A DNA stretch of 64,000 bases from Comamonadaceae bacterium (GTDB lineage: Bacteria; Pseudomonadota; Gammaproteobacteria; Burkholderiales; Burkholderiaceae_C), in contig CANFCG010000008.1 in assembly GCA_947445115.1 (NCBI GenBank), forward strand, positions 1 to 64,000, in the 5' to 3' direction. The notes below the pieces were generated by a model. It was not told the DNA's origin, ran no database searches, and saw nothing but the letters and a program-made list of their open reading frames with translations. Below, in pieces: positions 1-64,000 of the stretch. The translations under genes and the position numbers were made by a program. Positions within the stretch are counted from its first letter, which is position 1; each line of letters opens with the position of its first letter.

Positions 1-49
1 AACTCTCTGCTTCATAGGCACCTAAAGAACAATTTACAAAGGTAATCCC

Positions 50-1051
50 ATGCAAAATAACTTGCTCAAGCCAAAAAATATTCAAGTCACGCAATTGGGT
101 CATAACCGCGCAGAAGTCACCTTAGAGCCGTTTGAGCGTGGCTTTGGCCACACGATGGGCAATGCCATTCGACGTGTGCTTCTCTCCTCTATGCAAGGTT
201 TTGCGCCAACAGAAATTACGATTTCTGGTGTGTTGCACGAGTACGCTTCTATTGATGGCGTCCAAGAAGACGTTGTGACCTTGCTATTGAACCTTAAAGG
301 TGTTGTTTTTAAGCTGCACAATCGCGAAGAAGTTACGCTGAGTCTGCGTAAAGAGGGTGTTGGTGCTGTTACTGCAGCAGACATCCAAACGCCGCATGAT
401 GTCGAAATTTTGAATCCAGAGCACATTATTGCGAACTTCTCGCAAGGTGGTAAATTGGATATGCAGATCAAGGTTGAAGCGGGACGTGGCTATGTGCCAG
501 GTAACGTTCGTCGCTTCGGTGAAGACCCAGTGCAATCCATTGGTCGCATCATGATGGATGCATCCTATTCACCGGTTAAGCGTGTGAGCTACAAAGTTGA
601 AAGCGCGCGCGTTGAACAGCGCACTGATTTGGATAAATTAGTTTTAGAAATTGAAACTAATGGTGTCATTACTGCAGAAGAGGCCGTCCGCGCTTCCGCC
701 AAAATTTTAGTTGAACAATTAGTCGTTTTTGCACAGTTGGAAGGCTCTGTCCTCAATGCGTTTGATGCGCCTGCGGCTGGCGCTGCACGTGCTAACACAC
801 AAAACTATGACCCCGTTCTTCTGCGTCCAGTTGACGAGTTGGAGCTCACTGTGCGTTCTGCCAATTGCTTGAAAGCTGAAAATATTTTCTACATTGGCGA
901 CCTAGTAATGCGTTCTGAAAATGAACTCTTGAAGACGCCAAATCTAGGCCGTAAATCGCTTAACGAGATCAAAGAAGTTTTGGCCTCCCGCGGCTTGACA
1001 CTAGGTATGAAAATCGAAAACTGGCCACCGGCTGGTTTGGGTGACAAGTAA
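50..1051 (+). CDS. rpoA: DNA-directed RNA polymerase subunit alpha
   Basis: Alpha subunit of RNA polymerase, 333 aa; it nucleates core enzyme assembly and contacts activators and UP elements. The N-terminal dimerisation domain covers about residues 1-235 ([20 protein letters not shown] near the start). The C-terminal domain is about 255-325 and contains the helix-hairpin-helix segment [14 protein letters not shown]. The ATG follows an AAAGG Shine-Dalgarno. rplQ follows, the normal end of the alpha ribosomal operon. The 49 bases before it hold only the leader and RBS; the promoter lies outside the window. Confidence 0.98.
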
Positions 1052-1118
1052 ATAACCCAACACTGCGCAGTACCTCATACGGCTGTGCTTTTAATAAAAA
1101 ACTTTTAAAGGAAAAATA

Positions 1119-1511
1119 ATGCGCCACGGACTTGGACTACGTAAACTAAACCGCACTAGCTCACATCGTTTAGCTATGCTGCAAAACATGATGAACTCAT
1201 TGCTGAAGCATGAAGCAATCAAAACAACTCTGCCTAAAGCTAAAGAGCTTCGCCGCGTGGTTGAGCCTATGATTACATTGGCTAAAACACCGACTTTGGC
1301 TAACAAGCGTTTGGCATTTGATCGTTTGCGTGACCGCGATATGGTCGTGAAATTGTTCGCTGAGCTTGGACCGCGTTATCAAACACGTCCGGGTGGCTAT
1401 ACCCGTATTTTGAAAATGGGTTTTCGCCAAGGTGATAACGCACCGATGGCCTATGTAGAGTTGGTTGATCGTCCAAATTCTGACGTAGCGCCAGCTGTTT
1501 CTGCAGAATAA
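1119..1511 (+). CDS. rplQ: 50S ribosomal protein L17
   Basis: Large-subunit ribosomal protein L17, 130 aa, near the usual length. It starts [17 protein letters not shown], the family signature, and keeps the core with [12 protein letters not shown] and [15 protein letters not shown]. It lies 67 bases after rpoA on the same strand behind an AAAGGA RBS, the conserved last gene of the alpha operon. Confidence 0.98.
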
Positions 1512-1514
1512 AGC

Positions 1515-1543
1515 TTGACAATTTGAGTGTGCTGATAGATAAT
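1515..1543 (+). promoter_or_regulatory. sigma-70 promoter of the initiator tRNA gene
   Basis: TTGACA at 1515-1520 and GATAAT at 1538-1543 are separated by exactly 17 bases (11 of 12 consensus positions). The predicted start is roughly 10-15 bases before the tRNA 5' end. It begins 4 bases after the rplQ stop, so the tRNA can be transcribed independently of the ribosomal operon. Confidence 0.75.
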
Positions 1544-1563
1544 TAGTCTCTTACCAAATCTGA

Positions 1564-1640
<77 letters not shown>

Positions 1641-1642
1641 AC

Positions 1643-1680
1643 AAAAAGGACGTTTACTAGCCATAGTAAACGTCCTTTTT
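1643..1680 (+). terminator. Intrinsic terminator after initiator tRNA
   Basis: Perfect 17-bp inverted repeat (1643-1659 with 1664-1680) around a 4-base loop, with an A-run on the 5' arm and a T-run on the 3' arm. It begins 3 bases after the tRNA CCA. The A/T flanks mean it could act on both strands. Confidence 0.9.
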
Positions 1681-1705
1681 CTTTGGAAAAATTGAAAGGC
1701 TGTGA

Positions 1706-2116
1706 ATGCAAATTCAAGAAAAATCTAAACACAACTCAGTGTTCGAATGGATTGGCGGAGAAGCCAATATTAAAGCGATTGTCGAACGCTTTTATGATTT
1801 GATGGATATTGAATCTGCGTATACAGAATTGCGCGCGGCGCATGGCACTGATCTGTCCAATGGCCGTGAGCGTTTGTTCTGGTTCTTATGCGGCTGGATG
1901 GGTGGCCCCCAGCACTATGCCGAGCGCTTTGGTCATCCGATGCTGCGTGCTCGTCACATGCCGTTCTCTATTGGTATTGCAGAGCGGGATCAGTGGCTTG
2001 CCTGCATGAATCAAGCAATGCTGGAGACGGGGGTGGATACGGAATTAAAAAAACGGTTGAGCGAGAGCTTCTTTCAAACGGCGGACTGGATGCGTAACAA
2101 AGGCGTACCAACTTGA
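1706..2116 (+). CDS. Group II truncated haemoglobin
   Basis: Small haem globin, 136 aa, of the truncated (2-on-2) group II type that binds O2/NO and is linked to redox or NO protection. Visible features: FYDLMD in the B helix, the FWFLCGWMGGP segment of the E region, proximal-His segment RARHMPFSI (F8 His), and Trp in ERDQWLACM at the G8 position typical of group II. An AAAGG precedes the ATG. It stands alone after the tRNA terminator and converges with arfB, 13 bases away. Confidence 0.92.
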   Translation: MQIQEKSKHNSVFEWIGGEANIKAIVERFYDLMDIESAYTELRAAHGTDLSNGRERLFWFLCGWMGGPQHYAERFGHPMLRARHMPFSIGIAERDQWLACMNQAMLETGVDTELKKRLSESFFQTADWMRNKGVPT

Positions 2117-2129
2117 TCCGCTGAAAAAT

Positions 2130-2528
2130 TTACTCGTGTACTACTTTTGCTCGTAGTATTTTCTTTTCGCCAGTCATATTTTTTACATTTAATCGCTTTC
2201 GCTGCGAGGCCTTACTGGGCTTGGTCTTGCGACGTACTTTTGGTGCAAATTCGACACTATTGACTAGCTCGTGCAGCCGCAATAGCGCATCCATCTTGTT
2301 CATTTCCTGCGTTCGATGCGCCTGCGCCTTCATTACGACCACGCCGTCTTTGGTAATTCGACTGTCTGATAGCGCTAGAAGGCGCCCCTTGACGTCATCC
2401 GCCAACGTTGAGCTGCAGATATCAAAGCGCAAATGAATCGCGCTAGAGACCTTATTGACGTTTTGTCCACCAGCGCCTTGCGCCCGCATAGCGGTGAGCG
2501 TGATCTCGGGGTCTGGAATCGTAATCAT
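2130..2528 (-). CDS. arfB: Alternative ribosome-rescue factor ArfB (YaeJ-type peptidyl-tRNA hydrolase)
   Basis: Codon-independent release factor that frees stalled ribosomes, 132 aa. The catalytic GGQ is in MRAQGAGGQNVNK, followed by a release-factor-I fold (SAIHLRFDI). The C-terminal tail is strongly basic (RRKTKPSKASQRKRL), as needed to enter the empty mRNA channel. The start is a few residues shorter than in E. coli but cannot move far upstream because tRNA-Cys ends 8 bases before the ATG. No Shine-Dalgarno is visible. Confidence 0.93.
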   Translation of the reverse strand: MITIPDPEITLTAMRAQGAGGQNVNKVSSAIHLRFDICSSTLADDVKGRLLALSDSRITKDGVVVMKAQAHRTQEMNKMDALLRLHELVNSVEFAPKVRRKTKPSKASQRKRLNVKNMTGEKKILRAKVVHE

Positions 2529-2536
2529 GGGTGGGT

Positions 2537-2610
2537 TGGAGGTGCGACCCAGAGTCGAACTGGGCTAACTGGATTTGCAATCCAGGGCATAACCGCTTTG
2601 CTATCGCACC
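2537..2610 (-). tRNA. tRNA-Cys (GCA)
   Basis: A 74-base cloverleaf on the minus strand, 5' end GGTGCGATAGC, anticodon loop TTGCAAA (GCA), T-loop GTTCGACTC and encoded CCA at 2537-2539. It lies between tRNA-Gly and arfB on the same strand, so all three probably come from one transcript. Confidence 0.95.
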
Positions 2611-2672
2611 GTCAAGCTCTTTAGATGAAAAAGGGAAGACACCGTGATGATGACTTCCCTTGATCTTTTTAT

Positions 2673-2748
2673 TGGAGCGGGAAAAGAGTCTCGAACTCTC
2701 GACCTCAACCTTGGCAAGGTTGCGCTCTACCAACTGAGCTACTCCCGC
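2673..2748 (-). tRNA. tRNA-Gly (GCC)
   Basis: A 76-base cloverleaf on the minus strand, 5' GCGGGAGTAGCTCAG, anticodon GCC in the loop TTGCCAA, T-arm GAGTTCGAGACTC, encoded CCA. First gene of a tRNA-Gly/tRNA-Cys/arfB unit. Confidence 0.96.
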
Positions 2749-2759
2749 GAGTGAATCGA

Positions 2760-2788
2760 ATTATAGCGGGGTTCTTTGCCCCGCGCAA
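2760..2788 (-). promoter_or_regulatory. Probable promoter of tRNA-Gly/tRNA-Cys/arfB
   Basis: On the minus strand a perfect TATAAT (2760-2765) lies 11 bases upstream of the tRNA-Gly 5' end; 17 bases further is TTGCGC (2783-2788), a half-match to -35. The spacer contains a GC hairpin (GCGGGG/CCCCGC). The strong -10 makes this likely; the -35 is weak. Confidence 0.5.
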
Positions 2789-2795
2789 GTCCTTT

Positions 2796-3755
2796 TTATG
2801 GTGATGACTCTGATTTCAAACCTTTTGGCAATGGGAATTTAATAGTCTCTTGGATTCCGTCCATTTTTCGGATGCGCGTGACGGCAAGAGCACCTAGTGC
2901 TTTGATGCGCGAAATGACTGCTTGCACCAATACATCGGGTGCAGAAGCGCCTGCTGTCACACCAACACGTTCCACTCCGTCTAGCCATGCAGACTGGACC
3001 TCCTCGGCATTGTCGACCATGTGGCTTGCCACACCTAGTCTTCTGGCTAGCTCGGCCAAGCGATTACTGTTGGAGCTGGTCGGACTGCCCACCACAATCA
3101 TCAAATCGACTTGTGGTGAGAGCACCTTCACCGCATCTTGGCGATTTTGCGTGGCATAGCAAATGTCTTGCATTTTGGGTAGTCGCAAGGTGGGAAATCT
3201 AGCTAGCACAGCCTGAGAGATCTCGGCTGCATCGTCCACGCTTAAGGTGGTTTGCGTCACTAACGCCAGTTTCTCTGTCTGCGCGGGTGCGATCTTCGCC
3301 ACATCAGCAACGTCTTCCACCAAATGGATACCGCCATCCAATTGTCCCATCGTACCTTCCACTTCGGGGTGACCTTTGTGGCCAATCATGATGAACTCAA
3401 AGCCCTCGCGTGCAAGCTTTGCCACCTCCACATGCACCTTGGTCACTAACGGACACGTGGCATCAAATACCGAAAAGCCCCGGGCAACAGCTTCTAACTG
3501 AATTGCTTTACTGACTCCGTGAGCTGAAAACACCAAGGTTGCGCCCGCAGGCACATCGTCTAGCTCCTCAATGAAGATCGCGCCTCTAGCTTTGAGATCG
3601 TTCACAACATAAGTGTTATGCACAATCTCGTGCCGCACATAGATGGGTGCGCCAAACTTGTCTAAAGCACGATCCACAATCTCAATGGCGCGATCCACAC
3701 CAGCGCAGAAACCGCGTGGCTCAGCCAGGATGATTTCTTTTAACTCGGCGTTCAT
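2796..3755 (-). CDS. ispH: 4-hydroxy-3-methylbut-2-enyl diphosphate reductase
   Basis: Last enzyme of the non-mevalonate isoprenoid pathway: an iron-sulfur enzyme reducing HMBPP to IPP and DMAPP. 319 aa. The three cluster cysteines are C17 ([12 protein letters not shown]), C101 (VFDATCPLV) and C199 ([12 protein letters not shown]); substrate-binding His are in RHEIVHN and FSAHG. The start codon overlaps the fkpB stop by 4 bases, the common fkpB-ispH pair. ispE of the same pathway lies at the other end of the window. Confidence 0.98.
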
Positions 3756-4210
3756 AAGATGCCCAAAATCTGCACTTCAAACCGCACAGCTTGACCAGCC
3801 AGCGGATGGTTAAAGTCGAACTGAACCGAGTCCTCATTGACGGCCTGTACCGCACCCGCATAGGTCGCCTGACCATCAGGCGTTGGAAACTGCACCACAT
3901 CGCCCACGGCATACGTCTCATCTTTATCGCCTAACTTTTTTAGCAGATCGCGAGTCACCCATTGAACCATGTCAGGACTGCGATCGCCAAAAGCTGCCGA
4001 GCTTGAAGGCACAACAAACGTCTCGTGCGCAGCCTCGCTAAGTCCCAGTAGATAAGCCTCCAGCGCTGGCGATAGCTGTCCCGTGCCAAGTGTGAGCGTT
4101 GCGGGCTTGTCGTCAAACGTGTTGATGATGTCCACGCCAGCAAGACTAGAGAGGCGGTAGTGCAGGGTCAGAAAAGAGTGTTCAGTAATTAGCATGGTGT
4201 CAATCGTCAT
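3752..4210 (-). CDS. fkpB: FKBP-type peptidyl-prolyl cis-trans isomerase (SlpA/FkpB type)
   Basis: Prolyl isomerase of the SlpA/FkpB/SlyD group, 152 aa. It shows the FKBP half ([20 protein letters not shown]) and an insert-in-flap region after PSSSAAFGD. There is no His-rich metal tail, which separates it from SlyD. Translationally coupled to ispH by an ATGA overlap, and divergent from radC across only 45 bases. Confidence 0.9.
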
Positions 4211-4255
4211 AATCCCTCAATTATCCCGTGCAATCTAGCCTTTCACTTACATTCC

Positions 4256-4930
4256 ATGCTTCTAACTGACCTCCCTCCCGATGCCCGCCCACGCGAACGT
4301 CTGCTTGCACGCGGCGCAAGCGCATTGGCTGATAGCGAGCTGCTAGCGCTTTTGCTGCGCACGGGCATGCAAGGCAAAAACGTCCTGCTGCTGGCGCAAG
4401 AGCTGCTGGACGAGTTTGGTGGCATCACGGGACTCTTGAATACGCCGCCAGAAGCGCTCAAAAGAATCAAAGGCATTGGCCCCGCCAAACGCGCCGAATT
4501 ACTCGCCGTGCTAGAGCTGGCAAGGCGTGCGCTTGAAGAGCGCTTAGCCGATAAGCCCGTTTTCGAGTCCATCAGCGCCATGCAAGACTATCTGCGCTTG
4601 CGCATCGGTAGCCTGCCCTATGAGAGCTTTGCTGTCGCGTTTTTGGATAGCCAGCAGCGCCTGATTGCTTGCGACGAGCTCTTTCGCGGCACGTTGTCTG
4701 CCTCCAGCGTTTATCCGCGCGAAGTCGTTGTGCGCACACTGCATCATGGCGCGGCAGCAATCGTCTTGGCGCACAACCACCCCAGCGGCGACGTGCAGCC
4801 GTCCGAGGCGGACAAGGCCCTCACCAAAAACCTACGCGCAGCACTGGCGTTGATTGACGTGCGCGTGCTGGATCACATCATTGTGGGCAAAGGCCAAGCG
4901 CTGTCGATGCTAGAGGCTGGCGCATTTTGA
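4256..4930 (+). CDS. radC: RadC family protein (JAB/MPN metalloprotease fold)
   Basis: 224 aa. An N-terminal helix-hairpin-helix-like part ([15 protein letters not shown]) is followed by a JAB/MPN domain with the metal motif [14 protein letters not shown]. The family was named for DNA repair, but its biochemical role is unsettled. It stands alone on the plus strand, 12 bases before the Smr gene, so the two may be cotranscribed. Confidence 0.95.
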
Positions 4931-4942
4931 CGCAGTGAACTT

Positions 4943-5506
4943 ATGAAACTAGCCGACCTTAAAACCATTCAAGCCGAACTCAAAGAGCGACTGGCTCAGG
5001 AGGCAGAACGGATGAGGCTCGCCAAGGAGGCTGCCTTGCAGGCCAAGCGGGATATGGCCTCCAGCCACGATCTATTTATGCGTGCTATTGGCAAAGTGAC
5101 ACCGTTAGAAAAATCCTCTCCAGCCAAAACAATCAGTCGTTTGAGCGACGACTTTGATGTAGAGCATCTGCTGGAGGACACCAGCTACCGCCGAGCAGGT
5201 GTGGGCGCTGATGTGATTAAGCGATTGCTGCGTGGCGATTGGCGCGTTCAAAGCTCCTGCGATTTGCATCATTTAACCAGTGATGAAGCTAGAAGTGTGC
5301 TCGCAGGGCATATCCAGCAAGGCTTGCAACAGGGATGGCGCTGCATCCGTGTCATTCATGGGCAAGGTTACGGCTCAGCAGGCGGCACGCCAGTCCTTAA
5401 AACTAAGGTGCAAAGCTGGCTGGTGCAAATGGACGCGGTGACCGCGTTTGTTCAGGCCAAGCCTGAGCAAGGTGGGGCTGGGGCGCTGGTCGTGCTGATT
5501 GGTTAA
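4943..5506 (+). CDS. Smr-domain protein
   Basis: 187 aa. The N-terminal third is a charged coiled-coil-like helix (KERLAQEAERMRLAKEAALQ); the C-terminal about 85 residues form an Smr domain with the variant motif CDLHHLT in place of LDLHG and VIHGQGYGS in place of HGKG. Smr domains act as nucleases on DNA or mRNA, in MutS2 and in stand-alone SmrA/B proteins. Follows radC closely and abuts dusB. Confidence 0.9.
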   Translation: MKLADLKTIQAELKERLAQEAERMRLAKEAALQAKRDMASSHDLFMRAIGKVTPLEKSSPAKTISRLSDDFDVEHLLEDTSYRRAGVGADVIKRLLRGDWRVQSSCDLHHLTSDEARSVLAGHIQQGLQQGWRCIRVIHGQGYGSAGGTPVLKTKVQSWLVQMDAVTAFVQAKPEQGGAGALVVLIG

Positions 5507-5534
5507 GCGACAATCACCCCCTACCTCCCACGCT

Positions 5535-6512
5535 ATGCAACTCGGTCAATACATCCTCCCCAACAACGTCTTCGCCGCTCCTATGGCGGGCGTGACGGAT
5601 CGGCCCTTTCGTAAGCTGTGCAAGCGGCTGGGGGCTGGCTACGCGGTGTCGGAGATGGTGACTTCGCGCAAAGATTTGTGGAATAGCCTCAAGACCTCGC
5701 GCCGTGCCGATCACAAGGGCGAAATCGCACCGATTAGCGTGCAAATTGCGGGCACAGACGCGCAAATGATGGCGGACGCGGCGCGGTACAACATCGACCG
5801 CGGTGCTCAAATCATTGACATCAATATGGGCTGCCCCGCAAAGAAGGTGTGCAATAAATGGGCGGGATCGGCACTGATGCAAGACGAAGCGCTAGCGCTA
5901 GATATTGTTGCCGCCGTTGTGAGTGCTTGCTCACATCAAAACGTCCCAGTAACCTTGAAGATGCGTACGGGCTGGAGCATGGACAACAAAAACGCCGTGT
6001 CGATTGCCAGAGCCGCCGAGTCGGCGGGAGTGCAGATGCTGACCGTGCATGGCCGCACGCGGGAGCAGGGCTACAAAGGTTTTGCCGAGTACGAAACGAT
6101 TGCGGCCGTCAAAGCCGCCGTGCGCGTGCCAGTGGTCGCCAATGGCGACATCACTACGCCGCAAAAAGCTAAAGACGTGCTGGCTGCCACAGGCGCAGAC
6201 GCCGTAATGATTGGCCGCGCCGCGCAGGGCAGGCCGTGGATTTTTCGCGAGATCGTGCATTTTTTGGCAACCGGCCAAACGCTTGCCACGCCCAGCTCAA
6301 ACGAGATCAAAACGCTGCTGCTTGCGCACCTGTTAGAGCACTACGAGCTGTATGGCGAAGAGACGGGGCTTTATACTGCGCGCAAACATATTGGTTGGTA
6401 CGTGCAAGGCATGGTGGGCGGCGAAGCCTTTCGTCAGCAGATGAATACGCTCCAGAGCTGCGAGCAGCAATTGCAAGCAGTGGATCAGTTTTTTAGTAGT
6501 GACCCTGAGTAA
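5535..6512 (+). CDS. dusB: tRNA-dihydrouridine synthase B
   Basis: FMN-dependent enzyme reducing uridine to dihydrouridine in tRNA D-loops, 325 aa from the chosen ATG. The start is placed at MQLGQYILPNNVFAAPMAGVTD because the core begins there; an in-frame start at 5499 overlaps the preceding gene and adds 12 atypical residues. Motifs: APMAGVTDRPFRK, DINMGCPAKKVC with the catalytic Cys, TVHGRTREQGYKG and ANGDI. Gene order dusB-fis-purH is conserved in betaproteobacteria. Confidence 0.95.
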   Translation: MQLGQYILPNNVFAAPMAGVTDRPFRKLCKRLGAGYAVSEMVTSRKDLWNSLKTSRRADHKGEIAPISVQIAGTDAQMMADAARYNIDRGAQIIDINMGCPAKKVCNKWAGSALMQDEALALDIVAAVVSACSHQNVPVTLKMRTGWSMDNKNAVSIARAAESAGVQMLTVHGRTREQGYKGFAEYETIAAVKAAVRVPVVANGDITTPQKAKDVLAATGADAVMIGRAAQGRPWIFREIVHFLATGQTLATPSSNEIKTLLLAHLLEHYELYGEETGLYTARKHIGWYVQGMVGGEAFRQQMNTLQSCEQQLQAVDQFFSSDPE

Positions 6513-6527
6513 AGAAATAAAGAAAAA

Positions 6528-6758
6528 ATGAGTAAAGAAAAAATAGACGCCTGCATCCGCGAGAGCTTGGCGGCGTATTTCAAAGATTTAGACGGCGTCG
6601 CACCACACAATCTGTACGGCATGATGCTGACGTGTTTTGAGCGCCCCCTGCTTGATGCTGTTATGACCGAGGCCGCAGGCAACCAATCCAAAGCCTCGCA
6701 GTGGTTAGGCCTCAACCGCAATACGCTCCGTAAAAAATTAACTGAACACGCACTATGA
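6528..6758 (+). CDS. fis: Fis-family DNA-binding protein
   Basis: Small nucleoid-associated regulator, 76 aa. The C-terminal helix-turn-helix ([21 protein letters not shown]) matches the Fis/NtrC DNA-binding domain. Shorter than E. coli Fis (98 aa), as is usual in Burkholderiales. It sits after dusB as in E. coli and overlaps purH by 4 bases (ATGA), suggesting translational coupling. Confidence 0.95.
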
Positions 6759-8350
6759 CTACCTCAACCTCCACGCCAATCACCGCTCTTCTCTCTGTTT
6801 CTGAAAAAACGGGCATTGTCGAATTTGCGCAATCGCTGCACGGGCTTGGCATCAAACTTTTATCAACAGGCGGTACGGCTAAATTGCTTGCCGACGCAGG
6901 CCTACCTGTCACTGAAGTAGCCGATATGACGGGCTTCCCAGAGATGCTGGATGGCCGCGTCAAAACGCTGCACCCCAATGTACACGGCGGTTTGCTGGCA
7001 CGCCGCGATGTGCCTGAGCACATGGCTGCACTAGCTGCGCATGGCATCAACACGATTGATATCTTGGTGGTCAATCTCTATCCGTTTGAAGCGACGGTGG
7101 CCAAAGCAGGTTGCACACTTGAGGACGCGATTGAAAACATCGACATTGGCGGCCCCGCAATGGTGCGCTCTGCCGCCAAAAACTGGCGCGATGTGGCCGT
7201 GCTGACAGATGCGGCGCAATACGCTGATGTGCTCGCGCAATTAAAGGCGACAGGCGCAGTCAGCAGCGAGACAAAGTTTGCGCTCTCCGTTGCTGCATTC
7301 AATCGCATCAGCAATTACGACGGTGCGATTAGCGACTATTTGTCCAGTATCAATGCTGACGGAAGCCAGGCCAGATATGGCTCGCAGAGCAATGGGCGTT
7401 TTGTCAAAGTGCAAGATTTGCGTTATGGCGAAAACCCGCATCAAGACGCGGCCTTCTACCGCGACCTCTATCCAGCGCCAGGTTCCATCGTGACGGCGGT
7501 GCAGTTGCAGGGCAAAGAGCTGAGCTACAACAACATCGCCGACGCAGATGCGGCGTGGGAATGCGTGAAGAGTTTCGAAGATTGTGCCTGCGTCATCGTC
7601 AAGCACGCCAATCCATGCGGCGTGGCCACGGGTGCAAGCCCACAGGCCGCATACAGCAAGGCTTTGCAGACCGACCCGACATCAGCTTTTGGTGGCATCG
7701 TGGCGTTTAATCGCCGCGTTGATGCAGCCACGATGGAAGCTGTGACCAAGCTATTTGTCGAAGTGCTGATTGCGCCTGACTTTGATGCTGACGCGCTGGA
7801 ACTCTTGAAGAAAAAAGTGAATGTGCGTGCGCTCAAAATAGACTTGCCGAAGGGCGGTAAAACCGCGTGGGAACAAGGCCGCAACGCGAGAGACGTCAAG
7901 CGCGTGGGCTCTGGGCTACTCATGCAAAGCGCGGATAACCACGAACTCACGTTGGCGGACTTGACAGTCGTCACCACCAAGCAGCCAACGCCCCAGCAAT
8001 TGCAAGACTTGCTGTTTGCGTGGAGCGTTGCCAAATACGTCAAATCTAATGCCATCGTTTATTGCAAAGACGGCATGACGCTAGGCGTAGGCGCAGGACA
8101 AATGTCACGTATCGACTCGGCAAAAATTGCCAGCATCAAGGCTGAAAACGCAGGTCTGGTGCTCGTGGACTCGGTCGTAGCCAGCGACGCCTTCTTCCCC
8201 TTCCGCGATGGCCTAGACGTAGTGGTGGACGCCGGCGCAACGTGCGTCATCCAACCAGGCGGCAGCGTGCGCGACGATGAAGTCATTGCAGCAGCCAACG
8301 AGCGCGGCGTGGCGATGGTGTTTACGGGTGTTAGGCACTTTAGGCATTGA
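6755..8350 (+). CDS. purH: Bifunctional AICAR formyltransferase/IMP cyclohydrolase
   Basis: Last two steps of purine synthesis: AICAR to FAICAR, then to IMP. 531 aa. The N-terminal MGS-like cyclohydrolase domain ([36 protein letters not shown]) is followed by the transformylase domain with VKHANPCG and [11 protein letters not shown]. Full length. Coupled to fis by overlap and followed within 4 bases by an unrelated AT-rich gene. Confidence 0.98.
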
Positions 8351-8354
8351 TTGA

Positions 8355-8910
8355 ATGCCAATTCCATTGTCAATACTTCCCAAAGATATTGCGCGAGAGG
8401 AAAAAATTGCCAGTCACTGCAATGCCTTGGCTGGGGTTATTGTTTCAATTCGAGACGTATATTGCAAAGCCGAGAAGCAGCAAAAGGCATTTATAGAAAC
8501 TATGGTGGGGGCTGCTATTTGGTATATCCCGAAGCCTAAAAATGCATGGACTGGATTTATCTCTTTTGAGACTCTTAAAGCGTTTCATCCGAATAGCAGC
8601 GTAGTCAATCCAAAATTTAGCGAAGAGCATGTCTACCCTACGTAAAGTAGCGGCAAGATTGCTGTTGGAGAACTTGAAATTAGACGGTGATACGCTGTTT
8701 GACTTGTTCACGAATAAATACGGACGACTGCATTACATAACTCCTGATGAAAATAAAGCTGTTATTCGCTTCCAAAAAGACTCTGTTTTTACAGAGCCTG
8801 AAAATGCGTATAGAAGCGCAGGAATACAGTTAATAAATGTAGTAGCGGCAGATCTGAAGGCAATCAAAAAGCGTGACGCTAAAACGATAGATGCATACCT
8901 AAATGCATAA
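8355..8910 (+). pseudogene. Unknown protein, probably one gene split by a single-base frameshift
   Basis: Two overlapping reading frames lie here: 8355-8645 (96 aa, ending FSEEHVYPT) and 8629-8910 (93 aa, beginning MSTLRKVAARLLLENL). Removing one A near 8640 joins them into a 184-aa protein reading EEHVYPRKVAARLLLENL across the join. I do not recognise the family. Base composition differs from neighbours: 22 of 60 bases are G or C at 8701-8760, against 41 of 60 at 8221-8280 inside purH. This suggests recent acquisition. Two true overlapping genes, or a sequencing error, are alternatives. Confidence 0.55.
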
Positions 8911-8930
8911 CCTCTCGATCAAGACAGACG

Positions 8931-9392
8931 TTAAGCCAACGCCGCCTTAATCGCCGCCGACACTTGCCCCATATCGGCTTTACCCACTAACTTGGCTTTC
9001 GCTGCGCCCATGACTTTTCCCATCTCGGATTGAACGGGTTTGTGGCCTAGCTCTGCCGTTAATGCCGCAACGATAGCCGCGACTTCGGCCGCTACTTCTT
9101 CTGCCGACAAACGCGCTGGCAAATAACCTTGCAGAACGACTAGCTCGGCCTTTTCAATATCGGCTAAATCTTGACGCGCGGCGGACTCAAACGCAGTGAT
9201 GGAGTCTTTGCGCTGCTTGACCAGCTTGTCCACGATGGCGATGACCATGACGTCGTCCAGCACCACGCGCTCGTCCACTTCTTTTTGCTTGCAGGCAGCT
9301 AGCAGCAGGCGGATCGTGCCTAGGCGCTGCGTGTCTTTGGCGCGCATGGCGTCTTTCATGTCGTTGGTGATTTGGTCTTTGAGTGCGCTCAT
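8931..9392 (-). CDS. YqeY / GatB-domain protein
   Basis: 153 aa. Starts MSALKDQITNDMKDAMRAKDTQRLGTIR, the YqeY signature, and has the C-terminal GatB/Yqey helical domain (KPVQSEMGKVMGAAKAKLVGKADMGQV). That domain in GatB contacts tRNA; the free protein has no proven function. It lies downstream of rpsU on the same strand, the usual rpsU-yqeY pairing, with a terminator-like hairpin between them. Confidence 0.93.
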   Translation of the reverse strand: MSALKDQITNDMKDAMRAKDTQRLGTIRLLLAACKQKEVDERVVLDDVMVIAIVDKLVKQRKDSITAFESAARQDLADIEKAELVVLQGYLPARLSAEEVAAEVAAIVAALTAELGHKPVQSEMGKVMGAAKAKLVGKADMGQVSAAIKAALA

Positions 9393-9439
9393 GTGTGGCT
9401 CCTAAAAATACGATCGTAATTATGTAGTTTGAAAATTAA

Positions 9440-9472
9440 AAAAGCTCGCAAGGCTTTACCTGGCGAGCTTTT
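9440..9472 (-). terminator. Terminator/attenuator between rpsU and yqeY
   Basis: On the minus strand AAAAGCTCGC (9472-9463) pairs perfectly with GCGAGCTTTT (9449-9440) around a 13-base loop and is followed by further T residues. It lies 20 bases after the rpsU stop. It probably limits readthrough from rpsU into yqeY; the A-run on the other arm allows bidirectional action. Confidence 0.75.
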
Positions 9473-9492
9473 GGTACGAAGCCGTTTAGGGC

Positions 9493-9705
9493 TTAGTACA
9501 GCTTCTTAGGCAATTGCATTGCGCGAATACGCTTGTAGTTGCGCTTGACAGCAGCAGACTTCTTGCGCTTGCGCTCTGTCGTTGGCTTCTCGTAGAACTC
9601 GCGTGCACGCAGGTCGTTCAACAGGCCGAGTTTTTCAATCGTGCGCTTGAAGCGGCGCAGTGCAACGTCGAACGGTTCGTTATCTTTAAGGCGAATAGTG
9701 GTCAT
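9493..9705 (-). CDS. rpsU: 30S ribosomal protein S21
   Basis: 70 aa, the family's usual length. Sequence [19 protein letters not shown] with the following KRTIEKLG and the basic tail [14 protein letters not shown]. Small-subunit protein assisting initiation at the 16S 3' end. It heads a short unit with yqeY. Confidence 0.98.
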
Positions 9706-9836
9706 GTGAAATATCTAAAAATGTAAACAAAAATGGGGGCAAAACTTCTTTTTGGATTGGTGCGCGGGGTATTAGCGCTGCACGGCAATCAAATGGGGGT
9801 AATTCAAGGTCAGCCCACGATTATAAGGCACAGCGC

Positions 9837-10598
9837 TTAGACTTTGCGGCGGTAGTCCAGCCACTGCGCCAATCCCAGCCACACCGTTGGGATGGCTACC
9901 AGCGCTAGTGAGAACATTTGCGCGTAAAAGCCTTCGGCATAAGCTTCAGTATTGGCATGCCACCAAGCGTTGTCAATGCCTGGCATGACGCTGGCCTCGG
10001 TGAACTCGTGCAGCGCGTAGACGATGAGTTGCAAGCCAAAAATCAGCATAAACCAAGAGGTCACGCGAAAGAAGCGCCCCAAATCGACGGACTTGCCAAA
10101 GCGCACCCAAGCCCACGCAATCAACGCTGCCAAGCTCACGCCCGCCAAGCCGCCCCAAACCATATGGGCTAAATCTGCGTTAGAGGCCAACGATGCCAAC
10201 ATGGTGGCGGTTTCAACCCCTTCGCGCCCTACCATGAAGAACGTAAAGGTAAAGACGGCAATCCACGCCTTCGAGCCATCTAAGACTTTCATTTGATCGA
10301 GCCGAGATGAAATTTCTTTCCCCATCGTTTTGCCCGCCTTCATCATGTGCGTCACACACCACAGCACGGCAGCAGATGCCAGCACTGCCATCACACCTGC
10401 GGCAACCGGAGACATCGCACCGATGCGAGCAAGCACCACTCCCAGCAGTACCGACAGTGCAATAGAGAGCGCCAAGCCACTGCGCACGGCAGAGAGCAAG
10501 TGCTCGCGACCGGTGCGACGCAAATACAAACTGGCGATGGCCACAACGAGTAAGGCCTCAAGGCCTTCACGAAAAGAAATTAATAAGGTTTGGAGCAT
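9837..10598 (-). CDS. efeU: FTR1-family iron permease (EfeU type)
   Basis: Inner-membrane iron permease, 253 aa, about seven hydrophobic helices. The two iron-binding REXXE motifs of the FTR1 family are present: R10-E14 (SFREGLEAL) and R125-E129 (VGREGVETA). In E. coli EfeU works with EfeO and the haem peroxidase EfeB; neither is adjacent here. Instead, a di-haem peroxidase, porin, FMN-binding protein and ApbE are divergently encoded across a 116-base region with a Fur box, so co-regulation by iron is likely. Confidence 0.93.
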   Translation of the reverse strand: MLQTLLISFREGLEALLVVAIASLYLRRTGREHLLSAVRSGLALSIALSVLLGVVLARIGAMSPVAAGVMAVLASAAVLWCVTHMMKAGKTMGKEISSRLDQMKVLDGSKAWIAVFTFTFFMVGREGVETATMLASLASNADLAHMVWGGLAGVSLAALIAWAWVRFGKSVDLGRFFRVTSWFMLIFGLQLIVYALHEFTEASVMPGIDNAWWHANTEAYAEGFYAQMFSLALVAIPTVWLGLAQWLDYRRKV

Positions 10599-10648
10599 GG
10601 TGAGCCTACAAAATGAAAAGATGACGATGCGGTTGATTATATCGGAAT

Positions 10649-10667
10649 GATAATGAGAATGATTCTC
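10649..10667. promoter_or_regulatory. Fur box in the efeU/peroxidase divergent region
   Basis: The 19 bases GATAATGAGAATGATTCTC match the Fur consensus GATAATGATAATCATTATC at 16 positions and form an imperfect palindrome. It lies between the divergent starts of efeU (10598) and the peroxidase lipoprotein gene (10715). Expected to repress both directions when iron is sufficient. Confidence 0.85.
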
Positions 10668-10676
10668 ATTTGAGGT

Positions 10677-10682
10677 TATAAT
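10677..10682 (+). promoter_or_regulatory. Probable -10 box of the peroxidase-porin-flavin operon
   Basis: A perfect TATAAT 10 bases downstream of the Fur box and 33 bases before the lipoprotein ATG. No good -35 is seen at 16-18 bases; the position expected for it falls inside the Fur box, so Fur binding would block polymerase. Confidence 0.5.
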
Positions 10683-10714
10683 CGTGAAACTTTACATTCC
10701 ATGCACAAAACGAT

Positions 10715-11947
10715 ATGTCGCTTATCCATTTGAAATCGCACTCTTATCCTGCCATTTTTGGGATCAGCTTATTGACTTTTTGTTTCTCACTCCTCGCGGG
10801 CTGCGGTGGTGGTGGCGGATCTTCCACTCCCGCGGTGTCCATTCTTGCGGTAGGCGAGACGGGCTTGAGCCCAACCGAATTGCTCGGCAAAAAAATCTTT
10901 TTTGACACCAACCTCTCCGAGCCACGCGGCATGAGCTGTGCTAGTTGTCACAGCGCAGGCAATGCGTTCGCGGGCAACAACGGCTCGCAAGTTGGTGTTC
11001 CGTTTGGTGCTACGGGCGTGATGGGGCTACGTAATACGCCAAGCGCCATGTACACCATGTACTCGCCCAACTTCTCGGTCACTGCAGATGGTCCCGTGGG
11101 AGGTCAGTTTTTAGATGGGCGAGCCGCCAGTTTGAGCGATCAAGCCAAAGCGCCTTTCTTATCGGCAGCAGAAATGAACAACTCCAGTGCGCAAGCGGTG
11201 ATTACTAAAATTGCCTCTAGCAATTACGCCGAGTTATTCAAATCTATCTACGGCGCAACTGCGTTGGCCAATTCAAGCACAGCGTTCGAAAACGTCGCCG
11301 CATCGTTGGCAGCGTTTCAAAGCACCACGCGCTTTACGCCGTTTACATCTAAGTACGACGACGTGCTTTCGGGCAAAGCTGCGTTCACGTTAGACGAGCA
11401 GCGCGGCATGGCTTTGTTTATGAGTCCCACAAAGGGCAACTGCGTGGCCTGCCACGTCGCAAGCCCAAGCAGCTCAGACTCAAAGGATTCGCTGTTTACC
11501 GATTTCAGCTACGACAACCTAGGCGTACCGCGCAATATGGGCATTCCTGCCAACGCCGTGAGTAGCTTCTTTGACCTTGGTTTGTGCGGCCCTAAACGCA
11601 GCGATTTTGGGGCAGGCGGCGCGGCGCAAGACCTCACACTATGCGGCGCATTCAAAGTGCCAACACTTCGCAATACCGCTAAAAAACAAGCGTGGATGCA
11701 TAACGGCTACTTCAAAAATCTGCGCGATGTGGTTAGCTTTTACGCCACGCGCGACACCAACCCCACGCGCTGGTACAGCGCGGTGGGCGGGGTGCTGAAC
11801 AAATATGACGACTTGCCCGTTGCCTACAAAGCCAACGTCAACACCACCGAAGTCCCCTACAACCGCAGTCTTGGCGATGCGCCTGCTTTGACCGAGTTGG
11901 AAGTAGATTTAGTCGTGACTTTTTTACAAACCTTAAACGATCAATAG
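10715..11947 (+). CDS. Di-haem cytochrome c peroxidase-family lipoprotein (MauG/CcpA-like)
   Basis: 410 aa. The N-terminal signal with lipobox LLAGC (Cys30) is followed by a poly-Gly linker, so it is a membrane-anchored periplasmic lipoprotein. Two haem c motifs are CASCH (75-79) and CVACH (243-247), and the family's C-terminal PTLRNTAKKQAWMHNGYF segment is present. Such proteins reduce H2O2 or perform MauG-type oxidations. First gene of a Fur-box operon facing the FTR1 permease. It may fill the periplasmic oxidase role that EfeB plays elsewhere; that is inference. Confidence 0.9.
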   Translation: MSLIHLKSHSYPAIFGISLLTFCFSLLAGCGGGGGSSTPAVSILAVGETGLSPTELLGKKIFFDTNLSEPRGMSCASCHSAGNAFAGNNGSQVGVPFGATGVMGLRNTPSAMYTMYSPNFSVTADGPVGGQFLDGRAASLSDQAKAPFLSAAEMNNSSAQAVITKIASSNYAELFKSIYGATALANSSTAFENVAASLAAFQSTTRFTPFTSKYDDVLSGKAAFTLDEQRGMALFMSPTKGNCVACHVASPSSSDSKDSLFTDFSYDNLGVPRNMGIPANAVSSFFDLGLCGPKRSDFGAGGAAQDLTLCGAFKVPTLRNTAKKQAWMHNGYFKNLRDVVSFYATRDTNPTRWYSAVGGVLNKYDDLPVAYKANVNTTEVPYNRSLGDAPALTELEVDLVVTFLQTLNDQ

Positions 11948-11956
11948 GACACCAAT

Positions 11957-13246
11957 ATGAACCGTATACACTTTAAAAAACTGACTTTGGCGCTCGCCAT
12001 GGTCGCTGCCAGTACGCACGGAATGGCGCAGACCGTGCCCGCAACACCGTTATCAACGCCTGAGGCCATCTTGCAAAAACTAGAGGCCATGAGCGCAGAG
12101 ATGGCGCGCCTTAAAGCTGAGTTGCAAGCCATGAAAGAGCAGCAACAAGTAGCGCAGCAGGAAACCACGCAAGCCATCACCGAGCAAGCCAAGCTGCTCG
12201 CCAACCCGGCGACCGTGATGACGGGTTACGGCGAGATGAACTACAACCGCCCGACGCGCAAAAACACCGACACGCAAGTGGACTTGCGCCGCGTGGTGAT
12301 TGGTATGACGCATCGCTTCGATGAAAAGACCAAATTTGTTGGCGAGTTTGAGTGGGAGCACGCCGTGACCTCTGCGGGAGACAAAGGTGAAGCTGCCGTC
12401 GAGCAGGCGTATATCGAACACGAGCTCACGCCTAACCTGTCGCTCAAAGCAGGCCTGATGCTGATGCCGTTTGGACTTTTAAACGAACACCACGAGCCCA
12501 GCAGCTATTACGGTGTGGAGCGCAATTTTGTCGAGACTGCCATCATCCCCAGCACATGGCGCGAAGGCGGGTTAATGTTGATGGGCAAAACAGACGCGGG
12601 CGTGTCGTGGAGCACAGGTTTGGTGACAGGATTTGATTTAAATAAATGGAGCAGCACGGGCGCAGACGGCAAAGCATCGCCGCTTGCCAGCATCCACCAA
12701 GAGGGGCAATTAGCCAAGGCCAAAAACATAAGCGTGCTGGGAAGCCTTGACTGGCGTGGCACGCCGGGATTTTTAGTGGGCGGCAGTGTGTTTAAAGGGG
12801 GCGCAGGCCATGGTCAAATTGCAGGAGCGAATCCAGCAGTCACCTTGTGGGATCTGCACGCGCGCTGGACACCGGGCAAGTGGGATGTATCGTCGGTCTA
12901 TGCGCAGGGTACGATTTCGGACACCGCCAATATCAACGCCAGCTTGATTGCCAACCCGACTTTGATTCCTAGCAAATTTGGCGGAACCTATGTGCAAGCG
13001 GCTTACCAAGCGTGGTCTAGTGGCAACTATCAACTCAAACCCTTTGCACGCAAAGAATGGGTCAATACGGGTATGCGCTTTGATGCCACTGGCTTTAGCC
13101 TAGCACCCGATGCCGTGGAAATCATTTCCACCGTAGGCGCAAATTTCCACATTAGCCAGAACGTGGTGTTCAAAGCCGACTACCAGCGCTTTGCGCTCGA
13201 TCCGTCGCGCAACCGCGTTGATCTGGGTGTGGGCTGGTCGTTTTGA
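11957..13246 (+). CDS. Outer-membrane porin with N-terminal coiled coil
   Basis: 429 aa with a signal peptide (cleavage near THGMAQ), a coiled-coil stretch at about residues 35-75 (LEAMSAEMARLKAELQAMKE), then a beta-barrel with alternating strands ending in aromatic GVGWSF, the C-terminal outer-membrane assembly signal. It resembles OprO/OprP-type trimeric porins, but the substrate cannot be told. 9 bases after the peroxidase gene; its TGA overlaps the ATG of the next gene. Iron-controlled expression suggests a role in passing an iron form or redox partner across the outer membrane. Confidence 0.82.
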   Translation: MNRIHFKKLTLALAMVAASTHGMAQTVPATPLSTPEAILQKLEAMSAEMARLKAELQAMKEQQQVAQQETTQAITEQAKLLANPATVMTGYGEMNYNRPTRKNTDTQVDLRRVVIGMTHRFDEKTKFVGEFEWEHAVTSAGDKGEAAVEQAYIEHELTPNLSLKAGLMLMPFGLLNEHHEPSSYYGVERNFVETAIIPSTWREGGLMLMGKTDAGVSWSTGLVTGFDLNKWSSTGADGKASPLASIHQEGQLAKAKNISVLGSLDWRGTPGFLVGGSVFKGGAGHGQIAGANPAVTLWDLHARWTPGKWDVSSVYAQGTISDTANINASLIANPTLIPSKFGGTYVQAAYQAWSSGNYQLKPFARKEWVNTGMRFDATGFSLAPDAVEIISTVGANFHISQNVVFKADYQRFALDPSRNRVDLGVGWSF

Positions 13247-13806
13247 TGGCGCGCTCTGAGTTCTCCGTAGTGCCACTTGCGTTGACGGCCATACTGACTG
13301 CGCCTTGCAGCGCGTTTGCGGTGGATTATTTGACGGCGCAAGATGCGAAAAAAATACTCTTTCCAAGCAGCGTCAGCTGGCGTGAACAGGCGATCAACCT
13401 CAGTGCCGACCAGTTGCTTGCACTGCGCAAGCAAGCTGGCGTGCCTGCCCGCAGCGTCGCTTGGCGCTTGCAGCAAGCCTTGGATGCCAAGGGCAATCTC
13501 TTGGGCACGGTGGTGGTCGATCAAGTGGTGGGCAAGTTTGAACTCATCACCTACGCCGTGGGGGTGGACGCCAAAGGGCAAATCGCGGGCGTGGAGATTT
13601 TGAGCTACCGCGAGAGCCACGGCAGCGAAATCCGCCTGCCCGCTTGGCGCAAACAGTTTGTCGGCAAAGATAGCCGTGCGCCTATCAAAACGGGCGAAGA
13701 CATCGCCATCATCAGCGGCGCAACCCTGTCGTGCAGCCACGTGACCGAGGGCGTGCGGCGCATTGCCAGCTTGGTGGTGATGCTGAACGAGCAAAGCCCT
13801 CGGTAG
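13246..13806 (+). CDS. Periplasmic FMN-binding domain protein (ApbE target)
   Basis: 186 aa. The signal peptide region ends near APCSAFA; the rest is one FMN_bind domain with YAVGVDAKGQIAGVEIL and the flavinylation motif IISGATLS, where T160 is the expected site of covalent FMN attachment. Such domains carry electrons in NqrC, RnfG and related extracytosolic flavoproteins. The ATG overlaps the porin stop (TGATG). The ApbE gene that follows is in the same frame, separated only by the TAG stop and two codons. Confidence 0.88.
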   Translation: MARSEFSVVPLALTAILTAPCSAFAVDYLTAQDAKKILFPSSVSWREQAINLSADQLLALRKQAGVPARSVAWRLQQALDAKGNLLGTVVVDQVVGKFELITYAVGVDAKGQIAGVEILSYRESHGSEIRLPAWRKQFVGKDSRAPIKTGEDIAIISGATLSCSHVTEGVRRIASLVVMLNEQSPR

Positions 13807-13812
13807 ACTATC

Positions 13813-14589
13813 TTGCTGCACCGCCGCGCCAAGCCCTTGCTCGGAACCCTTGTGGAGATTAGTCTTGCGAGCGACATCTTCCCGAAAGCCATGCTGGATA
13901 TGGCCTTTCAAGATGCCTTTGCGGAAGTTGCTCGTGTGCATTTGCTGATGTCGAGGCACGAAGCTGAGTCTGAGCTATCCCAATTCAACCGACTGGCTTG
14001 CCATCAGTGGCTAACGGTGTCGGCTGACACCTTGGCTGTCTTTGCGTTTGCTAATGAACTGAGCCAGCAAAGCGCAGGGCTTTTTGACCTATTCACCACC
14101 AGCCACGATCCGCAAAGCGGTTGCTGGTCGGACTTAGAAGTTGATATCGCCAATCGCCGCCTACGCAAACACCAGCCGCTGGTGGCGGATTTGGGCGGCA
14201 TTGCCAAGGGCTATGCCGTGGACTGCGCGGTGCAGGCTTTGAAGGCGCATGGGGCGGGCGGCGACTTAGCACAGGGCGGGCGGGAGAGTCGTGGCTTTGT
14301 GAACGCAGGCGGCGATGCCCGAGTCTTTGGTGAGCTAGAGCTTCCGCTGCAAGTGCGGCATCCGCTAGAGGCCGCAATGGTGATGAATGTGGGGACGCTG
14401 GCCAACGCGGCGGTCGCCACATCTGTATTGGACAGACGTACCAGCCAAACCGTTGTGGCGCCCAGTTGCATGGTGGCCGATGCGTTGACAAAAATTGTTT
14501 TTGTATCGGGCGATGCGCAGCATCCGCTGCTGGCAAAGTACGACGCAAGGTCATGGATCGTGGGCGGTGATGCGACAATCCTTGCATGA
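13813..14589 (+). CDS. apbE: ApbE-family FAD:protein FMN transferase
   Basis: Transfers FMN from FAD to a Thr in FMN-binding domains. 258 aa from a TTG start, shorter than typical ApbE (about 320-350). Core motifs: KPLLGTLVEISL, DLGGIAKGYAVD and FVNAGGDARVFG. No signal peptide or lipobox is visible although the target is periplasmic; the reading frame is continuous with the upstream FMN-binding gene except for one TAG. Either readthrough makes a fusion, a true start was missed, or the enzyme acts before export. Overlaps the next gene by 4 bases. Confidence 0.88.
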   Translation: MLHRRAKPLLGTLVEISLASDIFPKAMLDMAFQDAFAEVARVHLLMSRHEAESELSQFNRLACHQWLTVSADTLAVFAFANELSQQSAGLFDLFTTSHDPQSGCWSDLEVDIANRRLRKHQPLVADLGGIAKGYAVDCAVQALKAHGAGGDLAQGGRESRGFVNAGGDARVFGELELPLQVRHPLEAAMVMNVGTLANAAVATSVLDRRTSQTVVAPSCMVADALTKIVFVSGDAQHPLLAKYDARSWIVGGDATILA

Positions 14590-15014
14590 ATATGTGGCAT
14601 AAAAATACCTTGTACGCGCTGACGCTACTCCTATGCCTCACTGGTTTTGCGTGGCTCTACATTCACTTGCAATCGAACGATGCCAATATCTTGGCGCAGC
14701 AAAGTAGCAAGCTGTGGCTGATGCGTGCTCACGCTTTAGCTGCTTCACTGATGCTGATGTTGCTGGGCGCGGTGCTAGTGGCGCACAGTCTTCCGCAATG
14801 GCGAGTAGCTCAGCAAGGGCGCAAGCAAGTGAGTGGTGCTCTGCACGGAAGCGCGTGGTTGGTGCTCGTGCTGACTGCGTATCTACTGGGCTACGCATCA
14901 GAAGGCGTGCTGCGCGAGGCTTCCCAGTACGTGCACTGGGGCGTAGGGCTCGCCATGCCGCTCTTGGTGTGGTGGCATGCGCGAAGCAAAAAGAGCGACG
15001 ACGTGGGGCTTTAA
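14586..15014 (+). CDS. Four-helix membrane protein with conserved-looking His, putative cytochrome b-like
   Basis: 142 aa with four hydrophobic segments at about 8-26, 47-68, 84-106 and 113-131. Histidines H49 and H67 (segment 2), H87 (segment 3), H117 and H131 (segment 4) lie near membrane borders, a pattern expected for haem b ligation in small quinol-linked cytochromes (DUF4405-like). No family is firmly recognised. Its ATG overlaps the apbE stop (ATGA), so it is the last gene of the Fur-box operon and a candidate for feeding electrons to the FMN protein. Confidence 0.7.
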   Translation: MNMWHKNTLYALTLLLCLTGFAWLYIHLQSNDANILAQQSSKLWLMRAHALAASLMLMLLGAVLVAHSLPQWRVAQQGRKQVSGALHGSAWLVLVLTAYLLGYASEGVLREASQYVHWGVGLAMPLLVWWHARSKKSDDVGL

Positions 15015-15922
15015 GCAGGAAACACGCCCGTAGACAAATAGCGATCACCTCGGTCGCACACCACAAACACAATCGTGGCGTTTTCTACTTTGGCTGCTAT
15101 TTGTTGCGCTACCCAGCAAGCGCCTGCCGCCGACACGCCAGCAAAAATGCCTTCCTCACGCGCCAAGCGGCGGCATAGGTCTTCCGCGTCTGCTTGCGCG
15201 ACGTACACCAGTTCGTCCACGTTGCTGGGGTCATAGATTTTGGGTAGATATTCCGTCGGCCACTTGCGAATGCCTGGAATTTTGGATCCTTCGGTCGGCT
15301 GTGCGCCAATGATGCGGATAGCAGGATTTTTTGATTTCAAAAATTGCGACACACCTGTAATAGTCCCCGTCGTACCCATGGCGCTGACAAAGTGCGTGAT
15401 ACGCCCACCTGTTTGTTCCCAAATTTCAGGGCCCGTGGTTTCAAAGTGGATGCGCGGGTTGTCTTTGTTGGCGAATTGGTCGAGTACCACGCCTTTGCCC
15501 TCTAGCGCTATCTTGTCCGCTAAGTCACGTGCGCCTTCCATGCCCACGCTTTTAGGCGTGAGGATGACTTCGGAGCCAAATGCCTTCATGGTCTGTACGC
15601 GCTCCACGCTGGCGTCCTCGGGCATGATGAGAATCATCTTGTAGCCCTTGATGGCAGCGGCCATCGCTAGCGCAATGCCAGTGTTGCCCGAGGTGGCTTC
15701 GATGAGTGTGTCGCCAATTTTGATGTCGCCGCGTTCTTCGGCGCGTGCAATCATGGAGAGTGCAGGGCGATCTTTGACTGAGCCTGCAGGATTGTTGCCT
15801 TCCATTTTACCAAGAAGGACATTGCCACGAGCCTTATTCTGCGTGGCTTGCAGGCGTTGTAGCGCAACTAACGGTGTGTTGCCAATGGTGTCCGCGATAG
15901 TGGGATAAGTGTGCATATTCAT
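15011..15922 (-). CDS. cysM: Cysteine synthase B (O-acetylserine/O-phosphoserine sulfhydrylase)
   Basis: PLP enzyme of cysteine synthesis, 303 aa. It starts with TIGNTPLVALQRL; the PLP lysine is K50 in NPAGSVKDRPA; the phosphate loop is ATSGNTGIALA and a GTTGTITG loop follows. Length and sequence fit CysM better than CysK. It converges with the preceding membrane-protein gene, sharing a 4-base TTAA that supplies both stop codons. Confidence 0.95.
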   Translation of the reverse strand: MNMHTYPTIADTIGNTPLVALQRLQATQNKARGNVLLGKMEGNNPAGSVKDRPALSMIARAEERGDIKIGDTLIEATSGNTGIALAMAAAIKGYKMILIMPEDASVERVQTMKAFGSEVILTPKSVGMEGARDLADKIALEGKGVVLDQFANKDNPRIHFETTGPEIWEQTGGRITHFVSAMGTTGTITGVSQFLKSKNPAIRIIGAQPTEGSKIPGIRKWPTEYLPKIYDPSNVDELVYVAQADAEDLCRRLAREEGIFAGVSAAGACWVAQQIAAKVENATIVFVVCDRGDRYLSTGVFPA

Positions 15923-15942
15923 AGAGCAATAGTGTAGTCAGA

Positions 15943-15948
15943 TATAAT
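15943..15948 (+). promoter_or_regulatory. -10 box upstream of tRNA-Leu
   Basis: Perfect TATAAT 13 bases before the tRNA-Leu 5' end. No convincing -35 lies at 16-18 bases. It falls in the divergent gap between cysM (start 15922) and the tRNA. Confidence 0.4.
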
Positions 15949-15961
15949 AGCTGGCTCGCGT

Positions 15962-16046
15962 GCCTCGGTGGTGGAATTGGTAGACGCGCCGGACTCAAAA
16001 TCCGGTACCGAAAGGTGTGACGGTTCGATTCCGTCCCGAGGCACCA
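15962..16046 (+). tRNA. tRNA-Leu (CAA)
   Basis: An 85-base class II tRNA: acceptor GCCTCGG paired with CCGAGGC, D-arm with GTGGAATTGGTAGAC, anticodon loop CTCAAAA (CAA), long variable arm TACCGAAAGGTG, T-loop GGTTCGATTCC and encoded CCA. Confidence 0.96.
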
Positions 16047-16058
16047 ACCCTTTGAAGG

Positions 16059-16091
16059 CCCCGTTAACTCTCAAGGTTGACGGGGTTTTTT
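16059..16091 (+). terminator. Intrinsic terminator after tRNA-Leu
   Basis: 10-bp stem CCCCGTTAAC / GTTGACGGGG (one T.G wobble) with a 7-base loop and six T residues directly after. It begins 13 bases after the tRNA 3' end. Confidence 0.85.
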
Positions 16092-16121
16092 CATGTTCAG
16101 CTATTAAAAGAAGGTCTCACT

Positions 16122-16319
16122 ATGGCAACCCCAAACTATTCGTTTATCAAGCGCCAAAAAGACCTTGCTAAGAAAGCTAAAAAAGAAGAAAAAAAGCAAG
16201 CCAAGCTGCGTGGTGAGGTGGTGAGTGACGATGCCGATGATGAAGCGGGTGATTCCACAGCTGAATCAACGACTGAATCCGTTATTGAGCCGACAACTGG
16301 GCCAACTCCAACGGTGTAA
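16122..16319 (+). CDS. Small Lys-rich conserved protein of unknown function
   Basis: 65 aa: N-terminal basic half (NYSFIKRQKDLAKKAKKEEKK) and an acidic Asp/Glu/Thr/Ser-rich tail. I recall this N-terminus as common among betaproteobacterial hypothetical proteins; no function is known to me. The start is the ATG at 16122, preceded by AGAAGG; an earlier in-frame start lies inside the tRNA-Leu terminator. Its last 38 bases overlap the 3' end of the convergent pseudouridine synthase gene. Confidence 0.75.
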   Translation: MATPNYSFIKRQKDLAKKAKKEEKKQAKLRGEVVSDDADDEAGDSTAESTTESVIEPTTGPTPTV

Positions 16320-17055
16320 GCCAGCGCCATTGCCCTGCGGCCAAATCTGCGGGCAACTCAAAAGCTCCCATGCGTGAGCGGTGCAAGCCCTCTACTCGGT
16401 TGCCCACAGCGGCAATCATTCGTTTGACCTGATGGTATTTTCCCTCGGTCAGCGTCAGACGCAAATGCGTCGTCACACCCAACTCTCCCACGGCCTCACA
16501 AGCTGCTGCTATCACGGGCTTGGGCGAATCATCTAGCACCACGCCTTCTAGTAATCGCTGAACTTGCTTTTCGTCAATCGCGTGCTTGGTCGTGACCTCG
16601 TACACCTTGGGCGCGTGGTGTTTGGGCGAACTCAGTTTATGAATCAATGCGCCGTCATCGGTGAGGATTAAGAGCCCTGTCGTGTCTTGGTCTAAGCGGC
16701 CAATCGCCTGTACGCCTTGGATAGCAGACTTCTGCGGACGCAGCCGCAGGGGACTTGGCAGCAAGCTATAAATCGTCGGCCAATGAGACGCTTTGTGCGA
16801 GCACTCGTGCCCTGAGGGCTTGTGAAAGACGATGTAGGCGCGAGCGGCGTAAGGCCAAACGAGATCCGGCAGGCCAGGTACGCCACTGACTTTGAACTGC
16901 AAGCCCTCGGGGTCAAGTTCAAAGTCGGAATCGGTCACGTTTTCAAACGTGGCATGGCTGGCAGGCTTGATGCTCACCAGCCCTTTCTGGATAAGGCCTG
17001 CACACACGCGACGTGTGCCAAAACCTTGATTAAAGAGTATTTCTTGAAGTTGCAT
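16282..17055 (-). CDS. Pseudouridine synthase, RsuA/RluB/E/F family
   Basis: Isomerises a uridine in rRNA; 257 aa from MQLQEILFNQGFGTRR. An S4-like N-terminus is followed by the catalytic domain with Asp in AIGRLDQDTTGLL, plus KVYEVTTKHA and the C-terminal GKYHQVKRMIAAVGNRV. Probably the 16S U516 enzyme (RsuA), but the family paralogues are not separable by eye. Start placed at 17055; an ATG six codons upstream would overlap the divergent gene. Convergent overlap of 38 bases with the small Lys-rich gene. Confidence 0.88.
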   Translation of the reverse strand: MQLQEILFNQGFGTRRVCAGLIQKGLVSIKPASHATFENVTDSDFELDPEGLQFKVSGVPGLPDLVWPYAARAYIVFHKPSGHECSHKASHWPTIYSLLPSPLRLRPQKSAIQGVQAIGRLDQDTTGLLILTDDGALIHKLSSPKHHAPKVYEVTTKHAIDEKQVQRLLEGVVLDDSPKPVIAAACEAVGELGVTTHLRLTLTEGKYHQVKRMIAAVGNRVEGLHRSRMGAFELPADLAAGQWRWLTPLELAQLSAQ

Positions 17056-17059
17056 AGGT

Positions 17060-18013
17060 ATGATTCTAGGCATGACTGCACAAACTCACATTCCCGATCA
17101 CATCAATCATGCTGGCGTTTGGCCTGCGCTGCTCACGCCTTTGAGTGCCGATCTCTCCATCAACATCGACTCATTCGCTGCTCATGCCAAAGCTTTGCTG
17201 GCTGCTGGCTGCACGGGCGTGACGCCGTTTGGCACCACAGGAGAAGGGCCTTCGTTTACGGTGACCGAACGCCTGGCCGCCGTGGATGGCTTGATTGCGC
17301 GGGGCGTGCCCGCCAACCGCATCTTGGTCTCGACCAGCTGCGCGGCGTTGCCTGATGTGATCGCACTCACACGCCACGCTACGGGCATCGGCGCGCACGG
17401 CTGCTTGATGCTGCCGCCGTTCTTTTTAAAAAATGTGCCCGAGCAAGGTGTGATCGATGCGTATCGCCTTGTCATCGACCAAGTGCCAAACGTTCGGATG
17501 GTGCTGTATCACTTGCCGCAAATCGCCTACGTTCACCTCACGCAGCAGGTGATTGATACGCTGGTCGTGCAGTATCCAAACACCTTTATCGGCATCAAAG
17601 ATAGCAGTGGCAACACGGACGGTTCGCTCTCGTTTGCCAAGCACTCAAATGGCATGCAAGTCTGGGTCGGCAATGAGCCCGACCTGCGCACGATGGCGGC
17701 TGTGGGAAGTGCGGGCGCAGTCAGTGGCGTGGCGAACGTGATGCCCAAATTGCTACAGCGCATGACTTCAAAATTTGATAAGACAGGTTACGACAAGCAA
17801 GATGCCGCAACAGATCTCGTGCGAGTTAAAGCCTTCATCGACATCCTGAACAGCTTCAACATGACGGCAGCGTTTAAAGGCATCATGGCGATTAAAAATA
17901 ACGATGCAGGCTGGCGACGCGTTCGCCCGCCGCTGGTGAGTTTGAGTGAGCCTGAGCTTGAGCGCTTAGAAGGCATGATGAAAATATTCGCTCTTGACCC
18001 AGCCCATGACTGA
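17060..18013 (+). CDS. Dihydrodipicolinate synthase/N-acetylneuraminate lyase family protein
   Basis: 317 aa Schiff-base aldolase or dehydratase of the DapA superfamily. Motifs: PFGTTGEGPSFTVTERL in the substrate loop, YHLPQ with the catalytic Tyr, and the Schiff-base Lys in FIGIKDSSGN. It sits with a PfkB kinase and a TRAP transporter, so it is more likely catabolic (2-keto-3-deoxy acid or related) than a lysine-pathway enzyme. ATG at 17072 is an alternative start; neither has a good RBS. Overlaps the kinase gene by 8 bases. Confidence 0.85.
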   Translation: MILGMTAQTHIPDHINHAGVWPALLTPLSADLSINIDSFAAHAKALLAAGCTGVTPFGTTGEGPSFTVTERLAAVDGLIARGVPANRILVSTSCAALPDVIALTRHATGIGAHGCLMLPPFFLKNVPEQGVIDAYRLVIDQVPNVRMVLYHLPQIAYVHLTQQVIDTLVVQYPNTFIGIKDSSGNTDGSLSFAKHSNGMQVWVGNEPDLRTMAAVGSAGAVSGVANVMPKLLQRMTSKFDKTGYDKQDAATDLVRVKAFIDILNSFNMTAAFKGIMAIKNNDAGWRRVRPPLVSLSEPELERLEGMMKIFALDPAHD

Positions 18014-18896
18014 CATGGCCTCCTGCGCTGCTATTGATGTCGTTTGCATCGCCAGTTGGAACGCCGATTTGGTCTCGCGCGTAACGCGTCCTATGGCGCG
18101 TGGCGAGACTTTAATGGCGCATTCATTTGATATTCAGCCTGGCGGTAAGGGTTCGAACGCCGCGGTTGCCGCCGCTCGTCAAGGCGCGAAGGTGGGGGTG
18201 ATTGCACGCATCGGCGACGATGATTTTGGCCGCATGGCGTTGTCGCTTTGGACGCGCGCGAGCATTGATACAGAGTACGTTGAAATCGCCCAAAACGAGT
18301 GCAGCGGCGTGGCGCAAATTTTGGTTTACGACGATGGTGATAACAGCATTGCTGTTGCCACTGGCGCAGGATCTGGTCTTGGCGAGGCTAATGTGGACAT
18401 GGCCTGCAAGGCCATTCGCACCGCTAAGGTGGTGATGGCATCCAACGAGGTGCCGCAAGCCGCCACGCTAGCTGCTTTCAAAATAGCGCGAGCAGCAGGC
18501 GCCACAACGATTCTTAACCCTGCGCCCGCGATGGATTTGCCAGATGAGCTTATCGCCTTGTGTGATGTTTTGACACCCAATGAGTCAGAAGCACAGACTT
18601 TATTTGGCAGAGGCGCTGCTGCAATGATTGTGACGATGGGTAGTCAAGGCTGTGCGCTTTATCAAAAAGACAAATTAACGAACCCCATCACGGGCTGGGC
18701 AATGAACGTGGTGGACACCATTGGTGCTGGCGATACGTTCACGGGCGCGTTGGCAGCGGCGATCGCAAGAGGGGAGTCGCTAGGACAGGCTGCGGAGTCG
18801 GCCAACGCAGCAGCAGCGCTTTCTGTGACGGGGCGCGGGGCGATTGCCGCCATGCCAACGCTGGCACAATCTAAAAATCTAAAAAATCAATATTAA
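18006..18896 (+). CDS. PfkB-family sugar kinase, ribokinase-like
   Basis: 296 aa. Contains IQPGGKGSNAAVAAARQGA (sugar-binding GG), ILNPAPAMDLPDELIALCDVLTPNE typical of ribokinases, and the catalytic DTIGAGDTFTGALAAA with the base Asp. Start placed at ATG 18006, overlapping the DapA-family stop; a TTG at 17994 is possible. Its place before a TRAP transporter suggests phosphorylation of an imported sugar, but ribose itself is not usually carried by TRAP systems. Confidence 0.87.
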   Translation: MTDMASCAAIDVVCIASWNADLVSRVTRPMARGETLMAHSFDIQPGGKGSNAAVAAARQGAKVGVIARIGDDDFGRMALSLWTRASIDTEYVEIAQNECSGVAQILVYDDGDNSIAVATGAGSGLGEANVDMACKAIRTAKVVMASNEVPQAATLAAFKIARAAGATTILNPAPAMDLPDELIALCDVLTPNESEAQTLFGRGAAAMIVTMGSQGCALYQKDKLTNPITGWAMNVVDTIGAGDTFTGALAAAIARGESLGQAAESANAAAALSVTGRGAIAAMPTLAQSKNLKNQY

Positions 18897-18906
18897 AGGA
18901 GACAGC

Positions 18907-19884
18907 ATGAAATTGAATCGATTACTTTTGGCGCTTGGTCTAGCTTCCACCCTCGCACTGGCGCAAGCTCAAACGGTGCTGCGTGTCTCCACCCCTGCCG
19001 TGCCCGACGACTGGCACGCCAAGATGTGGACGGTGATGAAAGACGATCTTGCCAAGACTGCGCCCAAGCAGTTTGATGTACAAATCAATTTGAATGCGTC
19101 GCTGTTTAAACAAGGCGCAGAGCCTGCTGCCATGGCGCGTGGCAACTTGGAGCTCTCCGCTATTTCGGCGCAAGACATTGCCAAAATCGTGCCCGAATAT
19201 TCGATTTTTACGGCAGGCTACATCATTCGTGACCCTGCACATTTAAACAAAGTCCACAGCGGCTCGATTGGGGCTGAGATGTCCAAATTAGTCAGTGACA
19301 AGATGGATATCACCATCCTCGCACCGCTCTACTTGGGTACGCGCCAAGTCAATTTGCGCGAAGTCAAAAGCGTGCGAACGCCAGCAGACTTAAAGGGCGT
19401 GAAGCTGCGGATGCCAGGCTCCAAAGAGTGGCTCTTTTTAGGCGAATCCTTGGGCGCGACGCCCACCCCGCTTGCTTTTGGCGAGGTTTACCTTGGACTT
19501 AAAACAGGAACGATTGATGGCCAAGACAATCCGCTACCCACCGTCAAGTCCGCTAAGTTTTATGAAGTGACCAAAGAGATTGTGATGACCAGCCACTTGG
19601 TTGATGGCATCTTTATTTCCATCTCCAACAAAGCATGGAATGCGATGAGCAAAGCCAACCAAGCCAAGGTGAAGGCGGCAGCGATTGCCGCCGCCAAATA
19701 CAACGACGAGAACCGCATCAAAGACGAAGCCGAGCTGGTTGCGTTTATGAAGTCGCAAGGCCTAGTGGTGATCACCCCTGATGTCGCTGCATTCCGTACT
19801 GCCGTTCAAGCAGCCTACAAAAAATCGGATATCTCGCAAACGTGGCCAAAGGGATTGCTTGAGCGCATTAATGCAACCAAGTAA
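18907..19884 (+). CDS. dctP: TRAP transporter substrate-binding protein, DctP family
   Basis: Periplasmic receptor, 325 aa. Signal peptide MKLNRLLLALGLASTLALAQ; the family core DLKGVKLRMPGSKEWLFLGESLG contains the Arg expected to bind the ligand carboxylate, and GLKTGTIDGQDNPLPT follows. A strong AAGGAG RBS lies 10 bases after the kinase gene. Ligand probably an acidic sugar or other organic acid. The 98-base gap to dctQ holds an inverted repeat. Confidence 0.93.
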   Translation: MKLNRLLLALGLASTLALAQAQTVLRVSTPAVPDDWHAKMWTVMKDDLAKTAPKQFDVQINLNASLFKQGAEPAAMARGNLELSAISAQDIAKIVPEYSIFTAGYIIRDPAHLNKVHSGSIGAEMSKLVSDKMDITILAPLYLGTRQVNLREVKSVRTPADLKGVKLRMPGSKEWLFLGESLGATPTPLAFGEVYLGLKTGTIDGQDNPLPTVKSAKFYEVTKEIVMTSHLVDGIFISISNKAWNAMSKANQAKVKAAAIAAAKYNDENRIKDEAELVAFMKSQGLVVITPDVAAFRTAVQAAYKKSDISQTWPKGLLERINATK

Positions 19885-19913
19885 ATTTAACCCCGCCCAT
19901 CGCTCGTGTACTT

Positions 19914-19973
19914 GTCATCTCCGCGTAGGCGGGGATCCACGGTTGCATGGATTCCTGCCTGCGCGGGAATGAC
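19914..19973. repeat. Dispersed inverted repeat between dctP and dctQ
   Basis: Two 26-base arms (19914-19939 and 19948-19973) in inverted orientation with a few mismatches, each of the GTCATNCCCGCGNAGGCGGG type and each containing its own GC-rich palindrome. A related single copy lies at 51519-51545. This resembles the REP/intergenic palindromes common in betaproteobacteria. It interrupts an otherwise tight TRAP operon and may reduce expression of dctQM. Confidence 0.8.
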
Positions 19974-19982
19974 GGAATCAGT

Positions 19983-20441
19983 ATGAAAAAAATTCAATTT
20001 CTCGCCAACGCCATCGGCGTTGCTCTCTTCGCGGCGCTGTTCATCACATTCATCATCCAAATCATCGCGCGGTTTGCCTTCAATGACCCGTTGGCTTGGA
20101 CGGACGAGCTGGCCGTGGTGCTCTACATCTGGACGGTACTGTGGTGCGCTGCTTTTGTGGTGCCGGGCCGCGAGCATGTGAGGTTTGATTTGGCGTACAA
20201 CGCAGCCTCTCCACTCGGACAGCGCGTGATGCGGCTGGTGGGCAGCGCTGCTCTTGTAGGTCTTGTGGGATATGGCCTAGCGGGCAATTGGGACTATGTT
20301 TGGTTTATGCGCCGCGAACGCACACCCGTGCTAGACATCTCGTTCCTTTTGGTGTTTGTTCCGTTCATATTCTTTCTGGTGAGCTTGGTGGTGAGGAATG
20401 CGCATAGCGTGTGGCTGGACATGAAAGGGCGTCATGAGTAA
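19983..20441 (+). CDS. dctQ: TRAP transporter small permease, DctQ family
   Basis: 152 aa, four hydrophobic segments, with FAFNDPLAWTDELAVVLYIW, the DctQ signature, and the ERTPVLDISF region. The start is the ATG at 19983 just after the inverted repeat; an earlier in-frame ATG lies inside the repeat. Overlaps dctM by 8 bases. Confidence 0.92.
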   Translation: MKKIQFLANAIGVALFAALFITFIIQIIARFAFNDPLAWTDELAVVLYIWTVLWCAAFVVPGREHVRFDLAYNAASPLGQRVMRLVGSAALVGLVGYGLAGNWDYVWFMRRERTPVLDISFLLVFVPFIFFLVSLVVRNAHSVWLDMKGRHE

Positions 20442-21732
20442 CGCACTTTTATTGATGTTCTCCATCTTGGCCACTGGCATGGCGATTCGAGTGCCGATTG
20501 CCTTTTCCATGTTGGCTGGCGGCATCGCGTACCTGATTTTCAAAGGTCAAGACCTTGGATTAGCTGCAGAACAAATTTTGAATGGCCTGTACAACGGCTA
20601 CATTTTGTTGGCCGTGCCGCTGTTCATTTTTGCGGCCAACGTGATGAACGCGGGCACGATCTCTACGCGCCTGTTTGACTTTGCCAAAGTGCTGGTAGGA
20701 CGTATGCGCGGAGGCTTGGCGCAGGTGGACATCATGGTGAGCGTCATTTTTTCTGGCATGAGCGGCAGCGCCATTGCGGATGCAGCAGGGCCTGGCTTGG
20801 TCACGATTAAAGAGATGCTCAAAAAGCCCGAGTACACGCCTGGCTTTGCAGGTGCGGTGGTCGTGGCCTCCGCCACCATTGGCCCCATCATTCCGCCGTC
20901 GATTCCGATGGTGATTTATGCGCTGGTGTCTGGCACGTCGGTGGGTGCGTTGTTTTTGGGAGGCGTGATTCCTGGGCTCTTGATGGCGGTGTTCCTGATG
21001 ATGGGTGTGCACTGGGTCGCAGTCAAGCGCAATATGCCGCGCGACACATCAGTCAAGTGGGCAGATGTGCCGTCTATCGTGATGCGCGGGCTCTTACCGC
21101 TCTCGTTACCTGTGGTGCTGCTGACGGGGATTTACTCAGGCGCATTTACGCCAACCGAAGCCGCAGCTGTGGCGGCGCTGCACGCGCTGGTGCTGGCAGG
21201 GGTTGTGTACCGTGCACTGGATTGGAAAGGGCTGTTTGCCGTCACGCTGGAGTCCGCGCGGGCTAGCACCGTGGTGACGCTCATCATTGCGTCCGCGTAT
21301 CTGATGAATTACGTTTTTACGGCAGAGGGTGTACCTCAGCACATGGCCGAGTGGGTGGGCGGCATGGGGCTGACGAAGGTGCAGTTTTTACTGCTCGTCA
21401 ATGTGATGATGCTGGTGCTCGGCTGCTTTTTAGATGTGTCCGTCATCTTGCTGGTCTTCGTGCCCATGCTGATTCCTGCCGCCAAATTGCTGGGCGTGGA
21501 CCTCGTTCACTTTGGTGTGGTGGCGGTGGTCAACATGATGATAGGCATGATTCATCCGCCCTTTGGCATGCTGCTTTTTGTCACGAATGCGCTGACAGGT
21601 ATTCCGCTCAAAGAGATGATCCGCGAGGGTTGGCTGTTCGTCGGCATCTTGATTGCGGCGCTGATGCTGTTTACCTTTGTGCCGCAAATCGTGTTGTGGT
21701 TGCCGCAGACGATGGGCTACAAAACGATTTAA
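20434..21732 (+). CDS. dctM: TRAP transporter large permease, DctM family
   Basis: 432 aa, about 12 membrane segments; ion-coupled transport subunit. Motifs: VPLFIFAANVMNAG, SVIFSGMSGSAIADAAGPG, ATIGPIIPPSIPMVIY and the C-terminal HPPFGMLLFVTNALTGIP. Overlaps dctQ, completing a three-part TRAP system. Confidence 0.95.
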   Translation: MSNALLLMFSILATGMAIRVPIAFSMLAGGIAYLIFKGQDLGLAAEQILNGLYNGYILLAVPLFIFAANVMNAGTISTRLFDFAKVLVGRMRGGLAQVDIMVSVIFSGMSGSAIADAAGPGLVTIKEMLKKPEYTPGFAGAVVVASATIGPIIPPSIPMVIYALVSGTSVGALFLGGVIPGLLMAVFLMMGVHWVAVKRNMPRDTSVKWADVPSIVMRGLLPLSLPVVLLTGIYSGAFTPTEAAAVAALHALVLAGVVYRALDWKGLFAVTLESARASTVVTLIIASAYLMNYVFTAEGVPQHMAEWVGGMGLTKVQFLLLVNVMMLVLGCFLDVSVILLVFVPMLIPAAKLLGVDLVHFGVVAVVNMMIGMIHPPFGMLLFVTNALTGIPLKEMIREGWLFVGILIAALMLFTFVPQIVLWLPQTMGYKTI

Positions 21733-21740
21733 AAATCGTT
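21723..21740 (-). terminator. Weak hairpin between dctM and amidohydrolase genes
   Basis: AACGATTT and AAATCGTT (8 bp) around two bases, overlapping the dctM stop and lying 10 bases past the end of the convergent amidohydrolase gene. The minus-strand 3' side has only four T residues, so termination may be weak. Confidence 0.35.
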
Positions 21741-21749
21741 AAAAAGTTA

Positions 21750-22613
21750 CTAACTTAGTCCAAGCAACCGCATCGCATTGGTCTTCAAAATGAGCGGTTT
21801 GACATCGTCCTTAAACCCTGCTTCTTCGAAGTCGGCCATCCAGCGGTCGGGCGTGATCAGCGGGTAGTCGCTGCCGAACAGGATGCGGTCTTTCAAAAGC
21901 GAATTGGCGTATTGGATGAGTTGCGGCGCAAAGTATTTGGGACTCCAGCCCGACAGGTCAATCCAAATGTTGGGCTTGTGCAAGGCCAGCGAAATGGCTT
22001 CGTCTTGCCACGGCCAGCTTGGGTGAGCGATGACGATTTGCATGTCGGGAAAGGCAATGGCGACATCTTCTAACAACATGGGATTGGAGTTTTGCAGGCG
22101 CAGACCGCCACCGCAGCGCATGCCCGAGCCAATGCCGCTGTGGCCGCTGTGAAAGATGGCGGGCAGCTTGTATTCGTTGATGACTTCGTAAATCGGCCAA
22201 GCCATTTTGTCGGCAGGTAAAAAGCCTTGCACCGTGGGGTGGAACTTAAAGCCTTTGACGCCGTGGTTTTCGACCAAGCGGCGTGCCTCGCGGCCACCCA
22301 TCTTGCCCTTGTGCGGGTCGATAGAACCAAAGGCGATCATGATATCGCTGTTGGCGGCAGCTGCGTCGGCGATCTCTTCGTTGGTGATGCGGGCGCGGCC
22401 CATTTGCGATTCTGCATCCACCGTAAAATTGACGAAACCGATTTTGCGTTCGCGGTAATAGGCGATGGTCTCTTCCATGGTTGGGCGCTTGGCATTACGA
22501 AAGTATTTGTCCGCCGCGCGGTCGTATTCTTCGCCGTAGTTGTCAAAGGGGTTACGGCACGAGACCTCGAGGTGAGTGTGCGTGTCGATGGCGATGAGGT
22601 TTTTTGTATCCAT
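21750..22613 (-). CDS. Amidohydrolase-family protein (amidohydrolase 2 / ACMSD-like)
   Basis: 287 aa TIM-barrel metal enzyme. N-terminal metal motif IDTHTHLEV, then HPTVQGF, IFHSGHSG, VIAHPSWPW and the catalytic Asp in ILFGSDYPLITPDRW. This subfamily contains decarboxylases, hydratases and lactonases; the substrate is not evident. The start at 22613 follows GGAG at proper spacing. It lies 29 bases after the LysR gene on the same strand, so the two are probably cotranscribed. Confidence 0.85.
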   Translation of the reverse strand: MDTKNLIAIDTHTHLEVSCRNPFDNYGEEYDRAADKYFRNAKRPTMEETIAYYRERKIGFVNFTVDAESQMGRARITNEEIADAAAANSDIMIAFGSIDPHKGKMGGREARRLVENHGVKGFKFHPTVQGFLPADKMAWPIYEVINEYKLPAIFHSGHSGIGSGMRCGGGLRLQNSNPMLLEDVAIAFPDMQIVIAHPSWPWQDEAISLALHKPNIWIDLSGWSPKYFAPQLIQYANSLLKDRILFGSDYPLITPDRWMADFEEAGFKDDVKPLILKTNAMRLLGLS

Positions 22614-22642
22614 GATGCGTTGCTCCAAATGATGCGATGAGT

Positions 22643-23539
22643 TTAACGTGACAAAGTGGATTGCCGAAAATCGCGGATGGTCTCTAGCAGTGAAGCCAAC
22701 AACGGCGAGCGCTCGGTTTTTAAGTAGTAACAATGCAGATCCATGAATGCATCGGGTTGATTTTTGAGTGGGAGGCAGACCAAATTAGGCAACTGCAAAT
22801 TACGCAGAGACTCGGGCACCAGCATGACCCCCATGCCGCAAGCGACCATCATCGCGCCAGTCACCACATCGGATGCGAGCTGCTTGACCTTGGGTTCAAA
22901 GCCGCTTGCGCGGCACAGCTCTAGTCCCACATTCGCCAATTGCGATAGTGGCGCTGACGGCATGATCATCGGCTCATCGCGAAGGTCTCGCATGGCAATT
23001 GGCGTCCGCGTTGCGAGGCGGTGACTTTGGTGCAGTGCGACCAGCACGCGCTCCCGTGCCACCAATTCAATAGTGATGTCGGCGTCGCTGGGCAGCATTC
23101 GCTCAAACACCAAGAGCACGCGGCCTTGGCGTAGCGCGGTGACTTGGGCTGGTGTGGGGTCGTGGTGCAGCACCAATTTGACCTCGGGGTGCGCCGCGCA
23201 AAAGCCAGAGAGCAAACGCGGCAACACGTCAAACATAGCTGTGCCAAAGACACCAATATCTAGTCTGCCGACTTGCCCTTTCCCCGCCAGTTGCGCTCGC
23301 TCTGCAGCTTGATCGGATAGGGCGCAAATGCTGCGTGCATCTTTAAGCAAGGCCTCGCCCGCTTGCGTCAGATCGACACCGCGCGGCGTGCGGGTAAAAA
23401 GCTGCACGCCAAGGTCGGCCTCCAGTGCATGAATTTGGCGCGTCAGTGGCGGTTGCGTCAGGTGTATCCGTAGGGCAGCGCGACCAATGTTGCGTTCCTC
23501 AGCAACGGCGATAAAGTTTTTGAGCTGACGAATATCCAT
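22643..23539 (-). CDS. LysR-family transcriptional regulator
   Basis: 298 aa. Begins MDIRQLKNFIAVAEERNIGRAALR with the winged helix TQPPLTRQIHALEADLGVQLF, then the periplasmic-binding-like effector domain. The start is set at this Met; an upstream in-frame Met would add 30 residues with no LysR similarity. Divergent from the beta-glucuronidase gene with a T-N11-A site between, so it likely controls the glucuronide operon and its own downstream amidohydrolase. Confidence 0.93.
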   Translation of the reverse strand: MDIRQLKNFIAVAEERNIGRAALRIHLTQPPLTRQIHALEADLGVQLFTRTPRGVDLTQAGEALLKDARSICALSDQAAERAQLAGKGQVGRLDIGVFGTAMFDVLPRLLSGFCAAHPEVKLVLHHDPTPAQVTALRQGRVLLVFERMLPSDADITIELVARERVLVALHQSHRLATRTPIAMRDLRDEPMIMPSAPLSQLANVGLELCRASGFEPKVKQLASDVVTGAMMVACGMGVMLVPESLRNLQLPNLVCLPLKNQPDAFMDLHCYYLKTERSPLLASLLETIRDFRQSTLSR

Positions 23540-23548
23540 GATGACTCC

Positions 23549-23563
23549 ATACCAAAAAAGTAT
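23549..23563. promoter_or_regulatory. Candidate LysR-type operator
   Basis: ATAC-N7-GTAT, a 15-base dyad fitting the T-N11-A LysR-type rule, in the 82-base region between the lysR gene and uidA. Confidence 0.4.
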
Positions 23564-23582
23564 TGAAGTGATCTTATTATGA

Positions 23583-25391
<1,809 letters not shown>

Positions 25392-25405
25392 TAGGAGCTT
25401 TGATC

Positions 25406-26644
25406 ATGACTCTTTCACTCAAACTTATTGCGCTCGCAACTTCGCTGTTACTCGGCTCGTACGCCTTCGCGCAATCCAATACGGTTGATGTGCTGCATTG
25501 GTGGACGACAGGCGGTACGGCAGCAGCAGCAGCCAAGCTGAAAGAGGCGGCCAAAGCGGCGGGCGTAGAGTGGAAAGATGTGGCAGTGGCAGGCAATGAA
25601 AACCAGCGAACGCTCCTTCGTACACGCGTTCTCAAAGGCGATGCACCGGGCGCTGCGCAATTGGTAACTGATATCGCCATCTATGCCGATCAGCGCGATC
25701 AGTTATTGAGCTTGAATGTTATAGCCAAAGAGCAAAACTGGGAAAAAGTGTTACCTCCAGTGATTAACGATTACGTTAAAGCATGGGGGCGCGACTATGT
25801 GGCCGTGCCACTCAATGCGCATCGCCTCTCGGTGATGTTTACCAATACCAAATTGCTTAAACAATTGGGGGCAAAAACACCGACCAATTGGGAGGAGTTT
25901 TTTGCCGTAGCCGATAAAGCCAAGGCGGCAGGTATCACACCCTTTGCATGGGGTAACAGGCAAGTGACTACGATCACGTTTGACCAAATCGCCATGAGCG
26001 TTTTAGGCCCACAAAACTTTAAGCAAGCCTTCAACAATGGTGACGAAAAAATTCTTGCCAGCAAAGACATGACCAAGGTGTTTGAGCACTTTAGACGCTT
26101 GGCCAACTATGCCGATAAGAGCCAACAAACCAAGCCGTGGGTAGAAGGTGCGCAAGGCGTGGTGCAAGGGAAAATTTTGTTCCAAATCATGGGTGACTGG
26201 GCTAAGAGTGAGTACGTGCGTGCTGGCATGAAGATCAATGACGATTTCACTTGTACGCCTGTGCCAGGAACAGCGAAGAGTTATCAATTCATCCCCGATG
26301 CCTTTTTGTTCTTTAAAACCAAAAACGATAGCTCGGCGGCGCAGCTCAAACTGGCGCGCGCCTTGATGGATAAATCCACGCAAGAGGCCTTTAATCTGGT
26401 CAAAGGATCTGTGCCTGCCCGCAACGATGTAGACATGAGCAAGTTTGATGAATGCGCTAAAAAATCTTATAGCGACTTCAACGCAGCGGGCAAAGCAGGA
26501 ACGCTGGTGATGTTTTGGGGCACGCAAGCCTCCGCCCCGCGCTATGCCGCCATGACGGATGTGGTGATGGAGTACTTTGCCAAGCCAGAGATGACGGCTG
26601 AGCAAGGCCGCGCTAAGTTGGCGGCAGCATCCAAAGCCAATTGA
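25406..26644 (+). CDS. Sugar ABC transporter substrate-binding protein (CUT1)
   Basis: 412 aa. Signal peptide ending near GSYAFAQS; solute-binding family 1 with VLHWWTTGGTAAA at the N-terminus and PVPGTAKSYQFIPDAFLFF. It resembles glucose/mannose-binding proteins of the GtsA group. Start at 25406 with AGGAG upstream. With uidA in front, the ligand may be a glucuronide or oligosaccharide; this is inference. Confidence 0.9.
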   Translation: MTLSLKLIALATSLLLGSYAFAQSNTVDVLHWWTTGGTAAAAAKLKEAAKAAGVEWKDVAVAGNENQRTLLRTRVLKGDAPGAAQLVTDIAIYADQRDQLLSLNVIAKEQNWEKVLPPVINDYVKAWGRDYVAVPLNAHRLSVMFTNTKLLKQLGAKTPTNWEEFFAVADKAKAAGITPFAWGNRQVTTITFDQIAMSVLGPQNFKQAFNNGDEKILASKDMTKVFEHFRRLANYADKSQQTKPWVEGAQGVVQGKILFQIMGDWAKSEYVRAGMKINDDFTCTPVPGTAKSYQFIPDAFLFFKTKNDSSAAQLKLARALMDKSTQEAFNLVKGSVPARNDVDMSKFDECAKKSYSDFNAAGKAGTLVMFWGTQASAPRYAAMTDVVMEYFAKPEMTAEQGRAKLAAASKAN

Positions 26645-26667
26645 TCTTTGATTGACACAGACACGCC

Positions 26668-27555
26668 ATGTCATCCACCAGCAAACGCCTAGACAAGTGG
26701 CTACCGCAACTCGTGGTCTCGCCCGCGTTTGCGCTCTCTGTGCTATTTTTTTACGGACTGTGCGTCTGGGTGAGTGCGCTGTCGTTTACCAGCTCTGGCC
26801 CTTCTATGACATGGAACTGGGTCGGGTTTGCTCAGTATCAAAAACTATTTGCAAGCGATATTTGGTGGCTCTCAGTGCGCAACATGGGGCTCTTTATTCC
26901 CATCACCATCTGCGTCCCCTTGGTGCTGGGCGCGGGGCTTGCCATTTTGTTAGATCAGCGCATCCGTTTTGAAGGCGGCCTACGCACGCTGTATCTGTAT
27001 CCACTGGCACTGTCATGGATTGTGGCGGGCACGCTATGGCGCTGGATTTTGACCCCTGATGTGGGGATTGAAAATTTCCTCAAAACGCATGGATTTCCCA
27101 ATGCCACCTTCGATTGGATTGTGAACACCGACTACAGTATTTACGCTATTGCACTGGTGGCCGTGTGGCACTCCACAGGGTTTGTGATGGCGATGTTTGT
27201 GGCGGGACTGCGCAGCATTGACGACTCGATCATCAAAGCCGCCCGCATTGATGGTGCGAGCATGCCGCGCATTTATTGGAGCGTGATCTTGCCCGCGCTA
27301 CGTCCCACCATTTTTAGTGCCCTCATCATCTTGTTGCCCGCCATGATTAAGACCTATGACCTCGTCATCGTCCTCACGGGCGGTGGGCCTGGACAGTCGA
27401 GTATGTTGCCCGCGACCTTTATGTTTGAACACTTTTTTGCACGCCAACAAATGGCGCTAGGTGCGGCGGCGGGCGTGATTATTTTGATGACTTGTATTGC
27501 GATTTCTGTGCCGTACATCGTGATTGAAATGCGCAAACAAAATCAAGAGGCGTAA
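26668..27555 (+). CDS. Sugar ABC transporter permease 1 (MalF-like)
   Basis: 295 aa, six membrane segments, with the EAA loop KAARIDGASMPRIYWSVILPAL that contacts the ATPase. Second gene of the CUT1 transporter, 23 bases after the binding-protein gene. No strong RBS is visible. Confidence 0.93.
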   Translation: MSSTSKRLDKWLPQLVVSPAFALSVLFFYGLCVWVSALSFTSSGPSMTWNWVGFAQYQKLFASDIWWLSVRNMGLFIPITICVPLVLGAGLAILLDQRIRFEGGLRTLYLYPLALSWIVAGTLWRWILTPDVGIENFLKTHGFPNATFDWIVNTDYSIYAIALVAVWHSTGFVMAMFVAGLRSIDDSIIKAARIDGASMPRIYWSVILPALRPTIFSALIILLPAMIKTYDLVIVLTGGGPGQSSMLPATFMFEHFFARQQMALGAAAGVIILMTCIAISVPYIVIEMRKQNQEA

Positions 27556-27565
27556 GGATCTACCC

Positions 27566-28423
27566 ATGAAACAACGCTTTGATCTTTCTCGCCTCAGCAT
27601 CTATGTCTTGCTGCTTTTAGCGCTCGCTTTTTTTGCGCTGCCTGCTTGGTTTGCACTCGTCAACTCGTTCAAGCCGCTGCAAGAAATTTACAACGGCAAT
27701 GTCTTTGGGTTGCCCGAGGTCTGGACGCTAGAGGCATGGGGCAAGGCATGGAGCAAATCTTGCACGGGTACGTCAGAGTGTTCGGGCTTATCTAGCTACT
27801 TCATTAACTCTGTGCTGGTGGTGGTTCCTGCCACGGTGACTGGCACACTGTGGGGCTGTTTGAATGGCTATGTGCTGGCCAAATGGCGCTTCAAAGGTGC
27901 GCAGGCGGTGCTCTTCGTTTTGATGTTTGGTAGCTTCTTGCCGATTGGTTTGTTTTTGTTTCCGCTGACCTTGATTTTTGATCGCATGGGATTGTCGAGT
28001 TCGCTCATGGGGCTGACCATCATCTACATCATCTACAGCTTGCCCACGGCGCTGTTCTTTAAAAACTATTTCATGGGTTTTCCTGGCGAACTCATTAAGG
28101 CCGCGCGTATTGATGGCGCTGGACTGCTGCGCATTTTTTGGTCGGTGGTGCTACCCACGGCGCGTCCTATTTTGATGGTCGTGGGCCTGATGAGCTTCAC
28201 CAATATTTGGAACGATTTTTTGTTTGCGCTGGTGCTCGCGCCTTACGATCACCAAACCGTAACCGTGGGACTCAACAACCTCATCAACGTCACCGAAGAC
28301 CGCATTGAATACAACGTCCATATGGCGGCGGCTTTGATTGCTGCGCTGCCCACGACGATTGTTTATATTTTTGCGGGCAAGCAATTTGTGCGTGGACTCA
28401 CCTCAGGCGCAGTCAAAGGTTGA
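27566..28423 (+). CDS. Sugar ABC transporter permease 2 (MalG-like)
   Basis: 285 aa, six membrane segments; EAA loop KAARIDGAGLLRIFWSVVLP. Start chosen at ATG 27566 behind AAGGA, since an earlier in-frame start lies inside the preceding permease gene. Partner of the MalF-like permease. Confidence 0.93.
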   Translation: MKQRFDLSRLSIYVLLLLALAFFALPAWFALVNSFKPLQEIYNGNVFGLPEVWTLEAWGKAWSKSCTGTSECSGLSSYFINSVLVVVPATVTGTLWGCLNGYVLAKWRFKGAQAVLFVLMFGSFLPIGLFLFPLTLIFDRMGLSSSLMGLTIIYIIYSLPTALFFKNYFMGFPGELIKAARIDGAGLLRIFWSVVLPTARPILMVVGLMSFTNIWNDFLFALVLAPYDHQTVTVGLNNLINVTEDRIEYNVHMAAALIAALPTTIVYIFAGKQFVRGLTSGAVKG

Positions 28424-28455
28424 TTTTTTAATTTGAGTTTTCTAAGGGTTTCCTC

Positions 28456-29529
28456 ATGGCCAGTCTCACCATCGACAACATCCACAAGCGCTGGGGCAGC
28501 ACCCATGTTTTAAAAGGCATCGACCTACACATCAATGATGGTGAGTTCCTCATTTTGGTGGGCCCCTCGGGCTGCGGAAAATCAACGCTGCTTTCCATGG
28601 TTGCGGGCTTAGACGACATTACGGACGGTCGCATCTTGATTGGCGACCAAGTAGTTAACGACATCTCGCCCAAAGACCGCAACATTGCGATGGTGTTTCA
28701 AAGCTATGCGCTCTATCCCAGCATGACGGTGCGCGAAAACATTGAGTTTGGTCTCAAGATGAAAAAGGTGAGCGCTGCAGATCGCGCTGTCATCACCGAG
28801 CGTGTGGCAAAAACGTTGCAAATGGAAGCGCTCTTAGATCGCCGCCCTTCGCAACTCTCTGGTGGGCAACGTCAGCGCGTGGCTATGGGACGCGCCTTGG
28901 CACGCAGCCCAGCCATCTTTTTGTTTGATGAGCCGCTGTCCAATTTGGATGCCAAGCTGCGCGTGGAGATGCGTGCCGAAATCAAAGCGCTCCATCAGCG
29001 CCTTAATACCACCATCGTCTACGTGACCCACGACCAAGTTGAGGCCATGACACTCGGCGACAAAATTGCCGTGATGAAAGATGGTTTGGTGCAGCAATTT
29101 GGTACGCCTGCGCAAATTTATTCCGAACCAGCCAATATGTATGTGGCGGGTTTTATTGGTTCACCAACCATGAACTTTTTAAATGTGGATGCTGTGCAGG
29201 CCAATACAGACATGGCTTTGCGGCTAGCGGGGCTTGAAGGCGCAATTGATAGCGGCCGTGCGACTATCACGCAAAAGCAAGTCGTGCTCGGCATAAGACC
29301 TGAACAATTTCAACTGGCAACAGCGGATAGCGCGAACTCAGTCACTGCACATGTTCAATTTCTAGAACCCACTGGCGCGGACACGTTTGCCACCGTTTCT
29401 ATTGGCACGCAAAAAGCAGTGGTCCGCTTTGCACCCACTCACGCACCGCGCGTGGGCGACACAATTGCGCTGACATGGGATGCCAGCGCTGTGTGCCTGT
29501 TTGATCCGCAAAGCCAAGTTCGGATTTAA
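28456..29529 (+). CDS. Sugar ABC transporter ATPase (UgpC/MalK-like)
   Basis: 357 aa. Walker A GPSGCGKST, Q-loop VFQSYALYPSMTV, signature LSGGQRQRVAMGRA, Walker B IFLFDEPLSNLDAKLR and switch His in VTHDQ. The C-terminal about 110 residues form the TOBE/regulatory domain typical of MalK/UgpC. Completes the four-gene CUT1 transporter downstream of uidA. Confidence 0.95.
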   Translation: MASLTIDNIHKRWGSTHVLKGIDLHINDGEFLILVGPSGCGKSTLLSMVAGLDDITDGRILIGDQVVNDISPKDRNIAMVFQSYALYPSMTVRENIEFGLKMKKVSAADRAVITERVAKTLQMEALLDRRPSQLSGGQRQRVAMGRALARSPAIFLFDEPLSNLDAKLRVEMRAEIKALHQRLNTTIVYVTHDQVEAMTLGDKIAVMKDGLVQQFGTPAQIYSEPANMYVAGFIGSPTMNFLNVDAVQANTDMALRLAGLEGAIDSGRATITQKQVVLGIRPEQFQLATADSANSVTAHVQFLEPTGADTFATVSIGTQKAVVRFAPTHAPRVGDTIALTWDASAVCLFDPQSQVRI

Positions 29530-29551
29530 AGCACTTGGGCTGGGTCGGCTT

Positions 29552-30529
29552 TTAGTCGAGGCTGATGCTTTTACGCTTCACCAGTTCGCCATAAATTTTG
29601 CTTTTGGCTTCGGCTTGTTTGCGGATTTCTTCGGGTGACCAGGTAATCGTTTCAAACGCAAAGGTGTTGAAGCGTGCCTTCACCTCGGGGTCGGCGAGCA
29701 CCTTTTGTACGTCGGCGTTAATTTTGGCTTGCACGTCTTTGACAATGCCTTTGGGCGCAACCAGCACCACAAACGAATTGACTTCGAATCCTGCTGGGCC
29801 ACCCGCTTCGCCGATGGTCGGCACATCAGGCATTTGCGGCACACGTTTGGCGGCAGCAATCGCGAGGTAGCGCAGCTTGCCCGCTTTGTAAATACCTGAG
29901 CTCGATGGCAAACTACCAAAGCTCCATTGCACATCGCCCGCGCCCACTGAGGTAAAGAGTTGCGAGACTTCGCGGTACGCCACGTGGGTCATCTCAGTGC
30001 CTGTCAGTAGCTCTAGCTGTTCGCCGCCCAAGTGGCCTGGACTGCCGATGCCCCAAGAGCCATAGCTCACCTTGTTTGGCGCAGCTTTGGCGGCGCTAAT
30101 GAGGTCTTTCATATTGCGCCATTTGGAGTCAGTTGCGACGGCGACGAAGAAGGGCGTTCTAAACAAAGTCGCCACAGGATCGTAGGTATTGAGGGTGACA
30201 AAATTTTTCGATTTGTACAGATGCGGCAACGCACCCAAATGTTCGCTGTCTAGTTGCAGCAGTGTGTAACCATCGGCAGGTGCAGCTTTGGTAGCTTCAA
30301 TCGCGATGAAACCGCCGCCGCCTGGTTTGTTGGTGACGAGCACGGGCTGATTCCATATTTTGGAGAGCTTCTCGGTGACTTGGCGCAGAACAGCGTCTGG
30401 GCCGCTGCCTGCCGCAAACGCAGTAACGATAGTGACAGGTTTATTGGGATAACTGCTCTGCGCCAAGGCAGATGGAGCAAAGGCTGGCGCGGCAAGGGCT
30501 AGAGCGATGGTGGTGATTAAAGTTTTCAT
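29552..30529 (-). CDS. Bug/TctC-family periplasmic substrate-binding protein
   Basis: 325 aa. Signal peptide ending near PSALAQ; motifs YPNKPVTIVTAFAAGSGPDA and NKPGGGGFIAIEATKAAPADGYT of the Bug family. No TctA/TctB membrane genes are nearby, so this is an orphan receptor. Its start overlaps the stop of the hydroxylase gene by 4 bases, suggesting a role in sensing or uptake of that enzyme's aromatic substrate. Confidence 0.92.
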   Translation of the reverse strand: MKTLITTIALALAAPAFAPSALAQSSYPNKPVTIVTAFAAGSGPDAVLRQVTEKLSKIWNQPVLVTNKPGGGGFIAIEATKAAPADGYTLLQLDSEHLGALPHLYKSKNFVTLNTYDPVATLFRTPFFVAVATDSKWRNMKDLISAAKAAPNKVSYGSWGIGSPGHLGGEQLELLTGTEMTHVAYREVSQLFTSVGAGDVQWSFGSLPSSSGIYKAGKLRYLAIAAAKRVPQMPDVPTIGEAGGPAGFEVNSFVVLVAPKGIVKDVQAKINADVQKVLADPEVKARFNTFAFETITWSPEEIRKQAEAKSKIYGELVKRKSISLD

Positions 30530-32442
30530 GTTGATTTCATAAAGTTGTTAAAAAATGTCGAGAGTTCATCAAAGCCTGCCAATGGCAAGATATGAGCCAC
30601 ATACTGATCGGGACGGACGACAACCATGCAGCCCTTATCTCGGTTGATGCCGCGCATGTCGAAAATATCGCCAGCGCCTTTATGGTCCACACAAAAAACT
30701 TTTTCGTGATCTTGCAGACCTAGCTTGCCAGTTTTTGGTATCAAAAGCGAAGGCATGTGTTCATAAGCGAGCTGTTCAAAGGTTTGCTGGAACACTGCGC
30801 GGAAGTCGATCACCACGTCAATGTCTTCACCTGTGCGCGTGTATTTAACGATAGGAGAATTTGGATGGGTTTCCAGCCAGTCCGCCAGTTTATGAATAGC
30901 AGAGCCTGCGCTTGAGCTATCCGCTTTGCCCGCAAACGCGTAGATGCGCCAGCGTGCATCGGCCTCGGCCACATGGCCAAGTTGCATTTGCATGGCATCC
31001 GACACACGCACGACGGGTGCAGAGTGGAAGCGGCGACCAATTTCTTCGCCTATCGCTAGTGCTTGGTGCGCGCTGGCAGCAAACAAATGTGAGGGGTCGT
31101 ATTTCACAGCTGTGCCGCCTGTGAACTCTAGGTTTTCTTTGAACTGGCGAATGATGCGTGGCTCTTCCGTCCCATCACGCTCGGCCTGCGTAGTGGATGC
31201 TGACATCACACGCGACCATTTGTGATCCGTCTCAACCAGTCGTTTAGCTTCTAGAAAACGCTCTGCCTTGTAACTGCGCAGCAAGCTGGCATCCGCGCGT
31301 CCTTGGAGGACATGCGCCAGTTTCCAGCCAAGGTTGAACGTGTCTTGCATGGATACGTTCATGCCTTGACCTGCTTTGGGAGAGTGGGTATGACAGGCAT
31401 CGCCTGCAGTGAACACACGCGGGTTTTGGTCAACGCCTTCGGGCACGTCATCAAATCGGTCGGTGATGCTGTGGCCGATGTCGTAAATCGACCACCAGAC
31501 CACTTCTTTCACGTCGATTGAATAGGGCTTGATGATGCGGTTTGCCGCTGCAATCATGTCCTCTTGCGTGAGCTTACGCTGCGCCGCTTTTTCATCAGGG
31601 CGGAGCTTGTCTAGCTCCACATACATGCGGAATACGTACCCTCCCTCTCGCGGCAAGATCAACACATTGCCTTCGCTCGCAGAAGAGATCAAACACTTCT
31701 GGCGCACATCAGGGAAATCGGTGTTGGCCAAAATGTCCATCACGCCCCAAGCTTGATGGGCTGCATCGCCATGCAACACGCCGCCAATCGATTTACGTAC
31801 GGCTGAATGAGCACCGTCGCATCCGACGACGTAGTTGGCACGAATCGTTCGGGTTGCCCACCAGTTAATGCCGCTAGCGTCTTTCAACGTCACAGTCACG
31901 GGATGGTCGTCGGTCGTTGGATCAATGGTTAGTCCAACAACCTCCCAGCTGTAATCAGGCTCAAGTCGCGCGGGAGAGTTTTTCATGACCTCTAAGAACA
32001 GTTCATGCAGCCGCGCTTGGTTAATCAGAATATGCGGCATTTCCGAGCTGTCGTCGGCCACGTCTTGCACACGGCCAACGCGCTTGATGTGTTCGGGGTT
32101 CTTGGGGTCTGGCATCCAAAATGCGGTTTGATTGACCCAGTAGGTTTCGCGCTTGACCTTGTCGGCAAATCCAAATGCTTGGAACATTTCCATGGTGCGC
32201 GTGTTGATCCCATCAGCCTTGCCTTTGATGATATTGCTGGGCATCCGCTCGACAATCATCGTCTCGATCTCTGGGAACTGTGACAACTGAGCTGCAAGGC
32301 ACAAACCAGCGGGTCCGGTTCCAGAAATGAGCACATCAACTTTTTCGGGTAGCGGCTCATTGATACCGCGATTACGCCGGTTTGGCGCTGCTTGCTTGAT
32401 GTCAGGGCTACCACCGCGAAAGCCATTTTTATAAAACTGCAT
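30526..32442 (-). CDS. FAD-dependent aromatic hydroxylase, MobA-like (3-hydroxybenzoate 4-monooxygenase/phenol 2-monooxygenase family)
   Basis: 638 aa from MQFYKNGFRGGSPDIK. N-terminal FAD-binding (DVLISGTGPAGLCLAAQL), active-site DG motif VVGCDGAHSAVRK, ribityl-binding VFTAGDACHTHSPKAGQGMN, and a C-terminal thioredoxin-like domain (VVVRPDQYVAHILPL). The start, length and C-terminal pattern are close to Comamonas testosteroni MobA as I remember it. Likely ring-hydroxylates a hydroxybenzoate. Followed by a Bug receptor, divergent from a LysR gene. No ring-cleavage genes are in the window. Confidence 0.85.
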   Translation of the reverse strand: MQFYKNGFRGGSPDIKQAAPNRRNRGINEPLPEKVDVLISGTGPAGLCLAAQLSQFPEIETMIVERMPSNIIKGKADGINTRTMEMFQAFGFADKVKRETYWVNQTAFWMPDPKNPEHIKRVGRVQDVADDSSEMPHILINQARLHELFLEVMKNSPARLEPDYSWEVVGLTIDPTTDDHPVTVTLKDASGINWWATRTIRANYVVGCDGAHSAVRKSIGGVLHGDAAHQAWGVMDILANTDFPDVRQKCLISSASEGNVLILPREGGYVFRMYVELDKLRPDEKAAQRKLTQEDMIAAANRIIKPYSIDVKEVVWWSIYDIGHSITDRFDDVPEGVDQNPRVFTAGDACHTHSPKAGQGMNVSMQDTFNLGWKLAHVLQGRADASLLRSYKAERFLEAKRLVETDHKWSRVMSASTTQAERDGTEEPRIIRQFKENLEFTGGTAVKYDPSHLFAASAHQALAIGEEIGRRFHSAPVVRVSDAMQMQLGHVAEADARWRIYAFAGKADSSSAGSAIHKLADWLETHPNSPIVKYTRTGEDIDVVIDFRAVFQQTFEQLAYEHMPSLLIPKTGKLGLQDHEKVFCVDHKGAGDIFDMRGINRDKGCMVVVRPDQYVAHILPLAGFDELSTFFNNFMKST

Positions 32443-32513
32443 GAGGTTCTCCTTTAATTTAATTGCTACCAACTATCGCCGCACAGCACTATTGCGTCAA
32501 CGTTAGAAATTCC

Positions 32514-32529
32514 ATAATGACTATATTAT
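32514..32529. promoter_or_regulatory. Candidate LysR operator between hydroxylase and lysR genes
   Basis: ATAAT-N6-ATTAT dyad in the 114-base, AT-rich divergent region between the MobA-like gene and the LysR gene. Position fits an autoregulatory LysR site, but the core is AT-only, so chance is possible. Confidence 0.3.
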
Positions 32530-32556
32530 TTTTATATACTTGTTTATACTGCCCAG

Positions 32557-33459
32557 ATGGCAAAACTCAATCTTGATTGGTTAGAGGTCTTCGTTCAAAT
32601 CTATAAAACGCAAAGCGTGAGTCGCGCTGCGTCCCAATTAGGTATGGAGCAAGCCAGCGCAAGCATCGCGCTGAATAAGCTGCGCCAGCATTTTGATGAT
32701 CGCTTATTTATCCGCACAGCGGATGGCATGGTGCCAACGCCTAGAGCGCAAAGCATTTATCCCGAGTTACATGAGGCGTTAGCCCGAATTGAAACGGCAC
32801 GCGGTAAGCCCGCAGCGTTTTCGCCAAGCGATGCGGTGCGCGAATTTCGCATCTGCATGACGGACATCAGCGAAATCATCATCTTGCCGACATTGATTAA
32901 CTATTTGCAAAAAACCGCACCAGGGCTTGTGATTGAAGCTGAAAAAATCTCTAGCGATAGCAGACAAAGACTGACATCTGGTGATGTTGATTTAGCAGTC
33001 GGGTTTTTACCAAATTTAGAAGCTGGTTTTTACCAGCAGTCTTTATTCGAGCAAGATTTTGTTTGCTTGGCAGCGAAAGATCACCCTCGTGTTCAGGGGG
33101 AATTGACTCGAAGTTTGTTCTCTAGCGAAGACCACATTTTGGTGACGACCTCAGGCACAGGCCATGCCATTGTGGACAAAGTGCTGTTCAAACAAAAAAT
33201 AGAGCGCCGGGTGGTGCTCCGTGTACCCAGTTATTTAGGCGTGGCACGGATCGTGGCGCAGACTAATTTTTTGGTTATTGTGCCTAGGCAGCTCGGCATG
33301 GCCTTGGCGGCGCAGGAGCAAGTTCAGGTGTTAGCGCCGCCAATTTCTCTTCCGCACTACAAAGTCAAACAACATTGGCACGAACGCTTTCATGCAGACG
33401 CGGGCGGTATCTGGCTGCGCCAAACGATGGCAAAGCTTTTTTTGGATGCGTCGCTCTAG
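32557..33459 (+). CDS. LysR-family regulator (NahR/DntR-like)
   Basis: 300 aa. N-terminal winged helix with LEVFVQIYKTQSVSRAASQ and QASASIALNKLRQHFDDRLF, then an effector domain. The N-terminus resembles NahR/LinR-type activators of aromatic degradation. Divergent from the MobA-like gene, its probable target; it also precedes the acyl-CoA dehydrogenase gene on the same strand. Confidence 0.92.
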   Translation: MAKLNLDWLEVFVQIYKTQSVSRAASQLGMEQASASIALNKLRQHFDDRLFIRTADGMVPTPRAQSIYPELHEALARIETARGKPAAFSPSDAVREFRICMTDISEIIILPTLINYLQKTAPGLVIEAEKISSDSRQRLTSGDVDLAVGFLPNLEAGFYQQSLFEQDFVCLAAKDHPRVQGELTRSLFSSEDHILVTTSGTGHAIVDKVLFKQKIERRVVLRVPSYLGVARIVAQTNFLVIVPRQLGMALAAQEQVQVLAPPISLPHYKVKQHWHERFHADAGGIWLRQTMAKLFLDASL

Positions 33460-33544
33460 AGACCGCACTAGGGTTCGTACGGGGTTTGATTTGGCCATAA
33501 TGAAACGATCATCAAATGGAATCATATAAAAAGGATAAACGACT

Positions 33545-34774
33545 ATGAACTGGGATTACTCACCAAAAACGCAAGATTTACTCGCGCGGATGCAGGCTTT
33601 TTACGATGAGCACATCTACCCAAACGAAGGTCGTTACACCCAAGAGATGGCGGCGTTCCGTGCCGCTGGTAATGCGTGGCAAACGCCTGCACTGATTGAG
33701 GAGCTCAAGCCCAAGGCCCGTGCGGCCGGGCTTTGGAATATGTTTTTACCTCACGCCTACAAAGGCAATGGCGGCATCAGCAATTTAGATTACGCGCCGC
33801 TGTGCGAACTGATGGGGCGTGTGGTGTGGTCGGGCGAGATTTTTAACTGCTCCGCGCCCGATACAGGTAATATGGAAACCATCTCTAAGTACGGCACGGA
33901 TGAGCAAAAAAAGCAGTGGCTAGAGCCGCTGCTCGCGGGTGAGATTCGCTCAGCGTTTTTGATGACCGAGCCAGCTGTTGCGTCGTCGGATGCTACCAAT
34001 ATCCAAACTAGCATCCGCCGCGAAGGTGACGAGTACGTCATCAACGGTCGAAAATGGTTTAGCTCGGGCGCAGGTAATCCGCATTGCAAAATCTTTATCG
34101 TGATGGGCAAGACCGACGTGGACGCGCCGCGTCACTCACAGCAGTCGATGGTGCTAGTGCCACGTGATACCAAGGGTGTGACGGTACTGCGCCACCTCAG
34201 TGTGTTTGGCTACGACGACGCGCCGCATGGCCACATGGAAATTTTGTTAGAAGACGTGCGCGTGCCCGTTGCCAACATCTTGCTGGGCGAAGGCCGTGGA
34301 TTTGAGATTGCGCAAGGCCGCCTCGGGCCTGGACGCATCCACCACTGCATGCGCTCTATTGGCGCGGCCGAGCGTGCGCTAGAAATGATGTGCGACCGTT
34401 TGCTGTCGCGTACTGCGTTTGGCAAAAAATTATCCGAGCAATCGATTTGGCACGAGCGCATTGCTGAGTCGCGCTGCGGTATTGACCAAGCGCGTTTGCT
34501 CACCTTAAATGCCTCGCGCATGATGGATGTGGCAGGCAACAAAGCGGCGGCATGCGAAATCGCCATGATTAAAGTCGTGGCGCCGCAAGTCTCTAATAAA
34601 GTAGTGGACTGGGCGATTCAAGCGCACGGCGGTGCAGGCGTCAGCCAAGATTTTTGGCTGGCCGAAGCCTACGCACACCAGCGCACGATTCGTTTGGTCG
34701 ATGGCCCAGATGAAGTCCATCGCAACGCGATTGCCAAGATTGAATTGGCGAAGCGTGGCATCAAAAAAGCGTAA
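33545..34774 (+). CDS. Acyl-CoA dehydrogenase
   Basis: 409 aa flavoenzyme. Motifs: [16 protein letters not shown] (substrate/flavin loop), [20 protein letters not shown] and the C-terminal [18 protein letters not shown]. It resembles the ACAD10/11-like branch rather than short-chain enzymes. RBS AAAGGA. Followed 21 bases later by a VOC protein, so the pair probably works on one acyl-CoA or acid substrate. Confidence 0.92.
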
Positions 34775-34795
34775 AGCAATTAACAAGGACTCGCA

Positions 34796-35179
34796 ATGTT
34801 CAGTCACGTCATGGTCGGGGTCAGCAACTTAGAGACCTCCAAGAAGTTTTACGATGCGCTCCTAGGTACGCTGGGCATTGCGCCTGGCGTGGCCAACAAA
34901 AATCGCTATTTTTACCGCAGCCCTACGGGCACGTTTGGTATCTCAACTCCGATTAACGGTGAACCAGCAACCTACGGCAACGGCAGCACGATTGGTTTTG
35001 CAGTTAGCTCAGCCGAGCAGGGCGATGCTTGGCATGCGGCAGGCATTGCGAACGGCGGTGTGACCTGCGAAGACCCTCCAGGTTTTCGCGCGGGTCCTCC
35101 TCCTATTTATCTTGCGTATTTGCGCGACCCTGATAGCAACAAACTTTGTGCGCTTTATAGAGCGCCGAAGGCTGCCTAA
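34796..35179 (+). CDS. VOC-superfamily protein (glyoxalase/dioxygenase fold)
   Basis: 127 aa. One vicinal-oxygen-chelate unit: FSHVMVGVSNLETSKKFYDALL at the start (first metal ligand His) and YLAYLRDPDSNKLCALYR at the end. Function within this diverse family is not inferable. It ends 4 bases before the convergent histidine kinase gene. Confidence 0.87.
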   Translation: MFSHVMVGVSNLETSKKFYDALLGTLGIAPGVANKNRYFYRSPTGTFGISTPINGEPATYGNGSTIGFAVSSAEQGDAWHAAGIANGGVTCEDPPGFRAGPPPIYLAYLRDPDSNKLCALYRAPKAA

Positions 35180-35183
35180 CCAA

Positions 35184-36719
35184 CTAAGCCGAAGGTGCGC
35201 AGTAACGATGTAATTTATGGAATAAATCGTTCGGATTAAAAGGCTTGGATACAAAGTCGTCCATGCCACAGGCCGTGAGCTTATTCATATCGCTCATAGA
35301 GGCCGAGGCTGTTAACGCGATGATGGGAACCGTATATCCCTTTCCTCTTATTGTCGCGGCGGCATCATACCCGTCCATGATTGGCATTTGTATGTCCATG
35401 AGAATGACATCAAAACGATCCGGACTAAATTTTTGAGTCGCGATTAGTCCGTTTTCTGCAACTTCAACGATGGCTTTCCAGCCCTCTAATATTTTTTTAG
35501 CAACCGCAATATTAATAGGGTGATCTTCCACTAGCAAAATACGCAGTCCTGCAAGGCCATCGGACCCAGCGGCTGTATTTTTTTGACTGGATGCACTAGG
35601 TGTTGCACCCAATGAATCTGGCTGTGCTAGTGAGAATCTGATGTCAAAGTAAAAGCATGAGCCAACGCCTAGCTCGCTGCGTAATTGAATATCCGAACCC
35701 AGTAGGTTTAAAAGGCGTTTGGTAATGACAAGACCTAATCCAGAGCCTCCGTATTTTCTAGTTGTATTCGTATTTGCTTGCGTAAACGACTCAAAAATGA
35801 CGGTTTGTTTTTCCTGCGCGATACCAATACCTGTGTCTTCGACAGAGATAGTTGCATAGACCTCGTTGTCATTGGAGCGGAGCTCTGTATACCCAACTTT
35901 GATGCTGCCTTTACGTGTGAACTTGCATGCATTTGCAATTAAGTTAAACATGATTTGATTTAACCTCACCAAGTCGCTAGTTACCCACTCATGCATGTTT
36001 TCAGGTAGGTCTAGGATTAAGCGATTGCCTTGCTCATTCGCCTTTAGATCTAACGCCCTAACGGCATCGCTTAGTAGGCTACGTAGATTTAAGGGACTTG
36101 ATTCAAGCTCTAGTTTGCCAGCTTCAATTTTGCTGAAATCTAAGATGTCATTAATTAATAGATTTAAATTGTTGGCCGATAGCTGCAAGGCATAAAAATT
36201 CTCATTGAAACTTTCTAGTGAGTTTTCTTTGTGAATGATGTAGCTCAGCCCAATAATGGCGTTCAGTGGCGTCCTGATTTCATGACTCATCATGGATAGG
36301 AACTCGGACTTTGCTTGATTGGCGTCTTCTGCCGATTTTTTCGCCGTGATTAACTGCGTTTCCATTTCCTTGGAGCGCTCAATTTGAAGATTCAAAAAGT
36401 TAATAAGATCTAGTATCGAGGCTTCATCTGGGAGGTCTAAATTTAAATCACCACGCAATCGCTGGATGGCTTCAATTAGCAATTGTTGAAGTTGCGTTTG
36501 CTGATCCAGCTCTGTTTTCAATTGACTTGTAATTTTTCGGTACTCGGAGTCATTTAAAGCAATGGCTTGCTCGTAAAGTTCCTTGTTACGTTCTGAATCC
36601 AGATAACTCGATTCAACGGCGCGTAAAAAATTTATAACCGTTGGCGATTCCAAGTCTTTAGCCGACAGATACCGAGATATCTGCCGCAGTAAAAGTTGAT
36701 GCGAAATATCTGCGCGCAT
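35184..36719 (-). CDS. Hybrid histidine kinase with receiver domain (partner of NosP-like FIST protein)
   Basis: 511 aa from ATG 36719 (a TTG at 36743 would add 8 residues). About 130 N-terminal residues are helical/coiled coil with no PAS or membrane segment, so the kinase is cytosolic. H-box SMMSHEIRTPLNA (H146), N-box NLIANACKF, G-boxes EDTGIGI and GGSGLGL, then a receiver with VILMDIQMP (D442). The gene starts 1 base after the FIST gene stop. Known NosP proteins regulate a co-encoded kinase, so this is probably the output partner. Confidence 0.92.
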   Translation of the reverse strand: MRADISHQLLLRQISRYLSAKDLESPTVINFLRAVESSYLDSERNKELYEQAIALNDSEYRKITSQLKTELDQQTQLQQLLIEAIQRLRGDLNLDLPDEASILDLINFLNLQIERSKEMETQLITAKKSAEDANQAKSEFLSMMSHEIRTPLNAIIGLSYIIHKENSLESFNENFYALQLSANNLNLLINDILDFSKIEAGKLELESSPLNLRSLLSDAVRALDLKANEQGNRLILDLPENMHEWVTSDLVRLNQIMFNLIANACKFTRKGSIKVGYTELRSNDNEVYATISVEDTGIGIAQEKQTVIFESFTQANTNTTRKYGGSGLGLVITKRLLNLLGSDIQLRSELGVGSCFYFDIRFSLAQPDSLGATPSASSQKNTAAGSDGLAGLRILLVEDHPINIAVAKKILEGWKAIVEVAENGLIATQKFSPDRFDVILMDIQMPIMDGYDAAATIRGKGYTVPIIALTASASMSDMNKLTACGMDDFVSKPFNPNDLFHKLHRYCAPSA

Positions 36720-36720
36720 T

Positions 36721-37872
36721 TTATCGTTCGCTAATGGTGGCAATCGTCATGGTTTGGTTATGAAGGTCGCAGTTGTGCACGCCTTTGAGATTAGGCGAAA
36801 TTTCGCCATATGAATAAAAGCCAGCAATGGCAGTTTGAGGGCCAAATACATTTTGTACGGCTTCAAGTTCTTCCTCTGTTCGCTCACCCAGCACCAGCTT
36901 GCGTCCAACACAAGTAACCAAAAGCGCTAGTTCGGTTTGGTGCGTGCCGCTCGGATTGGCTTGCTTGGCGGCCTCTGTGGCGGCATCAATTAAGTCTTCT
37001 GCGCTAGACATCGATAAACGCACCTTAGCGCCCTCAATCATGGTTCCTGCAAATGTCATGCTCTTGTTTTCTTCATTGATCGATAAGATGGTGCGAACGA
37101 CAGGGCGCTCTTCACTAGAATCGGCAGAACGCATCGATAGTGGGAAGAATAGCGCTGAGCTTGGCAGCTGGCTAGCATGCTTACCAAGATACTCTTTATA
37201 GAGATCAAGAGCTGGGCGATCGCCAATTTTGTACAAGACATTTTTTTCGGCATGCGTAATTTCGCGCTCAGGGCCAAAATCGCTCCAACCCCCTTGACTA
37301 CCGAAATTGAATTGCAAGGCATCTCCGTAAAGACCAATCGCCACAATTTGACCTGTTGATACGTCTGCACCAATGCCGACGAGTGTTTTTTCAAAGAGTG
37401 CGCCATCGCCAGCCAATCCTCCAAAAATAGGCAATGCTTTTGATGGAAGTAGATTTGAAAGGGCATCAATTAATTCGGTGCCATTGACTAAGGCGCCATC
37501 ACTGAACAAGCAGATGGCTCTTAAACCTTCTGGTGGCAATGACTGATAAATGTCTTTAGCGGCTTGCGCCTCTCCCTTAGCGCAAGAAACTTGAACCGTA
37601 TGCATCTTGGTTTGAGATGACGTAAATCGAATAGCAGTAACGACGACTTGGTTGGTGAACAGCTGCACGCCAGCAATTTGGCCTGCGGTGGAGATGGTGA
37701 CAATCTTTGCATTCGGGAATTCGTTTTGAACAAAAAGGTATGGCTTTTGATCCTCTAGGCAAGTTCGCTCCGCCATAAGCAAGACCAATTGCGCATCTGC
37801 TTGCTGTAGCGTTGCATTGACCTTCATAGACTGCAATTTATTGTCTGAAATCACATATTGACTAACTTGCAT
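36721..37872 (-). CDS. nosP: FIST-domain sensor protein, NosP-like
   Basis: 383 aa, soluble, FIST N-domain followed by FIST_C. Recognisable segments: TISTAGQIAG, ALPIFGGLAGDGA, VAIGLYGDALQF and the C-terminal AIAGFYSYGEISPN. In Pseudomonas and other proteobacteria, FIST proteins of this length next to hybrid kinases are NosP, haem-based nitric oxide sensors. Length and neighbour fit; haem binding cannot be shown from sequence alone. It lies 74 bases downstream of an alpha/beta hydrolase gene. Confidence 0.75.
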   Translation of the reverse strand: MQVSQYVISDNKLQSMKVNATLQQADAQLVLLMAERTCLEDQKPYLFVQNEFPNAKIVTISTAGQIAGVQLFTNQVVVTAIRFTSSQTKMHTVQVSCAKGEAQAAKDIYQSLPPEGLRAICLFSDGALVNGTELIDALSNLLPSKALPIFGGLAGDGALFEKTLVGIGADVSTGQIVAIGLYGDALQFNFGSQGGWSDFGPEREITHAEKNVLYKIGDRPALDLYKEYLGKHASQLPSSALFFPLSMRSADSSEERPVVRTILSINEENKSMTFAGTMIEGAKVRLSMSSAEDLIDAATEAAKQANPSGTHQTELALLVTCVGRKLVLGERTEEELEAVQNVFGPQTAIAGFYSYGEISPNLKGVHNCDLHNQTMTIATISER

Positions 37873-37946
37873 GATGATCCTTTTGGTTTAATTGAATATA
37901 TCTCTTGGCGGTTATAAAAATTGGTTTAAAGAGAATACTTTGGATA

Positions 37947-38867
37947 CTAATCTAAAAACCCTTCGATCATTCGCGCCAACACTTCAGGTTGATCGTGGTG
38001 CATCATGTGCCCCGCGTTCGCTACAGCTTCAATCCTGCAATTGGGCACATTTTTGAGGCGCTCATGATATTCGGCTAGCGTAAATTTGCCCGCCCACCAT
38101 TTATCCATTTCGTTGTCTGCGGCTTCTACTGCCAAAGTGGGTGCGGTGATTTTTTGGTAGAGAGAAAGTGCTTCATCGACTTGGTACAAATTGGCGTTGA
38201 CGACTTTGTGCGCCGCGTCGCCCAAGATATCCCATTTTCCGCTTGTGTTTTCGCTAGCCCATTGTCTCGCCAGCCACTGCGCTTTGTCTTCGCTAATGCG
38301 TTTATTGGTTTTCATTAAGCGTCTTGCCACGCCATCAGCACTATCGTAGGCCGCTAGCTTGAGCTCGTCTTTATTCATTTTTTTGAGCTCATTCATCCAC
38401 TGTACGTAGCGCTTAGCAGCGTTTTCGGGTTTGGTTCTGGGCATACCAAAACCCTCTAAGTTAATGAGCTTGTGGATGCGTTCGGGCTTGATGCCCGAGT
38501 ACAGCATGACGACGTTGCCGCCCAAGCTGTGACCGAGCAAATCAACTTGCGTGCCGCCATCAGGATTGTTTTCGTTCTCAATCCAATCGAGCAAAAAATC
38601 TAGATCCGCTAAATAATCTGGAATCCAGTAGTTGTCGGTAGACGGGACAACTGTTTTGCCGTACCCCCTCCAATCGGGGGCGACGATGTAGCGCTCTTCC
38701 TTCAGCGCGTCAACTACGAACTGAAAGGAAGCAGACACGTCCATCCAGCCGTGTACCATGACGAGAGGGCGTTGCCCCGCTTTGCGCGTGCCCCATGTAC
38801 GAACGTGGTATTGCAAATTGCGAATGGGAACGAATTGGCTCGTAGAATTTTTGAGAGCTTGGTACAT
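37947..38867 (-). CDS. Alpha/beta-fold hydrolase
   Basis: 306 aa. Oxyanion segment MVHGWMDVSASF, nucleophile elbow LLGHSLGGNVV with the catalytic Ser, and C-terminal ANAGHMMHHDQPE with the His. Probably an esterase or haloalkane/epoxide-hydrolase relative; the substrate is unknown. Its ATG is 12 bases from the ATG of the divergent acyl-CoA synthetase gene. Confidence 0.9.
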   Translation of the reverse strand: MYQALKNSTSQFVPIRNLQYHVRTWGTRKAGQRPLVMVHGWMDVSASFQFVVDALKEERYIVAPDWRGYGKTVVPSTDNYWIPDYLADLDFLLDWIENENNPDGGTQVDLLGHSLGGNVVMLYSGIKPERIHKLINLEGFGMPRTKPENAAKRYVQWMNELKKMNKDELKLAAYDSADGVARRLMKTNKRISEDKAQWLARQWASENTSGKWDILGDAAHKVVNANLYQVDEALSLYQKITAPTLAVEAADNEMDKWWAGKFTLAEYHERLKNVPNCRIEAVANAGHMMHHDQPEVLARMIEGFLD

Positions 38868-38879
38868 CCAGTAATCATA

Positions 38880-40523
38880 ATGAAACCGAAATCACAACAA
38901 TCAAGGCAGGATCTGCCACAAATTGATAACTACGCGGCGCTGCATAGCGGCTTTCGCTGGCAAGTGCCTAAGCATTTCAATATCGCCGAGGTTTGTTCGC
39001 GGCGCTGGGTGAAGCTGAAGGGCGCTGGGACAAGAGTCGCAATTGTGGAGCACGGTGGCGAAACATTTAGCTATGCCCAGCTACAGCGAAGCGCAAATCA
39101 ACTGTCGAATGCGCTGGTAGCAAAAGGCGTGCGGCGCGGCGATCGCGTGGGGATTGTGTTACCCCAAGGCTTTGCTTGCGCTGTCGCCTACATGGCGTGC
39201 TTTCAAATGGGCGCGGTGGCGATGCCGCTCTCCAAATTGTTTGGCGAAGATGCGGTGAGCTTTCGCATGAGGGACAGCGGCGCGACTGCTGTGATTGATC
39301 ACGTTGATTTTGATGCGATAGCAAAGTACGCATCCACATTCGATTGCGTCAAAACCTTAGCGGATGACGCTGCCATTTTGATTTACACCAGTGGCACGAC
39401 GGGCGACCCCAAGGGCGCACTCATTCCGCATCGCGCCATGATTGGCAATTTGACGGGATTTGTGTGCAGTCAAAACTGGTTTGGATTTGATCCAGCAGAT
39501 AGCACCAAAGAATCAAAAGCTATCTTTTGGTCACCTGCTGACTGGGCTTGGACGGGTGGCCTCATGGATGCGCTTTTGCCAAGTCTTTATTTTGGTCGCC
39601 CCATCGTGGCGTACAGCGGGCGCTTTAGTCCCGAGACGGCGTTTGAGATTCTGGAGCAGCACAAAGTCACGCACACCTTCCTTTTCCCGACGGCACTCAA
39701 AGCCATGATGAAGGCTGTCGCTAGCCCTAGAGGCCAATACCAGCTTGGCTTGCAGGCCATTATGAGCGCGGGAGAAGCGGTGGGTGATGCCGTGTTTGCG
39801 TATTGTCAAAACGAGCTGGGCGTGACCGTGAATGAGATGTTTGGGCAAACCGAAATCAATTACGTGGTCGGCAATTGCGCCATGAATGGCAAAGCGACAA
39901 ACGTCGGCTGGCCTGCAAGTGCGGGCAGCATGGGCAGAGCCTATCCAGGGCACAGAATCGCTGTGATTGATGACTCGGGTAAGCCTTGCGCTGTGGGCGT
40001 TGCAGGCGATGTGGCGGTGAACAAGTTAGATATTCACGGCAAGCCTGATCCGATTTTCTTTCTCGGCTATTGGAATAATCCCGCCGCGACAGCCAAAAAG
40101 TACAAAGGCAAAAACAATACGGGCTGGTGCCGCACGGGCGATATGGCGAGCATGGATGCAGACGGCTATCTTTGGTACCAAGGCCGCAGCGACGATATGT
40201 TTAAAGCGGCGGGTTACCGCATTGGTCCTTCCGAAGTCGAGAACTGCTTGGTCAAGCACCCAGCGGTTGTCAACGCCGCCGTGGTGCCCAAACCCGATGC
40301 CGAGCGAGGGGCATTGGTCAAGGCTTACGTGGTGCTGGCGGCAGGATTTCAGCCAAGCGCGGGGTTGATTGCAGAGTTACAAATGCACGTGCGTGGCAAG
40401 CTAGCACCGTATGAGTATCCCAAAGAAATCGAGTTCATCGATGCGCTACCGATGACCACAACGGGCAAGGTGCAGCGGCGCGTGCTTAGGTTACAAGAAG
40501 AGGCAAGAGCCGTAAAAAATTAG
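38880..40523 (+). CDS. AMP-dependent acyl-CoA synthetase
   Basis: 547 aa. P-loop-like ILIYTSGTTGDPKGALIP, adenine segment EMFGQTEINYVVGN, hinge YLWYQGRSDDMFKAAGYRIGP and the C-terminal catalytic Lys in TTTGKVQRRVLR. It resembles acetyl/medium-chain CoA ligases; the stretch before the P-loop seems shorter than usual. Start set at ATG 38880; a longer in-frame form would run deep into the divergent hydrolase gene. Followed by an aldo/keto reductase. Confidence 0.9.
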   Translation: MKPKSQQSRQDLPQIDNYAALHSGFRWQVPKHFNIAEVCSRRWVKLKGAGTRVAIVEHGGETFSYAQLQRSANQLSNALVAKGVRRGDRVGIVLPQGFACAVAYMACFQMGAVAMPLSKLFGEDAVSFRMRDSGATAVIDHVDFDAIAKYASTFDCVKTLADDAAILIYTSGTTGDPKGALIPHRAMIGNLTGFVCSQNWFGFDPADSTKESKAIFWSPADWAWTGGLMDALLPSLYFGRPIVAYSGRFSPETAFEILEQHKVTHTFLFPTALKAMMKAVASPRGQYQLGLQAIMSAGEAVGDAVFAYCQNELGVTVNEMFGQTEINYVVGNCAMNGKATNVGWPASAGSMGRAYPGHRIAVIDDSGKPCAVGVAGDVAVNKLDIHGKPDPIFFLGYWNNPAATAKKYKGKNNTGWCRTGDMASMDADGYLWYQGRSDDMFKAAGYRIGPSEVENCLVKHPAVVNAAVVPKPDAERGALVKAYVVLAAGFQPSAGLIAELQMHVRGKLAPYEYPKEIEFIDALPMTTTGKVQRRVLRLQEEARAVKN

Positions 40524-40533
40524 AGACAATGGA

Positions 40534-41622
40534 ATGATGAACAACATGAAAAACAGACAAGTCGGCCAATCCGATCTGCACGTCAAACCTATTTGCCTTG
40601 GCACCATGACTTTTGGTGCGCAGGTGGATGAGGCCACATCGCACAACATCTTGGCTCGCTCGTTAGACGCAGGCATCGACTTTATGGACACGGCCGAGAT
40701 GTACGCCGTGCCGCCTACGGCTGCGACTTACAACAAGACCGAAACTTTTATCGGTAATTACTTTGCCAAAAACAAAGGTGCGCGCGATAAATGGACCGTG
40801 GCGACCAAGGTGGCTGGGCCTTCGCGCGGGATGGACTGGATCAGAGGTGGCGCGGTGAACAACAACGGGCAGACCATTATTGATGCCTGCGATGCCTCGC
40901 TCAAGCGTTTGAACGTGGACGTGATCGACTTGTACCAACTGCATTGGCCGAATCGCCATGTGCCGCAGTTCGGCATGATGTACTACAACCCCAAGATGGA
41001 AAATCACGAATCAAGTGGCATCCATGAGCAACTAGAAGCCTTTGGCAAATTAGTCAAGGCTGGGAAAATCCGTGCGATTGGACTTTCTAACGAAACGCCT
41101 TACGGTGTGCACGAGTTTGTTCGGCTTGCGGAGCAGCATGGTTTGCCACGTATTGCCACGGTGCAAAATTCCTATTCCTTGGTGAATCGCACGGTGGAGA
41201 ACGGCTTGGATGAGACCATGCACCGCTTGAATGTGAGCTTGCTGGCTTACTCGCCACTCGCTTTTGGTCTGCTCACAGGCAAGTATGACGAGCTAGGGCT
41301 AGATCCTGCTGCTGGCGCAATTGAATCGACGGGTCGGCTCAGCCTGTTTGCCTCGATGCGCGCCCAGCGCTGGGGTCGCCCAGAAGCTTTGCATGCGGCC
41401 CGCCGCTACAACCAATTGGCACGAGACAATGGTATGACGCCTGTGCAACTGGCACTCGCGTTCTGTTATCAAAAATGGCAAGTTGCCAGCACCATCGTTG
41501 GCGTGACTTCGGTGGCGCAATTGGATGAGTGTTTGAAGGCTTGGGAGACGCCGCCATTATCGAAAGAGCTGCTCAAAGCGATAGACCAGATCCGTTGGGA
41601 GGAAAGGGACCCTGCACTCTAG
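40534..41622 (+). CDS. Aldo/keto reductase (Tas-like)
   Basis: 362 aa NADP(H)-dependent oxidoreductase. Motifs: DFMDTAEMYAVPPTAATYNKTE (catalytic Asp and Tyr), VATKVAG (Lys), YQLHWPNR (His) and LAFCYQKWQVASTIVG at the cofactor site. This is the Tas/YajO group. Alternative start four codons downstream. Follows the acyl-CoA synthetase by 10 bases. Confidence 0.92.
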   Translation: MMNNMKNRQVGQSDLHVKPICLGTMTFGAQVDEATSHNILARSLDAGIDFMDTAEMYAVPPTAATYNKTETFIGNYFAKNKGARDKWTVATKVAGPSRGMDWIRGGAVNNNGQTIIDACDASLKRLNVDVIDLYQLHWPNRHVPQFGMMYYNPKMENHESSGIHEQLEAFGKLVKAGKIRAIGLSNETPYGVHEFVRLAEQHGLPRIATVQNSYSLVNRTVENGLDETMHRLNVSLLAYSPLAFGLLTGKYDELGLDPAAGAIESTGRLSLFASMRAQRWGRPEALHAARRYNQLARDNGMTPVQLALAFCYQKWQVASTIVGVTSVAQLDECLKAWETPPLSKELLKAIDQIRWEERDPAL

Positions 41623-41719
41623 GGTAATCCCCTGTAACGCATGCGTCAAAGTAGTTTTTTTTTAAGGCCTCCAGAACTATATTGGCGGCTTCTCAATTCG
41701 CAATAACTAGGAGATGCTC

Positions 41720-43420
41720 ATGAGTGGAATTTTGGATAAGGAACGCATCATTGCGGGTCCAGGTTTTAATCGCTGGCTCGTGCCACCTGCTGCACTGGCC
41801 ATACACCTTTGTATCGGCATGGCTTATGGTTTCTCAGTGTTTTGGCTGCCGCTGTCAAAGGCACTAGGTGCAAAAACGTGCGGTGCGGAAGTCGGTTTTT
41901 TTGCACAACTTTTTACGACAAGCTGTGATTGGCAAATTTCCACGCTCGGTTGGATGTATACCTTGTTCTTTGTGCTTCTCGGCTCTTCTGCCGCCATTTG
42001 GGGCGGCTGGTTAGAGCGCGTCGGTCCTCGCAAGGCAGGCGTCGTCTCTGCGCTGTGCTGGTGCGGCGGGATGCTGCTGTCGGCGCTGGGTGTTTATACG
42101 CATCAGTTTTGGATGATGATTTTGGGATCAGGCGTGATTGGCGGCATTGGCTTGGGTCTTGGCTACATTTCTCCCGTATCGACCTTGATTAAATGGTTTC
42201 CCGATCGCCGCGGTATGGCGACAGGCATGGCAATCATGGGTTTTGGCGGTGGCGCCATGATTGGATCGCCCCTTGCGGCTGATTTGATGAAGTACTTCTC
42301 AACGCCAACTGATGTGGGCGTCATGCAAACCTTTGTCGTCATGGCGCTGGTCTACTTTGTATTCATGATGGCGGGTGCTTTTGGGTATCGCGTTCCCGAG
42401 ACAGGCTGGAAGCCAGCAGGCTGGACACCACCTGCCGCGCAGGTGAGTAATACCATGATTACGCAAAAACACGTGCACGTCAAAAAGGTCTGGGGCATCC
42501 CCCAGTTTTGGCTGATTTGGATGGTGCTTTGCATGAATGTCTCCGCAGGCATCGGTGTGATTGGTATGGCTTCACCGATGTTGCAAGAAGTGTTTGGCGG
42601 CAAGCTGATCGGCGTCGAGCAAAAATTCTCTGAACTTAAAAATACCCAAGATGTGGTGGCCGAGGCTAAAAAATCAGGTGCTGTTTTGACGGCAGAGCAA
42701 ACTGACGCAGCCGCAAAAGGTAAGACGCAGCTCACCGCGATTGCGGTGGTTGCGGCTGGCTTTACAGCGTTACTCAGTCTCTTCAATATTGGCGGCCGTT
42801 TCTTCTGGGCCAGTTTGTCCGATAAGCTAGGTCGCAAGGTGACCTATGTCGTGTTCTTCGTGCTGGGTGGACTGATGTACTTCAGCATCCCAAGTAGCGC
42901 AGCTGCCGGTAGTGTGATGCTCTTTGTGGGCGCTTGTTGTGTAATTCTGTCCATGTACGGCGGCGGCTTTGCAACCGTCCCCGCTTACCTAGCTGACTTG
43001 TTTGGCACGCAAATGGTCGGCGCGATTCATGGCCGTTTGCTGACGGCATGGGCAACTGCAGGCATCCTTGGTCCGGTGGTGGTGAACTACATGCGCGAGT
43101 ACCAACTTGGCCTTGGCATTCCGCGTGAGCAGGTGTACAACCAAACGATGTACATCTTGGTCGGCATGCTGGTTGTCGGTTTAATTTGCAACTTACTGGT
43201 TAAGCCGCTTGACTCCAAATGGTTTATGACCGACAGCGAACTGGTGGAAGAAAAACGCTTGGCGCACGAAAAAATGGCTGCATCTGAAGTTGGCGCAGCA
43301 TCCTCTGCTAGCGATGCGGTGCCTACAAGTGTTGTGGTGTTTGCATGGCTTGCCGTGGGCATTCCTCTCGCTTGGGGTGTTTACCGCACGCTGCAAAGCG
43401 TGATGAAGTTTTTTGCCTAA
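41720..43420 (+). CDS. OFA-family major facilitator (oxalate/formate antiporter type)
   Basis: 566 aa, about 12 membrane segments with a long central loop (about residues 240-340) and a cytoplasmic C-terminal tail. It opens with PAALAIHLCIGMAYGFSVFWLPL and has LGLGYISPVSTLIKWFPDRRGMATG, the OFA signature. Start at 41720 because AGGAG at 41709-41713 gives 6-base spacing; the ATG at 41714 abuts it. The formate dehydrogenase genes directly follow, so formate or oxalate/formate is the likely cargo. No frc/oxc oxalate genes are present. Confidence 0.9.
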   Translation: MSGILDKERIIAGPGFNRWLVPPAALAIHLCIGMAYGFSVFWLPLSKALGAKTCGAEVGFFAQLFTTSCDWQISTLGWMYTLFFVLLGSSAAIWGGWLERVGPRKAGVVSALCWCGGMLLSALGVYTHQFWMMILGSGVIGGIGLGLGYISPVSTLIKWFPDRRGMATGMAIMGFGGGAMIGSPLAADLMKYFSTPTDVGVMQTFVVMALVYFVFMMAGAFGYRVPETGWKPAGWTPPAAQVSNTMITQKHVHVKKVWGIPQFWLIWMVLCMNVSAGIGVIGMASPMLQEVFGGKLIGVEQKFSELKNTQDVVAEAKKSGAVLTAEQTDAAAKGKTQLTAIAVVAAGFTALLSLFNIGGRFFWASLSDKLGRKVTYVVFFVLGGLMYFSIPSSAAAGSVMLFVGACCVILSMYGGGFATVPAYLADLFGTQMVGAIHGRLLTAWATAGILGPVVVNYMREYQLGLGIPREQVYNQTMYILVGMLVVGLICNLLVKPLDSKWFMTDSELVEEKRLAHEKMAASEVGAASSASDAVPTSVVVFAWLAVGIPLAWGVYRTLQSVMKFFA

Positions 43421-43434
43421 TTGATTTAGGTCAA
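43421..43434. promoter_or_regulatory. Probable FNR/Dnr-type site upstream of formate dehydrogenase
   Basis: TTGAT-TTAG-GTCAA matches the FNR consensus TTGAT-N4-ATCAA at 9 of 10 positions. Its centre (43427.5) is 41.5 bases from the start predicted by the -10-like CACAAT at 43457-43462, the spacing of class II FNR activation. It lies immediately after the transporter gene stop. Confidence 0.55.
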
Positions 43435-43441
43435 CCATTGG

Positions 43442-43486
43442 AGGGCAATGCTTGTGCACAATGAGCGTTGCCCTTCTTGGTTTTTT
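43442..43486 (+). terminator. Hairpin between transporter and formate dehydrogenase genes
   Basis: AGGGCAATGC (43442-43451) pairs with GCGTTGCCCT (43465-43474), 10 bp with one wobble, followed after six bases by TTTTTT. It may terminate transporter transcription. Because the predicted start for the downstream operon lies inside its 3' arm, it would not affect messages made from that promoter. Confidence 0.55.
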
Positions 43487-43516
43487 GCTCTCCGTATTTG
43501 AATTTCTAGGAACCAT

Positions 43517-45244
43517 ATGACAAGCCCGAACATGTCCAGCACGCCCCTTGCCACGCTTGATGCCATGCGCGCCAAGATGAAGCGTTTGGCCAAGCTCAAA
43601 GGTCGCCAAACCGACACCGATTCGCTCGCTGCCGTCCGCGCTTTAATTGGTGACAAACCAGCCAACGGCTACCCACGCGACATGCTGATTGAGTACTTGC
43701 ACAAATTGCAAGATGCCTACCATGGCCTACACGAAGGGCACTTGGTAGCGCTCGCCAAAGAAATGAATATCCCAATGGCCGAGGTGTATGAGGTTGCCAC
43801 GTTTTATCACCACTTCGAAGTGCTACGCGAAGGCGATACCGCCGCTGGCATTACGGTTCGCGTGTGCGATAGTTTGTCGTGTGAGCTGGCAGGCGCCACA
43901 GATTTGATGGCGCGTTTGCCAGCTATTTTGGGCAGCGCGGATGTCAAAGTGATTGCAGCACCGTGCCTCGGTCGTTGCGAGCAAGCGCCCGTTGTCGCCG
44001 TCCATCAAAACCCGATTGCTAATGCAACAACCGACAAAGTGGTGGCTGCGGTGAAGGCTGGCAAAACGACGCATGCTCAGTCCGATCAGCGACTGGACTA
44101 CATTGATTACGCGGCTTACCAGGCTGCAGGCGGCTACAAATTGCTCGCAGGATTGGACTCAGAGGCGACGATCAAAACCATGGAAGACTCAGGTCTGCGC
44201 GGTCTCGGTGGCGCGGGCTTTCCATCGGGTCGCAAATGGCGCATCGTCAAAGGTCAGGCGGGCGAGAAGCTCATGGCGGTCAATATCGACGAAGGCGAGC
44301 CAGGCACATTTAAAGACCGCACGTATTTAGAGCGCGATCCGCATCGCTTTTTAGAGGGGCTTCTCATTGCTGCGCAAGTCGTGGGCATTCAAACTTGCTA
44401 CATCTACCTGCGTGACGAGTACCACGGTTGCCGTGAAATCTTAGAGCGCGAGGTGACTGCCTTGAAGGCCGGGCCACCAAAGGCTTTGCAGGGTGCCTTG
44501 CCCACGATCCATATCCGGCGAGGCGCGGGAGCCTACATCTGCGGCGAAGAGTCCGCCATGATTGAAAGTATAGAAGGCAAGCGCGGCGAGCCACGTATGC
44601 GTCCACCGTTCATTGCTGAAGTAGGACTGTTTGGCAAGCCAACGCTAGAGCACAACTTTGAAACGCTGTACTGGGTACGCGAAATTTTGGAAAAAGGCGC
44701 AAGCTGGTTTACCAGCCATGGCGCCAATGGTCGTAAGGGCTTGCGCTCATTTAGCGTTTCAGGTCGCGTTAAAAACCCAGGCGTGAAGTTGGCTCCTGCT
44801 GGCATCACGCTCACTGAGCTAGTCGATCAATTTTGCGGCGGGATGTTGGACGGACACGAGCTCTACGCCTATCTACCCGGCGGCGCATCGGGCGGTATCT
44901 TGCCCGCTTCGCTCGCCAACATTCCGTTAGATTTCGACACGCTGCAGCCGTATGGTTGTTTTATTGGCTCGGCTGCCGTGATGGTGATGAGCCAGCATGA
45001 CAAAGCTCGCGATGCCGCACTCAACATTATGAAATTCTTCGAGCACGAGAGCTGCGGTCAATGTACACCGTGCCGCGTGGGCACAGCCAAAGCCGCTAAG
45101 CTGATGGAAGCTAAAACATGGGACAGCGAAACACTTGAAGACCTTGCTACGGTCATGGGCGACGCCTCCATTTGCGGATTGGGGCAAGCAGCGCCGAACC
45201 CGATTCGCTCGATTCAAAAACACTTTGCGCATGAGGTGGCATGA
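43517..45244 (+). CDS. NAD-dependent formate dehydrogenase beta subunit, fused NuoE-NuoF type (Fdh1B-like)
   Basis: 575 aa. Residues 1-180 are a 24-kDa NuoE-like [2Fe-2S] domain with paired cysteines CDSLSC and CLGRC. The rest is NuoF-like: GLRGLGGAGFPSGRKW (NADH), GAYICGEESAMIESIEGKRG (FMN) and a [4Fe-4S] site ESCGQCTPCRVG. It passes electrons from formate to NAD. Length and fusion match the beta subunit of Methylobacterium FDH1 (572 aa), not the split FdsG/FdsB of Cupriavidus. RBS AGGAA; the alpha gene begins 3 bases later. Confidence 0.92.
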   Translation: MTSPNMSSTPLATLDAMRAKMKRLAKLKGRQTDTDSLAAVRALIGDKPANGYPRDMLIEYLHKLQDAYHGLHEGHLVALAKEMNIPMAEVYEVATFYHHFEVLREGDTAAGITVRVCDSLSCELAGATDLMARLPAILGSADVKVIAAPCLGRCEQAPVVAVHQNPIANATTDKVVAAVKAGKTTHAQSDQRLDYIDYAAYQAAGGYKLLAGLDSEATIKTMEDSGLRGLGGAGFPSGRKWRIVKGQAGEKLMAVNIDEGEPGTFKDRTYLERDPHRFLEGLLIAAQVVGIQTCYIYLRDEYHGCREILEREVTALKAGPPKALQGALPTIHIRRGAGAYICGEESAMIESIEGKRGEPRMRPPFIAEVGLFGKPTLEHNFETLYWVREILEKGASWFTSHGANGRKGLRSFSVSGRVKNPGVKLAPAGITLTELVDQFCGGMLDGHELYAYLPGGASGGILPASLANIPLDFDTLQPYGCFIGSAAVMVMSQHDKARDAALNIMKFFEHESCGQCTPCRVGTAKAAKLMEAKTWDSETLEDLATVMGDASICGLGQAAPNPIRSIQKHFAHEVA

Positions 45245-45247
45245 ACT

Positions 45248-48196
45248 ATGACAACTACCATGACTGAACAACTCATTCACTTCACGCTTGACGGCAAAGA
45301 TATTGCCGCTAAAAACGGCGAATCTATTTTGAGCGCTGCCAAGCGCCACGGCGTTGATATTCCACACCTTTGCTACAAAGACGGTTACCGCGCCGATGGT
45401 AATTGCCGCGCTTGCGTGGTCGAGATTAAAGGTGAACGCGTGCTCGCGCCGTCTTGCTGTAGGAGTGCCACGGCGGGGATGGAAGTGCAAGCCGAATCAC
45501 CGCGTGCCGTGAAGAGCCAAAAGATGGTGCTGGAGATGCTCTTATCCGACATGCCAGATCAAGGTTACAAATGGAACGATTCTGCGCAGGATGAAATTCC
45601 AAAGGACATTAAAGCCATTGGTCAGCACGGCGAACTCTCGGCTTGGGCTGATGAAATGAACGTTGTGGTGCGCCCTGAGCTACGCGCTATCGGACGCATG
45701 ACAGGCAAAGATGCCGCTTCGCACACGAGCACGTGGAGCGACGCCAGTCACCCTGCGATGCTCGTCAACTTAGATGCTTGCATCCAGTGCACGCGCTGCG
45801 TCCGAGCTTGCCGCGAAGAGCAAGTGAACGACGTGATTGGTTACGCCATGCGTGGATCGCATTCCAAAATCGTCTTCGATTTGGACGACCCGATGCAAGA
45901 GAGCACCTGCGTGGCCTGCGGCGAATGTGTTCAAGCGTGCCCGACGGGTGCGCTGATGCCTAAGACCTTGGTGGGTTCACAAAAAGTGGATCGCGAAATC
46001 GATTCCGTTTGTCCCTTCTGCGGTGTGGGTTGCCAGATTACCTACAAAGTCAAAGACGAAAAAATTGTCGCCGTCGATGGCCGCGATGGCCCAGCCAACC
46101 ATGATAGGTTATGCGTCAAAGGACGCTTTGGTTTTGATTACGTCGATCACGCAGGTCGCCTGACTAAACCGCTGATTCGCAAAGCAGGTGTTGCCAAAGA
46201 CCCAACGATTTTGGACAAACAAACCAAAGAAATTTCAGATGTATTCCGAGAAGCGACGTGGGAGGAAGCACTCGACTTTGCAGCAGGTGGACTGCTCAAA
46301 CTTAAAAATCAATATGGCCTCAAAGCCTTGTCTGGCTTTGGCTCCGCCAAGGGCAGCAACGAAGAAGCGTATCTCTTCCAAAAGCTCGTGCGTACGGGTT
46401 TTGGCTCCAATAACGTGGACCACTGCACGCGTTTGTGTCATGCGTCCAGCGTAGCAGCACTGCTTGAGGGCGTAGGCTCTGGCGCGGTGAGCAATCAAGT
46501 CAATGACGTGAGCCACTCCGAACTCGTTTTGATTATTGGCTCCAACCCAACGTCTAACCATCCTGTCGCTGCGACATGGATGAAGAATGCCGCCAAGTTA
46601 GGTACAAAAATTGTACTTGCCGATCCGCGCAAGACAGACATTGCCAAGCACGCTTGGCGTACGCTGCAGTTCAAAGCGGATAGCGATGTGGCGATGCTAA
46701 ATGCCATGATTCACACCGTGATTGAAGAGGGCTTGGTTGACGAAGCATTCATTCGTGATCGTGCCAACAATTTTGAAGCACTCAAACAAAACGTGAAGGG
46801 TTACAGCCCAGAACTCATGGCGCCTATTTGCGGCATTCCAGCTGAGACGCTACGCGAAGTCGCGCGTGCTTTTGCTAAAGCCAAATCGGCCATGATTTTG
46901 TGGGGCATGGGTGTGAGTCAGCACGTGCACGGTACGGACAACGCTCGTTGTTTGATTGCTCTTGTCACGGTGACTGGACAGATCGGTAAGCCAGGTTCTG
47001 GACTTCATCCACTACGCGGTCAAAACAATGTGCAGGGCGCATCCGATGCGGGTTTGATCCCGATGATGTTCCCCAACTACCAGCGCGTGGACAACGCGGC
47101 TGCGCACGCATGGTTTGAAGATTTTTGGGGCACAAAGTTAGACAGCAAGCCTGGCCTGACGGTCGTGGAGACGATGGCTGCTGCGCTGTTTGAAGATAGT
47201 CATCCTGCCAAAATTCACGGTATGTTTGTCGAGGGTGAAAACCCCGCGATGAGCGATCCTGACTTGAATCATGCACGTCACGCCATGGCCGAGCTCAAGC
47301 ACTTCGTGGTGCAAGACATCTTTATGACCGAGACCGCATGGCTGGCCGACGTGATTCTTCCGGCAAGCGCATGGCCAGAAAAAACGGGCACAGCGTCTAA
47401 CACCGACCGCATGGTGCAGCTTGGCAAGCAAGCGATCAAACCGCCAGGTGATGCGCGGCAAGACCTGTGGATCTTGCAGCAAATTGCGCGCCGCATGGGA
47501 CTGGACTGGACCTACATGAGCGAAGCCTCTTTTGCAGGCGATGGCCATGAGGACCAATCAGGCGCTGCCAACGTTTACGAAGAAATGCGACAAGCCATGC
47601 ACGCCGCGCTTTCGGGTATTACGTGGGAGCGTTTGCAGCGTGACTCTAGCGTCACTTATCCGTGCCTCACGGCAGAAGACCCCGGTAGTCCAACGATCTT
47701 TATCAAAGATTTCCCAACGGCTGACGGCCGCGTCAAACTTGTGCCAGCGGACATCATTCCTGCGAATGAGAGGCCAGATGCCGAGTACCCGATGGTGCTG
47801 ATTACGGGTCGTCAACTCGAGCACTGGCACACAGGTTCGATGACGCGCCGCGCCACCGTGCTGGATGCGATTGAGCCGATGGCAACGGTATCTATGAACG
47901 GTGTGGACATGGACAAGAACGGGCTCAAAGCTGGCGATGTAGTGACGATTCAATCGCGCAGGGGCGAGATCGCTATTCATGTGCGCCAAGACGACGGCAC
48001 GCCAACAGGCGTGGTGTTCATTCCGTTTGCGTACTACGAAGCGGCAGCGAACAAGCTGACCAACTCGGCTTACGACCCCGTGGCAAAAATCCCAGAGTTC
48101 AAATACTGCGCTGTGCGCGTTGCCAAAGGCGGTGATATGGCGACTGAGTTTGGATTTAAAACGAATGCAAGGGCGGATGAATCAGTCGCTGCCTAG
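45248..48196 (+). CDS. Formate dehydrogenase alpha subunit (Mo/W bis-MGD)
   Basis: 982 aa, the length of Methylobacterium Fdh1A. N-terminal [2Fe-2S] ferredoxin domain (CYKDGYRADGNCRAC), a His-Cys segment, two [4Fe-4S] motifs (CIQCTRCVRAC, CVACGECVQAC), a further CPFCGVGC cluster, then the MGD domains. The metal ligand is a cysteine, C397 in RLCHAS; the codon is TGT, so no selenocysteine. Molybdenum versus tungsten cannot be told. Overlaps fdhD by 20 bases. Full set: transporter, beta, alpha, fdhD. Confidence 0.95.
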   Translation: MTTTMTEQLIHFTLDGKDIAAKNGESILSAAKRHGVDIPHLCYKDGYRADGNCRACVVEIKGERVLAPSCCRSATAGMEVQAESPRAVKSQKMVLEMLLSDMPDQGYKWNDSAQDEIPKDIKAIGQHGELSAWADEMNVVVRPELRAIGRMTGKDAASHTSTWSDASHPAMLVNLDACIQCTRCVRACREEQVNDVIGYAMRGSHSKIVFDLDDPMQESTCVACGECVQACPTGALMPKTLVGSQKVDREIDSVCPFCGVGCQITYKVKDEKIVAVDGRDGPANHDRLCVKGRFGFDYVDHAGRLTKPLIRKAGVAKDPTILDKQTKEISDVFREATWEEALDFAAGGLLKLKNQYGLKALSGFGSAKGSNEEAYLFQKLVRTGFGSNNVDHCTRLCHASSVAALLEGVGSGAVSNQVNDVSHSELVLIIGSNPTSNHPVAATWMKNAAKLGTKIVLADPRKTDIAKHAWRTLQFKADSDVAMLNAMIHTVIEEGLVDEAFIRDRANNFEALKQNVKGYSPELMAPICGIPAETLREVARAFAKAKSAMILWGMGVSQHVHGTDNARCLIALVTVTGQIGKPGSGLHPLRGQNNVQGASDAGLIPMMFPNYQRVDNAAAHAWFEDFWGTKLDSKPGLTVVETMAAALFEDSHPAKIHGMFVEGENPAMSDPDLNHARHAMAELKHFVVQDIFMTETAWLADVILPASAWPEKTGTASNTDRMVQLGKQAIKPPGDARQDLWILQQIARRMGLDWTYMSEASFAGDGHEDQSGAANVYEEMRQAMHAALSGITWERLQRDSSVTYPCLTAEDPGSPTIFIKDFPTADGRVKLVPADIIPANERPDAEYPMVLITGRQLEHWHTGSMTRRATVLDAIEPMATVSMNGVDMDKNGLKAGDVVTIQSRRGEIAIHVRQDDGTPTGVVFIPFAYYEAAANKLTNSAYDPVAKIPEFKYCAVRVAKGGDMATEFGFKTNARADESVAA

Positions 48197-49028
48197 GCTG
48201 ACCCAGGCTCGCGCGCCACTCACGCAAAGCATTACTGCGACCAACGAAGCGGGAGAGCAAGAGGCAGTCTCCATCCCTGCCGAGCGCTCGCTGACCGTCT
48301 ATGTGGACAAGCGCGAGATCGTGACGCTGATGACGCTGGGCGTGAACCCCGAGCTTTTGGTGCTGGGCTATTTGCTTAATCAAAAGCTGGTGAAGAGCAG
48401 CGGCGATATCGAGTCCATCACGGTCGATTGGGATGCGCTAGAGGAGGGTGGCGCTGCCGCCGTGAAAACCCGCAATGGAATCGAAGCGATTGAAGAGCGC
48501 ACCGCACGCCGTGTGGTCACCACAGGCTGCGGGCAGGGTAGCATTTTTGGCGGACTGCTCGATGATTTGGATAGCATCAAATTGCCTGACGCACGTTTAT
48601 CGCAAGCCGCTTTATTCGAAATTTTGAGCCTGATTCGTCAGCAAGATACGACCTACAAATCATCAGGCTCGGTGCATGGCTGCGCGCTGTTTCGCGTAGA
48701 TGGGGCATCGGCAAGAGCGACGCTTTTGCATCACGTTGAAGACGTTGGCAGGCACAATGCGCTGGACACGCTGGCGGGTTGGATGAGCCTGCAAGCCACA
48801 CAAGATAAGGCTTCTACGAGCGCTGATTTAGTGCTCTACACCACAGGTCGATTGACGAGCGAGATGGTCATCAAATCCGCGCAAATGGGCGTTCCCTTTG
48901 TCGTCTCACGCAGTGGTATTACGCAAATGGGTTTTGATGTGGCGACACGTCTAGGTCTTGGCACGATTGGACGAGCGCTGAATACGCGCTACCTTTGCTA
49001 CACGGGTGCTGGCAAAATCGAGCGATGA
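48177..49028 (+). CDS. fdhD: Formate dehydrogenase accessory sulfurtransferase FdhD
   Basis: 283 aa. Inserts sulfur into the Mo/W cofactor of formate dehydrogenase. Motifs: LVLGYLLNQKL, HGCALFRVDG, VEDVGRHNALDTLAG and LTSEMVIKSAQMGVPF. The usual CXXC of E. coli FdhD (C121/C124) here reads C118-G-Q-G, keeping only the first Cys. Start placed at 48177 behind GGGCGG; it overlaps the alpha gene end. Its own stop overlaps the next start by 4 bases. Confidence 0.92.
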   Translation: MNQSLPRLTQARAPLTQSITATNEAGEQEAVSIPAERSLTVYVDKREIVTLMTLGVNPELLVLGYLLNQKLVKSSGDIESITVDWDALEEGGAAAVKTRNGIEAIEERTARRVVTTGCGQGSIFGGLLDDLDSIKLPDARLSQAALFEILSLIRQQDTTYKSSGSVHGCALFRVDGASARATLLHHVEDVGRHNALDTLAGWMSLQATQDKASTSADLVLYTTGRLTSEMVIKSAQMGVPFVVSRSGITQMGFDVATRLGLGTIGRALNTRYLCYTGAGKIER

Positions 49029-51514
49029 CGTTTTTAAAAAATACGATTCGAGATCTGCGCTCTGGCGATCTCACCATGCTGATTGCCGCTGTGGCATTGG
49101 CGGTAGGTGCCCTTAACTCAGTTAGTCTTTTTGCCGACAGATTGGCGGGTGCCTTTGCACGTGATGCTAAGCAGTTGCTGGGCGGCGACGCGGTGGTGGT
49201 TAGTGACCAGCCTACGCAGCCTTCTATTGAAGCGCTGGCGAAGCAATACGGTCTGCAAGCCACGCCTACATTGGCTTTTGCTACGATGGCATCTGCAAAC
49301 GATAGTGCCAAACTGGTTGCACTCAAGTCCGTGCAAAGCGGCTATCCACTGCGCGGCGATCTCAAAATCGACGACGGACAGGTGACAAAAAATGTACCAC
49401 GCACGGGTGAAGTGTGGGTTGAAAATTCGTTGCTTGCGGCGTTGAATGTACAGATGGGTAGTGAGTTGATACTTGGCGAATCACACTTCAAAATCACTCA
49501 CATTGTGGTGTCCGAGCCTGACCGCGGTATGGGTTTTTTAAACTTTGCGCCGCGTGTGATGATGAACGCTGCAGACCTTGCGGCCACACAACTCATTCAG
49601 CCCGCCAGCCGCGTCACGTATCGATTCGCTGTGGCAGGCGACAAAACAGCTAGCTTCAACAAGGACGTCATGGCGCTCTTGCCTACGCTCAAAGGTGTGC
49701 GTCTCGATTCATTGGAATCAGGTCGGCCTGAGACACGTCAAATCTTGGACACCACCGAAAAGTTTTTAAACTTAGTCGCGCTCTTATGCGCCTTGGTGTG
49801 CGCAGCAGCGGTGGCGATTGCGGCGCGTGGTTTTGCTGCCAAGCGGATTGACGACTGTGCGCTGAGGCGTGTGCTTGGGCAATCTCAAGCGCAAATTGCG
49901 ACAGGTTTTGCATTAGAGTTTTTAATGGTTGGCCTTGCTGCAAGCCTTATCGGCTGTGGCCTAGGGATCGGTTTGCATCAAGTATTTGTGTCTGTTTTAG
50001 CGCAAGTGATGGATGCTGATTTACCCGTCGCCAGTTTGTGGCCGCTGGTGTTTGGCGTTGGCGTGGGCATCACGCTGCTCCTCGGATTTGGCCTGCCACC
50101 TGTGCTGCAACTGGCAGGTACGCCGCCGCTGCGGGTGCTGCGCCGTGATGTAGGCGAGATGAAAGCCGCGTCACTCTTCACGCTTTTAATTGGGGTTTTT
50201 GGCTTTGTCGCCTTGCTCTTGGTGGCTAGCAAAGACGTGATGCTCGGGCTGATGACCACGGGCGGCTTTGCGGCTGCCCTTGTGCTCTTTGCAGGGCTGG
50301 CGTATGGGTTTTTATTTTTGCTCGGTCGCTTGCAAGCACGCGGCATCATGCGCTCGCAAACGCTCGTCCTTGCCACGCGCCAAGTACTGGCACATCGCGT
50401 GCAAACAACGGTGCAAGTGGCGAGCCTGTCGATTGGTCTCTTAGCGCTTTTCCTGCTTATATTGTTGCGTAGCGATTTGCTGGCCAATTGGCAAAAAGCC
50501 AAACCCATGGATGCCCCCAATCGCATGGTGATTAATGTCTTACCAGAACAAGCAGGTGAATTCAAAGCCATACTGGATAAGGCTTCCACGAGTACCGATA
50601 CTATACCAAGCATCGCTAAAAATTACGACTGGTATCCCATGATTCGTGGTCGTTTGATTGCCGTGAACGAGAAAGAAGTGAGCAGCGCACAGTTTGATGA
50701 CGAACGCGCCAAACGATTAGTTGAGCGCGAGTTCAACTTATCAAACACAGCCACTCTGCCTGCGCATAACCAGTTGGCTGGCGGGCAGTGGACGAACGAG
50801 GAAGATGGTGTCATCAGCGTGGAGGAAGGATTGGCAAAAACACTGAAGTTAAAGCTTGGCGACCGCTTGCGTTTTGATGTGGCGGGCGTGATGGTGGAGT
50901 CGAAAATCACATCCTTGCGCAAAGTCGATTGGCAATCCATGCGGGCTAACTTTTTTGTCCTCTATCCCAAAGCCGCCATGCCTGAGTTGCCTGTCACCTA
51001 TCTTGCGGCTTTTAAGACTTCTAGCGGATACGCCTTCGACAACCAATTGGTACGTACCTTCCCAAACATCACCTTGATTGACCTTACGCAAAGCATTAAC
51101 GAGCTGGGCAACGTCATCAACAAGGTGACGCGTGCGGTTGAGAGCTTGTTTGCCTTTACGCTTGCGGCGGGTGTGCTGGTGCTGCTGGCAACGCTTTATT
51201 CAACGGGAAGCCATACTCAGCGTGACTTTGCGCTGATGCGAGCATTAGGCGCATCGCGCACGCAGCTGCGCCGTGTACAGGCTCTGCAGCTGGCAGGCAT
51301 TGGCGCATTGTCAGGATTTTTAGCCGCCAGCGTGGCTACTGCCTTGGCGTGGGGACTGGCGAAATGGGTCTTTAATTTCGAATGGACACTCTCGCCAGCC
51401 TTACCTGCCGTGGGCTTGCTGGTGGGTGGCGCACTCACGCTTGGTATTGGCTGGTGGGCGCTGCGCGGAATTTTGAATCAACCCGTGGTGCAGAGCTTGC
51501 GAGCGGCGGAGTGA
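49025..51514 (+). CDS. Large FtsX-like ABC permease (YbbP type)
   Basis: 839 aa. About ten membrane segments: one N-terminal helix, a large periplasmic domain, an FtsX block (about 245-370), two extra helices, another periplasmic domain, and a C-terminal FtsX block with LMRALGASRTQLRRVQ. YbbP proteins pair with a YbbA ATPase, but no such ATPase is adjacent. The ATG overlaps the fdhD stop, so it is cotranscribed with formate genes; a functional link is not evident. Confidence 0.88.
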   Translation: MTFLKNTIRDLRSGDLTMLIAAVALAVGALNSVSLFADRLAGAFARDAKQLLGGDAVVVSDQPTQPSIEALAKQYGLQATPTLAFATMASANDSAKLVALKSVQSGYPLRGDLKIDDGQVTKNVPRTGEVWVENSLLAALNVQMGSELILGESHFKITHIVVSEPDRGMGFLNFAPRVMMNAADLAATQLIQPASRVTYRFAVAGDKTASFNKDVMALLPTLKGVRLDSLESGRPETRQILDTTEKFLNLVALLCALVCAAAVAIAARGFAAKRIDDCALRRVLGQSQAQIATGFALEFLMVGLAASLIGCGLGIGLHQVFVSVLAQVMDADLPVASLWPLVFGVGVGITLLLGFGLPPVLQLAGTPPLRVLRRDVGEMKAASLFTLLIGVFGFVALLLVASKDVMLGLMTTGGFAAALVLFAGLAYGFLFLLGRLQARGIMRSQTLVLATRQVLAHRVQTTVQVASLSIGLLALFLLILLRSDLLANWQKAKPMDAPNRMVINVLPEQAGEFKAILDKASTSTDTIPSIAKNYDWYPMIRGRLIAVNEKEVSSAQFDDERAKRLVEREFNLSNTATLPAHNQLAGGQWTNEEDGVISVEEGLAKTLKLKLGDRLRFDVAGVMVESKITSLRKVDWQSMRANFFVLYPKAAMPELPVTYLAAFKTSSGYAFDNQLVRTFPNITLIDLTQSINELGNVINKVTRAVESLFAFTLAAGVLVLLATLYSTGSHTQRDFALMRALGASRTQLRRVQALQLAGIGALSGFLAASVATALAWGLAKWVFNFEWTLSPALPAVGLLVGGALTLGIGWWALRGILNQPVVQSLRAAE

Positions 51515-51518
51515 TTCA

Positions 51519-51545
51519 TGGATCCCCGCGTTCGGCGGGGATGAC
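51519..51545. repeat. GC-rich palindromic repeat, possible bidirectional terminator
   Basis: ATCCCCGC-GTTCG-GCGGGGAT hairpin within TGG...GATGAC, related to the arms of the repeat at 19914-19973. It sits between the convergent permease and nodJ genes. It may end transcription from either side, but the following T-run is 5 bases away. Confidence 0.7.
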
Positions 51546-51554
51546 AAGAGTTTT

Positions 51555-52334
51555 TTACTGCTCAAACCGCTTGCGTAGTAGCTTGAGTGCAATCACAAAG
51601 GAGATGACTGCCACCACAATGAGCACGCCGAGGTTGAGCAGCACGTGTTCAGGCCAGGCTCCGAGGAATAAGGGTCTCACGAGGTTCACGGCGGCCGTGA
51701 GTGGCATGTATTCAGTGATGATTTGCGCAGCTTTGGGGAGTTGCTCGCGCGGGAAAAATCCACCTGCCATAAACATCATGGGTGTTAAAAACAGCGTCAT
51801 ATAAAACGCAAAGAAGTCGTAGCCTTTGGCAAGTGCCGTAAAAATCATGCCCATGCTGGAGAAGGTGAGTGCAACAAGCGCAAGCACAGGCAACACAAAG
51901 ATCATGTGCCACGTTAGTGCGTGCCCACCTAGCGTGAGCAGCGCCATCATGACGCACAAAATAATCGAGGCGGCAAACAAACCTTTAAATGCCGCCCAGA
52001 CGATTTCGCCTAGCACGATGTCGTCGATGATGACGGCGGCATTCAAAATGCCGTGCCACGTTTTTTGATGATCGAGTCTTGAATACGCGGAGTAGAGCGC
52101 TTCAAAACTCGCCGAGTTCATGGTACTCATGCAGATCAATCCGCTGGCAATAAAAACGAAATAGGGCACCGTGCCAAAAGGCGTTTGCACGTTGCCCACC
52201 AACGCACCGAGTCCGTAACCAAAGGCGAGCAGGGCAATGAGTGGCTCAGCAATGTGCGAGACAAGGCTACCCCACATTTGCTTGCGCCAGACTAAAAAAT
52301 TGCGCCTAAAAATGGAGATCCAGCGAATATTCAT
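51555..52334 (-). CDS. nodJ: ABC-2 type permease, NodJ family
   Basis: 259 aa, six membrane segments. Begins with RRNFLVWRKQMWGSLVSHIAEPL and keeps GLICMSTMNSASFEALYSAYSRL, the NodJ/ABC-2 pattern. The ATG overlaps the nodI stop by one base (TAATG). Outside rhizobia NodIJ homologues are exporters of unknown small molecules; no nod genes are present. Confidence 0.9.
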   Translation of the reverse strand: MNIRWISIFRRNFLVWRKQMWGSLVSHIAEPLIALLAFGYGLGALVGNVQTPFGTVPYFVFIASGLICMSTMNSASFEALYSAYSRLDHQKTWHGILNAAVIIDDIVLGEIVWAAFKGLFAASIILCVMMALLTLGGHALTWHMIFVLPVLALVALTFSSMGMIFTALAKGYDFFAFYMTLFLTPMMFMAGGFFPREQLPKAAQIITEYMPLTAAVNLVRPLFLGAWPEHVLLNLGVLIVVAVISFVIALKLLRKRFEQ

Positions 52335-53125
52335 TAAGAATCCATCCTGATTTGACGACCTGTGTATTTGAAGAATAAGTCTTCTAAATTGCTGCGACGC
52401 TTGAGGATGCCCACGCCTTCGATGTCCTCAGTAATCTCGGGCGGCAGGTGCTCGGCAATCAAATTGCGCGGGGTGCCTTCGATGAGTTTTTTGCCGTGGT
52501 CAATCATGCACAGGCGCGAACAAAGTCGCTCGGCTTCGTCCATAAAGTGCGTGGTCAAAAGAATCGACATGCCCGTGCTAAGTAGCTCGCGCAAGCGCTC
52601 CCACATTAAGTGCCGCGCTTGCGGATCGAGCCCAGTCGTGGGTTCGTCCAGCACCAAGAGCTGCGGCTCATTGACAAGCGCGCGTGCCAGCGACAAGCGC
52701 CGCTTCATACCGCCCGATAGCTCGCCAGGCCGCGCTTTGGCTTTGTGTGTCAAGGCGGCGAAGTCAAGTAACTTGGGAATGCGTTCGCGAATCAAGCTAT
52801 CCGCCATTCCGTAGTAGCGACCGTACGCGAGGATGTTTTCCTCGCACGAAAAATCAGGGTCGAGTGTGTCGAATTGACTCACCACGCCCATGCGTGCTTT
52901 GACCGCGAGGAGGTTGGTGGGAACATCGAGTCCAAAGGCTTGCACTTGTCCACTATCCGCATGGGTTTGACCAAGGCAGATTTTGAGCGTAGTGGTTTTA
53001 CCTGCACCGTTCGGACCAATGATGCCGAAGCATTCGCCCTTGGCGATGTGGAAAGATAGATCATCAACGACGCGGTTTTTGCCGTAATTTTTAATGAGAT
53101 TTTTTGCTTCAAAAAGAAGAGTCAT
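52334..53125 (-). CDS. nodI: ABC transporter ATPase, NodI family
   Basis: 263 aa. Walker A GPNGAGKTTTL, signature LSGGMKRRLSLARALV, Walker B LLVLDEPTTGLDP, switch TTHFMDEAERLC. Start at MTLLFEAKN; an earlier in-frame start would overlap the EamA gene. Pairs with nodJ. Confidence 0.92.
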   Translation of the reverse strand: MTLLFEAKNLIKNYGKNRVVDDLSFHIAKGECFGIIGPNGAGKTTTLKICLGQTHADSGQVQAFGLDVPTNLLAVKARMGVVSQFDTLDPDFSCEENILAYGRYYGMADSLIRERIPKLLDFAALTHKAKARPGELSGGMKRRLSLARALVNEPQLLVLDEPTTGLDPQARHLMWERLRELLSTGMSILLTTHFMDEAERLCSRLCMIDHGKKLIEGTPRNLIAEHLPPEITEDIEGVGILKRRSNLEDLFFKYTGRQIRMDS

Positions 53126-53148
53126 AGATTCAATTTTATAAAACCAAT

Positions 53149-54036
53149 TTAGAGGGCTAGCGCGGCGACTCCGAGTGCAATCAGGCAAGCGCCTGCAATG
53201 CGTGCTTTGCGGTCACCTTCACCCAGTAAGCGCCCACCAATTAAGGCCGCAAAGAGCATGGAGACTTCGCGCGCAGGTGCCACATGCGAGAGTGGCGCGA
53301 GTTGCACGGCGTAGAGTACGAGCGTGTAGCCAACTGAGCCAGCAACGGCAACGAAGAGGCATGGCTTCCAGTAGGTTTTCCAAACCGGGAGCAGCGTATA
53401 CCTGTCCTTCCAAACCAACGGCAGGTAGAGCGGAATACGGATGAAGTTGCTCATGTAATCCAGCAAGATAGGACTGACGAGCAGGAACTTGACTGCATAG
53501 CCATCAATCGCCGTATAACTGGCAATCCACAAACCTGTGAGCAAACCGTATATCAAACCTGCTTTGAGTTTTTGTGAATCGGCTGGGTTGCGTGCGTGTG
53601 CGGCACGCTGCCAAACCTTAGCGCCACCGGCAATTAAAAATACGCCGCAGACCACGCCCAGTAAGCCCGCTAGGCCTAGTGGTGTTAGTGATTCACCCAT
53701 CCATAGAATCGCAGCGCTGGCAGATAAAACTGGCCCTGATCCACGCGCGACGGAGTAGACCACAGTGAGATCGGCCACGCGGTAGCCCTTGAGTAGGAAC
53801 ACGTAATAACCCACGTGCGTGACCGCGCTCCAAAACATAAACCACCACTCGCGCTGACCCCAAGTCGGCACAACGTCCCAGCCAAGATAGAGACCGAGCG
53901 GTGCCCAAAATAGCATGAGGAAGATACACGAGAGCAAGCCGAATCTGGCATCGCCACCTGCGCGTTTAGCGTAAAAATTCCAAGTGGCATGAATGATCGC
54001 TGCCGCGATAACAAGCGCTAGTGCTGATAATGGCAC
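53149..54036 (-). CDS. EamA/DMT-superfamily transporter
   Basis: 295 aa, ten membrane segments in two EamA repeats; motifs HATWNFYAKRAGGD and LAPLSHVAPAREVSMLFAALIGGRLLGE near the end. Probable metabolite exporter, substrate unknown. Two bases after the BLUF gene and 23 bases before nodI. Confidence 0.9.
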   Translation of the reverse strand: MPLSALALVIAAAIIHATWNFYAKRAGGDARFGLLSCIFLMLFWAPLGLYLGWDVVPTWGQREWWFMFWSAVTHVGYYVFLLKGYRVADLTVVYSVARGSGPVLSASAAILWMGESLTPLGLAGLLGVVCGVFLIAGGAKVWQRAAHARNPADSQKLKAGLIYGLLTGLWIASYTAIDGYAVKFLLVSPILLDYMSNFIRIPLYLPLVWKDRYTLLPVWKTYWKPCLFVAVAGSVGYTLVLYAVQLAPLSHVAPAREVSMLFAALIGGRLLGEGDRKARIAGACLIALGVAALAL

Positions 54037-54038
54037 TG

Positions 54039-54461
54039 CTACGCGCGGCCAATAATGGAGGCGGTCGCCATCAGTTCTTCCAGCAGCGCTAGCGATACTT
54101 TCCCAGAGACCGAGTAGGGGTTGAGTTCGGGTAGTTCGGAATACTTCATTAGTACCGTGGTGTTGATTTTGGAGAGGTTGACTTGTCCCATCGTCCAGCC
54201 ACCAAAACGGCGTTCGCTAATTTCTTCGTAGTGCAAGAGGACCACATCGGCGTGTCGCGCATCGCGGATGATGTGGTTGTAGAGTTCACTTACCGCATCG
54301 CGGCCGCCTTCGATGGCTTGCAAAAAGATATTGCCGCTATGGCACAAAATACCTGTGATGCCCAGGCCTGGATTGTGCAAGCGCGATTGGCTAAGAATGG
54401 ATTCAACGGTCTCGACAGAGTTGCTAATGCAGCGGCTGACGTAGAGGAGGCGAACGAGCAT
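54039..54461 (-). CDS. BLUF-domain blue-light sensor protein
   Basis: 140 aa, single FAD-binding BLUF domain. The light-cycle residues are all present: Y7 (RLLYVSR), N30 (LHNPGLGITG), Q48 (FLQAIEG), and W89/M91 (FGGWTMG). A C-terminal cap of about 40 residues carries no output domain, so it must signal through a partner. It lies between folE and an EamA gene in a tight run downstream of rpoH. Confidence 0.93.
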   Translation of the reverse strand: MLVRLLYVSRCISNSVETVESILSQSRLHNPGLGITGILCHSGNIFLQAIEGGRDAVSELYNHIIRDARHADVVLLHYEEISERRFGGWTMGQVNLSKINTTVLMKYSELPELNPYSVSGKVSLALLEELMATASIIGRA

Positions 54462-54490
54462 GATGTGTCCTTGATTGGGTCTGAGGTCGT

Positions 54491-55201
54491 TTAGGTTCTT
54501 TGTGGCAACAACGCTAAAAATTCACGGCGCAAATTAGGATCTTTCAAAAAACTACCACGCATGACCGAATTAATCATCTTGCTGTCCATATCCTTTACAC
54601 CGCGCCAATGCATGCAAAAGTGGCTGGCTTCCATCACCAGTGCAAGTCCGTTGGGCTGCGTGAGGTCCTGTATCAAGTCTGCCAACTGCACGACAGCTTC
54701 TTCTTGAATTTGCGGACGGTTCATGATCCATTCGGCAAGGCGCGCATATTTAGACAGGCCAATTACGTTGGTGTGCTCGTTGGGCATCACGCCAATCCAA
54801 ACCTTACCAATGACAGGGCAAAAATGATGGCTACACGCCGAACGCACGGTGATGGGTCCGACGATCATGAGTTCGTTTAAATGCCCAACGTTGGGGAACT
54901 CGGTCACCGCTGGAGCAGGAACGTAGCGGCCTTTAAACACTTCGTTCAGATACATTTTGGCGACGCGCCGCGCGGTGTTGTTGGTGTTGTGATCGCTCTC
55001 TAAATCGATCACCATGCTCTCTAGCACACCTTGCATTTTTTCGGTGACTTCATCCAGTAAAACAGACATTTCACCTTCGTTGATGAAGGCGGAAATGTTA
55101 TCGTTGGCGTGAAAGCGTTTTTTGCTCGCGACGATGCGTTCGCGAATTTTGACGGACATCGGCGTACCGACATCTACCAAGGAGTCATTGTTTTTTGTCA
55201 T
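54491..55201 (-). CDS. folE: GTP cyclohydrolase I
   Basis: First enzyme of folate/tetrahydropterin synthesis, 236 aa, a little longer than usual owing to an N-terminal extension. Zinc ligands: Cys/His in RSACSHHFCPV and Cys in HFCMHWRGV; GTP-binding IGLSKYARLAEW. It starts 7 bases after the rpoH stop; no clear Shine-Dalgarno. Confidence 0.96.
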   Translation of the reverse strand: MTKNNDSLVDVGTPMSVKIRERIVASKKRFHANDNISAFINEGEMSVLLDEVTEKMQGVLESMVIDLESDHNTNNTARRVAKMYLNEVFKGRYVPAPAVTEFPNVGHLNELMIVGPITVRSACSHHFCPVIGKVWIGVMPNEHTNVIGLSKYARLAEWIMNRPQIQEEAVVQLADLIQDLTQPNGLALVMEASHFCMHWRGVKDMDSKMINSVMRGSFLKDPNLRREFLALLPQRT

Positions 55202-55208
55202 GTATCTA

Positions 55209-56168
55209 TTATGCCGATAGTGTCGTTTTCATCTTCTTCATAGCTGCCACCTCAATCTGCCGAATGCGCTCAGCACTCACGCCGTACTCCGCCGCCAAAT
55301 CGTGCAGCGTCATGCCGCCCGTGCCGTTGTCGTTGACTTTGAGCCAACGCTCGGTCACGATGCGGCGGCTGCGCTCATCAAGCGCGGCTAGGGCACTGGC
55401 GACGCCGTCCGTTGCCATCGTATCGCGCTCGTTGTTCTCAAGCGTCTGTACAGGGTCAAAACGTTCGTCGCTCAAGTAGTGGATGGGGCCATAAGCTTCG
55501 TCTTCCCCGTCGGCACTTGTTGGGTCAATTACCACATCGCCACCCGACATGCGCCGCTCCATCTCGCGCACTTCTTCAGGTTTGACGTTGAGTTTTTTCG
55601 ACATGGCCGCTACGTCTTTGTTGCTCAGCGTCGTGCGCTCGGCAATGCCTGCGGTCTCAGCTCCTTCGGCGTGTAGTCCATACATTTCGTCACGCGCATC
55701 CGCAATCAGCGCTTGCTTCATCGAGCGTAAGTTGAAGAACAGCTTGCGCTGTCCTTTGGTAGTTGCCACTTTGACCATACGCCAGTTTTTGATGATGTAT
55801 TCGTGAATTTCGGCCTTAATCCAATGCATGGCGTAGCTGACCAAACGCACGCCCATTGTGGGGTCAAAGCGCTTGACGGCCTTCATGAGTCCGACATTAC
55901 CTTCTTGAATCAAGTCGGCGTGTGGCAAGCCATACCCGAGGTATTGGCGCGACACGGATACCACCACACGCAAGTGCGAAAGCACCAGCTTGCGAGCCGC
56001 TTCCAAATCACCGGACTCTTTGAGTGAGGCCGCAAATTGCTGCTCCTCTTCCAAGGTGAGCAACGGCAAGTTGTGGATTGCCGAGATATACGCTTCCAAA
56101 TTGCCCAGTGGCGGAATCAAACCCCAAGATTTAACGGGAGCGACGAGTGTGAGAGCTTGTGATGTCAT
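55209..56168 (-). CDS. rpoH: RNA polymerase sigma-32 (heat shock)
   Basis: 319 aa. Region 2 with LVLSHLRVVVSVSRQYLGYGL and DLIQEGNVGLMKAVKRFDP, the RpoH box QRKLFFNLR, and region 4 helix-turn-helix LHDLAAEYGVSAERIRQIE. AGGAG RBS. A perfect CIRCE element lies 41 bases upstream, so HrcA probably represses it. First gene of a packed run rpoH-folE-BLUF-eamA-nodIJ. Confidence 0.97.
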   Translation of the reverse strand: MTSQALTLVAPVKSWGLIPPLGNLEAYISAIHNLPLLTLEEEQQFAASLKESGDLEAARKLVLSHLRVVVSVSRQYLGYGLPHADLIQEGNVGLMKAVKRFDPTMGVRLVSYAMHWIKAEIHEYIIKNWRMVKVATTKGQRKLFFNLRSMKQALIADARDEMYGLHAEGAETAGIAERTTLSNKDVAAMSKKLNVKPEEVREMERRMSGGDVVIDPTSADGEDEAYGPIHYLSDERFDPVQTLENNERDTMATDGVASALAALDERSRRIVTERWLKVNDNGTGGMTLHDLAAEYGVSAERIRQIEVAAMKKMKTTLSA

Positions 56169-56208
56169 GGATTCTCCTAAAACATAAGTTACAAGGGAAA
56201 ACCCGATA

Positions 56209-56235
56209 TTAGCACTCTTCCGATGAGAGTGCTAA
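56209..56235. promoter_or_regulatory. CIRCE element (HrcA operator) upstream of rpoH
   Basis: TTAGCACTC-N9-GAGTGCTAA, an exact match to the CIRCE consensus with perfect 9-base arms and a 9-base spacer. It is located 41 bases before the rpoH start, with the Mpo1-like gene ending 16 bases beyond on the other side. Confidence 0.96.
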
Positions 56236-56251
56236 TAGCTTTACTGCATCT

Positions 56252-56686
56252 TTACCATTGGATTTTTAATCGGGTAAACAGCTTGGACAGCACAAACAGC
56301 GGTCCAACCCATAAATATTGAATATCTTCAAAGAAAGAGGGTTTTTTGCCCTCTAACTGGTGACCGATGAATTGCAAAATCCAAGCACCAATAAACACGG
56401 CTACCGAGACCGTGACTAATTGCGTTCCTAACGCCTGTATCCCCCACAGCATCACCGCTGACCATACGAGCATGGTGATTAAAAATATGGCGGACAGCCT
56501 GGCGTAGTAAATGAAACTGCCAGTCAAAAATACATACAGCACAAACGGATGGATGGCGTAGAGCAAGCCCGACAGGCTGAGCATGATGAGCGGTATGGCG
56601 ATGAAGTGAATCAGCTCGTTGGTGGGGTTTGTGTGGCTCTCGCCATAGTGGTTGATGAGGGTATCAACTCTGCGAATATCAGTCAT
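56252..56686 (-). CDS. DUF962/Mpo1-like membrane protein
   Basis: 144 aa, about four membrane segments. N-terminal His motif HYGESHTNPTNELIHFIAIPL and WILQFIGHQLEGKKPSF are typical of the DUF962 family; yeast Mpo1 is an iron-dependent 2-hydroxy-fatty-acid dioxygenase. Bacterial function is untested as far as I know. Begins 4 bases after the anti-sigma gene, so it is likely part of that operon. Confidence 0.85.
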   Translation of the reverse strand: MTDIRRVDTLINHYGESHTNPTNELIHFIAIPLIMLSLSGLLYAIHPFVLYVFLTGSFIYYARLSAIFLITMLVWSAVMLWGIQALGTQLVTVSVAVFIGAWILQFIGHQLEGKKPSFFEDIQYLWVGPLFVLSKLFTRLKIQW

Positions 56687-56690
56687 GAGG

Positions 56691-57422
56691 TTATTTCCAT
56701 TTCCAAAATTTGCCGCATAGGCCTCGGTAGATAAAAGCTTGGCTGGGTTTGCTGGGTGCGCTGCCGGTGGGCTCCATTGAAACAGCTAGCTCAGTTGCAG
56801 AGAAGAACACCGCCTCAGAAGGTTCAGCCAGCGCTATTGTGCTCCATTTTTCATTGGGGATTGCCGCTACGGGTGCGACTTGCCCCTCCTTATCGATACG
56901 CCATAAATAAAGCGTTTTCTCGGCAGGCAGCGCAGGCAATTTGGCTTGCTGAAGTTCGACAACCTTGCCTTGGCGTAGGCTGGATACGGTGAGACCTGCT
57001 TTGCCCTCTGGCGTCGCTAAAACGCCCACATAGCTTTCTGGTAGTACGGTTTGGCGCTGGCTCAGTGACTGCATTTGCCAGAGTACGGGGACTAAGCCGC
57101 CCACACCAAGGCCGATCACCATGGCACCTATCGGCAGCGGCATCAGTAGGCTCTGCCACCAAGCGCGCGTAGGCGCTGTCACCTTGGGGGCGAGTTGGGT
57201 TTGCTTGGCAATCGACTGCCAAAGCGCCGCCTTTGGCTCTAAGCTTGGTAAAGCCATATGCAGTGGGCTCAAGCGCTCAGACCAATCCGATACCGCTGCA
57301 GCAACGTTGGGGCGTGTTTGCATCACCACTTCGAAACGTGTGCGGGCACTGCCTTGGAGGGTGCCCAGCACGTAGCTGGATGCTAATTTGTCAACTAGGG
57401 ATGGATGCTCATGCCATTTCAT
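56691..57422 (-). CDS. Anti-sigma factor, RskA-like
   Basis: 243 aa. Cytoplasmic N-terminus (LASSYVLGTLQGSARTRFE), one membrane helix near residues 107-130 (IGAMVIGLGVGGLVPVLW) and a periplasmic RskA domain (LPAEKTLYLWRIDKEGQ). Start placed where it overlaps the sigma gene by 4 bases; a longer form would run far into it. It should hold the ECF sigma factor at the membrane. Confidence 0.88.
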   Translation of the reverse strand: MKWHEHPSLVDKLASSYVLGTLQGSARTRFEVVMQTRPNVAAAVSDWSERLSPLHMALPSLEPKAALWQSIAKQTQLAPKVTAPTRAWWQSLLMPLPIGAMVIGLGVGGLVPVLWQMQSLSQRQTVLPESYVGVLATPEGKAGLTVSSLRQGKVVELQQAKLPALPAEKTLYLWRIDKEGQVAPVAAIPNEKWSTIALAEPSEAVFFSATELAVSMEPTGSAPSKPSQAFIYRGLCGKFWKWK

Positions 57423-57988
57423 ATGTTGTTCTCCATGCAGCCTTTGAGTCGCACTAAGCTGCGGCGTGTCCAAGCTTTGACGGTACCCAGCGGACGGTGC
57501 ATCTGCTTTGCGATTTGAATATGCGTCAGTCCATCGTAAAAAGCGAGCAACATGGCTTGCCTAGGTTCGCCTTCCAACTGGCTCATGCATTCACCAAGCC
57601 TTGCCCCCTCTTGATTGGCTATCAGCTGCGGTAGTAGCGATGCAGATTCATCCACCGCGTCGTGCGAGTGCTCAGTGCCTTCGTCATCCATCCAGAGCAG
57701 CGGTGTCTCGGGTTTCTTTTTTCGCAGCGCATCAATGGCGCGGTTACGCGTCACCACACACAGCCACGCCAAACTCAAGTTTTGCCCCATCAAGCGTGGC
57801 AGCGATTCACTCCAAATTTTGATGAAGACTTCTTGCACGACATCTTCGGCGGCGGCGCGGTCTTGCAGCACCCGCCAAGCCACAGCCAGTAAGCGTTTGG
57901 CCGAGATCGCATAGAGCGACTTGAACGCCACTGCATCACGCAAGCTAATGCGTGATAGCAATCTTTCTATCTCTAGGCGTTCATCCAT
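57419..57988 (-). CDS. ECF sigma factor, SigK-like
   Basis: 189 aa. Region 2 DVVQEVFIKIWSESLP and VVTRNRAIDALRKKK; region 4 LTHIQIAKQMHRPLGTVKAWTRRSL. Overlaps the RskA-like anti-sigma gene. The secreted-protein gene lies 35 bases upstream on the same strand and is a likely target. Confidence 0.92.
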   Translation of the reverse strand: MDERLEIERLLSRISLRDAVAFKSLYAISAKRLLAVAWRVLQDRAAAEDVVQEVFIKIWSESLPRLMGQNLSLAWLCVVTRNRAIDALRKKKPETPLLWMDDEGTEHSHDAVDESASLLPQLIANQEGARLGECMSQLEGEPRQAMLLAFYDGLTHIQIAKQMHRPLGTVKAWTRRSLVRLKGCMENNI

Positions 57989-58023
57989 GCAGTCGATACT
58001 ACCGCACCAGCCACGTATCAATA

Positions 58024-58377
58024 TTATTTGACAATGTGCCAAACGCCTGCTTTGCCGTCGCCGTTACGATCGCCAGCCTTAGTATCGCCCACAAAGTAAT
58101 ACAGTGGCTTGCCTTTAACTGTCCATTGGCGCGTGCCATTGGCATCAATCACGCCGAAATCACCTTTTGCAGCTGCGCCTGCTGGTGCCGCATAAGTTGG
58201 CCAGTTGACCAAGCATGGGCCAGCGCAATTGCTTTTGTTAGCTTCGTCTTTGTCAAAAGTGTAGACCGCGCGGCCAGCGGCATCGGCCAGTGCACCATCT
58301 TTCATGACGGGCTGCGCTTGCACGCTAACGGCAAGCAAGGCTAGGACGGCGGAGGCTAAAAGAGTCTTTGTATTCAT
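58024..58377 (-). CDS. Secreted COG4315-type repeat protein (lipoprotein_15 family)
   Basis: 117 aa. Signal peptide ending near AVSVQAQP without a lipobox, so soluble periplasmic. Two copies of the family's short unit: AVYTFDKDEANKSNCAGPCLVNWP and PLYYFVGDTKAGDRNGDG ending GVWHIVK. Function of the family is unknown. First gene of the secreted protein-ECF sigma-anti-sigma-DUF962 cluster. Confidence 0.87.
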   Translation of the reverse strand: MNTKTLLASAVLALLAVSVQAQPVMKDGALADAAGRAVYTFDKDEANKSNCAGPCLVNWPTYAAPAGAAAKGDFGVIDANGTRQWTVKGKPLYYFVGDTKAGDRNGDGKAGVWHIVK

Positions 58378-58478
58378 GATGCAAGTTCCTTAAAAGTTGA
58401 TAGAGCGCAAAATCGCGTTCTGGCTATAGAACGAGGCAACTTTTGGTTTGGATGCAGCAGATGAAAAATATTTAGTAT

Positions 58479-59390
58479 TCAACTAAAAAGTGCTTCGGAA
58501 AATTCTCTGGCATCGAACGGCTGTAAGTCTTCCAGAGCTTCACCTACGCCAATAAAGTAGACTTTTGGTACATTCGGCAATAGTGCGATTGCTGCTAGCA
58601 CGCCGCCTTTGGCTGTGCCGTCTAGCTTGGTAATGATGACGCCGGTCACGCCGATGGCGGCATCAAATGCTTGAAGCTGCACGAGCGCGTTTTGCCCCGT
58701 ATTGCCATCCAACACCAAGATGACTTCGTGTGGAGCAGAAAAGTCGGCTTTTTGAATGACCCGTTTGATCTTTGTCAGCTCCGCCATGAGGTGTGCTTGC
58801 GTGGGCAGGCGTCCTGCCGTGTCTGCAATCACAAGGCTTGCACCTCGTGCCTTGCCAGCCATCACCGCGTCGTAGCACACGCTGGACGGGTCAGCACCTT
58901 CTTGGCTAATGATTTCGACTTTGCTGCTTCCCAGTTTGTTTCTGTCAGCCCACACAGCAAGCTGTTCGCGTGCGGCGGCGCGGAAGGTGTCAGCGGCTGC
59001 GAGCAACACCGATGCACCTTGGTTTGCAAAATGCCAAGTGAGTTTGCCGATGCTGGTGGTTTTGCCAGCGCCGTTGACGCCTGCCACCATCATCACAGTA
59101 GGCTGCAAGGCCAATACCAGCTTGCCTTGCAGCGGAGTCAATAAATCCGTCATAGCATCAATGAGTAGAGCTTTGACCTGGTTGGAATCACTGGCTTTGG
59201 TCGCTTTGACGCGGGCTTTGAGGTCGTTTAAAAGATGCGTCGTTGCCGCCACGCCTGCATCGCTCATCAAGAGTGCGGCCTCTAACTCTTCATACAAGTC
59301 GTCATTAATTTTTTTGCCCGTAAAGACTTCGCTAATGGCACGATTGGTTTTTTTAAGGCCGTTTTTGAGTTTGGAGAAAAAAGAAATCAT
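58479..59390 (-). CDS. ftsY: Signal recognition particle receptor FtsY
   Basis: 303 aa, lacking the long acidic A domain of E. coli FtsY. NG domain: GVNGAGKTTSIGKL (G1), DTFRAAAREQL, DTAGRLPTQ (G3), TKLDGTAKGG (G4). Start set at MISFFSKLKNGLKKT, an amphipathic membrane-targeting helix. It directly follows pth on the same strand. Confidence 0.96.
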   Translation of the reverse strand: MISFFSKLKNGLKKTNRAISEVFTGKKINDDLYEELEAALLMSDAGVAATTHLLNDLKARVKATKASDSNQVKALLIDAMTDLLTPLQGKLVLALQPTVMMVAGVNGAGKTTSIGKLTWHFANQGASVLLAAADTFRAAAREQLAVWADRNKLGSSKVEIISQEGADPSSVCYDAVMAGKARGASLVIADTAGRLPTQAHLMAELTKIKRVIQKADFSAPHEVILVLDGNTGQNALVQLQAFDAAIGVTGVIITKLDGTAKGGVLAAIALLPNVPKVYFIGVGEALEDLQPFDAREFSEALFS

Positions 59391-59400
59391 GAGCCGAATC

Positions 59401-60024
59401 TTATGCGCGCTGCGCAGTGTCTGCACTTATTGCTTTGGGTGGTTTGGGCTCTTTGGGCTTGGTGTGGACGAGCTTAGTCGCTGCCTCCATGTCACCCGAG
59501 AGCAATAGTGGCGAGGCCTCCAAGCTTTTTGCTATTGCAATGTGAATCGCTTCGCGGTGCTCTTGCATGGGCTTTTGCAGCACCCAATTAATGACTTCTT
59601 CGCGCACGCCAGGGTGTCCCACGCCAATGCGCAATCGCCAGTAATCCGATGATCCGAGTTTGGCGTGAATGTCGCGCAGGCCGTTGTGTCCAGCATGCCC
59701 ACCGCCAAATTTCATTTTGATTTGTCCTGGGGGAATGTCGAGCTCGTCGTGAATGACCAAGATCTCTTCAGGCTTGATTTTGTAGAAGTTAGCCAAAGCA
59801 CCAACTGACTGCCCCGACAAGTTCATAAAAGTTTGCGGCTCCAAAAGCCAAAAGGCTTGTCCGCTCGAGTTGCCTCGGGCGACCAAGCCTTTGTAAGCTC
59901 TGTCCGAGTTAAGTGTTAGCTTTTGTTTGGCTGCCAAGGCTTCAAGCCACCAGAAACCCGCGTTATGACGGGTTCCTTCGTACTCAACGCCTGGGTTGCC
60001 AAGGCCAACAAATAACTTAATCAC
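59401..60024 (-). CDS. pth: Peptidyl-tRNA hydrolase
   Basis: 207 aa. Catalytic His in [11 protein letters not shown], plus [13 protein letters not shown] and [24 protein letters not shown]. The last about 20 residues are a Lys/Pro-rich tail ([10 protein letters not shown]). Follows rplY, the usual prs-rplY-pth order. Confidence 0.97.
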
Positions 60025-60033
60025 AGGACGTGA

Positions 60034-60672
60034 TTATTTTTTAGCAGGAGCTTTCTTAGCGGGAGCACCTTTGCCAGCAGCAGGCGCAGCGTCAGCGGCT
60101 GGCGCTTCTTCAACAGCTTGCACCACTACGGACACGATGACTGGATCGTTGGTTCCGCGCTTGATGACTTTCACGCCTTTTGGCATTGTGAGGTCAGATG
60201 CGTGGAGCGAAACGCCTTTGGTCAAAGCGCTCAAATCAACGGCGATGAACTCTGGCAGATCAGCTGGCGAGCAAGTGATCTGCAGCTCGTTAATCACGTG
60301 TGTGATTAAGCAGTTGTCAGTTTTGAACGCAGGTGATGTTTCTTGACCCGAGAAGTGCAACGGCACTTTCATGGTGAGCTTAGTGCCAACTTCAACGCGC
60401 TGGAAGTCGATGTGTAACACGAGCTGGCGGAAGGGGTGCATTTGCACGTTACGCAGCAATACTTTGCTAGTCGTGCCATTGATTTCCATGTCCAAAATCG
60501 AAGCGTGAAATGCTTCTTTCTTCAGTGCGTGCCACAAATCATTGTGGTCCAGCTCGATTTGGGCTGGGGCGGTCTCGCCACCATAAACAATAGCTGGCGT
60601 ACGGCCAGTAATGCGGAGACGGCGGCTCGCACCCGTGCCCTGCTTGGAGCGCTCAAAAGCGGTAAATTTCAT
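60034..60672 (-). CDS. rplY: 50S ribosomal protein L25 (Ctc/TL5 form)
   Basis: 212 aa, two-domain L25 that binds 5S rRNA. N-terminal [16 protein letters not shown] and [16 protein letters not shown]-terminal TL5 domain; then an Ala/Lys-rich tail [13 protein letters not shown]. Sits between prs and pth. Confidence 0.97.
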
Positions 60673-60783
60673 AATGTTCTTCTTCTAAAAGTTAAGGTTA
60701 ACGAATTAACGTAAATATTCAAAATCCACCGCGACCAGTGTGATTTTGCTTGTCTAGCTCCAGGTCCAAAACAGCACCAGCAC

Positions 60784-61761
60784 TTAAAAAAGCGTGGGCG
60801 CGTCTTGCTCCGAGAACAAACTCATGACCGACTCGCCTTTGGCCATCCTCTGGATGGTTTCAGCCATCAGCGGGGCAACCGAGACTTGCCTAATTTTTTT
60901 GCAGGCTTTAGCAGCCTCAGATAGCGGGATTGTATTGGTGACAACGACTTCATCTAATGCAGATCCATCAATACGCTCAATAGCAGGGCCTGAAAAAATT
61001 GCATGCGTGCAATAGGCGTAAACCTGCTTCGCGCCGCGCTCTTTCAGCACTTCAGCCGCTTTAACAAGCGTACCCGCTGTGTCAATCATGTCGTCCATAA
61101 TGACGCAATTACGACCTTCAATTTCGCCAATCACGTGCATCACCTCACTCACGTTCGCCTTTGGACGGCGCTTGTCAATGATGGCCAAATCGCAATTGAG
61201 TTGTTTAGCTAGCGCACGGGCGCGAACCACACCGCCGACATCGGGCGATACCACGATCAAGTCTTGATAGTTTTTGGCACGAAGGTCGGCCAGCAGCACG
61301 GGTGACGCGTAAATATTGTCGACGGAAATATCAAAAAAACCTTGAATTTGGTCAGCGTGCAAATCCATGGTCAACACATGATCAACACCGACAGTCTCTA
61401 ACAAGTTGGCAATTACTTTGGCCGAAATGGGCACGCGGCTTGAGCGTGGACGGCGATCTTGCCGTGCATAGCCAAAGTAAGGGATGATCGCTGTGATTCG
61501 CTCGGCAGAAGAGCGCTTGAGTGCGTCCACCATGATGAGCAATTCCATCACGTTTTCGTTGGTCGGAGCGCAGGTCGATTGCACGACAAACACATCACGT
61601 GCACGAACGTTTTGTTTAATTTCAACAGTAACTTCGCCGTCCGAGAAACGCCCGACATCGGCAGCGCCTAGCTTGGTGCCAAGGCATTTGGCTACTTCTG
61701 CAGCGAGTTCGGGGTTGGCATTACCCGTAAAAACCAAAAAATCTGGATGGTGGCTTGACAT
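60784..61761 (-). CDS. prs: Ribose-phosphate pyrophosphokinase
   Basis: Makes PRPP for nucleotide, His and Trp synthesis. 325 aa. [28 protein letters not shown] loop [18 protein letters not shown] and [13 protein letters not shown]. Follows tRNA-Gln on the same strand; purH and hisA in this window use its product pathway. Confidence 0.98.
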
Positions 61762-61814
61762 AGCAGATCGGGTAAGTAGTTGACGAAATCGGTAGCTAAA
61801 TGGCAGCTAAAACG

Positions 61815-61891
61815 TGGCAGGGGTGGAAGGACTCGAACCTTCGGATGCTGGAATCAAAATCCAGTGCCTTAACCAACTTGGCGACACCCCT
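61815..61891 (-). tRNA. tRNA-Gln (TTG)
   Basis: A 77-base minus-strand tRNA; acceptor AGGGGTG/CACCCCT, anticodon TTG in the loop ATTTTGATT, T-arm GGTTCGAGTCC and encoded CCA. Its first two bases form part of the ispE stop codon, so it is probably cut from an ispE-prs transcript. Confidence 0.95.
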
Positions 61892-62789
61892 ACGGTGCAA
61901 TTCTGCTGCAAATCCTACAAATCCAACCAGCTGGTAAGCTGGGCGCAGTCGTTAGATCATAAAAATCTGGAATCGGCGCAAAAACCGCACTTCCTGACCC
62001 CGTCATTCTGCCAATAAGTCCTTGGGTTTTAAACCACGATAGCGCGGTCGGTATATCAGGACATATCTGCAGTGCAACTGGCTGCAAATCATTGCAGCCA
62101 AATGGCTCTAAATACTGCTGCGAGGCGTTTGATTCAGTCCATGCAGCAAAGCCTTCGATTGTAGCAGTTTTTGTGTTTCTAGCCAAATTCGGAGAGTTAA
62201 AAACATCAGGTGTAGACACACCACTAGGCGGTTTGATGACCAAAAACTTGGATGCAATGGGCATTTTTGAGAGATTAATCGGGGTGATTTCCTCCCCAAT
62301 GCCCTCGACCCAAGCATCCTGCTCATACAAAAAGAAAGGTACATCTGCGCCCAAAGTCACGCCAATGGCGGCCAATTGATCGAGCGAGAGACCCGTTTGC
62401 CAGAGTTCGTTCAAAGCCAGTAGTGTGGTGGCTGCATCAGAGGAGCCGCCGCCCATGCCCGCTTCGGATGGAATGCGTTTTTCTAGCGCGATGTGCGCCC
62501 CCAGATGACCTCGAAAAGCCACGCCCGTATGAGACTTCAAGGCCATCGCTGCACGAACGGATAGATCAATGTCAGGCAATGGTTTGCCCATTTTATTTAA
62601 ATCGTTCGTGCGGGTGATACATCCATCGTCAGTCAATTCAAAGCGCAGCGTATCAAACCAGTCGATGCGCATAAAAACCGATTGCAGTAAGTGGTAGCCA
62701 TCCTCTCGTCGCCCCGTGATGTGCAAAAACAGGTTTAGCTTGGCGGGGGCTTGGCGCGTAATGGTTTTTTGCGAGATGTGTGTTGGCAT
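61890..62789 (-). CDS. ispE: 4-diphosphocytidyl-2-C-methyl-D-erythritol kinase
   Basis: GHMP kinase of the MEP pathway, 299 aa. [20 protein letters not shown] at the N-terminus, ATP loop [18 protein letters not shown]-terminal [16 protein letters not shown]. Its TAG stop uses the first two bases of tRNA-Gln. Conserved upstream neighbour of tRNA-Gln and prs. Confidence 0.97.
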
Positions 62790-62840
62790 TTAAAATTGGC
62801 GGGCAGACTCCCCGCATTCACTTTTATTTTGATCTCGATT

Positions 62841-63536
62841 ATGTACAAACTCGTTCTCATTCGTCACGGCGAATCCACTTGGAATCTTGAAAACCGCTTT
62901 ACGGGCTGGACAGATGTCGATCTGACTCCTGTTGGCCTAGAGCAAGCCAAAGCTGCTGGCCGTGCTTTGAAAGCGGAAGGCTTTGACTTTGACGTCACCT
63001 ACACCAGCGTCTTAAAACGTGCGATTCGCACACTATGGCATACCTTGGATGAAATGGATAGAACGTGGCTTCCAATGGTACACAGCTGGCGACTGAACGA
63101 GCGCCACTACGGCGGCTTGCAAGGTCTCAATAAAGCGGAAACGGCAAAAAAATATGGCGATGAGCAAGTGCTGGTGTGGCGCAGAAGTTATGACACGCCA
63201 CCGCCCGTGCTGGATGTAAACGACCCACGAAGCGAGCGCGGCGACGTGCGCTACGCCAAGCTAAAACCCGAGCAGATTCCGCTCACCGAGTGCCTAAAAG
63301 ACACCGTCCAGCGCGTGATGCCGCTATGGGAAGAATCCATCGCGCCCGCGATCAAGGCAGGCAAGCGCGTGGTGATTGCGGCGCATGGCAACTCTATCCG
63401 CGCACTAGTCAAATATCTGGACAACGTGTCGGATAACGACATCGTGGGCGTGAATATCCCGAACGGCAATCCGCTGGTTTATGAGTTGGATGAAAACTTG
63501 AAACCGCTAGGGAAGCGGTATTTGTTGTCCCTATGA
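62841..63536 (+). CDS. gpmA: 2,3-bisphosphoglycerate-dependent phosphoglycerate mutase
   Basis: Glycolytic 3-PG/2-PG interconversion, 231 aa, slightly shorter than E. coli (250). Phospho-His H9 in [34 protein letters not shown] and [14 protein letters not shown] with the second His. Start set at [12 protein letters not shown]; a longer frame overlaps ispE. Divergent from ispE by 51 bases. Confidence 0.96.
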
Positions 63537-63559
63537 AATAGGGGCTCTTCGGTTTTGAG

Positions 63560-64000
63560 TTACGCAACGAGCGAATCAGCCCTTCGCTGTGCCGCTGCAA
63601 AATCAAGGTCGCCCGAGTAAATCGCGCGGCCGCAAATCACGCCTTCAATGGCCGCGTCGTTATCGTCTTTGTGCGCTTTGCAAAGCGCATCAATGTCGGC
63701 CATGCCCGCTAAGCCGCCTGATGCAATCACAGGGATGGTGAGCGCCTGCGCCAACTTGACCGTCGCATCAATGTTGATGCCGCTCAGCATGCCATCGCGC
63801 CCAATGTCGGTGTAGATGATGGACTCCACGCCGTAGTCTTCAAATTTCTTGCCAAGGTCAATCACTTCGTGTCCCGAGAGCTTGCTCCAGCCGTCGGTGG
63901 CGACTTTGCCGTCTTTGGCATCTAAGCCAACAATGATGTGTCCCGCAAAAGCAAGGCAAGCTTCTTTGAGGAAGCCAGGATTTTTGACCGCTGCCGTGCC
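63560..64000 (-). CDS. hisA: Phosphoribosylformimino-5-aminoimidazole carboxamide ribotide isomerase, 3' part
   Basis: C-terminal 146 residues of HisA; the frame stays open to the window edge, so the N-terminal about 100 residues are missing. Motifs: [32 protein letters not shown] with the catalytic Asp, [10 protein letters not shown] and [11 protein letters not shown]. It catalyses the fourth step of histidine synthesis. Converges with gpmA. Confidence 0.95.

What the first reader, a model, noticed from the sequence alone, without database searches (positions are those of the whole stretch)
56169..56235. Perfect CIRCE in front of rpoH
The sigma-32 gene itself carries an exact HrcA operator, linking the two heat-shock circuits: HrcA relief would raise sigma-32. 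CIRCE is usually found at groESL/dnaK; at rpoH it is known or predicted in only some proteobacteria.
Basis: partly seen in the sequence, partly recalled or inferred. Interest (0 to 1): 0.58.

Follow-up and report, generated by a model that had tools for sequence, protein, structure and literature searches.

The report
HrcA operator on the rpoH promoter
A perfect binding site for the heat-shock repressor HrcA lies in front of the gene for the heat-shock sigma factor; it is real, but such a site turns out to be the usual arrangement in this bacterium's relatives, where it overlaps predicted rpoH promoters.

Summary
A perfect CIRCE (TTAGCACTC-N9-GAGTGCTAA) lies at 56209-56235, 40 nt before the rpoH start codon (minus strand), the only match within 3 mismatches in the window. 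CIRCE at rpoH is not rare: it precedes rpoH in 78 of 80 relatives found by RpoH. In 58 genomes from 58 families of the class it precedes rpoH in 35 of 41 with hrcA and 1 of 17 without (Fisher p = 1.4e-8). It was predicted for Geobacter sulfurreducens in 2004. The useful extra result is geometry: at rpoH the operator lies on promoter-like elements. Some relatives (28 of 79 close, 18 of 43 wider) have a sigma-E-type -35 (GGAACTT) before CIRCE with its -10 box inside it, usually 16 bp apart; most have AT just after CIRCE, giving TGCTAANAT. The window and four other genus genomes lack that -35, and none of the five has RpoE over the curated cut-off; the window keeps TGCTAATAT. Most likely HrcA represses rpoH by blocking polymerase, so chaperonin shortage raises sigma-32. 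Binding and promoter use are untested.

The parts
56209..56235 (-). perfect CIRCE (HrcA operator), TTAGCACTC-TCATCGGAA-GAGTGCTAA read on the minus strand
56206..56214 (-). TGCTAATAT: extended -10-like element made of the right CIRCE arm (TGCTAA) plus the flanking TAT
   Evidence: sequence; AT at the 2nd and 3rd base after CIRCE in 77 of 79 close rpoH sites and 28 of 43 wider rpoH sites, 2 of 40 groES sites. Promoter role inferred
56174..56178 (-). AGGAG ribosome-binding site of rpoH
   Evidence: sequence
55209..56168 (-). rpoH, sigma-32 (319 aa; QRKLFFNLR box visible)
54491..55201 (-). folE-like GTP cyclohydrolase I, 7 nt after rpoH; probably in the same transcript, so under the same operator
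   Evidence: follows rpoH in 5 of 5 genus genomes
56252..56686 (-). Mpo1-like (DUF962) gene directly upstream of the CIRCE, same strand; ends 16 nt before it

Best explanation
The element is an HrcA operator that represses transcription of rpoH. HrcA, which is encoded in this genome, binds CIRCE as a dimer and covers the rpoH promoter, so RNA polymerase cannot start. When unfolded protein takes up GroEL, HrcA is no longer kept active (established for HrcA elsewhere; recalled), and groESL and rpoH, the only two genes with CIRCE found here, are released together. More sigma-32 then raises the rest of the heat-shock genes. Shown by sequence: operator, hrcA, second site at groES, conservation tied to hrcA, conserved promoter-like elements overlapping the operator in relatives. 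Inferred: binding, promoter use, direction and size of the effect. In part of the relatives the blocked promoter looks sigma-E-type. In this genus that -35 is missing and no RpoE reaches the curated cut-off, so here a housekeeping-type promoter (TGCTAATAT) is the likely target.
For: Perfect site, the only one in the window. hrcA 336 aa, TIGR00331 305.5 bits against a cut-off of 197.2. Two CIRCEs at up to 3 mismatches in the genome, the other before groES. CIRCE with up to 2 mismatches before rpoH in 78 of 80 relatives, 65 of them perfect. CIRCE in 295 of 299 family genomes, exactly two in 262 by my count of the listing; that call does not say at which genes. Class sample: 35 of 41 hrcA genomes against 1 of 17. 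rpoH-specific flanks: AT after CIRCE in 77/79 and 28/43 against 2/40 at groES. Sigma-E-type -35 with at most 1 mismatch in -22..-8 in 28/79 and 18/43, shuffles mean 1.4 and 0.7, against 1/40 at groES. The -10 goes with the -35: TCNNA at CIRCE positions 11-15 in 22 of 25 close sites with the -35 at -12 against 15 of 51 without the -35 (p = 1.5e-6); A at position 11 in 14 of 14 wider sites with the -35 at -16, 12 of 25 without, 6 of 40 groES sites.
Against: No binding or expression data. The window's own promoter is weak by consensus: the sigma-70 scan finds none at 9 of 12, and the sigma-E -35 is absent. In the four other genus genomes the triplet after CIRCE at rpoH is TTT, so the extended -10 is not shared within the genus. 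51 of 79 close and 25 of 43 wider rpoH sites lack the sigma-E -35 at this stringency, and 15 of 43 wider sites lack AT. One genome without detectable hrcA still has the site (G311). Six hrcA genomes lack a site at rpoH: G308, G319, G331, G348, G353, and G328, which has no rpoH over the cut-off. One relative (L081) has no site; L051 cannot be judged.
Confidence: 0.85

Rival explanations
1. The site is bound by HrcA but matters little: rpoH is mainly controlled after transcription (translation, stability by DnaK and FtsH) or by read-through from upstream genes, and the operator only trims a minor promoter.
For: The Mpo1-like gene ends 16 nt upstream on the same strand and the anti-sigma and ECF genes lie further upstream on the same strand, so read-through is possible. 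In E. coli sigma-32 is mostly controlled after transcription (recalled).
Against: Both arms are nearly invariant in 79 sites and locus-specific promoter-like flanks are conserved beside them. The site is kept at rpoH in 35 of 41 class genomes that keep hrcA.
Confidence: 0.13
2. The inverted repeat acts in the mRNA leader as a hairpin or thermometer rather than as a DNA operator.
For: The repeat is palindromic and close to the start codon.
Against: The only Rfam hit at E up to 1 around it (Vault, 56276-56387) is below its gathering score and outside the repeat. Both arms keep the CIRCE sequence instead of drifting with compensation. If the overlapping promoters are used, the start site is inside or just after the repeat. 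I did not fold the leader.
Confidence: 0.02

Closest known systems
CIRCE before rpoH of Geobacter sulfurreducens (PMC545781, Table 8, passages seen)
   Same: Perfect CIRCE close before rpoH (given as -51); a groESL CIRCE in the same genome
   Different: Geobacter also has CIRCE at hrcA-grpE-dnaKJ. Here hrcA follows the ATP synthase genes, and neither of the two CIRCEs is near it
CIRCE before groES in the same genome (G000:C24:33598-33624)
   Same: Same perfect operator
   Different: At groES sites of the class sample a TTGAC-like -35 and a -10-like box mostly lie upstream of CIRCE by eye; at rpoH the promoter-like elements overlap CIRCE itself
E. coli rpoH P3, the sigma-E promoter (recalled, no call)
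   Same: Sigma-E-type promoter just before rpoH, as in part of the CIRCE-bearing relatives
   Different: No HrcA match in E. coli (not among the 7 control genomes that ring); in those relatives the -10 box lies inside the operator. The window and its genus lack the sigma-E -35

Membership tests
HrcA/CIRCE regulon | TTAGCACTC-N9-GAGTGCTAA operator | tested here: met
   0 mismatches
HrcA/CIRCE regulon | hrcA in the genome | tested here: met
   PF01628 E 3.9e-67; TIGR00331 over cut-off; DNA-binding domain PF03444 23.9 bits, just over its cut-off of 21
HrcA/CIRCE regulon | groESL also preceded by CIRCE | tested here: met
   perfect site before the groES start at a contig end; a groEL piece lies on another contig
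HrcA/CIRCE regulon | site conserved at the same gene in relatives that keep hrcA | tested here: met
   78/80 relatives (hrcA not tested in them); 35/41 hrcA class genomes
HrcA/CIRCE regulon | HrcA binding and heat derepression | not testable with these tools
   needs EMSA, footprint, RNA
sigma-32 (RpoH) | RpoH profile over cut-off and RpoH box | tested here: met
   TIGR02392 376.7 bits; QRKLFFNLR in the translation (box recalled)
sigma-E-type rpoH promoter under CIRCE | GGAACTT -35 and TCNNA -10, about 16 bp apart | tested here: not met
   met in part of the relatives but absent in the window; 0 of 5 genus genomes have RpoE over the TIGR02939 cut-off

The most novel reading that the evidence does not exclude
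CIRCE at rpoH is an old, class-wide logic gate. The operator grew over the sigma-E promoter of rpoH, even using the operator's own TC or its N9 spacer as the -10 box. Envelope stress (sigma-E) can then raise sigma-32 only when chaperonin is short and HrcA has let go. The gate rewires when RpoE is lost, as seems to be the case in the window's genus, with a housekeeping promoter taking over under the same operator.
Probability: 0.4. Interest if true: 0.6.

Novelty: new member of a known kind. Interest (0 to 1): 0.36.

Why it matters
It suggests that in most hrcA-bearing families sampled from this class, and in part of one family from another class of the phylum, the repressor and sigma-factor heat-shock circuits are wired in series through rpoH, not only in parallel. 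If the promoter overlap holds in the test tube, HrcA becomes a chaperonin-sensing gate on sigma-32 supply, and on sigma-E input to it, which can be tested directly in easily grown Comamonadaceae.

Tried and rejected
Chance match: rejected. Missing hrcA: rejected. Sigma-E promoter in the window itself: looked for and not there; I therefore do not claim it for this genome. Sigma-70 consensus scan of 55900-56800: no site, shuffles mean 1.0. RNA element: one sub-threshold Vault hit, taken as chance. Whether the sigma-E-type promoter depends on CIRCE: 5 of 20 rpoH genes from genomes without CIRCE have it within 400 nt (shuffles mean 0.5), against 18 of 43 with CIRCE (a narrower stretch), Fisher p = 0.26, so no dependence shown. 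Of those 20 genomes, hrcA was looked for in 14 (absent) and not in the other 6. Permina and Gelfand 2003, by its title on HrcA/CIRCE regulons of beta-, gamma- and epsilon-proteobacteria (title seen in the reference list shown), is not held; it may already report CIRCE at rpoH in these groups. Paper searches. No listed title or abstract start reports CIRCE overlapping a sigma-E promoter of rpoH, but the library lacks most subscription journals, and I saw passages only of PMC545781, PMC10696704, PMC3135505 and PMC3989490.

Limits of the counts. L051 is cut 12 nt before rpoH and cannot be judged. The 79 'close' sites are the window plus 78 of these. The 43 'wider' sites are 35 class genomes (all with the site except the window's own), G393 and G114 (the latter of the window's family) and six f68 genomes, five of them of one genus. 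The class CIRCE listing was cut, so 10 genomes were searched again. CIRCE places and rpoH places were matched by hand. Controls: a first set of 37 non-rpoH sites gave 27 groES sites; in the first sorting of these 37, AT followed 3. I later fetched the 23 remaining listed non-rpoH sites; one search then uses all 60: 40 groES (AT 2, -35 1) and 20 others (AT in either reading direction 4, -35 in 1, L190). Related genomes are not independent, so the p values are descriptive. In the wider set the TC of the -10 box is part of the CIRCE arm and so always there; only the A at position 11 and the -35 carry information. Phylum sample: CIRCE at rpoH in 6 of 14 genomes of family f68 and 0 of 31 other genomes outside the class; the f68 rpoH genes score under the TIGR02392 cut-off.

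Full report
What is there. The minus strand reads Mpo1-like gene (56252-56686), CIRCE (56209-56235), leader with AGGAG, rpoH (55209-56168), folE-like gene (54491-55201). The CIRCE is perfect and is the only match with up to 3 mismatches in 64 kb. Chance gives 8e-7 perfect matches per 64 kb. rpoH is a clear sigma-32 gene and the only match over that model's cut-off in the genome.

The partner. hrcA is on another contig of the same genome (G000:C18:14711, E 3.9e-67), 336 aa, over the TIGR00331 cut-off. The genome has just two CIRCEs at up to 3 mismatches. The second stands before groES at the end of a contig. hrcA itself follows the ATP synthase genes, 47 nt after atpC, and neither CIRCE is near it.

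How common it is. Eighty relatives were fetched by RpoH sequence, 62-92 percent identical; their records are named as Comamonadaceae, other Burkholderiales, or only beta- or Proteobacteria (that the named genera belong to Burkholderiales is recalled). Seventy-eight carry CIRCE with at most 2 mismatches before rpoH, 65 of them perfect. Of the two others, L051 is cut off by its contig end and L081 has no site. In the family, 295 of 299 genomes have CIRCE with up to 2 mismatches; by my count of the listing 262 have exactly two, 20 have one, 13 have three or four and 4 have none (which does not say at which genes). In the class, 58 genomes were drawn, each from its own family. Matching CIRCE places with rpoH places puts a CIRCE within 150 nt of the start of the rpoH profile match in 36 of 58. 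Of 41 with hrcA, 35 have it; of 17 without, 1 has it (G311). Fisher p = 1.4e-8. In a phylum sample, 6 of 14 genomes of family f68, outside the class, have it, and 0 of 31 other genomes outside the class.

Where it sits. At most groES sites of the class sample a TTGAC-like -35 and a -10-like box can be seen upstream of CIRCE (by eye). At rpoH two kinds of promoter-like sequence overlap the operator. First, AT stands at the second and third base after CIRCE in 77 of 79 close sites (window included) and 28 of 43 wider sites, against 2 of 40 groES sites (Fisher p = 3e-26 and 4e-9, descriptive only because related genomes are not independent). With the right arm this spells TGCTAANAT, an extended -10-like element. 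Second, a sigma-E-type -35 (GGAACTT, at most 1 mismatch, starting -22 to -8 from CIRCE) is found in 28 of 79 close and 18 of 43 wider sites, shuffled upstream sequence giving means of 1.4 and 0.7, and in 1 of 40 groES sites. In the close set it starts at -12 in 25 of the 28 cases, in the wider set at -16 in 14 of 18. The TCNNA box moves with it: to positions 11-15, inside the N9, in the close set, and to positions 7-11, using the operator's own TC, in the wider set. Counting any spacer from 13 to 19, 27 close and 18 wider sites have both boxes; the spacer is 16 in 22 and 15 of them. The check that matters: in the close set TCNNA at 11-15 is there in 22 of 25 sites with the -35 at -12 and 15 of 51 without the -35 (p = 1.5e-6); in the wider set, where TC comes free with the arm, the A at position 11 is there in 14 of 14 with the -35 at -16, 12 of 25 without, and 6 of 40 groES sites. 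This joint behaviour is the best evidence that it is a real promoter. Still, 51 of 79 close and 25 of 43 wider sites do not have the -35 at this stringency. Positions count the first base of CIRCE as 0.

The window and its genus. The window lacks the sigma-E -35 and keeps TGCTAATAT. Four other genus genomes also keep a perfect CIRCE before rpoH and lack the sigma-E -35 by eye in 60 nt, but have TTT after CIRCE. None of the 5 genus genomes (one only 78 percent complete) has RpoE over the TIGR02939 cut-off; of the control genomes 8 ring, E. coli among them, and 1 is over the cut-off (one search does not say which). The window genome's best weak match is the ECF factor just upstream of rpoH. So this genus seems to have lost the sigma-E input and kept the HrcA input.

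Mechanism. The best reading is direct repression: HrcA on CIRCE blocks polymerase at the rpoH promoter, and loss of active HrcA when GroEL is busy releases groESL and rpoH together. Sequence supports the parts and their conservation. Binding, promoter use, and the rise of sigma-32 are inferred. In the window folE begins 7 nt after rpoH and would share the control.

What is known. CIRCE at rpoH was predicted in Geobacter sulfurreducens, at -51, in 2004 (PMC545781, passages and Table 8), the authors using profiles from Permina and Gelfand 2003, which is not held. So the kind is known; the window is one more member. The searches listed under 'tried' showed no report of the overlap with a sigma-E promoter; they cover open-licence papers only.

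Fetching the remaining control sites raised the groES control from 27 to 40 sites and its positives from 1 to 2 (AT) and from 0 to 1 (-35); the added -10 test strengthened the promoter reading.

Noticed in passing
window 51555-59426, minus strand: ftsY, a secreted-repeat protein, ECF sigma factor, RskA-like anti-sigma, Mpo1-like gene, rpoH, folE, BLUF, EamA transporter and two ABC genes all run on one strand. rpoH-folE-EamA-ABC is kept in 5 of 5 genus genomes; ECF and anti-sigma lie near it in three (G000, G237, G155), only an anti-sigma fragment at a contig end in G411, none in the 10-kb G029 stretch.
   Followed up: partly
window 54039-54461: A BLUF blue-light sensor gene sits in the likely rpoH transcript, downstream of folE; present in 2 of 5 genus genomes (G000, G411). 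A folE match near rpoH is seen in none of the other 79 relatives (L005 is of the same genus), some of which are cut short.
   Followed up: partly
window 54491-55201: The folE product scores under NCBIfam's FolE cut-offs (150.6 against 181.6 bits for TIGR00063), so it may be a divergent paralog rather than the housekeeping enzyme.
   Followed up: no
L115 6415-7425: hrcA follows the ATP synthase genes (atpC ends 47 nt before it); no grpE or dnaK is seen among the frames beside it (by eye).
   Followed up: no
L147 (G305): Two CIRCEs in tandem, 5 nt apart, before rpoH in one class genome.
   Followed up: no
L205, L206, L207, L208: In the four other genus genomes the leader after CIRCE reads TTTT...TATNCT, and in two of them (L206, L207) TTGACG at the end of the N9 lies 16 nt before it, a possible sigma-70 promoter straddling the right CIRCE arm (by eye).
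   Followed up: no
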